Of a DNA stretch of 64,000 bases, positions 1 to 64,000 are shown one piece after another. Position 1 is the stretch's first letter; the number at the start of each line of letters is the position of its first letter. The translations under genes were made by a program, and so were the position numbers. Below the pieces are notes generated by a model. It was not told where the DNA came from and ran no database searches. It saw only the letters and a program-made list of their open reading frames with translations. Origin of the DNA: Sipunculus nudus (taxonomy: Eukaryota > Annelida > Sipuncula > Golfingiida > Sipunculidae); the NCBI GenBank assembly GCA_026874595.1, contig CM049316.1, positions 9,972,839-10,036,838 on the forward strand, read 5' to 3'.

Positions 1-465
1 AGGAAATACCATGAGTAGAAACTTTGTAAAGAAAATAAAACTTTGTAAGCAGACAGTGGTCTATCAGTCACTTAAATTATACGGCAGGTGGACATAATGC
101 GCCACGTACCTACGGAAGTAGATTAAAAATGGCCACTGCCATGACGTGATCTTTCATACTACATACTTCATTCTATTATTACCAACGTCACCAGCTCTGC
201 TGTCAGACCGTTGTTAATGGTGACGGCCTCCATTTCTATCAGCTTCCGGTCGTCTGTTAGTAGGAATGAATGAATGTCATGTCACTGATCTATAAATATT
301 TTTCACATATACCGGTACAAATAAATTTCACTCTTAAAAATATAAAAAAAGCAACAAGTGAAAGACTGAAGTGAACTTATCAGGTTTCGTAACTGAAATT
401 ATTTGATTATGTACCGCGTATGTATGCTTGATTGACGTGTGAGAGCACTCTAAACCGGCTCGTAC
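1..465. other. No recognisable feature
   Basis: A+T-rich DNA with no open frame or repeat that I can support. The first recognisable repeat begins near 466. Confidence 0.5.
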
Positions 466-1644
466 CTGAAGTAAAATATCAAATAATATCTCAGATAATC
501 TGCGCAAGAGAATTCCATGGCCGTCATGTCCGATAACCCGCCTCTATTTATGGGTGTTTATCCAAGGAAAATATTTAGAGAAATAAGAAATAAAGTTGGG
601 GGGGGGGGATTCGACGCCCCCTGTGTCCCATGTGATGCCACAAGTCACATTTAAACAAGAAAATAAGTTATAAATTTAATCCATAACACCGTAATTATTT
701 ATTTAACTATGCGTGTAATGACTGGATTCCAGATGAACAATGTTCTGTTGTTAGTTATTTTGTATCATTTCTGAAAGCAAGTAATTTATTTATGTTTGAG
801 AAACAATGCGACACATCTGTTTAAACTCATTTTTATGGATTGAAATAGAGCCCTTTTTTCGTTCGAAATGACGTTCTGTTAATTTGCAAAATGTTGGATA
901 AGTGGGATCTATAAGTATGCTTTATCAAATTGCGCCCATGTTTGGAGGCCTAAGAGTAGAGTAACATATACGAAACTGCAAGAATCCACCGGGGGGAGGG
1001 GGGGGGAGGCTATAGATTGAGTCGATGTTGGTGTATAATTACACGTATATACTAATGAAAGCTTTTACAGGAGAAAATACGGAAGAATACCGGAGAATAC
1101 TAGCTAATACTTAGTATATACTTGCACCTTTTTGCATCCCTCTCCCACCCTCATAACCACCTATCAATCGTGAGCTAATTTCTGCACGAAATGCGCAAGA
1201 CCGACACAAACTGCATGGTGAAATCACATAACGCTTCGTTCCATATTTGATGGATCGCGATTATTTACAGATGGCCAGCTGTAGGTGATGGCTGTTTTAC
1301 TTATCCACGTCTCCGGTTCTCTAGCTGTCAGAGGATTCTGGGCCAGTCTCGTATATTTCCAGTGACATTTTGCACAAGACCGGAAAATTTTCCATTTATC
1401 ACCTCATATATTTTAGGAATCACCAGACAAACACTTACAGTGCCGCTACAGTTGTGTTAAAAAAATATGATGTATTATGACTTTTTATAATTTATTATAA
1501 AATGCATTTGATAATACATTTGAACTAAAAATTTCATTTCTTAAATCATTCTATTTAAATTTTGGATAAAGTATCGAATAACATTACATGATCTTTAAAG
1601 GACAGAGAGATAGCTGAGACTAAAATACTGAGAAAAAATGTCAT
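466..1644 (+). repeat. Tandem repeat unit A, copy 1 (uninterrupted)
   Basis: A unit of about 1.18 kb that starts CTGAAGTAAAATATC and is repeated in tandem from 1645. Shared landmarks are the GAATTCCATGGCC block (510-522 and 1690-1702), a poly-G tract followed by ATTCGACGCCCCC, and a second G-rich tract near 990-1008. The 3' part (1110-1620) matches 8912-9423, downstream of the LTR element, so this copy shows the arrangement before that insertion. No coding capacity is seen. Confidence 0.85.
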
Positions 1645-2203
1645 CTGAAGTAAAATATCAAATAATATCTCAGATAATTTGCGCAAGAGAATTCCATGGC
1701 CGTCATGTCCGATAACCCGCTTCCTCTTATGGGTGTTTATCTAAGGTAAATATTTACAGAAATAAGAAATAAAGGGGGGGGGGGGGGATTCGACGCCCCC
1801 TGTGTCCCCCTTGATGCCACAAGTCACATTTAAACAAGAAAATAAGTTCTCAATTTAATCCATAACACCGTAATTATTTATTTAACTTCGCGTGTAATGG
1901 CTGGATTCCAGGTGAACAATGTTCTGTTGTTAGTTATTTTGTATCATTTCTGAAAGCCAGTAATTCATTTATGTTTGAGAAACAATGCGACACATCTGTT
2001 AAAACTCATTTTTATGGATTGAAATAGAGCCCTTTTTTCGTTCGAAATGACGTTCTGTAAATTTGCAAAATGTAGGATAGATGGGATCTATAAGTATGCT
2101 GTATCAAATTGCGCCCATGTTTGGAGGCCTAAGAGTAGAGTAACATATACGAAACTGCAAGAATCCATCGGGGGGGGGGGGGGGGGGGGGCAGAGGGTAT
2201 AGT
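1645..2203 (+). repeat. Tandem repeat unit A, copy 2, left part
   Basis: Same sequence as 466-1010 with scattered differences. It ends in a poly-G tract (2170-2190) and is cut at 2203 by the LTR retrotransposon. Its right part resumes at 8912. Relative to copy 1 it lacks about 95 bp around the insertion point (the part of copy 1 near 1015-1110). Confidence 0.85.
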
Positions 2204-2989
2204 TGTTACGGAACCTGATATAAACAGATCACGAGATTTTGTAATGGAGATAAAAAAATCAGATTCTGTAACACCAGGCAGCGTGAAATGTCTATGAAAA
2301 TGAATAAAGAAGTCAGAGGTTTTTTGTTAATATATAACTATAATTTATTCTTAAATTTATTCTTAAAACAACCCTAACATTAAAGTACACTAAATCAATA
2401 CAATTACACAGTACAATAACTGTATAACATCAAATCAATATAATCACACAGCCTAATAAACAAAGTGCACAGTACCTGGATACCACCACCGCCACAGCGA
2501 CAAGTTCCTTTAAATGTATACTCTCGGAGAATAACAATCCAATGTAAATCTCTTTTAACAATCCAGAAAGTAAACTTGAGGCAGGCAGCATTAAATTGTA
2601 TAGAGTTAGTAATAGTAGAATCGCTGAAATTACTGGATACTCGGATAGGTCCCACACATCTGCGTCCGCTGGAATATTCTTTAACCTCTTCCTCGGTTTT
2701 AAACACACACCCCTATTAATAACTACTCACCCCAGGCCGAGCATTTTCCACTTCTCGAACAGTCTAAAGATTCCAACACGACACACAGTAAACACGCGTT
2801 ACAGGAATCATTTAGCAAAACATCGCCGTGTCTCTACATATAAGGGTTCACACGTGAGCTCGGCCAGGCGAGAAAGCCAACGAGACTTCAACCAGTACTT
2901 ATGAAACTGAGAATGCAACAAGCGGCCCGGCGAGGGCGCTACAACACGAGTTACGCCCGTGTCACACAATAAAAAGAGCACCTGTAACA
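2204..2989 (-). repeat. 3' LTR of the Gmr1-like element
   Basis: 786 bp, beginning (minus strand) TGTTACAGGTGC and ending GGTTCCGTAACA, the same termini as the two solo LTRs in this window. It is about 110 bp longer than the 5' LTR, which lacks the segment corresponding to roughly 2410-2530. The polypurine tract abuts it at 2990. Confidence 0.92.
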
Positions 2990-3000
2990 CTCCCCCTCTT
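2990..3000 (-). other. Polypurine tract
   Basis: On the minus strand AAGAGGGGGAG lies directly against the first base of the 3' LTR, the expected position of the plus-strand DNA primer in an LTR retroelement. Confidence 0.85.
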
Positions 3001-3127
3001 GCAAGAAAAAAGAAAGTTTTCTCGGAAAACTTTCTCTTTGCGATCACAATCACTCAATTTTTACAACATTTAAAAAATCATCTTATTTACAACATTAAAT
3101 AAACATCCTGTCCACAACATTTCATAA

Positions 3128-4480
3128 ACGTCTCGATAAGCAATCAGCAAGTACATTGTCTTTCCCTTTAATGTGTTTGATTTCAAGGTTGTAATCTTAT
3201 AAGAACAAATTCCATCTCAACAATCTTTGATTTTTACACTTCAACCTGTTCATGAACGTGGGGTTATTGTGATCACTGAAGACAATGACAGGCCTGACTG
3301 ATGAAGTAACATAAACTTCAAAATGGTGCAATGCCAAAATCAAAGCCAAACATTCTTTTTCAATAGTGGAGTAGTTTTTTTCTGGTTTGCATTAAACTTT
3401 CTTGAGAAATAACAAATTGTATAATCTATGCCATCATTGCCCTCTTGTAACAACACCGCACCAGCAGCAGTATCACTAGCGTCTACGGCTAACTTAAAAG
3501 GCACAGAAAAGTCTGGAGCTGCCAAAACTGGTGAACTTTGCAGAATTCCTTTCAAATTCTGAAATGCATTTTCAGTCTGAACATTCCATACAAATTTTTG
3601 TTTCTTCCTTAACAAATTAGTCAAAGGTCCAGCTACAGCAGAAAAATTTGGACAAAACTTCCTGTAGTATCCAACCATACCAAGAAAACGCATTATTTGC
3701 TTTTTGTTTTCTGGTCTAGGAAATGTAGAAATAGCATTAATCCTAGCATCAACAGGTTTTACATGACCCCGCCCGTCAATACGACCCAAAAATGTTACTT
3801 GTGCATGACAAAACTCAGATTTAACTAAGTTGACGGTCAGACGTGCTTCACTGAGTCTTTCGAAGAGGTCGCGAAGAATTTGCAGATTTTTCTCCCAGGT
3901 GCCGCTGTACACGATGAGGTCATCAATATATGCGTCGCAGCCCTTAATGTCCTTGACAACTATATGGATGAGGCGATGGAACGTGGCTGGCGAGTTGTTT
4001 ATGCCAAATGGCATAACTTTATACTGGTACAGTCCATGCGGCGTCACAAATGCGGACACTTCTTTCGCTCGTTCTGTCAGCGGAACTTGCCGGTCTTAGC
4101 AAGTCAAACTTGGAGACATATCTGGAGCTACCGACTCTATCAATGCAATCATCGATCCTCGGAATCGGGAACGTGTCAGTCTTGGTGGCAGAGTTCAGTT
4201 TTCGATAATCTGTGCACATACTGTGACTTCCATCAAGGTTAAACACAAAAATACATGGTGAACTCCAGTTACTATTACTAGGTTCAATAAAACCATTGAC
4301 CAGCTAATATTGAATCTCATCCTGTAGATAATTTTGCTTTTCTGGATTTAGTCTATATGGATGTTGCTTGACTGCGCTTGCCTCACCAACATCGATGTCA
4401 TGGTGAAATATGTTAGTTCGCGTTGGAATGTCACTAAACAAATGCTCATAATTCCGCAGCAGGTTCTTGAGGTCTTCTTG
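3128..4480 (-). pseudogene. Reverse transcriptase-RNase H region of the Gmr1-like element (broken)
   Basis: Visible RT pieces in order: the N-terminal fingers after EHLFSDIPTRTNIFHHDIDV (about 4445), CTDYRKLNSATKTDTFPIP and VSKFDLL (4246-4090), GLYQYKVMPFGINNSPATFH, the catalytic YIDD box (about 3930), and a FLG-type motif (about 3800). RNase H follows with LAVDASDTAAGAVLL (about 3490), FSDHNNP (about 3260) and KGKDNVLADCLSR ending near 3128. The frame is broken near 4050-4090 (shift within motif A to B), near 3340-3350 and by an in-frame TAA near 3200. RNase H ends only about 130 bp before the polypurine tract, with no integrase downstream of it, which fixes the unusual gene order. This is the gypsy-type RT fold by motif, not copia. 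Confidence 0.92.
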
Positions 4481-4626
4481 TTGTTGTGCGGTAAGGTGTG
4501 ACAGTTTGGCATCCAGGTAGTTAAGCACGTCTGAGTTTTTTAATGGTACTGTACCACACTGAATGTCTACATCACACTTACTATAAGTATCTACTTTAAC
4601 TGGGTCAGGGTCAGTGTTTACACAAT

Positions 4627-5850
4627 TTAAAGCAGTAACATTATATACAACATCTGATGTGCTATTTCTGTATAATATGGTTTCAGCATGTAAACATGGC
4701 ACAGTAGTTTTTTTTTACGTCTATCTGTTGTCAACAGTATGTAATTTAAATCACTGACTTTCTTGTCAACAATGTAAGGACCAAAATACCTAGCTTGCAG
4801 AGGTCTGCCAGGGAAGGGAAGTAAGGCAAGGACCTTTTCACCAGGCTCAAACGTCCTACTTACACTGTGCTTGTCATATTTTGTTTTCATTTTACTTTGT
4901 GCAGATTTTAAATCTCACAAGCATTGTGTAATTTAGTGGGAAATTCTGAGACATACTGCAGTAAATTAAGAGAATCATGATTTTCACACAAAAGTTTTTT
5001 TAGCAGTTTCAAAGGACCGCGAAAGGAGTGTCCAAAAACTAGTTCAAAGGGACTGAAACCCAAGGACTCTTGAAAGGATTCTCTGACAGCAAACAGCAAT
5101 AGGTGGATTCCTTCATCCCAGTTTTTCTGTGTGTCATAGTAATAAGTCCTGATCATGTTTTTAATGTCTGGTGAAAACGCTCGAGGGCGCCCTAACTTTC
5201 AGGATCGTATGGCGAAGAGCTGTACTGTTTTATACCTAGCTCAGGCATAACTTGCTGGAATAAGCCAGACATAAAATTAGACCCTTGGTCAGACTGGACG
5301 GATTTTGGTAATCCAAACGTTTTAAAAAACTTGGTCAGAGCTTTGACAACACCTTTGGCATTAATTTTGCGCAATGGTATTGCTTCAGGGAACCTGGTAG
5401 ATGCGCACATTATTGTCAGCAAGTATTCATGTCCAGATTTTGTTTTTGGCAATGGTCCAACACAGTCTACTGAATGGTTCCTCGAAAGCAGGAATAGGCC
5501 TAAGTGGGGCCTTAGGAGGATTCTGATTGGGCTTGCCTACCATCTGGCATGTATGGCATGATTTACAATATTGTATAACAGCTTTCCTGAGGTAAGGCCA
5601 ATAGAAGTGTGTACTAACTTTCTAATAAGTTTTATTTATACCTAAACGGCGAGACAAAGGAGCCTCATGAGCCATGCTTAGAATTTCATTGCGAAAGCTT
5701 TTGGGCATTACTATTTTATGTTTGATGGCCCACTCATCATCAGCGCATACATCAGGTGGTTGCATTTTACGCATAAGCACCCCATTTTTAACATAGAAAC
5801 AAACTGAGTTCTGCGACAGTTCATCTTCAGAAACTGCCCTGGGAAACAAA
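4627..5850 (-). pseudogene. Integrase region of the Gmr1-like element (broken)
   Basis: An HHCC-type zinc region spans about 5850-5540: AHEAPLSRRLGINKTY, in which the second His is Arg, then an in-frame TAG, then FYWPYLRKAV and CKSCHTCQ. The DDE core follows: VDCVGPLPKTKSGHEY (first Asp, about 5450), VQSDQGSNFMSG (second Asp, about 5285) and ALERFHQT (catalytic Glu, about 5175). After it come SPFELVFG (about 5050) and a GPY/F module, ARYFGPYIVDKKVSDLNYIL (about 4790). A frameshift precedes the first Asp, a stop lies just before the Glu, and another frame change is seen around 4690-4900. The domain sits between protease and RT, upstream of RT, unlike canonical Ty3/gypsy elements. Confidence 0.92.
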
Positions 5851-6434
5851 CATGAAATATCAGGGTCCTTGTGCTGTTCTGGGATAAGTTCTGACCTTGA
5901 GAATGCTGCATCCTGTTCAGGCGAGTCGTTAGACGAGTCACTAGTGACTCCCAGAGTGTTATTATATGGAGGATTATCCTCATGTGTGTTCTCTTGGCCA
6001 TAGATCTAGTGACAGCACATGAAGGATACAAACCAGGAATTTCCTGACTTTCCGGATGTGTCCTGATCTAGTGACGGCTTTTCTGTCACTATTGGTACAG
6101 GCTGTACTTTATCACCTGCAACATCATTGCCTAGTTGGAACTGAATTCCCTTAAAGAGTAAAGTATTTCTTATGCCCACAGTAATATTCACAGAAATCAA
6201 ATCTGACTTTAAATGGATACTGTGAAGCGGAACTGAAGTGTACCTGTCTGAAAACACACCATTAACAAGTGCATGTGCACCAGTAAAGGACCTATTAGAA
6301 AATGGCAAAGTGTTTGCTAACATGAGAGTCTGGCCTGAACCAGTGTCCCTCAAAATTCTAATAGGGGTAGAATCTGAAAAATCACTCGAAAGTGATACAA
6401 AACCATTATATATGAATGGCTCAAATAACTCCAT
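5711..6434 (-). pseudogene. Aspartic protease and protease-integrase linker
   Basis: The minus-strand frame 6434-6006 contains ILRDTGSGQTLML, the DTGS active-site motif of retroelement aspartic proteases. It is followed 75-80 residues later by QLGNDVAGDKV, which corresponds to the C-terminal substrate-pocket motif of gypsy proteases. The next open frame (6031-5711) has CAVTRSMAKR, a linker leading into integrase. The protease would cut the Gag-Pol polyprotein. Upstream, 6764-6435 is acidic and repetitive, rich in Asp, Ser and Glu, and joins Gag to protease. The frame is interrupted around 6006-6031. Confidence 0.88.
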
Positions 6435-6764
6435 TTCAGAGTCAATAGAGGAATCTACTACCTAAACCTCATCAAACAAAGAACTGACATTGAAAGTGTC
6501 AGTCATAAACTCTGTTTTTAGAGTCATCTAAGGAATCTACATCCTTTTTATCATCAAACACCTCATGGGAGTCAACAGAGGAATTTTCCTCAGCAGAAAC
6601 AAACTTCTGTTTGTCATAAGAGTACCTGGCCTCATTTGAAAGACTCTCGCAAGAGTCATAAAAGGACTTAGTCTTATTTAGAGAATACTCCTTGCAGGAG
6701 TCTTGAAAGGACCTAGCCTTATTAAGTTCCTCGCAGGAATCAACTGAGGTTTTTACCCCGCAAG

Positions 6765-8060
6765 CTACGGATTCTTTTTGGATTCAGACGGCACTCGGGC
6801 CTCCGTAGCATCAAACTCTTTATTAGAGTCAATAAAGGAGTTGTACCCCTTATTTACATGGAATGAGCCTGGCTCTTGCACTATGCTATGCATAGACTTT
6901 GAAACAAAACCAGAAGGTTTGCTATTTGGCTTATTCGCAAGTTTCCAGCAGTCAGATATTAGATGACCTTCCTTCTTGCAGTAATTACAGATTTTCTTTG
7001 AAAATGACTGGCTTTGGTTGGACTTAGACACAGTGGACGTGGACTGAGATGTAGCAATGGACTTTGCTTAACTATCAGGACTACCAGTACTGGGTGACTG
7101 CGCTGTAAACTTCTTTTGACCATACTGATTTACATTCTTGTTTGTGAATGACTGGTTTGATTTGCTAGTAAAGGACATTTTGTGTGTTAATGAATAATCA
7201 TCAGCTAATTGAGCCGCAATGTGTAGTGTTTCAGGACTTTTCTCATCAAGAAAAGTTTTAACATATGCGTTAATGCAACGCTTAAATTCTTCAAGCAAAA
7301 TCAACTGGCGCAAATTGTCATAATCTTTCATTACTTTTTAAGAACCACACCAGCGATCAAACAACTGCTCTTTTGTCCTAGCAAATTTGACGCAGGTCTG
7401 ATCTTTGCGCTTTTCCCAATTTCTGAATTTCTGGATGTAAGCCTCCGGAACTAACTCATAACCTTTTAGGATTAACCGTTTTACCAGGCCATTGTCAGCA
7501 GGAGCTTCTACTGCAAACTTTGTATAAATTTCTTTGGCCTTGCCAGTCAATACACTTTGAAATAGCATTGTCCAATTATCCTTAGGGCATTTTAAATTTT
7601 CAGCTTCCTTCTCAAAGTGTAAGAAATATTTATCAACCTTTTTTTCTTGAAAAGGTGGGACAAATCTAATGTGTTTAGTAACATCGAAACTGTGAGTTGG
7701 GGCAGCACTTACACTATGTTCTAGTTTAAGTCTTTCTAACTCCAGTCGTTTTAACTCAACTTCCCTCTCTTCTCTCAGTTTTTCTAATTCTAACTGTTTT
7801 AACCTTTCATGTTCTTCCCTCTCTAAGAGGTGCTAGCTCATGTTGCATTTCCAACTTTTAAAATTCTAATTGCATAGCAAGGCTGTCATTTTTTGATGTT
7901 TTAACTTCACTCTCTTCAATTAAACCTTTGCTAACTAGATCTTGCATGATTTTTTTAGCCCCAAGTGTTGTCCCAAACGCAACAAATGTTACTTTGTCAA
8001 CTGTTAAAGTTGATCAGGGTCGGGATCGTTAACAAATGTCTCAGGTTTGAAATCTGCCAT
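6765..8060 (-). pseudogene. Gag of the Gmr1-like element, with SCAN-like capsid segment and zinc knuckle
   Basis: The best start is the ATG at 8060 (MADFKPETFVNDPDPDQL). A charged coiled-coil-like stretch rich in Glu, Arg and Leu follows (about 7850-7720). Then comes a capsid-like region with YFLHFEKEAENLK and WTMLFQSVLTGKAKEIY (7620-7510). ELVPEAYIQKFRNWEKR (about 7455) through FARTKEQLFDRW, then DNLRQLILLEEFKRCINAYV and PETLHIAAQLADDY (7320-7190), closely resemble the helices of the vertebrate SCAN domain. A CCHC zinc knuckle CNYCKKEGHLISDC lies near 6990. In-frame stops occur at about 8005, 7855, 7338 and 7068, with at least one frame shift near 7830. Gag would package element RNA; this copy cannot make it intact. 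Confidence 0.9.
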
Positions 8061-8217
8061 GTTAAGAAGTTAAAACAATAACAAAAAAAAACAAAAAAAA
8101 AACACTGAGATAAATCCTGTAAACGATGTATTGTAAACAATATGAATTCTTGTAAACAATGTATGATAAAACAATGTGTCTAGGTCAAGGCATAATAAAT
8201 TTTCAAAACTATTAAGC

Positions 8218-8235
8218 CTCCCAGACGAGCCCACA
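8218..8235 (-). other. Primer binding site, tRNA-Pro-like
   Basis: Just inside the 5' LTR, separated by about 6 nt, the minus strand reads TGTGGGCTCGTCTGGGAG. This matches the proline-tRNA primer site familiar from gammaretroviruses (TGGGGGCTCGTCCGGGAT, from memory) at 15 of 18 positions. The primer identity is inference; the position is what makes it a primer site. Confidence 0.65.
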
Positions 8236-8241
8236 ATTTTA

Positions 8242-8911
8242 AGTTACGGAACCTAATATAAACAGATCACGTATGCGTGATGAACCCAAATTTTGTTATG
8301 GAGATAAAAATAAATCAGATTCTGTAACACTTGGGAACGTGAAATGTCTACGAGAAAGAATAAAGAAGTCAGTGGGTTTTTTTGTTAACAAATAACTATA
8401 CTTTATTCTTAAAACAACCTTAACATAAGAGTACACTAAATCAATACAAGAAGTCCAATGTAAAGCTCTAGTAACAAGCCAGAAAGTAAACTTGAGGCAG
8501 GCAGCATTAAAATTAAAGAGTTAGTAATAGTAGAATCCCTGAAATTACTGGATAATCGGATAGGTCCCACACGTCTGCGTCCGCTGGAATATTCGTTAAG
8601 CTCTCTCTCGGTTTTAAACACAGCCCCCTATTTATAACTTCTCAACCCAAGCCGAGAATTTTCCACTTCTCGAACAGTCTAAAGAATCCAACACAACTCA
8701 CAGTAATCATGGAATCATCTAGAAAAACATCGCTGTGTCTCTACATATTAGGGTTCACACGTGAGCTCGGCCAGGCGAGAAAGCCCCAAGCTAGCATGAC
8801 AACGAGAGTTCAACCAGTAAGGATTAAACTGAGAATGCAACAAGCGGCCCGGCGAGGGCACTACAACACGAGTTACGCCCGTTTCACACAATAAAAAGAG
8901 CACCTGTAACA
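8242..8911 (-). repeat. 5' LTR of the Gmr1-like element
   Basis: 670 bp, homologous along its length to 2204-2989 but with one internal deletion of about 110 bp (junction near 8449). Its terminal T on the inner side is changed (AGTTAC instead of TGTTAC in the plus-strand view). A TATA-like AT stretch near 8630 corresponds to the TATATAAAGG of the solo LTRs but is mutated. Confidence 0.9.
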
Positions 8912-9423
8912 TAGTATATACTTGTACCTTTTTGCATCCCTTTCCCATCCTTGTAACCACCTTTCAATCGTGAGCTAATTTCTGCACGAAAGGCGCAAGA
9001 CCGACACAAACTGCATGTTGAAATCACATTACACTTACTTCCATATCTGATGGATCGCGACATTTTCTGATGGCCAGCTGTAGGTGATGGCTGTATTACT
9101 TATCCACGTCTCCGGTTCTATAGCTGTCAGAGGATTCTGGGTCAGTCTCGTATATTTCCAGTGACATTTTGCACAAGACCGGAAAATTTTCCATTTATCA
9201 CATCATATATTTCAGGAATCACCAGACAAACACTTACAGTGTTGCTGCAGTTGTGTTTAAAAGATATGATTTATTATGACTTTTTATAATTTGTTATTAA
9301 ATGCATTTGATAATACATTTGAACTAAAAATTTCCTTTCTTGAATCATTCTATTTAAATTTTAGATAAAGTATCGAATAACATTTCATGATCTCTAAAGG
9401 ACAGAGAGATGGCTGAGACCGAA
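8912..9423 (+). repeat. Tandem repeat unit A, copy 2, right part
   Basis: Begins with the target duplication TAGT and continues TATACTTG...CCTTTTTGCATCCC, matching 1112-1620 of copy 1. It is the other half of the repeat split by the retrotransposon. Confidence 0.85.
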
Positions 9424-9528
9424 AGAAAGCGTCTTGTTCATTTAATAAAAGTCAGTGCACTTCGATCTGGTACAGTCTTGCTATACTTACATTGTACTAA
9501 ATAAGTACCAATTGTATGTATGTATGTT

Positions 9529-9581
<53 letters not shown>

Positions 9582-10187
9582 GTCGACGTGCGAAGGATAT
9601 ATAAAAACATTAAAACCTATTATATATAAACAAGCTGTGAACTGTACAAAACAGTTTTTTTTGCGTTTTATTCAATTTCTTTTAAATTGGGATTAGTGAT
9701 GTAATTTAAAGAAAGTGTTAATTAATCGTTTTGTAAAATTTGGAGAACACTTCAAAATTAGCTATTACATAAAAAAATGCTTTCGGCATTTTCATTCTTT
9801 TTCTTTTTTAGTTTGAAGTAGTTTTGCAGTTGACAGGTAGCTTGTTGTAAATTAGTGGGTCAGTAGAATAATGAGAACATTCCTGTAATCACGAACCAAA
9901 TGCTATTTCACACTCAGTTTCACAATCCACATAATCATGACATAACGTTAGACAAATTTGTGTATCACCCAAATTAATGACTTAAACTCAATATATTTCA
10001 ATATCTCACTCATTTTATTACATTGGAGCATAAGCCATTTTGCATCTAGATATGTATGATGAAACAATTATATATAATACGCGCTTTCGCACTGCATCTT
10101 GAACACTTAGGATATGAATCCAAAGCAACTTGAATCCGATCAACATGATATTTAATCAACTTCCACATTACTTATTATGTGAAATCA
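9424..10187 (+). repeat. Repeat unit B, copy 1, with (TA)n
   Basis: Begins AAGAAAGCGTCTTGTTCATT, holds a TATG tract and a (TA)n microsatellite (about 9531-9578), then GGTCGACGTGCGAAGGATAT and about 600 bp of AT-rich sequence. The whole is repeated at 10672-11518. No coding capacity is seen. Confidence 0.85.
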
Positions 10188-10671
10188 TTCTATTTAAATC
10201 ATCCTATTTAAATTTTAGATAAAGTATCGAATAACATTACATGATCTCTAAAGGACAGAGAGACGGCTGAGACCGAAATACTGAGAAAAAAATGTCACAT
10301 TTTAAATACCTCATGATACGTCGGGAGAATATTGGACAAAATAAAAAATTAAAAGTTACCATCTATGACTTGTCAACTAATTGAAGATGGAGGTGACAAT
10401 ACCATCAAGAATATAGGGATAATAGCCAGGTCGGAGCAACAAAGGTCGTCCACTTAATATAAGTATGGCGTGAGCTCCACAAAGAGACCAAAGTATAACA
10501 TATATAAATGGCATTCGATAGTATATACAGGACTTTTACTGAAAGCAGCATCGCTGAAGTGTAAAATGTCAGTTAAGTATTAATAGAACAGTATAAGCCG
10601 TAGTGAAGGTGCAATTTTTTTTCAATAAGAACAAGACGCCATAATTAAGATATCTTTTTTGGAACCAACAA
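10188..10671 (+). repeat. Third partial A end and a segment missing from the first duplicate
   Basis: 10188-10285 repeats the 3' end of unit A (TTTTAGATAAAGTATCGAAT...GGCTGAGACCGAAATACTGAG). 10286-10671 lies between A and B here but is absent at the A-B junction near 9423, so one of the duplicates gained or lost about 380 bp. Confidence 0.7.
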
Positions 10672-10784
10672 AAGAAAGCGTCTTGTTCATTTAAAAAAGT
10701 CACTGCACATCGATCTGATACAGTCTTGCTATACTTACACTGTACTAAATAAGTACGAATTGTATGTATGTATGTATGTATGTT

Positions 10785-10846
<62 letters not shown>

Positions 10847-11518
10847 TCGACGTGCGAAGGATATATAAAATATAACATTAAAACCTATTATATATAAACA
10901 CAGCTGTGAACTGTATAAAACAGGCTTTTTTGCTTTTTATTCAAATTCTTTTAAATTGGGATTACTGATGTAATTTAAAGAAATTTAAGTGTTAATTAAT
11001 CGTTTAGTAAAATATGGAGATCACTTCATAATTAGCTACATGTATTACATAAAAAAAATCCTTTAGGCATTTTCATTCTTTTTCTTTTTTAGTTTGAAGT
11101 AGTTTTGCAGTTGATAGGCAGCTTGTTGTCAATTAGTGGGTCAGTAGAATAATGAGAACTTTCCTGTAATCACTAACAAAATGCTATTTCACACTCAGTG
11201 CTACTAATCATCCACACAATCAGTGTTTAAATAAACACAATAAAAATACGTATCTACATAATCATGACATAACTTTAGACCCATTTGTATATCACCCATT
11301 GTCAAATTAATGACTTTAACTCAATATATTCCAATATTCCATTCATTTTATTACAATGGAGCATAAGCTATTTTGCATCTAGATATATATGATAAAACAA
11401 TTATATATAATACGCGCTTTCGCACCGCATCTTGAACAGTTAGGATATGAATCCAAAGCAACTTGAATCCAATCAACATGATATTTAATCAACTTCCACA
11501 TTACTAATTATGAAATCC
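10672..11518 (+). repeat. Repeat unit B, copy 2, with (TA)n
   Basis: Second copy of 9424-10187 with a longer (TA)n tract (about 10787-10844) and a few small insertions, for example around 11215-11260. The copies drift apart after about 11518. Confidence 0.85.
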
Positions 11519-13767
11519 CTGCAAGTCTTGTCAAAATCAGGAGGGATATACCCTTCCTTTCAGAATAATTCCAAGAAATCAAACTAAATAAAAAAGATGG
11601 CGACATACGGAGGGTGTGAATGAATTGAAATAAATTTTAAGGGGGATCATATCTTCAAGAATATTTCAATATATTTTGACATATGGAATTTAATAAATAT
11701 AAAAATCAGGCATTTTTAGAATGACACTTGAAATAAACACATTATCTAAACGAATAATGCCTAGACTAGCAAATATGTCATGACGTGTTTTAATATTATT
11801 TTTGTTTCAGACATGACGCTTGTTTGCTCAAAAGCCTTGAACTGTCTGTCACTTATTTAACAAAAGGAAACTACTAATTGAAACTTATGATTTGGTTTAA
11901 ATATTGAACCTTCAATAAACATCATTCCTACATATTACCAATGGCGTACACGCACTTACCACTTCACTGTTTCCACATTACATGATGTGAATACATGTGT
12001 GTTTTCCCTGTTGTTCGGTTTTGCTTTGCTTTTGTTTTCATCATCAAATATAATCTTGCTAATCATACTGTTTGTCTTGTTTTATTTTTCTGGTTTGTTT
12101 GCTTTTGGTTTCATTAGTAAAAATAAGGGTTGTTTACCTGGTACAGAATGGAATAAATATGAATCATAAAAAAAGGTGAGAATCCCTTGAAAATAACGCA
12201 ACAAGAGTAGTGAAACCATTATCTTGCAGATTCAATTTACCAAAATACCGTAGACCGTCAAGAGAATTTACATTAGAGGGGAATAAACAAATTCAAAGAA
12301 AGGTTTTTATATTGTTTACTCATATTGTTGTACTTATTATGTTAATGAGCATGATTAGATCACGTTAAAGATACATTATCTCACGATACGATCCATATCA
12401 TCATACATTTAGGATACATTAAAGTTCAGATTCCGAACTGATTTTCAAGCTCCTATATTGTCATATTACATTGGCCTTTTTTAAGGGCGACAATAACTCA
12501 CTTCTATGAAAAAAAAACCACAATTACATGCATATCAATCATGTATATCATACTGAGTATATTTAGGATAATGTACTACCTGAATGAATTAGCATAAATG
12601 TTAGCTCATAATTTTAAATATTTAAATTTAAATTTATTATGGATAATAAAAGAAATTTAGCAAAAATTATTTGATATAATGAAATTAATATATTTCACAA
12701 TATGTTGTGGGAGCGTAGACATAGAGGGATTTCGTCCTGGGTGTCATAAGGGTCGAGGGGTTGTCCGGAGAATTCAGGGAGGGGGAGCTAAGGGGGGTAT
12801 TTGTCACTACTCCTTTTGAATGTCTGGCTCACCTTTTTTTAAGCAAAGAAAGCTAATGCCATATAATCAAACTACCTCGCATGAAGTGTATGTCTAGATT
12901 ATAAATATGATTTATTAACAAACAATGGGACAAGCATGTGCCGCATACCCTTTTCTGACGTCTCACTTGACATGCCTTAAATACCGCTTTTCTCACACCA
13001 CAAATATCTTCGTCGTATCGATACCGGGGTATACCAACGCTACCGAAAGGATCTAACTCTTTATCGCGATGTATCGGTGCTCTAGTGTGTCGTTTCATTC
13101 CTTATTCGAGCCCTTATCACCTCAATTATTCCACATGTTCCCTAACCAGGGGCCGCGATTTGCCATAGGACTAAAAGGGCGATGTCGCAAGCCTGGTGAC
13201 GGAGGTCACAGATGAGAGTACCAACAACGCACCGACAAATTCCGCTAATATGTATAGTTGAAGGATAATGGTATTACCATTACAATTATAGATTATGAAT
13301 TTTTTTAATATGAGAGAGATATATCAAAATCTGCACAAAGGTTTAGGAATTATATGCATGGGCACATATTTGCTTAGAAAGAATAGAGAGAAAAAGAGAC
13401 GATGAAATCACGCACATTTTTCATTTTCAATACAACGAACACATGACTTTCTGGTAGTTATTGTTTATGAGATTCTAAAATATGCCATCTCCATGGTGTG
13501 TGTGGAGAGAAGGAGTGACTGATTATAGTATGAAACAGACAATGCCATGGGACCCAGAAAATGGGGTTCCATACATCGCTGTACCATTTGTCGCAAAATC
13601 AATTGATATGTCTGAAGGGCTAAAGACTTATCACCGTGTACTAAGCCTTTGAAATCTGTCAAAACGCTTCTACCGCCTGTAAGTGTAGTATCAGCGGTCT
13701 CAGATCAATCTCAACACACAAGACACAGGTAACGTTATCCTAAAAGACTGAAGGTTAAAGTTTTATT
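11519..13767. other. No recognisable gene
   Basis: AT-rich DNA. A short hydrophobic open frame at 11987-12169 has no start context, homology or composition to support it. A G-rich block lies at 12740-12805. Confidence 0.5.
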
Positions 13768-13770
13768 TAA

Positions 13771-13832
13771 ATGGCAGAGTGGTTGAGGCCTTTACATTTT
13801 GGAAGCTCAATTTATCCGGTTTTTGATCCCTA
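13771..13832 (+). repeat. tRNA-like SINE relic (Ser/Leu type)
   Basis: TGGCAGAGTGG (13772-13782) is a perfect A-box consensus, followed by TTGAGGCC. GGTTTTTGATCC (about 13818-13829) is a decayed B box at the spacing of a class II tRNA. No cloverleaf closes, so this is a SINE head or tRNA fossil rather than a working tRNA gene. Confidence 0.45.
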
Positions 13833-15686
13833 AGGCGAAAAGCGAAATCTCCACACATCCTCGGATATTTGAAGACGGTCTTATTTAATTATACCTAGAC
13901 AGCGTACGTAAAATACCTGAAACCACTACCGCCAAGCCACTACTTCAGAATTAAATAATATTCTTATCATGTGGTCACATTCATCATTATATATATCTCC
14001 TAGAGAAGATATCGACTTTTTTATCAAATGAATCCGCGCATGCGGAATATGATTATATGAACATCCGGTCAACACCCAGGTTCCATAACGAACTTGAGCC
14101 GTACCAGGAACCTAAGCGGTTCCAGATGGAACTCTAACGATGGGGAAAGAGCTCCAGGAGGTTCCCTGGTTCTCTATGGACCCATTTGGGTTCTTAAAAG
14201 ACTCATCAAGAACACTTTTCCTTAGAGTGTTCCTCTCCAAAGAGATCAGGTATTGTATTTTCGCCGCAGTGCATGCCATGATACCCCCTGGATCCAGTCA
14301 CTGGTCGATGCCTTATTATTATAATTATTTGTATCGCTATATACATCGGCAAGTTTTTCACTGTCGGCCCCATCCAGCGTAAGCAAGCTTCAAGCTAAAT
14401 GGGAAGGCTGTGCGACACAGCCGTGTATTACTCACAGACAATTGCTTCTTTTAAGGACTTTCCGTATTTTGACTGTGCAGTTGGGATGGTTACAGCGGGA
14501 CCCGGAGGTGCAGTAGACACCAGGGTATACAATAAAATGACAGAAAACGAGTGCTACCGTCCTGTCATATGATCCCCGACCGAAAGGGAATCCTGTTTAT
14601 ATACCTACTTAGTTTAAGAAAGAGAAAAGTCACCATTAAATAAAATCAAAAAGAAGAAAAATTCCCCTTTACGCCGTGCAGTTAAACTTCAGCGTCTTTT
14701 GTGAACGATTAAAATGTTCAGTTATAATCGCAGCTTTTGAATGTGTTGATGTTCACTCTCACAAAATTCTGCTGCCTTTCCTGATGCGCTTGGGATACAG
14801 CATGCAGTAAAGGATAGTACTTCTAGCACCTGCCTCTAAAGTTGTCACAGATATGAAACTGTGTTCCTGGTGCAGCATTGACCTCTATATATACAATTCG
14901 CAGTTGCATAAGTAAACATTACAGAGTTCATAGGTATACAACACAATGGTACAAAGGAACCTTGTGGACTAAAATGATATGCCTGTCTTCCTTTACAAAA
15001 AAATAGAAAGCTTAAAAATTCATCAGCTTCTATGAACCTGAATTTCATTATATTTGCAATCACTTGGAGGGCTCGAGCGAGAGAACCTGTATTTGAAATA
15101 TTACAACTCCTTCTTCCTTATGGCAAAGTTTGTTAATTTTGTTAACTCAACGGGAGTTAATGTTAGGTTCAGTTAAATTAAAATGAATAAGGGATACCCG
15201 TACTGATTATTGAGCTTGGTTCTGGTCCAGTCAATAGAGGCCCCATGGCTTTCCCCATCATACCTACCTTTAAAGTTACCCACATAAGTTATATACATTA
15301 GCTACACAGTATGTTTTGTACGTCATCAATGTTACAAGATGATAAGTAACGAGTTAACTATGTCACGGGTCCGATTTTTCATTTGTATACTAGACTGCTA
15401 CCCCGAGCAATTAAGACCCGCGGCTTTCGACGGGATTACAACGCCATCTTCAGTCCTCCCATCTTCGGGTGGCCCTGTTCCAACTCCAAAATGCACTCTC
15501 ATGCCAGTTATCATTGACGCGAATGCGGTCCTGGTTAATTACCCGTGTAGGGCTCTTGTAAGATAACCTTCTTCTTTTGTCACTTCTAGTTTAAATTAGT
15601 TAAGAGGGAATTGTTGCACAAATATTAAACGATCTAAAATAAGATATACTGAATAAATTTGTTATTCCCCTGTACGTGGCATATTT
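13833..15686. other. No recognisable gene
   Basis: Only short unsupported open frames. I see no domain, repeat or RNA motif here. Confidence 0.5.
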
Positions 15687-16864
15687 ACGGTGGCTCGTAT
15701 AGGACATGCACACTATTTTTTATCTCGTTCCAACGCGATAGTATCTCGTGGCCACGCAATAATTTTCTCGTTCCCACGAGGTAGTATCTCGTTCCCACGT
15801 GATAATTATCTCGTTCCCACGCGATAATTATCTCGTTCGCACGCGTTAGTATTGCGTGGCCACGCGTTAGTATGCCATGCTAGCTAAAGCCCTCATTTGG
15901 ATAAGAATGTCTGTGGTCTGTTATATGTCGAGCGTTGATGCAGCTTAAATTGTTTGTATGTATTTCGTTGTATGTGCGTTTGCGCCGAAAGCTTCGAGGT
16001 AAATTTCAGCAGTTTTCATTGCGTTGGTTCAACATTTCATTGCGTTGGTTCAACTAGTTTATTTTTATTTGTTCACGGAAAACTGTATTGAGTTTGTTTA
16101 AGGGTAGGGTGATATAAACCCTTGTGTACCAAACATATGAATTAAACTGAAACACTTGTTTGTATTTTACCTTCTCAGAAAATCTTATTTTTTAGGGCTA
16201 GGGTTAGGGTTATAGAATATCGGGTATACCGAACAGGGTAAACAACATGTCGGTTTGTGTCATGTCTCAAGTGGGAAACTTACAACAAAAGGTCTCAGCC
16301 ATGCCACTTCATTATGACTGGGGGGGGGGGCAGGGAGACATGCCCCCTTAACTTTTTAAGGAAACCTTTTTGTGAGAAATTCGCTCATCCTTCCCCTTCA
16401 CATCTTTCTTTCTACAATAATACTTCATTTATGTAATTCATATTATGAAAATTTATTATGAAACAGAGTTTACCCGAACTACCCTCCCCCTCCCACCCCC
16501 ATCCCCTTTCCCCGCTCACACATTCCCTGAACAAACATGGCCCATGAGTGTTGTACGAGTCCCGGTTGCATCATTTCTGGTGCCAGCATATTAAGCCCGC
16601 TCCAAATTCATGCAAATAATTGACCATAGTATTCATCTAGTGTAGAGAAACATGCCTTAAGGATTTAAGATGTAGGTCTTACTGTATTGTCTATCTACAT
16701 TTATCTCGTACCCACGCGATAATTATCGCGTGGCCACGAGATACTAACGCGTGGGAAAGAGATAATTATCGCGTGGCCACGAGATACTAACGTGTGGGAA
16801 TGAGATACTATCTCGTGGGAACGAGATAATAATTATTTCGTGCATGTCCTATACGAGCCGCCGT
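15687..16864. mobile_element. Foldback-type transposable element with repeat-built arms
   Basis: About 1.18 kb. The left end ACGGTGGCTCGTATAGGACA and the right end (inverted) ACGGCGGCTCGTATAGGACA differ at one base in 20. Each arm (about 15687-15876 and 16700-16864) is made of short, partly palindromic units of the type TCTCGTTCCCACGCGATAA, so the arms pair with each other and within themselves. The roughly 800-bp core has no open frame. Possible target duplication: GCATATTT on the left and ACGTATTT on the right (6 of 8). Long modular inverted repeats are the mark of foldback elements. The transposase source is unknown. Confidence 0.85.
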
Positions 16865-16975
16865 ACGTATTTGTACATTATTAGATATATATTTAGTAAT
16901 CTATTCAGTCATATCACATGAAATATACAGCCAACTTTTGGCAACTTCCCCGAGCAAATGAAATGTATATTGTCT

Positions 16976-16978
<3 letters not shown>

Positions 16979-17026
<48 letters not shown>
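16979..17026. repeat. (TA)n microsatellite
   Basis: About 24 TA units, flanked by unique sequence. Confidence 0.95.
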
Positions 17027-17030
<4 letters not shown>

Positions 17031-17204
17031 ACATATTGGAGTTGGAACCAGTATATTGTTTGTATTGAAGATGGCGTTTTAATTCCGTCGCAGAAAGCAC
17101 CGGGGCCATAATAGCAGGGGGTACCAATTTATGTGTAAACATGCCTGTGTGCTAGCTAGGTCATACTTCGTGTTGTTGAAACAATTAAGAGAGTACTGTT
17201 AACA

Positions 17205-17720
17205 ACCTAAGCTACACAGTGAAGTTAAATACCTGATCAATAGAATAAAGTAGACCTCACATACACTTAAGAGTTAAATACTTCATCAACCGAGTAAAGT
17301 TTTATACCGTAAATATATTTTATAATTAAAAACATCAACAGAATGAATAAACAGGGCAGATTTAGATATTCATAAAAGTTGTATAATTATCAAAATCATT
17401 AAGTTTCAGATCGTTAATATACACTTATGTTAAAAACCTAATCAAAAAGAATGGTTACAGAGCTTAAAAATACATTAAAGTTATATATTTATCAAAATCG
17501 TAAAGTTTCAGATCGTAAATACACAGTGAAGTTAAATACCTGATTAAAAAAGTATAGTCAGTGAGCTTAAAATACATTAAAGTTAAATACCCCATAAACA
17601 AAGTAATGTTACAAACCTTAAATAAACGTTCAAGCTATAAAGTTAATGAAAGGTTTACAGTTACAGATCTTAAATACACATAAAATATAAATGCCTCATC
17701 AAAAGAGTAAAGTTACAAAG
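17205..17720 (+). repeat. Decayed minisatellite, about 55-60 bp unit
   Basis: Diverged copies of the phrase TTAAATACAC...AAGTTAAATACCTGATCAA...AGTAAAGTTACA recur through the block, for example at 17219, 17268, 17519, 17580 and 17690. Copies differ by substitutions and small indels, so the array is old. Confidence 0.7.
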
Positions 17721-17723
17721 AGG

Positions 17724-17726
<3 letters not shown>

Positions 17727-17799
<73 letters not shown>

Positions 17800-17800
17800 A
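17727..17800. repeat. (TA)n(GA)n compound microsatellite
   Basis: A TA run (17727-17775) passes directly into a GA run (17775-17799). Confidence 0.95.
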
Positions 17801-20800
17801 AAAAAGGGAGGGGGACATAATGAATAGTGAATGATTCCAACGATATTAGAGAACACTACTGAAAGTTTGAAAGTTAGTTCAACAACCGTTCCACCCTGAA
17901 GTTACCCTTCTCGATTCCACCGTATTAAATTTCTTTTCTGCATCATTCTCTTTTGACAAAACCCTTAACCTATCAGTGCATAAAACCTCTCTGGCTAGGC
18001 GGGGCCTTGAAGGTTATTACGCTTTTACGTCATGTAGCCCCGACAGGAGCTGATCAATGCTGATTATGCACCAGGGACATCCAACGCATCTTGTCATATC
18101 TTATTAGCAATAAATTGTGAACACTGATCCAATCAGCTTCTACATTTAAATTTCTGCCGATAGCATTTTTATCTATTTTAGTCTATCATGATACATACAC
18201 GACCTAGCGGCATTTTTTCCTTCTGACATAAGTAGGCTCTATCAATCCAAAAATAAATGTGATAGAATAAAAATGTAGACATATCATAACAATGAATAAT
18301 ATAAGCAGACATATTTCGTCTTTGATGTTGGATTTTTGTCCATTAGGTAAACTTCTGAAACATAGGCTATCACTTTAAATTACCAATTATAATCCCATAT
18401 CAAAGCCACATTGTGTTCTTAGAAAATGAATGAAATACAAGAACTTAGAAATCTTAGAAATGTAGATTAAAATAGATTATACAGTAACGAATACTAGTAT
18501 ATGTATATACATATGTATACCATATATGAATGATGTATTTAATTGTCTGTCATATTGTCAATTTTTTTATCAAACATACCAAACATAGTATTTGAATTAT
18601 ATATTTAGGAAGCTGAGAGTTAATTTGCCCCACGATTCCCACATACCGGAAGAAGCATTGGTGTTCGAAATGTGGCCACACTTATCATAATAACTTTCCC
18701 CAGCTATGCCCTTTTTTAAGGTTCATATCTGGGCGAAGTTCCATCCAGCGCCCTAGGTCTGTTAGACCAACTCTCTTTTCATTTAAATAAATATAAAATC
18801 CCAGCTTATATACTTAAATATCTTATATCGCTCTTATTAATGCCGATGATAATCTCTGAGAGAGTACTGTCAGAGATGAGTTCTGTGTCAGGTCTTGTTA
18901 GCTATACTGTCCGTTGGTAAATTTGTTTTTTTATGGTTTTTCGTTTATTGTATAAAACTGATTTTTTACGGGGAGAATTAACCGAGTGCGTGGATTCAAA
19001 AGTCTTCATGCGCTTTCTTTGATTTTTTTGAGCACAAAGTTTTTTGTTCTTCTTTCCCGCGATAGCTCACAAACACTATTCGTGTCAGTGTTGTGTTAAA
19101 GAGAACAAGTTTCCCTGTAGGGCACTAACGCCGGCATATCTCGATAAACATCAGCTTTAGTTATCTGAAGTCAGATGGTACGGAACTTTGAACTTGATAA
19201 GGATTCGTTGGAAAACTGGGCATAAACACCTTTTTTTTACCTGATACAAACTGTTGCTGTCGTTTTGATATGCCAGCTGATGGGACAAGAGTGTTTAGAC
19301 TATGATCCAACTGTTTTAGGTTATAAGTGCCAGGGATAATGCGAACATTGGACTGCCATAAGTATATCACGGAGATAGCTTTATTAATATATATATATTC
19401 AGGACGAGGTGGTGCTTACAGTATCTTAATGGTATTACTGTTTTTAAAATATGCTTAACTTCCACCTTTATACTCGGGGAAATATCTGTCAATACACTTG
19501 TCTATTGTCTTTTTTCTGGTTTTGTGTGATTGGGAATGTTTCAAGATTGAGTACGGCTAGAAGTAATACCAGCTGGGAGGCAAGTTCCACTCTGAACATA
19601 TTTAAAGAATTCTGCTCAGTAATGGATTTGGGTTTTAGAATATTCTTTTTAGGCTTCGCGTATAGAAATGAGCCACGCCCAAATTAAAAAATCTTGAAAT
19701 ATTGGCTAACTGGGATGATGGGCAAGGGGTCCATTGATTCGCACATGCAGCTTCTAGCTTCTAGGACAATGTGATTTTAAAGATAAAGCCTAACAATATA
19801 TGTTAAATAATTATTATATTGGATTCTTATTATCTGTATCTCACTGAAATACCAGGCAAAACGGAACAGTCTATGGCAATATTTATTAAGGATTACTTTA
19901 AACGTAAACTACGACACAAAATGGCGCGAAGCCGATTACATTTGATAGCATGAAATGCCATGTTTACACATGCTGCAATTCAAAGTGCTCTTCAATTTAA
20001 CTGAAAACAGATATTATTCCTTGAAGCTAAACGCATTTGACGGGAAAATTGTAACCAAAATGCGCTCAGTCCATAAAGAACCTCACTTGTTTATATGTTG
20101 TCTTTCAACATCCATGTATATAATACATTAAGTGCACTTTTGAAACTCATTGTCTGTTCTCGGCTAAAGGCCGGGCGAGGCGGAGAGTGGGCACTTAGCA
20201 CATTTGTGTTATTTAATATATATACAAATACCGTTATCGGAAAGCACTCAGCGATTGACGCGATGCTCATTTTACTGGCTCAAAGGACCTTGTCGGCGTG
20301 GTCATATTAGTGCAAAAAGAAACAATGGTAATAACGTAGTGACTTTGCACCAATTACGTCAGGCGCAAGGTCTGCTTATATGGCTGATGTAATTAAGGAA
20401 CACCAGAACCGTCCATTACTGTCCCTCCATCTAAATCAACGTACGGAACTATTGTCCCAATCACGTGTGCTTTCCTCGATCCCGCCAAGCAATGAGCCTC
20501 AGTTCATAGAGTGCATATATAATTTGCTCTGTAAAGTCAATACCGACCTATCTAGAGTTGTTTTCCCATCCCGCTCACTCATTCGTGGCATTGAAATTAT
20601 CCTGTTTAGTCTACCGTACTGTTCTTAACGAGAATGAACTTTTCTTTGCAGTTTACCTCATGAATTATTGGCTACTCCCCGCAAAAAGTACGAATCTCCC
20701 TATATTACAAAAAAATGCAAGGACTCTATCACCAGCTGTTTACTACATGTTTTGCACACGTGTTCTGAATTTTTCTTTTCGTCAATGGAACATTTTTATG

Positions 20801-21512
20801 GTTGAAATCATATTTTTTAGCAGCCTTTGGGCGAATCTACAAGGTCTGCAGTGCAGTTTGTGAGTGATCGCGGGAACCATCTTCCCATCAATCCTCGGGG
20901 CTCCCGCAACTCTTTTTCCACCTACAAATCTGGAAAATGAATAATATACGCTACTTACAGCGCCAGGTTTTGCATCTCGCACCGTTTTCTTGTTTAAAAT
21001 ATACACTTTATTTCCTTTACATTGATTGTACATATAATGTATACGAGGCACTCTAAATGGCTTGGATGTGTCGTTTCGTAGTCATCAGATGTGGAGAAAA
21101 ACCTTAGGACTCGTAGAAAACCACATTGGACATGCCACTACAACCGACTATCGTACTCGTAGCCACGCTGGGGATCGAACCTTGCCAGCGGAGTGAGCCG
21201 AATGTTTTTTCCCTTGACTTTTTTATCCCTCCCCAGACCTCTGTTTTTTTCACCAAACTTGTTCACGCGATTATTAAATATAGCTTTGACCATCACACCA
21301 TAAAAAATGTTCCTCCCGAAACACAGCACCCCTTCTTTTAGGATCCTGTAGCCGCCCCTGCTGTGTTTAATATTTTCAATGCCGACTTTAAAAAAACTAT
21401 TTAATGGGCCGAATAAATAATATTAATTTAAACTAAAAAACACAAAGAAATAGGAATTATATAATGTGAAGTGAGATGATATGATGTTAATTCTGTTTAA
21501 TATAGTCGCCAA
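17801..21512. other. No recognisable gene
   Basis: Short open frames only. At 21165-21185 the minus strand has a B-box-like GGTTCGATCCCC with no matching A box, a possible SINE scrap. Confidence 0.45.
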
Positions 21513-21554
21513 TAATATATATATATATATGCATATATATAAATAAATAAATAA

Positions 21555-21618
<64 letters not shown>
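21513..21618. repeat. (TA)n with embedded (AAAT)n
   Basis: A TA tract interrupted by GC and an AAAT run (21540-21560). The open frames over it, strings of Ile-Tyr, are artefacts of the repeat. Confidence 0.95.
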
Positions 21619-21619
<1 letters not shown>

Positions 21620-23810
21620 CAATGAATATAGAAAGCATTTAAAAAAAAGTGATTTTTATTTTTGTGTGCATGAGGAACAACACCCGGCAAATGAATATTG
21701 TTCATTAAAATATGTTTGTAGGATTTCCACAATATCGGCAGGGTTCTGTAGCAGTGTAAATGAAAGTCAACATTGTGTTATGGATGGAAAACAAAAAAAT
21801 AACCGGAAGCTGATGCGGCAGACGTCAATTTTGATAAAGAATGTTAGGATGTAGAGGAAAGTGAACCAAGAGCATCACCAAGCAGAAATTGTATGACGAT
21901 AACATTAATAAAAATGTAATGGTTCACTCAGGCAAAAATATCTCCCTTACTGATGTTCTTACAATCACGGAATGGATCAACATGTCAGAAATGTCTCTTT
22001 TCTGCAACATGGTTATTTATATGTGAAATGAGACCCGTCCCGTCCACAGAATCATCAACAATTAATGCATCAGTCACATGGTACTTAATTAGAGTAAAGA
22101 AAGACACAAGTTTTTACTCAGCAGGCGGAAAAGCAGACCATATCAACCAGGAGTGGCTGTTATCGAACAAGGCGCGTTACAAAGGCGAGCAACCTAACTA
22201 GCTACACTTGCTCAGATCAGAAAACACCGGCTCTGTGACATTTCTGTGAAACTAATTTGAAATCGAGGCTACAAAACAGCGCTGACGTCATTCGGAGTCA
22301 TCAAGTAGGTGACAGAATGGACAGCAGAACGAGTACCTAGTAAACATTTGTCCCATCGATATCTTGGATTCGGATTAAAAAAAAAATAAAACGATTCAAT
22401 GTTTTGGCGAAGTTTCTTGAATTTTGTTGAAAATAAAACAGATCATTCCTGATGGGGTTAAACTACGGAATAATTTCACGGAGCACACAAGCAATTACCA
22501 TTTAAAACACTAATGAATGATTCATCATGGGAATGACGTGTAACAAGCATTAATAAGCATCCAGTCATGAAAATATTTCAGAATCATTCTACTACGAATT
22601 GCTGCTCTAATAGTTTGATGCAAGAGCCCTCACTTAAATATTATTATCACAGAACACTGGTATCTGAGTTTGTAGTATGCTGGATTCTCTCCTACTTAAT
22701 TGGCTTAAATAGCTGAAGTCAAGGTCGTCCACTTTATAAATAACTATATAAGCAGACTAGAGACGATATGTAAAGATCATTTAGGGATTTAAAGACGACG
22801 TTCTCAATATTATAGTCGTCTCTGGGATTGAGATTGTGAACAAATTACCCGCGGGAAAACGGGTCAAATTGGCAGTTCATATTTCACCTTCAGAACAGGA
22901 CGTTTTGGGAGACAGGATCGATTAATCGGTTCAAGTCGCATCAACACTGTTCAGTTCTCAACCTTGGACAACCCCTCGATGTCCTGCATCAGACTGACCG
23001 GACCTACGTAACATTTGGGACCAGTATTACACTTATATACTGTTGTCTTATTGATGGGTTTCTTTTCCCAAAGGAGCAGGTGTTTTCATTTCTCTGCTGG
23101 CAGAGCAATATAAAAATGTAAAAAACATGATTCTACATGCACTGTTCAGAATGTTCTTATACAAAAATAACCGTCATTTCTTTCGAATTTCAATCTGTTT
23201 ACCAGTAGGATATTAAAACGTAATACCATTTAGACAGAAGTTGATGCCTAGAAGCAATGTCCTTCGCTGGCTTTGGAATCGATTAGAGAAGGCAGCTGCT
23301 CCTCAATACCTCATAATTTTATGGCCACGATGTATTTCCAGTGATTAGAAATAATATTGTGAAGCGTTACATTCACGTATTTTATATTACTCCGATGATT
23401 AATTGAGTGCGGAAACGCCGATTTATTTTATATTTTACTTCAGAAAAATTCAAAGAAATATAAAATTGTTTACAAGGCAGAAGGTAGAACCGAAACGTTG
23501 TTGCTTTCTTCTCATAACGATTATACATTACTACCACCATGGCAATCGGCCTTTTATTCAATGTTATAGTGATATAATTATACAGTGATTGATGATATAA
23601 CCAACATTATATAATTTAATACAAAGATTAAGCAATATGCCCAATGTCGGGCACACAACTAAGCTTTCGGGTTTAAAAGTGATGATATGTTTTGCTATAT
23701 TTTGAGATAAGTACGCTGAAAATATATATTCCAAATATAAAAAAAAAAATATGTAAAGTGATTGGATAGCGATTTGCTCAAATGAACGATAACAACACAA
23801 AAAGTGTATA

Positions 23811-23862
<52 letters not shown>

Positions 23863-24109
23863 GATTTTACTAAAAAGCAAGACGAATGAGTGATAGTATT
23901 TAATGTAGCCTGCCTGTAAACTGCAGGTACAGCAACCTTTACGTATATATGTGTCTTTGTGTAAAACAGGTCCTAACCGGAGTTCAGCAGAACCGGAAGT
24001 GGCGTTGTTTGGATTTAACATGCTTGGAATTGGTTAACGTCCAACTTCAGAAAGTGGTAAAATCTCAGATTCCGCGCTTGTACCGTCATACTTGTAATTA
24101 TGAGGAATT
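21619..24109. other. No recognisable gene; (TA)n at 23806-23862
   Basis: No domain or repeat family recognised. The only marked feature is a (TA)n tract at about 23806-23862. Confidence 0.5.
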
Positions 24110-24976
24110 TTTAGCTTAGCTGAGTGAAAGTCATCTGAGCTATAGCGATCACTCTTTGTCCGGCGTCCGTCCGTCTGTCTGTCCGTTAACTAGGCACAAA
24201 TTGTAACCGCTCGTTCTGGAATCTTCTTACTTCAAATCTAGGGATGTCTATAAAAAATCTCCATCCGAAACCAGAAATCAGGTCTCTGTTGCCCATAACC
24301 ACTGAGCTATGGGGCTCCGAAGTACTCCCCCCCCCCCCGAACAATGGAAATTTGATACAAAAGCTCAAGTTTCTTAACAACTGTCCGATCGATCACCATG
24401 ATTCTATGCATGGATATTGATCATGGAGTGTTTTATCAGTTTCTGTAGAATGGTTGTGCCATATGTATTTTTCAACTTTTTACGATTTTTTTCTCTTTTT
24501 TTTTTGACACCTTAAAAGATGCAGTCATCTGTAAACAGGACACAAATCGTAATGACTGAACCTAGAATCTTCTATCTTGACATGCAGGGAGGCCCATTAA
24601 AAGTCTCCTTGGAAACCTGAAATTAGGTCTCAGTTACCCATATGCTTTTAGCTATGGGGCTCTGAAGTATCTGACTGAATAATGGAAAATTTGATACAAA
24701 AGCATAAGTTTCTTTACGACTGTCGGATCGACCACCATGATTCTTTGCATGGATATTGATCATGGAGTGTTTTATCAGTTTCTGCAGACTGGTGGCGCCA
24801 TATGTATTTTTCAATTTTTCTCTTTTTTGACACTTTAAAAGATGCAGTCATATGTTAACAGAGCACAAATCGTAACGACTGAATCTAGAATCTTCTATCT
24901 TGCAATGCAGGGAGGCCCATGAAAAGTCTCCTTGGAAACCTAAAATTAGGTCTCAGTTACCCATATCCTTCAAGCC
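24110..24976 (-). repeat. 340-bp tandem-monomer element, minus-strand copy
   Basis: Reverse-complement relative of the array at 52700-55065. The shared terminal block (24110-24190) carries GTCCGTCCGTCTGTCTGTCC and a hairpin. Two and a half monomers follow, with landmark GGCTC(C/T)GAAGTA at 24313 and 24658 (period 345). The copy stops abruptly in the third monomer near 24976. Confidence 0.85.
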
Positions 24977-25679
24977 TGTCACGCCGCATTGCGAGCAATG
25001 AAATGGCAAACCACTTGCGTAAACTAGCCTGCCGGTTGGATCCAAACATCATAAATCAATACAAACTACTGATAATTTTGTCATGAGCCACGTGAAACAT
25101 TATGACATTGACAAGGACACATTTATATCAAAGTTGAAAAGATGTAGTTGCCTAACATAAATGAATGCATCCATATATCTAGACAACATTATACATTGAA
25201 CAAAGCTTAACAGAATACCGTGCATCATATCTTGTAACATTGTGAGCAATCTATAATAGAAAGAAATTTATTATTTTAAAGTTGCTTAATTTGTGACCAC
25301 TTCTGCAGATGCAGATTCTTTTTCCCATTTTGTTTTGCTACATGACCTTCAATATTTTAAACATCCTTTGCTTTCAACTGTAGAGACTCAAGAAGGTGAG
25401 GGGTTGAAGCCCCGCTTTTATAATACAGTATATATTCAAGATAAGCAAATTAGTATAAGTGAGCCAATTTTTTCGTATATGCAGGTAAATAAGCATATAC
25501 AATATTAGATTATTCTGGTAGCACATAATTCTCTTGTCCTATCCATTTCTGAACTCTGAGGTAAAAATTTTTGCTACAGAACAAGAGTAAAATGAATGGT
25601 TGATCGACTCATTATAAAAAACAATAACTGCATCTTGGTGAATGAACCATAGCAGGTTCCACTTGTAAAGATTTTATTA
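24977..25679. other. No recognisable gene
   Basis: AT-rich and without supportable features. Confidence 0.45.
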
Positions 25680-27910
25680 ACAGGTAATAGCGATTAATGA
25701 TTTTGAATTGAAATTCTCTCATATAGACATCGTGTGTGCATTTATCTTATAACAATTCCAAATTTTCGAGAAGAAAACAAAATATAGAATTCTTTGGTAA
25801 AACCATCATTGCCAGGCACTTTGTGGTTTATCATATCTTGGGTTGCCTTAAACACTTCACTTTGTTTACATAATTCCATCACATTTCTGTACTTCAACAT
25901 CCCCCAGTTTTGATAGCTCTATAATACTTCAATCATTTTCCCCTTCAGATTTAGTGGTTTTCATTGTCCGTGTGTATTTTCTACAATAAAACGTCTTTAA
26001 AATTCCATAATATCAGATTGTTTGGCAAGTTCTTGATTATTAACCAGTATTTTCTAATGACTGACTTAACCTTATTTCTTTTTCAAGATTAAGAAAGTAA
26101 CGGGAACTTCTTTCACCCTTTCAACCCAGTGGGCTCGAGATCATACTATGATAATTTTTGTTATATGGTCGTACATTGACTATAATTTTTCTCTTGCAGC
26201 GGTTTATTGAAATAGATCTTCATGGCCAAGATCGGTTTCCAGATATTTAACTTTCTCTTCCAATGCTTTGAGTTGACTTTAAAATTTACTATCCTTCTGT
26301 TTATTATAATGAACTGTGAATTCCCTTATTTTGAACTTGATGTATTCCCAGAGCATTTGAGCATCTTGTTTTTTCTCTTGGTTTTGAATCCATTCTTCCA
26401 AGTTCTCCCTGAGTTGTGTTCTATACTTTTGACCATCTAGTAGTGAATTGTTAAATTTCCCAAAACGATGGGCCATGCTTTTCGACGGAAGATGATTTTA
26501 ACTGCATGTGTACAGCAGAGTAATCTGTTGCTATAGGGGGAGAATTATACTGCAGTTTGTTATGAAGGATTGCAAACCCGAAGAAATAAAACAAAATCCC
26601 GGCGCCGCTGTGTGAGCGGGTTTACTAAACGCCATGTGTATCTTCGATTTGTTTCATTTCTTATCAGCCATATGTCACAGAGATTAAGCTGCTCCATAGC
26701 CGAGTGTAAAACATCAAGAGATTTTATTTTCAGATCATGTACATTACCATCATAAGCTTCCAATTCAGTAAAATGTAGATTAAGTGTTCACCAATAGAAA
26801 CGAAAATCCTGGAATATGACAATGTATTATCAGGGCCCTACTATTTGAATCAGTATGTACATTTAATTCCTCAAATTCAACATAATGTCCAATCAAGATC
26901 CTGACTCAAGCACTTAGGGGTTGTACAGTGAGAAAAATTCATTTACCCCCTCCCCCATTGATAAGTCCAGCTGCACATATCCTTTTCAACTGAGTGGGTT
27001 TCTTGTTAAAAGGTAATTCCTTTTGCCATTTTATTCTTTAATTAACCAATTAAATATTTCCTTCTCTTGAAGTAGTCATGGATACCTCTAATGTTTAAGT
27101 CTTAACTAAAAAGTCTAGGTTGAAGGCATCTGTTGACATAAACCCGAATTATGGTTGTGTTGTTAATCCACTCACGATATTTCACAACTATAAACTTAAT
27201 CACACTCAGGCGCATTTCCTCGCACATTTTTTATTCCGTTTTAAATACATCATTCAGGGATTCACCATATTGTACCTTGAACATTGTGCCTGCAACATCT
27301 TTGATGAACACTTTGCCGTCCAATGTCCAGTCATCCTTTATTCGTTCTTCATGTTTTACACTGTTGAACAGGTTTTGCATGTCGGCACACGACTACAATT
27401 ATGATAATTCCGGTACTCTTAAACTTCCTTCTTTCTTTCAAAACTTTGAGTTTACACTCACTGTTGATAAACCTGACACCACATTCCGATTTATATTTTT
27501 ATAGGGTCCTAATCTGTGTGCCACTACTATTTTCTTAGAAGACAATTCAACATTTAGTTTGTTTTTGAAAATTTCTTTCGCAACCTGTTTTGAGATTTCT
27601 AGTTTGTGGAGGAGTACTAAGAATATTTATATTCGAGTTACTAGTACTGTTCTTGGATCACTGACTGGGTCTTTGCTATCTGGAAGAGCTCATGTGTTTT
27701 TTGGAACTGAGATTTATTTTTGTCCTTGAGCTGATCTTTAACCCTCTCTAACTTCCTGATTTGTAACTCTATAGATTTCACACGTTTCTTCGATATTTTC
27801 CTCAATTTGTGTAATGATTGATTTTTTTTTATTTAACCGACAATATCCTGTTTGTATGAATTTAACATTTCTAATAGTCTGTCGTCTGATACTGGTGTTG
27901 GAGAACCCAT
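25680..27910 (-). pseudogene. L1/Tx1-like LINE, minus strand, heavily decayed
   Basis: A probable ORF1 start is the ATG at 27910 (MGSPTPVSDDRLLEMLNSY), followed by a lysine-rich stretch and an RNA-binding-like piece containing WTLDGKVFIKDVAGTMFKV (about 27325). ORF2 pieces follow: endonuclease-like LCDIWLIRNETNRRYTWR and PLTQRRRDFVL (26690-26600), the linker WKFNNSLLD-type segment and LWEYIKFKIREFTVHY (26470-26300), RYFLNLEKRNK (about 26100) and KVPGNDGFTKEF (about 25800), the beginning of the reverse transcriptase. The copy is lost after that, so it lacks most of RT. Stops and frameshifts are everywhere. The linker resembles that of the LINE at 36078-39402, so the two are relatives in opposite orientation. 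Confidence 0.75.
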
Positions 27911-30358
27911 TTCTTCCTAAACGTTGCCGTAAGAGAGGAACACAACAAATAACAGTTGTTCAGCTTTTTTGTAACTATATTCTGAACACTCAGAGGAAGG
28001 ACTAGATGTATCTGACCTGATTCTCTTTTTGTCTTCTACTGACTTTTTTCGAAGATATCATCCATGATGTGTGAGTAAAATCTGTTAAATCTACGGAGTG
28101 GAATTTGCTTGAGCTTCTAAGGAAGGCTACCATGTTCAATACAACAATACAAGACAACGCATATACCGAAAGCCCTGGTGTTCTAAACAATAGAGTCCCT
28201 ATCGCGAGGGGGGGCAGGGCATCTGTTCCATTCAAGTGCAAGTGTACAAGGGGGGGGGGGCAAAAATTCACAGTGTTAATGTGTTTCTGTTAGACATTTC
28301 AGTCACTAAATTTATCAAAGCTATATTGTTCTAGTTCTCAATCTTTAAACTTAACTGCTTAACTTTAAACTAAACTTAAACTTAAATTGATCCAAACGGA
28401 ATATCTATAGAACTTAGTGAGAATTTTACTTTTCTGAGAGCTGCGTTATATCCAGGATCGTGAGCAGCATATTGAACACAACCCACACAGTATACATCAG
28501 CGCCCCCTTCCATCATGGGGCCTGCTTATTCAAGAAATTACAGCAGACTGCGTAAGAAGGGGAACGTGAAAAAAAGCCATTACACGTTATAAATTAACCG
28601 CTGCTACATTAGATTCTCATATCATTTACTAGATGTGTGTCTGTTGGGGGGGGGGATCTGTGACTTCCTGATACCTGCTTGGACCCCCTCCCCTACTAGT
28701 CAAGCTTTTCAAATATTGGCCCTAATAGTCATAAGTGGAGCGGTCTTCTCGTCGACCGACAAAGTAATCACTCTGTGTCAAAATGATGTATAATCATATG
28801 AATTAAAATCATATCATGGTGATCCTGATTACCTCCGAAACTGAATTCATTATTCTATGGGTGTTACCTTGACTCTCAACTAAAATGAATCAAAATCCGC
28901 TCATACCTGCCGACGGACCGACCGACTTTCTCCACGGAGGTGGTGTAATAAGTCGATGTAGATACAAACCGCTAGGGTCAATTCTATCTGCATGCAAGAT
29001 TAGGGTTTACTTATGCATGAGTAATTTAAAATTTAACTGCAGTTCAATCTAACTTCTGAATTTGGGGAATGTACATTTGTCTTCCTTTCTTTCTATCTTT
29101 CTTTCTTTCGTTCCCCCTTACTTTCTTCCGCCCTTGTTTTCACTGAATCTAAAAAGGCTGATTTTCCAGAAACGAACCGGCCATAAATTAGAGTAATAGT
29201 CACAGGTGACAGATTTAATTTTTACCGTGACCTTGTATTCATGGTGGTATGCTACATAGGATATTCCCTGTTGTCGTTCAGTTGCGGATCCGGAAGGGGA
29301 GGGACTGCAACCGAGTGATCACTGGACCGTAAAATGTCGTTCGTTTGCCAATTATTACGTTCAGGACAAGGGTAATAGAAAGGTCACACTAGAATTTTAG
29401 GAACATTTTTTAGTAAAGTTTAGCTAAGTCAAAATATATAAACCTTGAATAGCAAGTGTATTCTTGCTTATCCTCTGTGAGAAAAAAAGGATAAAAACTG
29501 TTCAGTTGGGGCAATTATTTACTCAAAAATGTTTAGAGCAAACACCAAACGCCTGATTTATTTAAATTTTGCATAATAAAATTGAAAGTCTTTTATGCAT
29601 GTGTAGTACCAGACAGGCGTATGTTATTGACACAAAGGAATTATGTACTTTCATTGCACATACGAGGCCTCGCGTACGGACCTACAGCTCGTGTTATTTT
29701 ACAAAGAAAACAATTAACCTATGAAGGTACAAGAGTCTCTCACTAATGGAAAACCTGATACCAACGAATACAGAAGAAAAAGTTGTGGTTATATTGATGG
29801 AAGTCCGCATCCCTTTTCCTATTTTTAAATAGTAGGTCATGTTACGCTTTCACTTTGTTCCTGTTTCTTCAATGAAGCCGGAACTAAGAGGAAGCTTAAT
29901 ATAACCTAAATCTAAACCAAAATCGATCTCATGCATTGCACCATTTCGCTCTTGACTCAAGGACCTTTTTTGCACCTCCTTTCGTGCTAAATGAGCTGGT
30001 TCTACGACCAGAAAACGAAGTTTTGCACTGACTACAGTGACGCCGAGTCTGCCACATTGCCACCCTAGCAAAACGATGTAGCAAGGATAAAGGATCCTAC
30101 CTGGTATTATCCACGGTTTTATGTATTAAATCTTTACCGCATTGTAAAACACAGTCATAGTGTACGTTTCCATTGATATCTTGTGGCATTAAAAGCATCC
30201 CCTAAAAGATTATGTTGAGAAAAGACCGTGTCACATGTATCCTTCCGACGTGCTGACAGGTGCAGACGTCCTTGAAGTCGTCTATGACTGGCCAGTCGAG
30301 CAAATTCCGACTCCTGATGTAAACAATAACAGCGTGTGTGCTTAGCAGTATCAGAACG
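27911..30358. other. No recognisable gene
   Basis: Contains poly-G tracts near 28250 and 28646, and a pyrimidine-rich CTTT stretch near 29085-29130. Nothing coding is supportable. Confidence 0.45.
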
Positions 30359-30505
30359 ATGACATCGAACAGCAAAATGTCAACAACGGACTGGTCTTAT
30401 GACCCACTGACTGACTCTTTCAAAGCCCTTAAAGCGCGTATGGAACTGTACCTCGAGGATCATGGTATTACGGACGCTGTGAAGCAAGCACAGGCGCTTG
30501 AATAA
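30359..30505 (+). pseudogene. Gag N-terminal fragment of a second Ty3/gypsy element
   Basis: The ATG at 30359 opens MTSNSKMSTTDWSYDPLTD, then FKALKARMELYLEDHGITDA, which has the look of a gypsy Gag matrix/capsid start (short N-terminus, W, then an amphipathic FKxxxxRMxLYLED helix). It runs into a stop at 30503-30505, and the sequence beyond is unrelated. The assignment rests on the RNase H-integrase remnant of the same strand 340 bp downstream. Confidence 0.6.
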
Positions 30506-30611
30506 TAGTTGGTACAAATTTGGGCTTAAACAGTTTTCAGTCAACTATACAAACCATCCCTACCCTTTTCTAAGCGCTAAACCAGTAAATAATGCTTGTC
30601 AGTTACTTGTT

Positions 30612-30795
30612 TATATAAATATACACAAGGCTGGCATCTTCATTTGCAACTGGTTTGTATCCATTAATTGGTACTTTCATGGTAGGCCTGCACAGATTTT
30701 TTTGTCATCTTTTGATTAGGCTCTTTCAATTGTGCTGGGTACCAGTCTATATATTTCTTGTTTAAAGTCAATCCAGCCTTGTGTATATTTATATA
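30612..30795. repeat. Inverted repeat, possible MITE
   Basis: The 23-nt segments 30612-30634 and 30773-30795 are perfect reverse complements (TATATAAA...AAGGCTGG), enclosing 138 nt. The pair sits between the gag and RT/RNase H remnants of the second gypsy element, as a small inverted-repeat insertion would. No clear target duplication is visible. Confidence 0.7.
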
Positions 30796-30839
30796 TCAGA
30801 CAATGGCTGACAATGAGACAATGAGACTGGGCAATGAGA

Positions 30840-31350
30840 GTTGGCATTCTCTTTTTGTGGCAAGAGGACCACCAGGCTGGAATTGCCCTCATTAAGCAAC
30901 TTGTCAGGAATGCCATAGGTCATAAATATTACGACATGAGAAACCTCCTTTCGCTTGAAGTCGATGCATCGATGAAGGGATTTGGGGCAGCCCTAGTACA
31001 GGAAGAAATACCAATTAACTTTGCTAGCAAGGCTTTGAGCTCAACGCAGTCGAACCACAGCAACATTGAGAGAGAGGGCCTAGTCGTCGTACATGGAATA
31101 CAAATATTCCACCACTACTTATTCGAAAAGGGAATTCACAATAGTATCAGACTGCAAACCCCTCGAGATAATTTTCAAGAAACCCCTTCACTCAACGTCG
31201 CCTCCTCTCAAGAGCATGATGGTGTAAGTGCAAGGGTACAATTTTAATGCCAAGTACCGTCCTGGACCAGAGATGACAATCCCAGACCCTCTGTCCAGAC
31301 TACCAAACCCAGCCAGATTGAGGGACTACATTTTTCACCACCCCGTGGAT
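30840..31350 (+). pseudogene. RT C-terminus and RNase H of the second Ty3/gypsy element
   Basis: The plus-strand frame begins within the RT thumb (FLWQEDHQAGIALIKQLV). RNase H follows: LSLEVDASMKGFGAALVQEE (catalytic Asp in VDAS), INFASKALSSTQSNHSNIE (Glu in NIERE) and IFHHYLF. A frame change near 31140-31230 leads to YNFNAKYRPGPEMTIPDPLS, the end of RNase H. The RT palm with its catalytic YxDD is absent, and the gag fragment upstream is separated by foreign DNA, so a large internal deletion has occurred. Confidence 0.85.
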
Positions 31351-31379
31351 AAGCTGCAGATTGTCATTGACAACATCTC

Positions 31380-32537
31380 TTGCGACCTGCTGAACTTCTC
31401 TGCTGCGAAACAAGAACAGATTCGACTAGAAACCATGCGCAATCCAGTTTGAGTGCTTTAGCACAAATCATCTACACTGGATGGCCCGAAGAAATCAAGC
31501 AATTACCAAACCACCTGCGCGAATTTCGGAGCTACCGTGACGAGCTCGCCATAGAAAAACGGTATCATATTCAAGGGACGCCAAATCCTCATCCAACGCC
31601 AATCCGCCGTCACATTCTGACCAAGCTCCACATTGGACATCAAGGAACCGAAAAGGTCTATAAGGTGGCAAGGGACAGCGTTTTCTAGCCTCGGCTTCCC
31701 AAGGACACAGAGAAAGTCATTAACGGCTGCCACGAATATCAGACCATGCGGCCATCCAATCCCTAAGTACCGACAGTGTCACATGAAACCCCTCCCCCGC
31801 ACCATGGGATAAACTGGGTACAGACTTCTTAACGGCTGAGGGCAAGGACTATCTATTAGTAGCAGATTACCACAGTCTATACCCCATTGTTGTAGAAATC
31901 CCGTCACAGTCGGCACGTACAGTAATAGCGGAGACCAAGAAGGTTCTTAGCCTGTTTGGAGTGCCAAGAGACACAGTGTCAGACAACGGCCCATGTTTTA
32001 CCTCTGAATATGACAGTTTCTCCACTGAATGGGGGATCCAACACACCACCAGCAGCCCCAGATATCTAAATCGAATGGATTTATTGAAAATCGTGTCAAG
32101 TACGTAAGGAACACAATACAAAAGTGTACACGTTCAAAGCAAGACATCAACAGAGGCCTGCTTAACCTACGCGCTGCCCCCATAGACAATGTGCTTCAAA
32201 GCCCGGCAAAAAAAATCCTTTTCTCTCGTCCGATAGCCACAGTACTACTTGCCGATCAACCACGTCCCCCAAAGCTTAAGGGGATCAACACCGACAGAGA
32301 GCATTGGTCCAGCGAGCATTCGCAGATACCCACATCAAGCCAGAGATAAGGGTCCTTGATAAAGGCACAAATGAATGGCACCCCGCTAGAGTGTTATCGC
32401 GTGACAGAGAACGTAAATACACCGTTAAAACGGAAGAAACAGGCACCATCTTAGGGAGGCCCAGGCGAATATGGCCACCCTTGCGACACACCCAAGGCCG
32501 ACGGCTTCTGCGCCACCAACGGGAATCCCTCCTATAA
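31380..32537 (+). pseudogene. Integrase of the second Ty3/gypsy element
   Basis: Zinc region: HILTKLHIGHQGTEKVY, then NGCHEYQ, where the second Cys of CxxC is Tyr. Core: WDKLGTDFLTAEGKDYLLVA (first Asp), VSDNGPCFTSEY (second Asp, about 31980) and SNGFIENRV (Glu, about 32080). The C-terminus contains DKGTNEWHPARVLSRDRE (about 32360-32410). Stops or shifts occur near 31688, 31765, 32040 and 32290. Integrase follows RNase H, the ordinary Ty3/gypsy order, in contrast to the element at 2204-8911. No LTR could be assigned. Confidence 0.85.
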
Positions 32538-35500
32538 TGGACAGCTCTACAACAGAGGACCAGTCTAAAGCACCCCACCAATCGCACTTCGTTCACCCGG
32601 CAAGCACCAACCGAGCATAACTGAGACTTAAGTTAATCGCTTTAGTCGCCTAAAAAAAACTCCCGAACGATGCAAAGCGTTTTCTAGCTTATTTTCTAAT
32701 GAAGGTTTAAGGGTTTCTTTTTTACATAAGTAAATGTCAGAGCCATCGAGATTCATGTACCAAAGTTTGTACTATAGACATACAGGGTTAAATATAAGTG
32801 TCACAAATCCAATATTTACAGACTAAAGAACTGTTTCACCATTTAATCTGCCATTATTGTTTAGGTTCATGTACAGGTCTTGAAGAAGTTTACTCTTTTT
32901 GTTTCATAGAACTAGGAACTAAATATGTGGGTCGGCAGTCAAATTAACTGTTTTGTTTAATATACTATGGTGTCATCAATACCATTAGACGATGCTAGCT
33001 AGAGGTAATAGGCCGACACGCTGCCAAACAAACAAGTTCTGTTCGTACTTTTTGCATAAATATGCAATTTTGTTCGGATAAACTAACGTTGTGTTTTGTT
33101 TTGATCACATTTTGATCATTGGATATTATAACAAGGTCCAAGTCTTTCAAACAAATATAGTTAAGGCATCCGTGTCTGCATGCTTCCCGAAAGCGCCCGC
33201 ACTGCGTCTGTATATATATATATATTTAATATATATTTCAAACATGAATAATTACACACTAAGTATTCTCCCTGGTTATACGCGACCAATTGCCTTATTC
33301 TTTCCGGTCATAGGAAACCTTTTACTTTTGTACCTGCTCCTTCATAAAACTAATGTTAGTTTCACTTTACACTTAGCCTTACACTAATAATTTCTCCTTG
33401 ATGTTTTAAGTTACATTTTATTCTGTTTATCCCAATTAATTCTCTTTACTTGGATTGGCGGATTTATTTATTTCCGAATTGTTCATTTAAGGTATAAGCT
33501 GTATAACAACATATTTATCAAAAGTGGAGTAATTATTCTCCAAGCGTATTACATATTTAATTATGGACCATCATTAATGATGGTTCTCTTATTTTCTGTC
33601 CTTTTTCCTGATTTAAATAGATAAGCATCACTGGATCCGAAATCCGTGCCATGAGACTATTATATTTATGAGAATTAAAAGCGTTGGAAAAAGAAACAAC
33701 AACAGATAAGTTCAACGCTCCGTATATTTTCCCTCCTGAAACATTCCTACGCTACTGACGATCAAACAGAGGAAACAATAAATAATAAAAGGTTGATCGA
33801 TCTCAGATCTGGGAGAAGCTGGCAGGAAAGTTCCCTGTTGTTTCCGGACAAGTCCGGTTGTTCTAGCTCCAGTGAGATGGGGATACTCCGGGAGGCTTTG
33901 AATCTGGAAATTACCGTCGCATGTCAGAATGAAACCTGGGCATCAATTTATTCCAGTAAAGTACATCCAAGGCTGTTCACGGTCTCACGAAAAGCCTTGA
34001 TGTATGAAAGATTCCTCAGGGGTTGTTATGATTTGTCAGATGCAGTTGAGCCAATGGGCAGTGTCTTGCAGTTTTTTATGATAATGCGAAAAAAGACTTA
34101 AATTTTAGGACTGAAGAAGCCTGGTACTAAAGAAAACATAATCTAACCAGGCCATACGGTCGGCTCCATGTATATCCTTTCCTCTCGCTGTGTTAAGATC
34201 GCCATAAATCATGCCACACTAAATGGTCACGAAGCTTAAAAAACAACATAAATGTTTCACTATTAGAAAAACGTTTTCCAGAAATAATATTAAAATGATT
34301 GTCCTGTACATGTACGTTCCAGACAATTTTGATTTTCAATATCATGTTTTTATTGATTTAAAAAATGACTTCGATCATCACACGTTACAGACACATTAAG
34401 TAACACAAACCTTCTTGCCCAGCTGCAAAGAAACATTCATTCTGCTGTTACCGTTTTGCAGAGAAATGTAAACTCATAGATCAGATTTTCGAACTAGGAA
34501 CTTCTTAAAACAGTTAATCAATTTATTGATAAAATACTTTTCATCTAAAATATCTGATGAACACATCCTTTAACAATTTTATTCATGCTTCGACAGTTCA
34601 TTCTGTACATATAAGGTTTGTTAATCCATGTTATTTCAAATAAATTAAACTCATAGATCTGACTTACGAACTGGGAACATTTTATAACAGTTAATCGATC
34701 ACTGTAATGCTTGCTTCTATTATTATTATTATTATTATTATTGTTTATGGTAATATTTAAACATAAAATAAAAAAAAAAACAGTACACATAGTCTTTAGA
34801 TACTCTTAATTCTTGGTGGAATATAACAGTCCTTGAGTGTGTGCACTATATGTGACACCGGTTAATATTCTAATAGCTCCCTTCTGAAGAATGAAATTAT
34901 TCCCTAGTATATTAGCTGCGCCCCATACTTCTATCCCATATGTAATATATGTAATGTATGTATAGATAAATACATAATATTATGTTAACAATGTTGGCGT
35001 AGAAAAAGTCTTCTTCGGCTTTACATAAAGATACCCATTCCTCTTGCTATTTTATCTGTCATATATTGAATATTTTTTTTACTTAAAATGTTCATCTAAG
35101 ATAATTCACCCCACCTCTCCCACCCCCAACCCAAAATTATTTTAACTGAATCATTTAACTGAATATAACATATGGAAGATACTGTCACCAGAGGACTGTG
35201 ATTTTGCATGAATCCCAGTTAACATGAGAAGAGGCGGAGCGCTTCGTGAGTGTTGCGTCACCTGAGCGTGCTTCAGCAGTCCAGTCGGCTGGTCTGCTAA
35301 CTTCTGTGTGTCCAGATGAGCGATCCCCTCACTGGTTATTGACAGTCTACGTCTGAGGGAGGCCACCTTGCTGATACTCGATCTGTAAAGTATTTCAGAG
35401 ACAGTGATATTGTTTGCTGAAGGACAGGCATTCTTCTTATGGTGCGCGCTCCCAGGTACAGGTAATGGCAATTTGTCTTGACGCGATACAGTAATGGTGC

Positions 35501-36077
35501 TGAATTTCGCTTGAGAGTGTGTATGTTCGGTATACGGTAACTGGAGGGCTACAGTAGACTGCAGCTATGAGAACCGTTGATTAAGGGGTCTACTAGAATA
35601 CTCGGTGTGCGGCAAGCAAACGATTAACTACTATACTGCAGTAAGAACCATTTGTGTGTTGTGACAACCTGTATAACGCTAGGAATGAACTATGCTCCGT
35701 CAGGAACCCCTAGAACGTCTAGACGTCATGTGAACGCAAGGAGTCATGTGAACTAGAGCATTTTGAACTTTGTCAGTGTTTATCGGATTATGGACTCATC
35801 GCGGTACTCAGTACGGTTCACATCCCCAGTGGTGTGACAGATACAATATTTATGTCTAGGATCAATATATGAAAAATAAAAAGTGTTAATAATACCGATA
35901 ATGATCCAAACATTTCACCAAAACACATTACATTCAAGCATAACATACACAAAATTCGACCTAGTCTGATAAATGTTAGAATGAAAGTACGAAAAGTATT
36001 TGTCAAGAATATAATTAAACAACTTTTTGGTTGGTAATCTTATGTAACTTTAAAAAAAAAAACCAAACATATATAGA
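32538..36077. other. No recognisable gene; (ATT)n at 34718-34742
   Basis: The first part may hold the 3' untranslated region or LTR of the gypsy remnant, but no LTR pair is visible. An open frame at 33793-34101 (102 codons) has no recognisable domain, no splice context and no supporting composition, so I do not call it. Confidence 0.4.
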
Positions 36078-39000
36078 CGCCTCGATTATTGGTTTATTTC
36101 GAGAAATTTATTTGATTTCATTTCAGCTGTAAACATTGGATATTCTAACCATAGTGATCACAACCCAGTTTTTGTTTCCATTGGAAATAATAAGCAAATT
36201 AAAAAAGGAAATGGTTTATGGAAGCTAAACGCATAATTTTTGAATGATAAAGAATATATCAAATTAATAAAGAATGAGATATCTAACTGGCTTGAAGATA
36301 TATCAGGTACTAACGACCCCAGAATTATATGGGAATATTTTAAATACAAAATTAGACAAGTGTCAATTAATTATGGAAAAGAAAGAGTAAAGAGAAATAA
36401 GGACAGAGAGAAGGATTTAGAGGAAAAAATTAAAAACCTGGAAAAGAGAAACTCAAAGAATAAAACAGTGAGGAAACTAATATTAAATGATGGACAAGTT
36501 GTTGAGAATAACAAACAGATCTTGAAGCAGATTGTTAATTTTTATGAAACTTTATATTCCTTCACCATTCTTGGCGTTCAGCAATGTAATTTAAATAATT
36601 CAAATATGAGTAATAATATTTCTCTTAATACTGGAGATCAAACTATTTGTGAAGGTAAATTAAGTATAGAGGAATGTCACAAAGCTTTAATGCTTATGAA
36701 AGCATTATGAAAAAAGTCCAGGGAATGATGGAATTTGTTCTGAATTTTATAAATATTTCTGGCCTATGTTTGGAAAATATTTAGTTGAAAGTCTTAATTA
36801 TTCACATGAAGTTGGCGAATTGTCACCTTCCTAAAAACAAGCAGTTAATTATATTACCTTAATAGATAAAAAAAAAAGATCGCACAAAACTTAAAAATTG
36901 GAGGCCTATTTCACTGTTAAATGTCGACTATAAAATAGGATCAAAAGCACTTTCTCTAAGATTACAAAAAGTAATTCCCAAATTAATTCATTCAAATCAG
37001 TTTGGATATGTTAAAGGGAGAGACATTTTTACCTGTATCAGACTTTTAACAGAAATTATGAATTATACCAAAAGATATAGAAAGGAAGGCTTGATATTAG
37101 CACGTGATTTTGAAAAAGCTTTCGACTCCTTGGAATGGCCATTTTGATTAAAGTTTTGCAGTATTTTAATTTTGGACCATCATTTATTTGTTGGATTGAA
37201 ACAGTTTATAAAAATATTAAAAGTTGTATAATAAATAATGGCACAACATCTCAGTACTTTCCAATTGGTAGAGGTGTGAGACAGGGTGACCCATCGTCTC
37301 CATATTTATTCATTCTTTGTATTGAAATTTTGGCTATACAAATTAGAAATAATGATAACATTAGAGGAATTAACATTTTTAGACAAGAAATTAAATTACT
37401 TCTCTTTGCTGATGATATGATAGCAGTTCTGTCCAATCCTGATTCTGCAAGAAACTTAATAGAAGAAGTTAAAATGTTTAAAAAGATATCTGGGTTAACA
37501 CTGAACATAGAAAAAACAGAAGCTATGTGGATTGGTTCAAAGAGGAATGACATAGAAAAAGCATTAAATATTAATTGGTCAAAATCGCACATAAAAATAC
37601 TGGGCATATATTTTTCATATAGCAAAGAAAAGGCTGCTTATTTAAATTGTGAAGACAAAATAAAAAAAATGAGGTTAGCAGCCCAAATTTGGAAAACAAG
37701 AAATTTGACCTTGTTAGGTAAGATTCAGATTATTAGGTCATATTTAGTCTAATCTTTTCAATATATATTTACATGTGTCGATACACCTTTGAAATATAGA
37801 AAAGAAATTGATAAAATAATTTTTTCCTTTCTGTGGAATTCTGGGAAGGAACAACTAAAAAGGATCCTTCTAATTCAACCAGTGACTGCAGGGGGATTGA
37901 ATGTTCCTCATGTTGATAGTATAATACAAACATATAAGATAACATGGATTTTAAAGCATATTTCAAACCAAAGAAAAGAAGTGACAGACATATGGAAAAA
38001 TATGCTTGCAACCATTGGATTAGATTTCGATCTACTTTTGCATTGTGACTATGGTTATGATTTTATTTCTAATCTAGAAGATGAACATCAGTTTCTGTCG
38101 TGTATATTTAAAATCTGGAAAAAAATCAAATCAGTGAAGCCGATAGTAGATCAGGTAATATGGTATAATGGTAACATTGGTACTGATAGTGTTACTTTTT
38201 TTTAGTAAAAACTTGTATGAATCAGGCTTACTTTATGTTAATAATTTATTTGACCTTGATGGAAAATTAATCCCTTTTAAAACATGGCAAAACAAAGGTG
38301 TTAAACAATTGGAATATATAAAATTGAGAGCAGTAGTTGAAAAGGTGAAAATATCTTGTAAAATATATGATATTGATGTATTTAGTATATCAAGTGAGTA
38401 TTCTGATGAGTTGTTAATATCTGAGAACAGAGTGGGTATACCACTCAAACAGTGTAACTCAAGACGCTTGTTTAATGTATTTGTTGCTCTTTTACATGAT
38501 AAGCAATTTATTTCTAAGATATAAAAATATTGTTATGATATTGATAAAATTGATTGGAGTAAAATTTGTTTGTTACCATTTAAATTATGTCAAGATACTC
38601 AAACAAAATGTTTTCAGTATAAAATGTTACAGGATATCTCAGTAAATATCTATTGGCTGATGAAATGGGGACTGAAGGACAATAGTAATTGTACTTTTTG
38701 TCGTAAAGAAATAGAAACAGCTGAGCACCTGTATTGGTCATGTGATTGTGTTCAATGTATTTGGCAGCAAGCACACAATATATTTGACTTAGGATATAAT
38801 GAGAATTTCTTAAATAAAAATGATGTCCTTCTTGGTAATCCTGATTTTACAGACAGTTTAAATCTATTTATTGTTCTGAGTAAACGCTACATTTATTTGA
38901 GCAGGCAGAAACAAATTATTGTTTCATTTACAGGATTAAAAAAATACCTTGCATATGTTAAAAATATTGAATTTCTTATTGCAAGGAAGAATAACAGAAT

Positions 39001-39402
39001 TAGTAAATTCCATGACAGGTGGTCCAATATTCAAATATAAGTGTTCATACATAATAATCACAAGTGTATACGATTTTCTTTTTATATATTGAGGGTTTCT
39101 GATCATGTTTTGTGTTTTGTGTTAAACTAAAAATTAGGCTAGTTCTCGACTTAATTATAGTAACCATATGCAGATTTGTGTTTTGTATATGTGTGTGTTG
39201 CTTGTGTACATTTATTTGCAAATATGTGTTTATGTTTATGGATATATATATGATTATGAATACACATATGTATGGTATGTATACATGTATGTATATGTAT
39301 ATATATGTGTTTGAATTTTGTAATGAGTTGCAAAATGTTAACGTGCATATATCCTTGTACACGTTTGTATATGTTTGGAGAAATAAACATTTAAAAAAAA
39401 AA
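36078..39402 (+). pseudogene. L1/Tx1-like LINE ORF2, 5'-truncated and broken
   Basis: Begins inside the endonuclease: RLDYWFISRNLFDFISA, then the conserved SDHNPVFVSIG (about 36150). After a stop comes the linker (WLEDISGTNDPRIIWEYFKY). Reverse transcriptase: SPGNDGICSEFYKYFW, NWRPISLLNVDYKIGSKALS (about 36895), ARDFEKAFDSLEW (Asp of motif A, about 37100), GRGVRQGDPSSPYLFILCIE (motif B) and LLLFADDMIAVL (catalytic FADD, about 37400). C-terminal zinc cluster: CTFCRKEIETAEHLYWSC (about 38690). The 3' UTR has AATAAA (39382-39387) and ends in an A tract (39393-39402). Stops at about 36236, 36709, 37130, 37750, 38203 and 38522 disable it. RT would copy its own RNA at a nicked target. Confidence 0.9.
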
Positions 39403-39713
39403 CCTTTGTCAGATAAGCCCGGGGAATAAACTATGTTACAGGTGCTCTTTTTATTATGTGACACGGGCGTAGCTCCTGTTGTGGCGCTCTTGTCTGGCCG
39501 CGTGTTACATTCTATGTTTAATCCGTACTGGTTGAACTCTCGTTGTCTTGTGAGCCTTGGATTTTCACGCCTGGCCGGGGTCACGTGATGAGCCTGGTGT
39601 GTGGAGATACACAGCGCTGTTTTTTTTTTCTAGAGAATTCCTGAAACGCGGGTTGTGCAAGACCGTATAGACTGTTCGAGAAGTGGATAATTCTCGGCTT
39701 GAGGTGTGAAGAG

Positions 39714-39723
39714 TATATAAAGG
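39714..39723 (+). promoter_or_regulatory. TATA box of the LTR promoter
   Basis: TATATAAAGG about 280 bp into the LTR. The same motif is at 47850-47859 on the minus strand in the other solo LTR. It marks the likely U3/R boundary. Confidence 0.65.
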
Positions 39724-40077
39724 GACTGTGTTTTGGAACGGAAGGGCAGAGAGAACAGCAGAGCAGATTCCAGCGGACACAGAAGCGTGTGTCAGGACCT
39801 TATCCGACGAATGCGGCAATTATAGATTTTCAAAGACCTTCTCCTGGATTTTATGCATTTGGACTTCAGTTTACTTTCTGGGTTGTTGCAAGAACTTTCC
39901 ACTGGACTGTCATTGTCTGAGAGTTTACATTTAAAGGACTTATCGTTGTGATGGTGTTGGTATCCAGGTATTGTGCACATTATTTTTCTATGTGATTGTA
40001 TTGAGTTGTTGTTATACCGCTGTTTTACTGTATAATTGTATTGATTTAGTGTATTGTAATGTTAGGGTTGTTTTAAG

Positions 40078-40083
40078 AATAAA
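40078..40083 (+). terminator. LTR polyadenylation signal
   Basis: AATAAA about 160 bp before the LTR end, conserved in the other solo LTR (47510-47515, minus strand). Together with the TATA box it gives the usual U3-R-U5 layout. Confidence 0.55.
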
Positions 40084-40242
40084 TTATAGTTATTTGTTAT
40101 TAAAAAAACCCCTGACTTCTTTATCCATTCCCCTAGACATTTCACGCTGCCTAGTGTTACAGAATCTGATTTGTTTTTATCTCCGTTACAAAATTTGTGT
40201 TCATCACGCATACGTGATCTGTTTATATTAGGTTCCGTAACA

Positions 40243-40744
40243 TCTAAAATAAATTTCTTCCTACCCCCTTCCCTGGAAATCCTAATGCAGTTCCAAGTAA
40301 CAGGGTGTATTTTGTAGTTGGGGGGGGGGGGGGGGGGTAATCTGAAATCGCTACATCGTGAATAGGTCTGTGAGTGTCTTCATTTTAAGTTGGTATATTT
40401 TTCTATCTTGTTAACACGCCTTACGACTGTCGTTCAAATAAGAGTTGGATATTTTACGTGAAGGAGGGGCAATAATTATACTTTAGATTGATTCATAAAA
40501 GTGATTATTTCAATATATGTCGTTAATGTAAGATTACGTAAATACATGTTTTTCTTTACCTGTGTTCAACAACATTTGTTGCCTAGCAGCCAAAAAGGAC
40601 ACAGTCACAAGAGACAAGTCATCACCTTGGAAAGCACATGGCCTCGCTGTTAATAGACAATAATTATTTATTTTTCTAATATAATCGAAGATTCCGCAGG
40701 TTTCAAGATATATTATGTACGGACCCAATACGCTTGTAATATTT
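40243..40744. other. No recognisable gene; poly-G at 40320-40337
   Basis: Nothing supportable besides an 18-bp G run. Confidence 0.45.
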
Positions 40745-41240
40745 CCACCACACAGTTTTAAAATTCTAATGGAAACACCATATTGAAATTAATCCCGTTC
40801 AATTTAGTGTAATTTTGTTTCCCTTACTTCAAAGATGATTTGAAGGCTTTTGTTCTTATTTACTGACTTATCCGAAGGTAATAGGACCATTGTGGACCAC
40901 CGAAAGTCATTTAACAGAGGTGGCGCCACCTGCAATTAAAATGAAATGACAGTCATGGGATCCGTTTATTTGGAAAATATGGTAATGATCGATACAGCAG
41001 TTTTTTTTCCGATCTGCAAAATTCAAAGTCTTATGGAAACATCAGTTTGAAAATAATCCCATTTTATATAGAGCTTATTCAATCCTCCTAGTTTCAAGAG
41101 ATTCTTGTGTGTAATTTGTAGGCTAAATTGTTTTTATTTACTGAATCATCTTAAGTGAAGTAGAAAAAGCCATTTTTGATCGCAGAAAGTGGTTCCACAG
41201 AGGAGGCGCCTTCTGCAAGTTATTATCCCATGTCAATCAT
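40745..41240 (+). repeat. Two diverged tandem units of about 270-290 bp
   Basis: Matching phrases occur in order in both halves: TTCTAATGGAAACACCA / GTCTTATGGAAACATCA, TGAAATTAATCCCGTT / TGAAAATAATCCCATT, and CAGAGGTGGCGCCACCTGCAA / CAGAGGAGGCGCCTTCTGCAA. The two units are clearly homologous but old. No coding frame is preserved. Confidence 0.7.
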
Positions 41241-41879
41241 GCGATGAGTATGTTCGTAACATTTGTTAAAAAAAACAGCACGGATTTGAGAGAGAGTTTG
41301 TAACTGAAGGGAGCTGGACGGAAGAACATACACGAACATTTTAATAGTCCTCCCATCTACGGCGGGGGATTAAAAGCTTGTTGACACAATCAAACTTTTA
41401 TGAGAAAATGAATCAAACAATTCTCAAGAGATAATGTGACGTCATTTATAGCGATAACGTGCTTATCACGCCGTATAATTTTACATCTGAGACATTAATT
41501 TCATCGCTGCTTGAGATCAAACAGAGGTTATGGAATAAATAATACAAGTCTGGCCTTTCTCAGAATTGGGCAAAGGAAAATAAATTATCCGTTTCCTCAC
41601 GTGGTGACTTAAGTCAGATTGTTCTCGCTCCAGGATACTCCACGGCGCTTTGGGTCTGGGGAATACTGGTCTATTCACAAATGAAACCCCGACAACACTG
41701 TAACTTAGTGAAGTACATCTGAGAATACTCGGGCGGCCCTCACACGATCCATCATATACCAAAGGATCCCTAGGAGTCCGTCACATTAAGGAGAAGTAAA
41801 GGAGTGTAAAGTTGGTTTGATGGAAAACTTCACAATAGGCAGGGCAGGTGTCACCAGAGATGTAGCCGAGCCTACATCA
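41241..41879. other. No recognisable gene
   Basis: Nothing supportable. Confidence 0.45.
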
Positions 41880-41962
41880 TCCAAGCCCTAGAGCAAGTCC
41901 GAGTCCATGCCACCCGAGTCCGAGTCCAAGTCCGAGTCCATGCCACCCGAGTCCGAGTCTGG
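41880..41962 (+). repeat. GAGTCC minisatellite
   Basis: Hexamer GAGTCC / GAGTCCAAGTCC with the longer phrase CCATGCCACCCGAGTCCGAG repeated twice. A G-rich tract follows at about 41985-42021. Confidence 0.8.
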
Positions 41963-42270
41963 GAAGCAGAGGGGTAGGTAGGGAGGATGGGGTGGGGGTG
42001 GGGGTTGGGGGGGGGGGGGGGTTGCTTCCTAAATGAACTGTTTTATTAGGAGAGACACAGTATCAGCCTAGCAGGTCATTTACCTTTGCTTTAACGGTGT
42101 AACAGAAATGAATACATTTTACAGTCTTTAGCTTTTTTGGATAAAACAATTTTCAACAAACATTTTCAACGTTCGTAAAACGATGCAACCCCACAATTCC
42201 CCCTTCATGCTTGGGATCATCTCCCGCATAGTAAGTGTGCTGTGCGTCTGGTTTGTAAATAAAGATCAAG

Positions 42271-42342
42271 CGAATGTTAGCTAAGTGGTAGAGCAAACGA
42301 CCGGCTATCGAAAGGTCATAGGTTCGACCCCTTGCGGAGTGA
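42271..42342 (+). repeat. tRNA-derived SINE head or tRNA pseudogene
   Basis: A box TAGCTAAGTGG (42278-42288) and B box GGTTCGACCCC (42321-42331) match the internal RNA polymerase III promoter consensus at normal tRNA spacing. The acceptor and T stems do not pair, so a functional tRNA is unlikely. Confidence 0.6.
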
Positions 42343-44756
42343 ACCAACTCTCTGAACATCTACAGAGTACTACAGTACTATTTCGTAAGGACAGCTTATG
42401 GCTGTCCAGGTGACCATTGTTTTATACTGGTTAAATAATAAAAGCAAACTGACCACGACATATAAAAACACAAGCCCAAGCATCTACTTTGCAACATCAA
42501 GTAATTCCCATGGAACCAGTAATATGAATTTGTATATATTTGACAGATTTTTTGGCCTACCTGAAATTCATTTTTGACCAAGAATTAATTTTTCAAGGTC
42601 GTTGCCGCAGATAGTCTTCTTGAGATTTCCGGGCGACAGCAGAAGGCTATAGTTGCTGAAGTGTATAGAGAAATGTACTTTGGTGTTATAGCAGTACACC
42701 TGCTTTGTGATATGATTGTAGTGATGAGATGTTTCAATTTTTACATGGTACTGTGCACTAAGGTATTTTTTTAATATTTTGACACCAATAAAAATAATTA
42801 TCCTTACCTTAATCGTCTCTGTACTGCCATTATATGTTTTCTCTGTTGTAAATCCTGCACGATTCGTTTTCAGCTGTCATCTTGCGATAGCATTCAGTAA
42901 GTATATAATGTGAAGATGCAATGGCTGATATAACAAGTAGTAATTTCCCGCCCGTTTCGATTAACTGGAGTAATAACATTTTATAAGTTTTTTATGCTCG
43001 CCTGAATTACCAAACATCGGGTTTAAACGGGCATCTTGCGGGTTGTAGAAGGCTAGTACCTTCTTTCACATTACTAAACTACTTTGTGAGAAGTATTCGC
43101 TGATAAAATTGAATGATTAATCGTGGTTCCCGAAATATTCTCATAACACAACTGCAAACAAATTAACCATAATTAACATAATATTTATGGAAATATCACT
43201 GATGGTCGGCCTTTAAGTTAAGTTTAGAGATTACGTCTTCTTACATTTCTGTATATTTGTTATCAAAAGGAGATATTTTGAATCGTCATCATAATATTCT
43301 CATTAATATTCTGACTATATAACGACTATTTTTTATATTTTTAATTCAGTGAATTTCAAAGATCGGCGGTGTGTTAGATTCAGAGCGGAGCATCCACGGC
43401 AACGTCAACGATCTGGTCTTTCTGAACAAAAGGTTATAACTTATACATTGTTCCTAACCCGTTGCGCATTAATCCGGGAACCTTAGTTATAGCTTAATAT
43501 GCTCAATAACAACATATAATTCTTGATCTAAATCCATTCATTTCCGTTGCAGTGTAACCAACAGTCGTAGGAAAATATTGTGTTATCTTACAATTCATGG
43601 GCCTTGTTTTCCCTGAAAACGTGAGGGGACAGTCCACACGAGTACGGACAAAGGTTAAGTTAAACGTTAATAAGTAGCGTATGTAAATATATTATTTGAA
43701 TTTTGATGTAAAGAAATTGGAACGTTTTCCTAGGTAACTACTATTAAGTATCCTAATCTAAGAAAGACCATGGAATGGCATGCATAGCTATATCACGAGT
43801 ATTCTCATTCATAAAACGTATCACACTTCACATATCGTTCCGCAGAAATTGATGATGGGTGACGACCCCTAAAAGACTATCGTACTTCGTTGTTTGCTCG
43901 TCTCGGATTAACAAGGCATCGTTAACAGTACTCAAAATAACGCTAATGAATCTTCATACATGGCAGTTTAGCCACAACGAGGTTATTTAGTCCTCTTAGT
44001 TTCAGGTGACCAAATAAAATACACAAGGTCACGATGCCGAATCACATGAAAAAAGGGGAGTCTTGAGTCACGTGACCCGAGAAGCCCGGTAAATTCTCCG
44101 GCATGACTGATAGGGTGCAATCCCTGGTATGAGTAATGGGCATTTTATCAGGGTCTCAGAGTTTATAAATCCATGAAAGAAACTTGGTGCGGCTCCTTTC
44201 TACCATTTTAAGCCTGATCGACTTGACGTCTCATCTTGTGGGTCATTAATACCACTCGATGGATTCGTGTCTGAACTTGTCTCCTCGGAGCTAATTTGAA
44301 TTGAATTCTAAAATGGACAGCGGAATCAGCTTGCTAGGAGATTTTATTACGTAAGCGCAATAAGCTGGCCCGTATTACGTGCTGCTCCTCGATAGTGCTT
44401 ATTACACGTTAGTTATTGGTTTGAACCATCAATGGTTTCTGCATAATGGCAGGAATTTTAGTCCTCCCAGTTACAGCATTAGATACGAGCTGAGATCCCA
44501 ATTTTTGTACGCCTCAGAAACTGTTGTTAATGGGATGTTTCGGAGGGCAACATACAGAGTGACAGGTACTCCATCACGGCGACGACGCGGCCTTCAATAT
44601 AGAACGTCAAACGCCATAGAATCTTGTTTCTCACGCAGTAGACTTATAAAACGTTATCATTAGATAAAAGGAAGACGCTTCGTAAAGCAGGTTTGGAGAC
44701 CATTTACTTAATGTGCCTTTGTTTCTCTGAATCTAGGATGATGCTTTCTTATACAG
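42343..44756. other. No recognisable gene
   Basis: Unique AT-rich sequence with short open frames only. One frame at 44379-44663 is arginine-rich near its end but matches nothing I recognise. Confidence 0.45.
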
Positions 44757-44924
44757 CAGTGCCAGATCGAGGGGGGAAGGAAGGTTGTCCAGGGGGTCCG
44801 AACTCCTTCCCTTTGAACCGCAACAACCCTTTTTATGGTTAAAAAGCCTGGACGATTTCCTTTCTAGATCAGAGGACCTTATTTAGTATTTCCTTCCCTT
44901 TCCAAAATCCTGAATCCGCCCCTG
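44757..44924. mobile_element. Short non-autonomous DNA element (MITE-like)
   Basis: 168 bp flanked by the 5-bp direct repeat TACAG (44752-44756 and 44925-44929). The ends are imperfectly inverted: CAGTGCCAGATCGAGG on the left, and CAGGGGCGGATTCAGG read inward from the right. No coding capacity. Superfamily unassigned. Confidence 0.6.
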
Positions 44925-44929
44925 TACAG

Positions 44930-46260
44930 TGATTGCATAACAAGTGTAATTGTAGGTTTGTTGTACTAATATTAACTTATAGTGGTTATTTAATGTATAA
45001 AAATTAACAGAAGTCGGGCGTCAGCGGGATTGCTCCATAGCAGACGAACTGCTTGATGTGGGATCGAAGCTTTTATCGATAAAACAGTAATTTCTATTGA
45101 GATTGACGTCATTTCCTCGTAGATTGCTCTAACGCCAATCCTGTCAGTGAAAACCAGTTCACGTCGTTTTTTGTTGAAGCCTCTGACAACAGACGTGATG
45201 GACTGTTTGACCCCGCCGAAGGTCTCGTCACACAACCTTCACGCCGGACTACTTGCTACGGCAAGCATCACTACAGGCTAATTACGCTATCAGCGGGTTG
45301 TTGATGCTTTTGACTCTATTCTTGTTATTTTGACACTGTATCCTGCTGTTTACGGCCGGGGTAATTACCAGTATGACCCATGGCAGAATTTACTCCCGGC
45401 GGCTGGTGCCGAAATTGATGACGGCTTGCGCTTTCTAAGGCCATGTCGCTGACAAACTACCGATGTTATATATATGTCATATCTACATAAACAGCTCAGC
45501 GCTACTATGCGGCCGTGGGGTATTGCTTTTAATGTACCCGGTATTCATTAGTTCCTCTGATCTATCTTGACGTCCCTTGCATAAATCTGCCAATTTTTCT
45601 TCAAACTCAATTATTTGGCAAAGTTTACAATCTCGATAAAGGCCAAAATCATGCCATTACAAGACTCCCTCTCAGGTGATTTTAAACCATGTTTCTGATG
45701 TGGTTTTAAAAACACCCGTTCATTGTGATTGTTATCTAAAAATATGAATAATAGTTGTTGAGCAACAAATGTTAAATAACCAGTAACCCCTTTCCTTAGG
45801 GCTGGCAAAGAACGCATTGAATAAAACGGTTTCTTATATACTTGGCTTGTCCATGAACCCAGAGATCAATGGCCTGAAAAGTTAAAACAACTGCGCCAAT
45901 GTGACATGGATTGATTCCACGAGTCTCTCTTACATGGCCACCTGCGTGACCAGCCAGAGTGGTCATTTTAGCGGGAGGTTATTATGATGATATACATTAG
46001 TCAATCGTCTTGGGGGATGGTCTTGATAGCGGGATGGTCGTCAGGCGACATTTCAGCTACAGATGGTCCGGTACTGAGGTTGGATCAATCAAAGCGGTCA
46101 GGTCCATTTATTTAATAATAATTAAACTCAATTTCAATAATAGTAGTTTACACAAAAGAAAACAAATGACTTCCTCATTTATCAGCAATTGACAAGACTA
46201 GGAATCTGCTGACCGGCCAAATTGAATTAATACAAGCTGCTGCAAAAATAAATACTTAAA
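44930..46260. other. No supportable gene
   Basis: A minus-strand frame at 44990-45235 (81 codons) is more GC-rich than its surroundings, but shows no domain or splice evidence and is not called. Confidence 0.4.
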
Positions 46261-46278
46261 TATATAAAAAAGCTGCAG

Positions 46279-46301
46279 CCCCCCCCCCCCCCCCCCCCCC
46301 G
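46279..46301. repeat. Poly-C tract
   Basis: An uninterrupted C run of about 22 bp. Another is at 46996-47010. A (TA)n tract lies at about 46617-46670. Confidence 0.95.
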
Positions 46302-46613
46302 CGCCTTCAAAGGCCCTGCAATTCTATCCTTAAGCTAGCTAGAACATCTTGTTCGACTGAAAATTCTGCAAGTGGTTCTTGTACATTCATGTGGTTCAGG
46401 AGTCTTTATTTAGAAGCTACTTTCAAACCACAAACACATTTTTTAAGTAATGCTGAAACGTATCACATTAAACACCTTCAGCAATGGCACAAGCCAGTAA
46501 ACCAGTTCAGATGGGGCGGTTCTGACCGGTCCGGATAGGTGGTCTGGTATTTTTTGTTGCTGTGCTGTTCCGGTCCTGCCCAAAATTGCGGACCCGACCG
46601 GTTCATCCGCCCC

Positions 46614-46669
<56 letters not shown>

Positions 46670-47351
46670 TGCCATATGATTTCTGATTTGGTAAAAAAAA
46701 ATGTGAGCTACTTTTTGAACATTTTCATTGTGTCCGTTTCACAAATGTGCGGTAAAATCTTTTCCAATAGTTTTACAATGAAGGATGTTTAAGCGAATGA
46801 AAAATATAGCTGCACGAAAGCTGTAAGCTGAGTGGAATTAGAAAAGTTAAAGTGAAATATAAATTGTGCATAGAAAGTATGATGGGAAGTAAAATGACAA
46901 AACTGGGAACTGAGTGCATGAAAAGGTATGGATTTAGTCAGTGATAGGTATAAAAGTGAATAGAAGGAACGGAAGGAAAGAAGTCTGCAAAGTAACCCCC
47001 CCCCCCCCCCGCCACCTCACCCCCCAACCTCTCAATTGAGCAAATAATAGGCTTAGTGGCTGACGGAACTAATAATTGAATATCAAGGGGAAATCTGTCC
47101 CCTCATGACTTGGAAGATCAGCCATGTTTATTCAGCGCCAATTTTTGTTGATGGTTTTTAAAACGCGGGGCCCCAAGAAATCAGAACCTAGATACCAAGA
47201 AATATGTAATAAATATATAAATAAAATATATAAATATATATAAAAAAACAAACCTAAGAACACCTATGAGCCTTACCTCATTACAGGAGAGGCTTATGAA
47301 CAAAATTAATATCAGGCATATAGAAGGAATGAATGAATATAAAGTATACAT

Positions 47352-48144
47352 TGTTACGGAACCTAATATAAACAGATCACGTATGCGTGATGAACCCAAA
47401 TTTTGTAACGGAGATAAAAACAAATCAGATTCTGTAACACTAGGCAGCATGAAATGTCTAGGGGAATGAATCAAGAAGTCAGTGGTTTTTAATTAACAAA
47501 TTACCGTAATTTATTCTTAAAACAACCGTAACATTACAATACACTAAATCAATACAATTATACAGTAAAACAGCGGTATAACAACAAATAAATACAATCA
47601 CACAATAAAATGCACAAAGTGCACAGTACCTGGATACCACCGCCGTCACAACGATAGGTTCTTTAAATGTAAACTCTTGGAGAATGACAGTCCAGTGTAA
47701 AGCTCTTGTAACAATCCAGAAAGTAAACTGATGTCCAAAAGAAAATGTATAATTGCCGCACTCGTCGGATAAGGTCCCAGAAACTGACACACGCTTCTGC
47801 GTCCGCTGGAAATCTTCTCTGCTCTCTCTCTCGGCTCTAAAACACAGCTCCTTTATATACTCTTCACCCCAAGCCGAGAATTTTCCACTTCTCGAACAGT
47901 CTAAAAGATCTTACACAACACAGTAAACACGCGTTACAGGAATCATCTAGAAGAACATCGCTGTGCGTGCCTCTACATACCAGGGTCCACACGTGACTCA
48001 CGACCAGGCGAGAAAGCCCAAGGCTAGCATGACACCGAGAGTTCAACCAGTACGGATTAAACTGCGAATGTAACAAACGGCCCGGCGAGGGTGTCACAAC
48101 ACGAGTTACGCCCGTGTCACACAATAAAAAGGGCACCTGTAACA
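47352..48144 (-). mobile_element. Solo LTR of the Gmr1-like element (minus strand)
   Basis: 793 bp with the same termini as the other LTRs, flanked by a perfect 4-bp target duplication ACAT (47348-47351 and 48145-48148). TATA box TATATAAAGG at 47850-47859 and AATAAA at 47510-47515, both minus strand. No internal element sequence adjoins it. Confidence 0.93.
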
Positions 48145-48809
48145 ACATCCATTTATACAAGGAATCAAATGTCAACACTCAATAATAATATAACACACTA
48201 AACGTGACTTTGACAAGTCAGTAAGTCAGTAACACGAATATGGTTAGATCTCTGTTCCTAAAAGGAATGAAAAAAAAACATTTCTTTTGGTGCGTCCAAG
48301 TGTTTGAGGCTCTAAAAACAGTCATGACTACGGGGTGTCTATATTTAGACAATCAATGAGAAAACCGCCAAAAAATGTTGCCGTAAAATGTCTGATCAGT
48401 GGCTGATTGATCTATCACATCCGAGAGATCTTCCAGGATTACAAATGTGGTGATAAACAGGAGTAACAAAACAAACAGAATGAGATCTTTCAGATTTATA
48501 AAAAAGAGGGTCATAAGTTTGAGACTGATTCACCCTTGTCGACTGCCCTAGAGTCATCACACCCACACTCCTAATAAGGACGTATTTCCCAGATCCTTGA
48601 AGTGTGAAGAATCTCTTACAGGTAAGAGTGAAGACCACGGGGGAAGGTGCAGTATCGGTTTATTTATTTTGAAAATACCATTAAATACAAAAAATGAAAA
48701 CAAAATAAAACATGTTTGTGAATTGTTAATGGAAATCTATATATTTTATGAGTCGATTCAAATTTAAATATATTTATGTGTATTCTATATATATAACAAC
48801 AGGAAAACT
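48145..48809. other. No recognisable gene
   Basis: Nothing supportable. Confidence 0.45.
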
Positions 48810-48952
48810 ACCCCCTGACAATCACCCCCCCCCCGGACAACACAACAGGGCCAAATAACCCCCCCCCCTCCCCCGACAATTACCCCCGGACAAATACCCC
48901 CGAGACAATTACCTCTTGGGACATAAACCCCCCGAACATTTACCCCTCTGCT
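48810..48952. repeat. C-rich minisatellite
   Basis: Irregular copies of a 15-18 bp unit of the form GACAATTACCCCCCGG. One strand is almost pure C and A, so it may form unusual structures. Confidence 0.75.
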
Positions 48953-49189
48953 ATATAGAACATATTTTTCATTAAGTGGTTGAGTTTGATAACAATATGA
49001 TGCGCGATATTTAACATGTTGATGGGATGCTTTGAATGTGTATTTCAACCTTGACTTTAAACAAATGTATACTATCGGTAAGAAAAAAAACGGGTTTTGT
49101 ATTTCAAAACAAACATATTTAAAGACAGAAAGTGTATAACCTAAGAAAAAAAATCATGAAATATTCATAACATACACAATTTCACTTCA

Positions 49190-49192
<3 letters not shown>

Positions 49193-49264
<72 letters not shown>
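49193..49264. repeat. (TA)n microsatellite
   Basis: About 36 TA units, among the longest in the window. Confidence 0.95.
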
Positions 49265-49266
<2 letters not shown>

Positions 49267-49399
49267 AGGTTCTGTGCACTGAAGGCAGCCTTTATCTTAG
49301 TATATTACATTATCTGACAATAATAAGACTTGCTATAAAGTCTCTTTATATAAAAGCTCAGAATCTTCTTGTTTCACCGAAACTTAGACTCTTCTTATG

Positions 49400-49620
49400 C
49401 CCGAGGTCCTCCCTCCGAAAGGAGGGTATGTGTTCATCCCCGCTCGTGTGCGTGTTTGTGTGTGTGTTTGTTCACAACGTAACTTACGTAATCATGAACG
49501 GAATTTCATTAAGTTTACAGGGCATTTCGGGAATGGACCAATTAAGAATTGATTAGATTTTGTTGTGTATTGATCCGCATTCAGGAACGTCATCAAAGAA
49601 TATTCACAAATGAACGAACA
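49400..49620 (+). repeat. Candidate dispersed repeat beginning with a hairpin and GT tract
   Basis: CCCTCCGAAAGGAGGG (49411-49426) is a perfect stem with a GAAA tetraloop. A (GT)n-like stretch follows, then a segment whose wording (start of a GTTTGTT/CAC run, GGAATTTCATTAA, GGGAATGGACCAATTAAG, TGATCCGCATTCAGGAA) resembles a dispersed repeat I recall from several animal genomes. That resemblance is from memory only. Confidence 0.35.
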
Positions 49621-49744
49621 CTTATGCACGAATGAACCTGGGAATATGGGCCGAATAAGTGAATGCAAGCACGGTTTTGGGAATATCCCACGATAGGGAA
49701 GCGGAGGCATGTATTCCTTAGAATGCAGATTTCTAATTTGCTCA

Positions 49745-50092
49745 TACAACACCTACACTATGGAATATTCTTCCAGAGAAATTTGTTAGACTTTTTTAAT
49801 CGACCTCTGACTAAGCTCAAGGGTTATTTGTTTAAAGCAGCTTTTAGTAATGGATGATATATGTAAGTTTTATTTTGTCATCAATGGTCATCATTATATT
49901 TTAGGTTTGCCTGTGACACTTGTGAACATTCATTCTCTCATGCATGTTGTTATATCTTTGTTTTATTCATCGTATTTTTATCACTCCTTTCATTCTGTAA
50001 TTTCATATCTATTGCTTGCACTTCCTGTAAAGTCCTTTGGAATGCCTCAAGCAGATATCAGCGTTCTATATTTGAAAAAAAAAATGTTTTAT
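49745..50092 (+). pseudogene. Possible CR1-type LINE 3' end
   Basis: The phrase YGIFFQRNLLDFFNRPLTKL, followed by GYLFKAAF, has the shape of the end of CR1/L2-type reverse transcriptases (a W/GNxLPxxL... LxxFKxxLKxxLF-like tail). About 230 bp of T-rich sequence then ends in ATATCAGCGTTCTATATTTG plus an A tract, like a LINE 3' UTR. Only the last 40 codons are visible. Confidence 0.35.
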
Positions 50093-51873
50093 GATCAAAT
50101 ATCAGTTCAGTAACACGGGTCCACCTTGTGAATAGCAGACGACCAAACAATGGCCTTAATTACTGTCAATAGGCGGGTTAAACCTTGGGACTATGTAAAA
50201 GACTTCTTTGAGTGAGAAAAAAATATAATATTGTATTGTTCATTGGGTTACCATAACCCTCCAGAAAACCGATCAAAACCTGTTCATTGAATTTGCTTGA
50301 AGTTGCAAATACAAAAACTGATCAAAGAACCAACGAAGCCAGGGGGAACACAATACGACGGAGGGATAATAAATCATTTTCAGCAGCCAGAAATTACCGT
50401 CGCATCATCAGGACGCAAGTATGCCCGCCTGCCGAGTTATGTTGCCAGTCCTATAGACTGGTTTATTTGTCTCGCTTGAAGCATCAGATCTCCATCAGAA
50501 AAATAATGACTTTCAATTTATCATGTGAAGGTTTCAAGGACAAATCATGTTGTAACAGATTAAATGAAGACTCCTATAAGCTAGGAAATTGATTCTGTTG
50601 GTGTTGGCCAGTTTTATAAGACAGACAGGTTCAATGACCTGGCCTCAGCCGAATATAATACGGAGTGTGCCATTACGTTCGAGATCTTGATATCTCATTG
50701 GAAACAGAAACAAGCGCGCACACAGTAAAACACACATGCACAAATCAAAATATAAACCGGAATATAGCACATATCTGGTTTTGTAAGTGGTAGAGTAAGA
50801 TCTAGAAAATCACAAAACTAATGATCGGAAGATAGACGACAAAGTGAGTTAATTGTGGTAAACCATGTAATTTCCACACCATTATAAATTTTACAAATGC
50901 AATTTTCGCCAGCAGATGCTTTTTCGGCGCCAAGGCCTTTTATCTAGCAATTTTTACAATTGAAAAAGGAAGTCTGAACAAATGAAATCAGCTGGCTTAT
51001 GTAAAAAAAAATAAAAACTGTATAGCTATTTTTAAGATTTGTGAATTATTATTTAAGGCTTTGCCTGGTAATAGGATTTTTAAAAGCCAGCTATTCACCT
51101 ACCATTTTAAAATATAATTGATGTGATTTTTTGCTTACTCTGCGAATATATTAATGAACTGAAGGTAATTTACGTTAAGAAAAGCCAAATAAAGCCACGT
51201 GTGACGGATAATGAGCTTGTTTATCTACATGCTCTTAGTAAACACAGCAGTGGCAAACAGAGAAACCTTGTAACATAAGGTGTTTGTTTGTAAATGTACA
51301 TGAGTTGAAAGGTCACTAGTTGCAAAACGCAACTTGCGAAATCATGGCTCATCTGACTTCCCGCCAGGCGTCCTTGTTGAATGAGTTTCGATATTTTTTC
51401 GCCGGGCTCCCCACATGTTATAAACCCGTGGATGTAGACAAAACGAAACGCCTGGGCCTGCGTTTTCGGGCCTGTTTTTATAAAAAAAAAGTTTCAAGGA
51501 ATTATCTTTATTAAATATATCGAATTTATTCAGCTATCAAAACATGCCCCTTAAAGTTGTCAGTCCAACAACGGTATGTTAACACAACTATTCATATTAT
51601 TCTCTGGGGACCAATTACTACGGGTAATTTGCATCAGTAACTCTGATCCTTAGTAACTTCCAGCAGGGAGGTTATAAAAATTTGTTTGACAGCAGGTTTA
51701 CTCAAATGCTTCTGAAACTATTTCACAATAAACATGGGTGGAACATAAACTAGGATCTATTAAATGGTGATGAGGATCCCAATAAAGCACCGATTCCAGT
51801 CGGATTGATATGCTGAGGTAGACGTATGCGCTATACTAAGTTATAGAACAAGAATACACAGGAAAGTCGGATC
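50093..51873. other. No recognisable gene
   Basis: AT-rich; short open frames without support. Confidence 0.45.
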
Positions 51874-51945
51874 ACCCCGTATGGGAATCATACCCCATGA
51901 CCCTCCGATTGTCGGTCGTCTGCTCTACCACTGAGCAAACAGGGA
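51874..51945 (-). repeat. tRNA-derived SINE head
   Basis: The minus strand reads TTTGCTCAGTGGTAGAGC (A box, about 51922-51939), then a decayed B box GGTATGATTCCC (about 51882-51893). It is close in wording to 42271-42342 (GGTAGAGCA...ACGACCG), so the two may be one SINE family. Confidence 0.55.
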
Positions 51946-52699
51946 CCCGTTGTGCACGATATAGGAGGTGATAGACGCCACGTTTTCCAGACACGCGATC
52001 AGTATGCATTTTCAGGGTCATTCGCGGTCCGTAACGTTTTCAAGAGATTTTATGTACGAGCTTTTTTTTGGGGGGGGGGGGGGGCCTGAAATGAGTGGGT
52101 CTTGAGGTAGTGCACGGAAACGTACTAAGGATCATTGTTTTTTCCGTATTTTGCTGCATTTGTGTGTATTGGTATCCTCATGTGTGTATGCGTTTTTGTG
52201 CTTTTTTTACGTTTACCTGCGATATCACGCAAAATTTATGTGTACATTAAAACTTATTTATTCTCATATCGGCGAGGTCAATGCGGAAACAATAATCTTT
52301 ATAATGAGGTATGGCACAGTGTCATACTCAACGCAGTTTCAGAGAACATGGGAGCAAAGGTGGACCGAATTCCTTTTATAAATATTAGTAGGTACTTAAT
52401 TTCTTTGGGCGGATGCATAACCTCAAACTCTAGGTCAACTTTGAAGATCGGTCATTTCTGGATATCTTTTTAATTTTTGCCTTGTTAGCAAGATATCTTA
52501 AAAAGGAATTAACACAAGAACTTCATTTCAATGGAGCTAATGCATAACAAGTGACCCATGGGTCATGACGCTCAGCTGACAGGGAAGAGATTTGCAAAAG
52601 GAAATTTTATCATCTGAATGGTAGTATATAACCATTGAACTGAAGCATCAAACAGATTATACAACAGGCTGAGATTGTGTCTGTATTAATATATCTGAA
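51946..52699. other. No recognisable gene; poly-G at 52070-52084
   Basis: Nothing supportable. Confidence 0.45.
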
Positions 52700-55065
52700 A
52701 AATAGAGAAAAAATGCGTAAACTTCATGCGTTATCCATGCAAAGCATGGTGGTCTCTGGATAAGTTGTTCAGATATTTCAGCTTTTGTTTAAAATTTTTC
52801 ATTTTTCTGAGGGATACTTTGGAGTCCTATAGCTTGAAGGATATGGGTAACAGAGACCTAATTTCAGGTTTCCACAGACTCTTTTCATGGACCTCCTTGC
52901 ATGACAAGAATGAAGATTCTAGGTCCAGTTGTTACAATTTGTACCCTGTTGACAGATAACCACATCATAAAGGTCTCAAAAATAGAGAAAATAATTCGTA
53001 AAAATTTGAAAAAAATAGAGGTGGCGCACCCAGTCTGCTGAAACTGATGGAACACGTCATGATCAATATGTATGCAAAAATTCATGAGCATCAATGTTGT
53101 AGTTATTGAGATACTGGAGTTTTTGTATCAAATTTTTTATTATTCTGGGGGGGGGGGGGTACTTTGGAGCCATACAGCTTAATGGATATGGGCAACAGAG
53201 ACCTTATTTCAGGTTCCCATATAGATTTTTCATGGGTCTCCCTGTGTGTAAAGAATGAAGATTCTATGTCCAGTTGTTATGAATTGTGCCCTGTTAACAG
53301 ATGTTCATATCTTTAAAGGTCCCAAAAATAGAGAAAAAAATTCGAAAAAAAGCCTGAACAAATACATGTGTACGCTCCCAAGGCAGCGGAAATCTTGCGC
53401 TTCTAAAGAAGCAACTGATTTTCACGCTGCCAGCTTTGACCGTTTATGATATATTTAGACACCAGATGGCGGTTTGTTGTCCACTGAAATAAACGTGCGT
53501 ATGATGTGACAAGCAGCCAATCAGATACCAATAAACAAACACTCGACAGGCATCCTGGCTCCGCCCATTGCCGCGCTTCAAGCGCCGTTTGATGAGTTTC
53601 CGGTCGAATTTAAATTGCTCCCTCTGCATTCTCGCATCAGCGACCGATTCGATTATGACATTATGACTGTGTTAGAGTAGCCATGTATCTGTTCTGCAGA
53701 ACTGAAACCAGCCAGCGAGGTGTGCACGAAGCCTTTGTTGTTACGTTTCGTTTGAATTACAGCTTCCTATGTGCCCAAGGCCCTAAGCAAACCACGTCAG
53801 GGGCAATTCTCTCTGAGCCTGTGGCCTGTTTAGACGGTTACGCTGGGGGATGAGCTGTCACTCAAAAGAAATGAATATGATTGGCTCCGTGTATTCCTCG
53901 CTTGGCTTTGTCTTCCAGCACAAAGTTTCATCTGATTGGACAAAAATACAGTGCTCCCCTCTGGTGTTGCAAAGCAGGATACGAGGTCATAACAAACAGC
54001 GCCTTACGATATAGGAAGTAGCCCTATAGGTAAAGCGCTGTGTTAAGAGCGTAATACATGTGGTGCCACCAGGCTGCAGAAACTGATGAAACACTCTATG
54101 ACCAATATCCATACAAACAATTATGGTGATCTCTGCATTAGTTGTTCAGATACTTCAGCTTTTGTATCAAATTTTCCATTAATCTGAACTGTACTTTGGA
54201 GTGCCACAGCTCAAAGGATATGGGTAACAGAGACCTAATTTCATGTTCCCTGGAGACTTTACATGGGTCTCCCTGTGTGTCAAGAATGAAGATTCTAGGT
54301 CCAGTCGTTACAATTTGAACCCTGTTGACAGATAACTACATCCTTAAAGGTCTCAAAAATAGAGAAAAAAATTGTAAAACTTGGAAAAATACAGGTGGCG
54401 CCACTATTCTGCAGAAACTGATGAAACATCTCATGATCAATATGTATGCCAAAAATCATGACCATCAGAGATGTAGTTAATCAGATATTGAATTTTTTTA
54501 TGAAACTTTTGACTATTCTGGGGGGTACTTTGGGGCCCCATAGCTCAAAGAATATGGGTAACGGAGACCTTATTTCTGGTTTCCATAGAGACATTTCATA
54601 GGTCTCTCAGAATGTAAAGAATGAAGATTCAAGGTCCAGTTGTAATGATTTGAGCCCTGTCAACAGATGTTCACATTTTTAAAGGTCTCAAAAATAGAGA
54701 AAACAACTCGTAAAAAAAAACTTAAAATACAGGTGGCGCCACCAGTCTGCAGAAACTGATGAAACATCTCATGATGAATATGTATGCCAAAAATCATGAC
54801 CATCAGTGATGTACTTAATGAGATATTGAAGTTAGGAAATTTTTGACTGTTCTGGGGGGTACTTTGGGTCCCCATAGCTCGAAGGATATCGGTAATAGAG
54901 AGGTTTCCAAGGATATTTTTCATGGACCTCTCTGGATGTAAAGTAAGAAGATTCCAGGTTCAGCGGTTACGATTTGTGCCCTGTTAACGGACAGACGCCC
55001 GGACGGACGACGGACAAAAGGTGATCCTATAGCTCAGATGACTTACAGTCAGCTGAGCTAAAAAC
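52700..55065 (+). repeat. Tandem array of about 340-bp monomers with a terminal hairpin
   Basis: Five monomers. The landmark TACTTTGG recurs at 52815, 53160, 54192, 54526 and 54860. After removal of the 692-bp insertion in the third, the periods are 345, 340, 334 and 334. Each has GAAACTGATG(A/G)AACA, a CCATAGCTC-like phrase, GGTAACAGAGACC and AATAGAGAAAA. The array ends in a shared terminal block (about 54970-55065) with GACGGACGACGGAC and a hairpin at 55031-55059 (AGCTCAG/CTGAGCT plus TGAC/GTCA, loop TTACA), then CTAAAAA. The minus-strand copy at 24110 has the same end. Tandem cores plus a terminal hairpin recall the pearl elements of oysters or Helentron-related non-autonomous elements. 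Confidence 0.88.
53371..54053. mobile_element. Non-autonomous DNA element with 9-bp target duplication, copy 1
   Basis: 683 bp with ends TACGCTC and GAGCGTA (perfect 7-bp inverted ends), flanked by the direct repeat ATACATGTG (53362-53370 and 54054-54062). It interrupts a monomer of the 340-bp array. It is near-identical to 55675-56372. No transposase-like frame. A 9-bp duplication is typical of Mutator-like (MULE) transposition. Confidence 0.9.
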
Positions 55066-55346
55066 AAAATCTTTGTCACGTTCGAACATTATTGACTTTT
55101 AACCTACTTTTCAAGGTCACAGAGCTATTTATAACAAAAATCTGGTGAGCTTATTTCACAGGAACCACGTAATAGACCATTAAGAAACAAGGTGTCATTC
55201 TTGGCCTAGATGACCTGTAACTGCTGCATCTGCTTGAGGGTGTCACCTACAGTATCTTAATTGTTATAAATTATTATCACTTTTTTGGTCACGCGAAAAG
55301 GACACCGTCAGTAATTAAACATAGGCATTTCGTTTTTTTTTTCGGG

Positions 55347-55400
<54 letters not shown>
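55066..55400. other. Spacer ending in a (TA)n tract
   Basis: No feature except the (TA)n run at about 55348-55399, directly abutting the Penelope-like relic. Confidence 0.6.
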
Positions 55401-55403
<3 letters not shown>

Positions 55404-55409
55404 TATGGT

Positions 55410-55476
55410 AAGTGAAGGACTGAGTCACTACCGCCGGTTTCGCCTCATCGGCTCATCAGATGACATCATTCATCTT
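55410..55476 (-). ncRNA. Hammerhead ribozyme, type I, complete core
   Basis: Minus strand, 5' to 3'. Stem I is GUCAU (55464-55460) pairing with GUGAC (55428-55424), extended beyond an internal loop by AAGAUGAA/UUCACUU with one bulge. The core is CUGAUGA (55459-55453). Stem II is GCC-GAUGA-GGC. The second core strand is GAA with A15.1. Stem III is only 3 bp, ACC-GGC-GGU. Self-cleavage is predicted after A17 (position 55429), GUA|GUGAC. All 13 conserved core bases are present. Very short stem III is characteristic of the hammerheads found in Penelope-like elements and metazoan retrozymes, which often act as dimers. The pairing was worked out by hand. Confidence 0.9.
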
Positions 55477-55485
55477 CTACGATGC

Positions 55486-56486
55486 ACCCGCTGTGTACGC
55501 GGAAAGCAACGGTGCTGTTAATACGTACATTGACATGATCGGAGGCCCTTTTGAACAAAGATTCTACAACCAAAACAAATCATTTAAGCACAGAAACTCA
55601 CTCAAACGAAACAGAACTCGCCAAACCGGTGCAACTTGTGTTTGGTAGAAAAACTGGCAATCCTTAGCCCAAGATACGCTCCCGAGGCAGCGGAAATCTT
55701 GCGCTTCTAAAGAAGCAACCGATTTTCACGCTGCCAGCTTTGACCGTTTATGATATATTTAGACACCAGATGGCGGTTCGTTTTCCACTGAAATAAACGT
55801 GCGTAAGATGTGACAAGCAGCCAATCAGATGCCAATAAACAAACACTCGACAGGCATCCTGGCTCCGCCCATTGCTGCGCTTCAAGCGCCGCTTATGAGT
55901 TTCCGGTCGAATTTAAATTGCTCCCTCTGCATTCTCGCATCATCGAACGATTCGATTATGACATTATGACTGTGTTAGCGTAGCCATGTATCTGTTGTCT
56001 GCAGAACTGAAACCAGCAAGCGAGGTGTGCACGCAGCCTTTGTTGTTACGTTTCGTTTGAATTACAGCTCACCGGCCGAGCATCCTATGTGCCCAAGGCC
56101 CTAAGCAAACCACGTCAGGGGCAATTCTCTCTGAGCCTGTGGCCTGTTCAGACGGTTACGCTGGGGGATGAGCTGTCACTCAAAAAGAAATTAATATGAT
56201 TGACTCTGTGTATTCCTCGCTTGGCTTTGTCTTCCAGCACAAGGTCTCATCTGATTGGACAAAAATACAGTGCTCCCCTCTGGTGTTGCAATTCAGGATA
56301 CGAGGTCATAACAAACAGCGCCTTACGATATAGGAAGTAGCCCTATAGGTAAAGCGCTGTGTAAAGAGCGCAAGCCCAAGACAAAGGAACTTGCTGAACA
56401 AACGCTCCGAAATTGTATCCATTTGTCCCCATGGATCAACGGCACCCAACCGTGCGAAAAAAAACCCGATAAAACCGACATCGTAG
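55486..56486 (+). pseudogene. GIY-YIG endonuclease remnant of the Penelope-like element
   Basis: The frame from about 55497 has VYAESNGAVNTYIDMIGG (the YIG motif is YID here), then FEQRFYNQNKSFKHR, the FxxRxxxHxxSF region of PLE endonucleases. A shift near 55615 is needed to read TELAK, which holds the catalytic Glu. After the inserted DNA element (55675-56372 plus duplication) the C-terminus reads NLLNKRSEIVSICPHGS and stops at TAG 56484-56486. About 50 residues between TELAK and LLNKRSE, which include the usual CxLC zinc-like motif, are missing. In PLEs this domain nicks the target for reverse transcription. This copy is inactive. Confidence 0.78.
55675..56372. mobile_element. Non-autonomous DNA element with 9-bp target duplication, copy 2
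   Basis: 698 bp, ends TACGCTC and GAGCGCA, flanked by AGCCCAAGA on both sides (55666-55674 and 56373-56381). It aligns end to end with 53371-54053, with few differences, the main one being about 14 extra bp (CACCGGCCGAGCAT, near 56070). It lies inside the endonuclease remnant of the Penelope-like element. Confidence 0.9.
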
Positions 56487-56499
56487 AAGTTGTATGTCA

Positions 56500-56540
56500 G
56501 TCATCTGATGAACTTATGAGGCAAAACCGATGATAGTAAC
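56500..56540 (+). ncRNA. Decayed hammerhead ribozyme in the right Penelope terminal repeat
   Basis: Plus strand, homologous to the left-arm ribozyme. CUGAUGA (56505-56511) is intact and stem I GUCAU is kept, but the second core strand GAA reads AAA (G12 lost), stem II has an A-C mismatch, stem III has a C-A mismatch and the stem I 3' strand is GUAAC. It is probably inactive. It begins 14 nt after the endonuclease stop codon and is on the coding strand, the position expected in a PLE transcript. Confidence 0.8.
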
Positions 56541-56638
56541 CCATATCTATCACTTACCTATAATATACCATGTTCTGTTACTTAACATATAGCGCTGTGT
56601 GACCGCGGAGTAAAGACTGCATTTTCGCAGATCATATC

Positions 56639-56640
<2 letters not shown>

Positions 56641-56691
<51 letters not shown>
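56641..56691. repeat. (CA)n(TA)n microsatellite
   Basis: A short CACA run leads into TA repeats directly beside the second hammerhead. Confidence 0.95.
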
Positions 56692-56700
56692 CTGAAGAAA

Positions 56701-56767
56701 AACAACACTGTAAATTCACTACAGTCTGTTTCACGGGATGCGACCATATCATCAGGTGAATGTTGTT
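56701..56767 (-). ncRNA. Second hammerhead ribozyme, type I, different family
   Basis: Minus strand. Stem I is AUUCAC (56761-56756) with GUGAAU (56719-56714), 6 bp. After a 7-nt internal loop it extends by a further perfect 6 bp, AACAAC (56767-56762) with GUUGUU (56706-56701). Core CUGAUGA (56755-56749). Stem II spans 56748-56733 and is imperfect (AUGG/CCGU with one unpaired U next to the core). GAA is at 56732-56730. Stem III is ACA-GAC-UGU. Cleavage is predicted after A17 at 56720. The architecture equals that of 55410-55476 but the sequence differs, so it is a separate family, also set against a (TA)n tract. No Penelope coding remnant is seen next to it. It could be a PLE terminal repeat or a retrozyme remnant. 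Confidence 0.85.
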
Positions 56768-57237
56768 AGAATGAAGCCAACGGCGTGGATTGAATGGATT
56801 TAAAAGCCCAGACTTTAAGAGATTACGAGATTATGCTTTGTGTGTACCATAGAGAGCAAGTAAATGACTGACACTGATCCTATTGTTCTGGGGGCACAGT
56901 AGGATTGGTCGGGGTACATGTGCGATACTGGAACATAACAGGGCAAAGAGTTGCGTTGTTGTTTTAATATTTTATTATTTAATACAAAGATATTTTTATA
57001 AGGATGCCAATTAGCATAGTAAGCTGATATTTCATAGGGTCCATGGTAAGTGAATATTTCAGTAGTATACACATATGATATAAAATTCACATATACCATG
57101 AAAATACACATTATAAAAAGCAAATATACAATATAAAAGCAAATATACTATACCCATACCAAGTGGACTCGACTCGACAAACTCATCATATGGTAGTGGC
57201 AACGTCTTGTCCCCCAACACTACAAAGCAGTGAGAGA

Positions 57238-57287
<50 letters not shown>

Positions 57288-57854
57288 CATCATACCATAT
57301 GTACTACTTTCCTCTTTAGTACAAATTTGTACATATGTACAGATATACAACCATGTGAGAACAGATATTTTATTCTTGTTAATGTTACCACCCATAATCA
57401 CTGTTCTTTTGACTCAGGGCTTATGTTACCTTGTGCTGATATTGTTGTTATGCGTTGACATGCGACTGGCTCAGACGTCTCTATACAGACGATTTAACAA
57501 CCCGAGCAAAACACGAGCGAAACGCCAGGGAAACATGCTCCCAACATTTTCCTTACGCTCACAAGAGCCTTTCGTTTCTTTTCATATACACCTTCAGGTA
57601 CGTCACTTAACAAAACAACTGATTTTACCAGCAAGTAGACGGTCATGTTTTATATTTATGAATGTATTTTCTGTCAAATAAATTTGTTTAAAAGCAGATT
57701 GAATTCTTATCAACTGCTTTATGTTGAAATCAAATAGCCATTTGTTGGTATCCTGTGGGTCCATTTTTTTTATTATTCACATTGTATTAAAATCAAATCA
57801 AACTGTCACTCGGTTCAAAGTTGTATTTTATTGTGATTATTATTTAATTGGAGA
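56768..57854. other. No recognisable gene; (TA)n at 57240-57286
   Basis: AT-rich. The long open frames here cross the (TA)n tract and have no supportable domain. Confidence 0.45.
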
Positions 57855-58093
57855 ATATAATAAACTGTTCAAACTGAATTCTGTATTATTATCAAAATGT
57901 ATGATAATTGCACTTATTGCCGACAGCTGTACATACTGTTCTTTAAAATATACAATAATCAATATGTGGTAATATTAATATTTAAGGATACAATAAACGG
58001 TTCAAACTGAATTGTGCATTATTGTCTAAATGTATGACAATTGCATTTATTGTCGACGGCTGAACAATTTTTAATTTCTGAATATTCAATAAT
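57855..58093 (+). repeat. Tandem duplication, period 132 bp
   Basis: ATAATAAACTGTTCAAACTG...TTGCCGACAGCTG...ATACAATAATC (57855-57960) recurs as ATACAATAAACGGTTCAAAC...TTGTCGACGGCTG...ATTCAATAATC (57987-58093) with moderate divergence. Confidence 0.8.
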
Positions 58094-58703
58094 CGTAGGA
58101 ACGAGAACGCTTTCATAAACTGATTTGGTAATAATTTCTATATATTTATGTATTCTGAATTTATTACTGCATTCAGGACCAAGAGGTTGATTTCTGAGAA
58201 AAATGTAGAAACAGAATTGACTCACAGCAAACACTGTTATGAAGTCATCCCTTCCAAGGTTTCCCTGACAACAATTCATTAGGTCCATCGTAATGTAAAT
58301 AATTTAGGACAAATTTGGGAATCATCTAAATACAGAATGGGATTTTTATCGTATTTTTATAAACAGTTTACTGGTCCCATTAAAATTAATTATAAACAAA
58401 ACCCGAAGACATCACCATCAGCTCATTCCATTTATTAAAACTTTCCTTTTTAATTATAAAAATCATATCATTCCTGTTACTTTTGAGTTATTTTTGGATT
58501 CACAAGTTATGCTTAATGTACAATAGGAAATGTTAATCCCATGTAAAAATGTAAAAAAGTTATTTTATTATGATAAATTGACCTATCCACCACAGCCCAA
58601 ATGCTTCGCCCTTTTAACTAATTATTATAATGAGCCCCAAGAATGCTCCTACACAGAAGGTCTTCCACGCCCATGGTAGCAAGAGCTGCTTAGAACATAA
58701 TAA
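58094..58703. other. Possible upstream region of the exon at 58796
   Basis: AT-rich; no repeat recognised. If the exon call is right, part of this is promoter sequence. Confidence 0.35.
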
Positions 58704-58751
58704 TGACGTCACAAAGGTCCATGACGCATGACGTCGTATTGACTGACGTCA
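58704..58751 (+). promoter_or_regulatory. Cluster of cAMP-response-element-like sites
   Basis: Within 48 bp there are two perfect palindromic CREs, TGACGTCA (58704-58711 and 58744-58751), one 7-of-8 match TGACGTCG (58729-58736) and a half-site TGACG (58722-58726). CREs bind CREB/ATF factors and are usually promoter-proximal. The last is 45 bp before the candidate start codon at 58796. No TATA box is evident. Confidence 0.6.
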
Positions 58752-58795
58752 TCAACTGGTATCGCCTGACCATTGTTTACTATATCGGAGTCATT

Positions 58796-58849
58796 ATGAA
58801 CTGGCTTGCAATATTTTGGATTATTTGTCTCATACGAATTACGTGCCAG
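58796..58849 (+). CDS. Candidate first coding exon of a secreted protein
   Basis: The ATG at 58796 opens MNWLAIFWIICLIRITCQ (18 codons). This is a hydrophobic N-terminus of signal-peptide length ending in a small polar stretch. The exon ends CAG|GTAAGA, a strong splice-donor consensus, at an exact codon boundary (phase 0). The CRE-like cluster lies 45-92 bp upstream. Short first exons that encode just a signal peptide are common for secreted proteins and peptide hormones. No downstream exon could be identified in the remaining 5 kb, so the product is unknown. A chance open frame cannot be excluded with 18 codons; the combination of start, hydrophobic core, donor and upstream sites is the argument. 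Confidence 0.45.
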
Positions 58850-59120
58850 GTAAGACCTTAATATTCACTCGGTAGTCAGAGGAATGGCGTGTTCTGTTTG
58901 ATAGAGCTCTGTTAAATTATGCAAAATCTTGTTTTTGTCAAATGATTGACGCGTATTATGTTAAAGGTCACCTGATTGGTTGCTCGTTTGTCCAATGCTT
59001 ATGATTATTCATTGAATGAATATGCGATTAAGGTCACGAAGAGTTCATGGATAGGTCAATTGTCATAAAATTGTTCTGAAATACATTTTGAAAAACATTT
59101 GATGATTAATAATATTAATA
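58850..59120. other. Candidate first intron sequence
   Basis: Follows the GTAAGA donor. No acceptor with a convincing coding exon was found. Confidence 0.3.
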
Positions 59121-59126
59121 ATGATG

Positions 59127-59192
<66 letters not shown>
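59127..59192. repeat. (AAT)n microsatellite
   Basis: About 22 uninterrupted trinucleotide units. The poly-Asn frame over it is an artefact. Confidence 0.95.
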
Positions 59193-59193
<1 letters not shown>

Positions 59194-60531
59194 ATTAATG
59201 CATAAAAGAGCAGAAAAGACAGAAGTTTTCATATATGACTATGTTTTCATACATTGCAATTACAAAATTGCACACAATAAGATCATAATATCTGGAAAAA
59301 CAAGAAATATGTTTATCATATTACATATATTTCGGACATTTAATTGCTCAGAACTGGTAAAAAGAGGGCTTCAAGTATAAAATGACAATAATTCAATAAA
59401 GAACAAAGCTCTTCTGTCTCTTTCAGATCCGAGGATAGGTTTCTTTCTATAATTATTATTTCAAATATATACTCAATGGTTGTCATGGGTTCATTTATAA
59501 CCTCAAGCATATCGACGAGTTCACCGCAACGTTTGTTAATGACGTAAGCCTGTTATAGCCTCTCGTGTGCCATAGAGCTCGCCCAAATGTTGTTAATCTT
59601 AGAAGCCGTAGGCCTACAGGAAAGTAGGCAGGGCGTCAGGTATATTTGTGAGTTTTCATACATCTCCTTCCGAGCTTGCAAGGCGGTAACATTTTTGCGT
59701 TGACCTTTTTATATATATTTAGAACTTATTTGGTGTTTTACCGGTAGAAAGGGCGTAATATCCAGTCTTCCAGGCGTATGTGACCTTTACAAGGAGTCTG
59801 CAGGAAAAGGAAGATGGGAAAACCGACCAACACATTGTTAATGCAAAAAATAAAAAGCGGAATGACTCTCAATTCTCAGTTCCTGACTCCCACTAATTAT
59901 ATTAGTTAAGTTTCGTCTCTTACTGAGCGGTCCTCACACAAAATCACTCTGTCCCGCCAAAACAACATTCTTATACGTTATACACCATCGGTATAAAATG
60001 GCGCTAACACCACAGTGCTAACTTGGTTAAATCGGTATTGCATACCTTGGTGTGATAACTCACAAATATAACAAATCATTTTCATACTTTTTCTTTAATT
60101 GTATAATTATAATGAATCCTTTACAAATTTTAGCCTACTATTTAAGACAATCAATCTTATTCTTAAATGCAATTCTGAGCTCTACCCATTCTTTCTTTCT
60201 TCTGATGTATCCATCAATAACTTAAAATCAAATAACAGAAGTTTCCAAAAATAGATATTGCCAACATTACATTATACTTTCTATTAAAAACACATGACGC
60301 TTATTTTTCCAGCTGAAAGAGCACGTAAAATCAATAAAATGTCATTTTTTCATTAATTCAAATTAGATCCAGGTATTATATATACAGCCAATTCATCATC
60401 TGAGTCAGCTTGCCAGCTTTTGACAATTCCTGTTTCTTGATGATAGGAAGGTCAAGTTTACGGGAAGGATAAAGGAATGATAAATTGCTTGTCTATGTCA
60501 TTGCCGCCTCCGTGCTATCATTCATTCATTC

Positions 60532-60532
<1 letters not shown>
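59193..60532. other. No recognisable gene
   Basis: Nothing supportable. Confidence 0.45.

Positions 60533-60592
<60 letters not shown>
60533..60592. repeat. (TA)n microsatellite
   Basis: About 28 TA units, 30 bp from the tRNA-like sequence that follows. Confidence 0.95.
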
Positions 60593-60594
<2 letters not shown>

Positions 60595-60620
60595 AAAGAT
60601 ATAAACAGAAGACTTTGATT

Positions 60621-60695
60621 CGCACCTACAGGAATTCGAACAACAGATCTTCAACTTCGCGTCGAATGCTCTACCTCTGAGCTACCAGAGCTCAC
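60621..60695 (-). repeat. tRNA-derived SINE head
   Basis: Minus strand: GGTAGCTCAGAGGTAGAGC (A box, about 60669-60687) and TGTTCGAATTCC (B box, about 60631-60642) at tRNA spacing. The anticodon arm does not form properly. Downstream in its direction lie about 30 bp and then the (TA)n tract, as in SINEs with microsatellite tails. Confidence 0.6.
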
Positions 60696-62699
60696 AATGT
60701 GCTGTGTATCAGCATTCTTTGAAACGGAATGTAACGTCATACTCTAACCTAATTCGTGTGTGTATATGATAGCCCATGGAGCATGCAACGGATTCGTTGC
60801 ATCTTCTTTGACGGCCTGTTTACTGCCAAACAACAAGACACAGGATTTCACAATTTAAACACCAATAAATATGTGTTTCATGGTTTCAATAGCAACTAAA
60901 ATTAAACTTGGATCATCGTTTTAAATATTTTCTGACCTTTTACCAGAGGCATGTCAGCGAGTTTAGTAGGGACAGAGAAGAAAGGTCGAATAGACGCACT
61001 TGACGATTTCTCTGGGAGCCTCGTTGACTTGAGTGATTGACAGCCAGAATTTTGTTATATTTTGTTTCAACGGACCCAGCTCTGAAGATTGACGCGCTGG
61101 CACGGAGTAATAAACACCTGTTGACCCTGGTTACAAGGGCATTGGGTGGTGTGTAGTCTGCCTATTATGTAGAAACTCTCACTGTATAGCTATAGGACTC
61201 AATATATGGCAGGGCCTAATTATATTGAGTCCCATTAAATTGGGCTATGTATATGTGTGCATACTGAATGTGTTTGTGCGTGAAAAAAAGAGAGGGTTTA
61301 CATAACGCAATTTATGTATTCACTTACCCACCTTAAAATTAACCATGTTTGATGACACCACTGAAAATATAAAAAATTATAATTATCCTAAAAATCTTAA
61401 TATATCTTGCCTATAACATTTCTCATGATGATTTTCTTGGTAGATGACATTACTACATTCTCCTCTTATCTAGTCAGAAAATCGTTTTTTTTTTGTACAA
61501 GACAAAATCAGTTTTATTGAATGGAAAATATCGAAAACAATGCAAGGTTAAATTAGATTTTAAAAGTTCGGTTGGAAGTACAGCTGATGCTTGTGGTGTG
61601 ATAAAGAAACCAATTTTAGTACATGTGACTAATGGCCGTTGAATCTAATAAACGTGCTTAATGTTAAATAACCAGGTTATGAAGACCAGGTTTCATCGGC
61701 TGAGGATTGAATTTTACTTGTCTTTTTTCCTCATTACCTTTTTCCGTTTTTTACGGAAGATTTTATCCAAAATCCCACTTACCGTTCAAAGGTGTGCGAA
61801 ATTACCGATCAAGCTTGGTTTTACGAAATGTCATAGACGAAATGTCAACCGATAATAATTCAAGAACCACTGTCATAGACTTGTACTCAGCGCCATTATT
61901 TTTCTCCTGAACTGAATTAATCATATCGAATGGCATGCAGACACGAATCATATTCATGTTTGGTTCATGTAACACACACAATCCCACATACAAAGGCACA
62001 CACCTACACACACTCGCATGTTACAAATCAGGCCCAAATACACAAAGAGGACAAGAAAATGCCTATTTTCACTTGAAGGAGAATCGGAGAGAAGAAGCTA
62101 TTGAATTTGTGGAGGAGTAATTGGATTGTTGTTTTGCTGTAAGACTTTCACAGCCAGCTGACTGCACAAGTCTGCCACACTTATTACTGATACATTAAAA
62201 TAAAGAATAATCACATGCCATTGCATCCTTTGGATTGATGGGACGAGGATGAGCCATAACATTGACATGTCGTTGATATTATCAGGCACATTTCTGTTTA
62301 TCTGGTCAGTGTTTCGAAATGGCACAAATAATCCAACCATGGTTCATCGGGCAACAGAAAGTGAAAATGTCACCATTCACAAATTACAACCAGTAGTCAT
62401 GACAGATACGGCACGTATTGTCGGACACGATGCCTGCAGTTTCAGATCTGATAATTTAATAGAACATTTACTATTATTAAACACTTATATTGCGCATTTT
62501 CCATGAAAATATGTATTAAATAGAATAAAACATCACGTCTGATATAAATGTATACATAAGCATATGCATACATAATACTTCTCCGTGGAACAGACGCTAA
62601 ATTCAAGATAACTAATTTTAATAAAAACAGTGTCACAATGTAAAACTGCATGTGTAAAACGCAGCTGGATTATAAGAATAAAGGTTTCTGGAAAACGTG
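60696..62699. other. No recognisable gene
   Basis: Several overlapping short frames near 61660-61910, none with a domain. Confidence 0.45.
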
Positions 62700-63045
62700 A
62701 CCATGAAACAGGATTTTTTATATATTTTTTCTTAAACGTTTTAATATTTGCGCAATTCTTATGACCCAGACTGTTTGAAAGCTCTCAAGTCGGAAAAAAA
62801 GTACGACCCACACAGGTTGTCTGTCTGATGGGAGATATTTCAAGGAGGTTTGCTTCAGTGGGTCCTAATACGCGAGGAGGCTGATGTCTGTACAGAAGGT
62901 CACATATATACCTAGGGGACATTTTATGGAGTGCTCTGAAAACCATTAGCAATAATATAAGCTTAATGTGATGTCTTCCAGGCAAGTTTTCAAGTGCCGC
63001 GAATAGTCGGGTGATATGACCTGATTTTTAAAACTCTTGTCGTCT
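62700..63045 (-). pseudogene. CR1/L2-type LINE reverse-transcriptase C-terminal fragment
   Basis: Minus strand: HITRLFAALENLPGRHHIKL (about 63035), then LLMVFRALHKMSPRYICDLL, PPRVLGPTEANLLEISPIRQ and TTCVGRTFF. This is the well-known end of CR1/L2-family reverse transcriptases (HWLPVxxRIxFK, ALHxxAPxYLxDLL, RxxTxGxRxF). After a frame break LSNSLGHK-like residues continue to about 62700. Only about 110 codons remain, so it is a severely 5'-truncated copy. Confidence 0.8.
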
Positions 63046-64000
63046 TCTCTATTTGACACGTTGAATCCTGGAGGTCATTGGTTTGGTGATATCAAGTTAC
63101 ATTTACATGTACATACTACACGAGAAAAGCATGTCTGATGGTAAATTCCTGGCGCGGTGGTCTTATAAAATTCCTTTCATTAATCCATTTCATTCAACAC
63201 ACTTGTACGCGGAACAATTACCGTAGTCTTACACAATGTACTGGCACAATGCCAAGACTCTACGACCATTGGTTATGAAAAAATGAAAGCGAGGCATTTC
63301 GGGGTGTAGCGAAGTTTAAAAGGTTGGTACGGTGCCAGTGATGTACTGTGACCCAGGTGGTAGCTTGTGGCTAATGCTCTCCATGTTCGGGTATGAAATT
63401 GATTATTGAAAGAATATGTGAATATATCCTACCATCCTCGTTTGAAGATCGGCTACCATACCTGTCGTTGTAATGTGTAAGTACAATTAAGCTTTACCTC
63501 GATAAAACATCAAGGTGTTCGACTACAGATTTAAATAAGAACATTTTAACTTCCTGATTTGATTGTTTTTGAGTGATTTTGCCGTGATCCCTTTTTCTCT
63601 CAAAGCAGCATGGTTTCTTGGTATTTTAACGATTAAAATTATTGAATATTTTAGGTTCGATCCGTTCACCTGTACGCATATGGTTGTAAGTTATGTAAGG
63701 TAAAGAGTTATATTTAAAGAAAAGATATAATCTTGAACATCCAGAACTTACGTATACCATTTAATATCACCTTAGAGAATCAATAAATTTAAGACGCTTT
63801 GGGATGAAATACCTGAAATACTCTGTAGCACCTTTCTGGCGAATGACTGCCTCCCACATTTACTAAAATTGAAGTTTAAGTTTATTTAATTTAAGAGATA
63901 TCTGTTGGAAAAGTATAAATCAAACCATTTAAGAGCTGTCAATAGGCAACAGTTAATATCACAGAATTTTTTATGTATTTTGCACAGATATAATGTAACT
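63046..64000. other. No recognisable gene
   Basis: Unique AT-rich sequence to the window edge. Confidence 0.45.

Follow-up and report, generated by a model that had tools for sequence, protein, structure and literature searches.

A hammerhead ribozyme motif on the minus strand of a 64,000-nucleotide stretch of Sipunculus nudus DNA (the window) is confirmed as real, and is one of many copies in the Sipunculus nudus genome. Its architecture is type I-like, and stem III is short, at 3 bp. We regard it as highly probable that this hammerhead belongs to the pseudo-LTR of a Penelope-like element (PLE) of a lineage that we refer to as family 1, that the element was inserted head to head from two sites, and that the ribozyme cuts tandem transcripts.

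A hammerhead motif on the minus strand of the window

The motif has the following components, numbered from the first base of the window; its core and stems were read directly, and copies are present elsewhere in the genome.

55424-55464, minus: hammerhead ribozyme
55464-55460 (5' GTCAT) and 55428-55424 (3' GTGAC), minus: stem I, 5 bp, first pair a U-G wobble
55459-55453, minus: core CTGATGA, with C3 at 55459
55452-55450 (GCC) and 55444-55442 (GGC), minus: stem II, 3 bp, loop GATGA
55441-55439, minus: core GAA
55438-55436 (ACC) and 55432-55430 (GGT), minus: stem III, 3 bp, loop GGC
55429, minus: H17, an A
Between 55429 and 55428, minus: predicted cleavage site, from the position of H17

The preliminary description of this DNA had reported that the minus strand has all conserved core bases, that the three stems pair, and that stem III has 3 bp. 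Base-by-base reading from C3 (55459) to H17 (55429) confirms this, and the CUGANGA and GAA segments, the A15.1-U16.1 pair, and H17 that characterize hammerheads are all present. The cleavage point predicted there, after 55429, is the position that we also predict from H17. A descriptor composed of the core with at least 5 bp in stem I, 3 bp in stem II, and 2 bp in stem III matches the whole window at a single place, the minus-strand motif, and finds 1 match in 1500 dinucleotide-shuffled windows, which argues against a chance resemblance.

Copies of the hammerhead across the genome

The genome (1,426,538,692 bases, or 1.43 Gb, in 153 contigs) was searched with a 131-base query from the window, which gave 41 matches (40 of 297 candidates scored), and with a second query, for which 40 of 356 candidates were scored. 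A profile identified 45 hammerhead regions in 39 fetched loci and the window. Eight of the 45 matches were left out as short or gapped (L020 minus, L026, L033, two of L040, two of L043, and L046), giving a family-1 alignment of 37 rows; we note that L043 has two same-strand profile matches ~430 nt apart. Among the matches listed, all 12 core positions are kept in 26 of the 37 aligned copies, and in the window itself the whole core is kept in the minus copy and lost in the plus copy. Of 439 cells in the family-1 stems, 91.8% pair, and no two-sided (compensatory) pair change occurs within this alignment, so that in family 1 the stems are consistent but unproven by covariation.

One locus, on contig C4, contains two family-1 hammerheads in direct repeat, 2359 nt apart, that flank a frame-shifted coding region for reverse transcriptase (RT) and endonuclease (EN). 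An ATG (MNRFNFNYS...) lies ~165 nt after the first cleavage site, and the last codon of the open reading frame (ORF) ends 37 nt before the second hammerhead. This copy belongs to subfamily D, with C at N7 and C at H17. Pieces of family-1 ORFs contain RT-like motifs (FDIVDFYPS and RDDG), as recognized by eye.

A second PLE family

An EN fragment from locus L018 was translated and used as a genome query (150 of 1650 candidate matches scored). The matches listed comprise family-1 sequences at 53-75% identity, mostly with broken frames, a few at 44-47%, and a second family, family 2, at ~40% EN identity. In family 2, at least 11 frames are open over 713 aa, some of them arranged tandemly ~2.92 kb apart, and its matches lie on contigs C1, C3, C4, C5, and C7, several in tandem or head to head. 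Because several of the 713-aa frames are arranged in this way and have equal scores, family 2 looks young, and is perhaps active. The single family-2 copy that was read, L050, has a 713-aa open frame and hammerheads 2935 nt apart, the second of which is cut by the edge of the locus; the L050 hammerhead has CGGG/CCCG in stem II and ACA/TGT in stem III. Of the 24 loci L048 to L071, 12 contain a hammerhead according to a relaxed descriptor; in several of the 12 loci without a match the region is lost or decayed. Three loci with EN 44-47% identical to the query (L064, L065, and L066) have no hammerhead in 1.3 kb, and perhaps represent a third PLE group lacking the ribozyme.

The predicted proteins have the two domains expected of PLEs. 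A model of the family-2 protein has TERT as its first match in both Foldseek and VIA-align, with a DGR reverse transcriptase within 1 Z in the latter, and the modeled fold is thus that of a telomerase-like reverse transcriptase. A C-terminal GIY-YIG endonuclease is also present. PF01541 is above its cut-off in a relative, P0001, in part aligning to the L050 EN, and the eight best fold matches, although weak (E 0.32 to 1.6), are to GIY-YIG nucleases; Pfam gave no match for L050 itself and no GIY-YIG match for the EN fragment, and a PDB sequence search returned none at E≤0.1.

Separately, a COI query of the assembly found no mitochondrial contig. The only open frames recovered were of 577-578 aa, at 42-44% identity and bacterial cox1-like (contigs C60, C61, C62, C66, C72, C74, C75, and C89), and the assembly may therefore contain bacterial sequence.

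Organization of the insertion in the window

The insertion and its neighbors are arranged as follows.

55346-55400: (AT)n microsatellite on the short-end side, target-type sequence (read; short ends are often near AT runs)
55401-55484, minus: inverted short-end arm of a family-1 PLE, with the complete hammerhead (blastn)
55508-55674, plus: endonuclease (GIY-YIG type) remnant of the long-end arm (translation, relatives, and blastn map)
55675-56372: insertion of another repeat, ~698 bp (second copy at 53371-54054)
56373-56638, plus: remaining long-end arm with ORF end, decayed hammerhead, and tail (blastn)
56505-56535, plus: decayed hammerhead copy (A in place of G12; stems II and III disrupted)
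56562-56644, plus: tail, the sequence that separates the short from the long 3' end (nhmmer, 85.3 bits)
56641-56690: (CA)n(TA)n run on the long-end side (read)
56689-56794, minus: family-2 PLE fragment with a decayed hammerhead (nhmmer, 76.2 bits to the L050 hammerhead region)

The hammerhead had been placed earlier in an inverted terminal repeat of a PLE, and the genome copies support this, showing it in an inverted pseudo-LTR arm. The short-end arm matches the family reference from +59 to -26 relative to C3 (87%, blastn). The long-end arm runs on the plus strand from ~55507 (perhaps ~20 bases earlier) to 56638, and its terminal part (56372-56638) matches -132 to +132 of the reference at 86% by blastn. 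The endonuclease remnant that had been reported is real, as translation and relatives place it on the plus strand from ~55508, and it is frame-shifted with an internal deletion near 55626. The arm is interrupted by the 698-bp insertion, which is flanked by a 9-bp direct repeat, AGCCCAAGA (55666-55674 and 56373-56381). The two copies of the ~698-bp repeat are 95-98% alike by segments, and the right copy has imperfect short inverted ends (TACGCTC / GAGCGCA).

The same-strand hammerhead had been described as decayed, which holds for the copy at 56505 (plus), where G12 is A and stems II and III are broken; the changes, examined by eye, are mostly transitions, several at CpG, and concern one of two dead arms. 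The opposed orientation of the complete hammerhead and the endonuclease remnant, together with the decay of the same-strand copy, had been considered notable. Both features are present, but head-to-head arms are common in family 1, and the outward-facing arms of the window are therefore ordinary. Both arms in the window are dead, and the lone minus-strand hammerhead is a relic, which may still be able to cut or may have lost this ability. The preliminary description overlooked the hammerhead of the family-2 fragment, which has C3 at 56755 and a weakened stem II. This fragment adjoins the (TA)n run with which the first element terminates, and a repeat common to L010 gives it a wider extent of 56681-57150 (minus).

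The window is rich in transposons. Transposon-like open frames at 3343-7832 (minus), 30825-32346 (plus), and 36237-39037 (plus), identified by eye, resemble two Gypsy-type pol remnants and a LINE-type reverse transcriptase. A ~335-bp unit is present in four direct copies within 53012-54991, three of them successive from 54051. A tRNA-like Rfam match at 51873-51945 (minus; 31.6 bits, cut-off 29), which is not called by ARAGORN, is possibly the head of a tRNA-derived repeat.

Long and short ends of PLE insertions

With C3 as position 0 and cleavage between +30 and +31, copies end either at ~+59 to +62 (short ends) or, with the tail, at +131 to +133 (long ends), ~30 nt and ~100 nt past the cleavage site, respectively. 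We found 43 short ends and 52 long ends at 72 loci. At least 24 of the 72 are two-armed and inverted, and 23 of these have one long and one short end, one has two long ends, and none has two short ends. Twenty loci have one short end only, 27 have one long end only, and one has none, with the single-arm counts being upper bounds because 51 loci are under 1 kb. The first query was biased toward short ends and the tail query toward long ends, and neither accounts for the absence of short-short pairs. Loci L048 and L030 are two-armed by eye but fall outside the 24, since L048 is beyond the set and an arm of L030 missed the end limits.

Runs of (AT)6 or longer are present within 60 nt of 39 of the 43 short ends (background, 14 of 1140 60-mers), a figure that may be inflated because the first query itself included some of an AT run, and within 60 nt of 34 of 50 long ends (two flanks were too short). 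AT-rich insertion sites are as expected of PLEs, as are pseudo-LTRs in tandem or inverted order, an optional tail, and 5' truncation, all of which are observed here.

The arms also report on the RNA templates. Of the 41 long-end arms in the tail-query set, 24 extend 10 nt or more beyond the cleavage site and none stops at positions 26-35 (none within ~4 nt of cleavage); in the first set one arm, that of L027, ends at 31. These ends are BLAST-defined, with an uncertainty of several bases. Most short-end arms were recovered via the hammerhead itself and are thus of no use for counting read-through. Because many of the long-end arms read through and none of the 41 ends at the cleavage site, we conclude that cleavage there did not make most of these templates.

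Two other explanations for the arm ends were rejected. Run-off of reverse transcription on a cut template predicts stops at +31, where the tail-query set has none. An apparent pile-up of long-arm inner ends near +61 in the first set had suggested that two reverse transcripts collide where the short site lies; this is unsupported in the tail-query set, in which 5 of 41 arms end within 55-67 and 20 of 41 are spread over 17-68.

In the mechanism that we consider most likely, the PLE protein would nick each of the two strands of an AT-rich target, and reverse transcription would be primed internally on each strand, at one short site and one long site. Joining of the two cDNAs head to head would yield arms facing away from each other, as in the window. 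The likely role of the hammerhead would be to cut tandem transcripts into unit-length RNA, most likely by a double hammerhead made from two copies.

Loop III and a possible double hammerhead

In single-copy folding the hammerhead has -8.2 kcal/mol, versus -13.1 kcal/mol for the predicted minimum. The two-copy predicted minimum is a double hammerhead for the window and for subfamily D, and is a different structure for L010 and L050. Loop III has the form G-N-C in most rows of the cross-family alignment described below, with G in 26 of 27, a variable middle base, and C in 24 of 27; it does not pair within a monomer, and gives 8 of 9 pairs between two copies. Native loops rank 2 and 11 (the latter in subfamily D) among all 64 for favoring the two-copy form. 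Together with these models, the palindromic loop III suggests a double hammerhead formed from two copies.

The same pairing could mean that the hammerhead is mainly an RNA dimerization signal, bringing together the templates of paired insertions via a self-complementary stem III, with cleavage being secondary. The G-N-C pairing between copies, the double-hammerhead minima for the window and subfamily D, and the pairing of long with short arms at 23 of 24 loci are all in keeping with this. However, the two-copy minima of L010 and L050 differ, the subfamily D loop is only 11th of 64, and cleavage of PLE hammerheads as dimers, a published finding according to a title and a sentence in PMC7761336, explains the same feature; we regard a primary role in dimerization as unlikely. 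Equally doubtful is a scheme in which one protein dimer per insertion would use the short site to prime one strand and the long site to prime the other, in a near-fixed division, with the G-N-C stem III joining the templates and the ribozyme pairing first and cutting later. If true, the ribozyme's role in PLE mobility would be readable from the junctions of dead copies. We favor cutting of tandem transcripts as the role of the hammerhead.

Paired changes between the two families

The cross-family alignment has 27 hand-chosen rows (25 distinct) drawn from both families, L055 having been dropped from 28. Its stem pairs are formed in 92.0% of 299 cells, and slid registers pair 23-55%. One pair has changed on both sides in each of stems I, II, and III. 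Two-sided changes affect 15 cells, compared with an average of 4.3 after shuffling, and none of 500 shuffles reached 15, although these changes separate just two families and so amount to roughly one event per pair. The covariation score is above all shuffles; two of the five covariation measures are no better than shuffles, namely, the number of pairs with two-sided changes (3 versus 2.5) and the number of pair types (11 versus 10.8). As judged from these alignments, the three helices around the core appear to be kept by paired changes.

These observations bear on whether the resemblance could be due to chance, or conservation be unrelated to RNA cleavage and reflect a few recent source elements or coding. 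Such conservation is compatible with the lack of compensatory change within family 1, and the motif is open in one phase, in which the plus copy of the window reads QSSDELMRQNR. Nonetheless, the motif recurs with paired changes in all three stems in a family whose EN is only ~40% identical, and we consider this explanation very unlikely. Dual coding of the hammerhead was dropped, because the PLE ORF stops ahead of the motif and in another phase.

A covariance check had been proposed in the preliminary description, and with the public Rfam models it gave no significant match. No hammerhead match was found in the window at the gathering threshold, in the whole window at E≤5, or in 4 kb at E≤10. 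A 105-base search gave 13.8 bits for RF00163 (E 0.83; cut-off 34) and 11.9 bits for RF03152 (E 9.5; cut-off 56.3), neither reaching the Rfam threshold. A curated Rfam score is a detection rule and not a defining feature of the ribozyme, and these two models probably fit minimal PLE variants poorly. Because the genome copies and the cross-family pairing outweigh the Rfam failure, we accept the motif as a hammerhead, and it provides an example that the Rfam hammerhead models can miss such variants.

Discussion

That hammerheads are known in Penelope-like terminal repeats was correctly stated earlier, and both the kind of ribozyme and the kind of element are already described in the literature. 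Minimal type I PLE hammerheads are attributed in passages of PMC7761336 and PMC6155905 to Cervera and de la Pena (2014) and Lunse et al. (2017). As these passages present them, the published examples are like those here in lying in a pseudo-LTR, in a short stem III, and in their expected tandem or dimer action; they are usually without stem III, whereas both families here have a 3-bp stem III with a G-N-C loop. A passage of the review PMC7761336 calls the role of PLE hammerheads unknown.

The Poseidon element PAc of Anolis carolinensis (PMC11167929) shares with the elements described here an RT with C-terminal GIY-YIG, a hammerhead at the junction of pLTR and ORF with two RT start sites downstream of it, AT-rich targets, and a tail that is the stretch between the start sites. 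It differs in having its start codon inside the hammerhead, where here the ATG is ~165 nt after the cleavage site, and it is described with stems I and II, whereas here there is stem III as well. In vitro, uncut RNA is the main PAc template, and PAc hammerhead mutants still insert (PMC11167929), with which our read-through long-end arms agree. The Penelope elements of Adineta vaga, in the relevant sections of PMC3846280, similarly have inverted pLTRs head to head, 5' truncation, and a tail optionally on one pLTR; the word hammerhead is absent from the main text of that paper.

Animal non-LTR retrozymes also have type I hammerheads and are present in molluscs, but are units of about 170-400 nt without their own RT, according to the sections of PMC7229834 that treat them, whereas the units here are coding and 2.4-2.9 kb long. 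That the present copies are such non-autonomous retrozymes, short tandem type I hammerhead units spreading as small circular RNAs, is extremely unlikely: although retrozymes hold most classical type I hammerheads of animal genomes (same sections of PMC7229834) and many copies here are merely 100-400 bp, the short copies derive by 5' truncation from a unit that encodes RT and EN, the directly repeated hammerheads lie 2359 nt apart at one family-1 locus and 2935 nt apart at one family-2 locus, inspection of the profile matches by eye revealed no short tandem array of hammerheads on the same strand, and the coding units largely refute it.

A literature search of open-access papers found none on the present element, which we interpret as a PLE with a hammerhead in its pseudo-LTR. 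The present analysis adds the family context, a second PLE family that bears hammerheads, covariation between the families, the long-plus-short rule in numbers, and evidence of an uncut 3' hammerhead in many templates. Two PLE families in this genome have hammerheads that look intact, one of these families with 713-aa open frames in tandem, and the hundreds of candidate copies (297 and 356, with 40 scored in each) constitute a natural data set. Its copy ends indicate that many templates were uncut at the 3' hammerhead and that the two insertion ends use different start sites, in agreement with the in vitro work on PAc, whose findings (PMC11167929) it allows to be tested.
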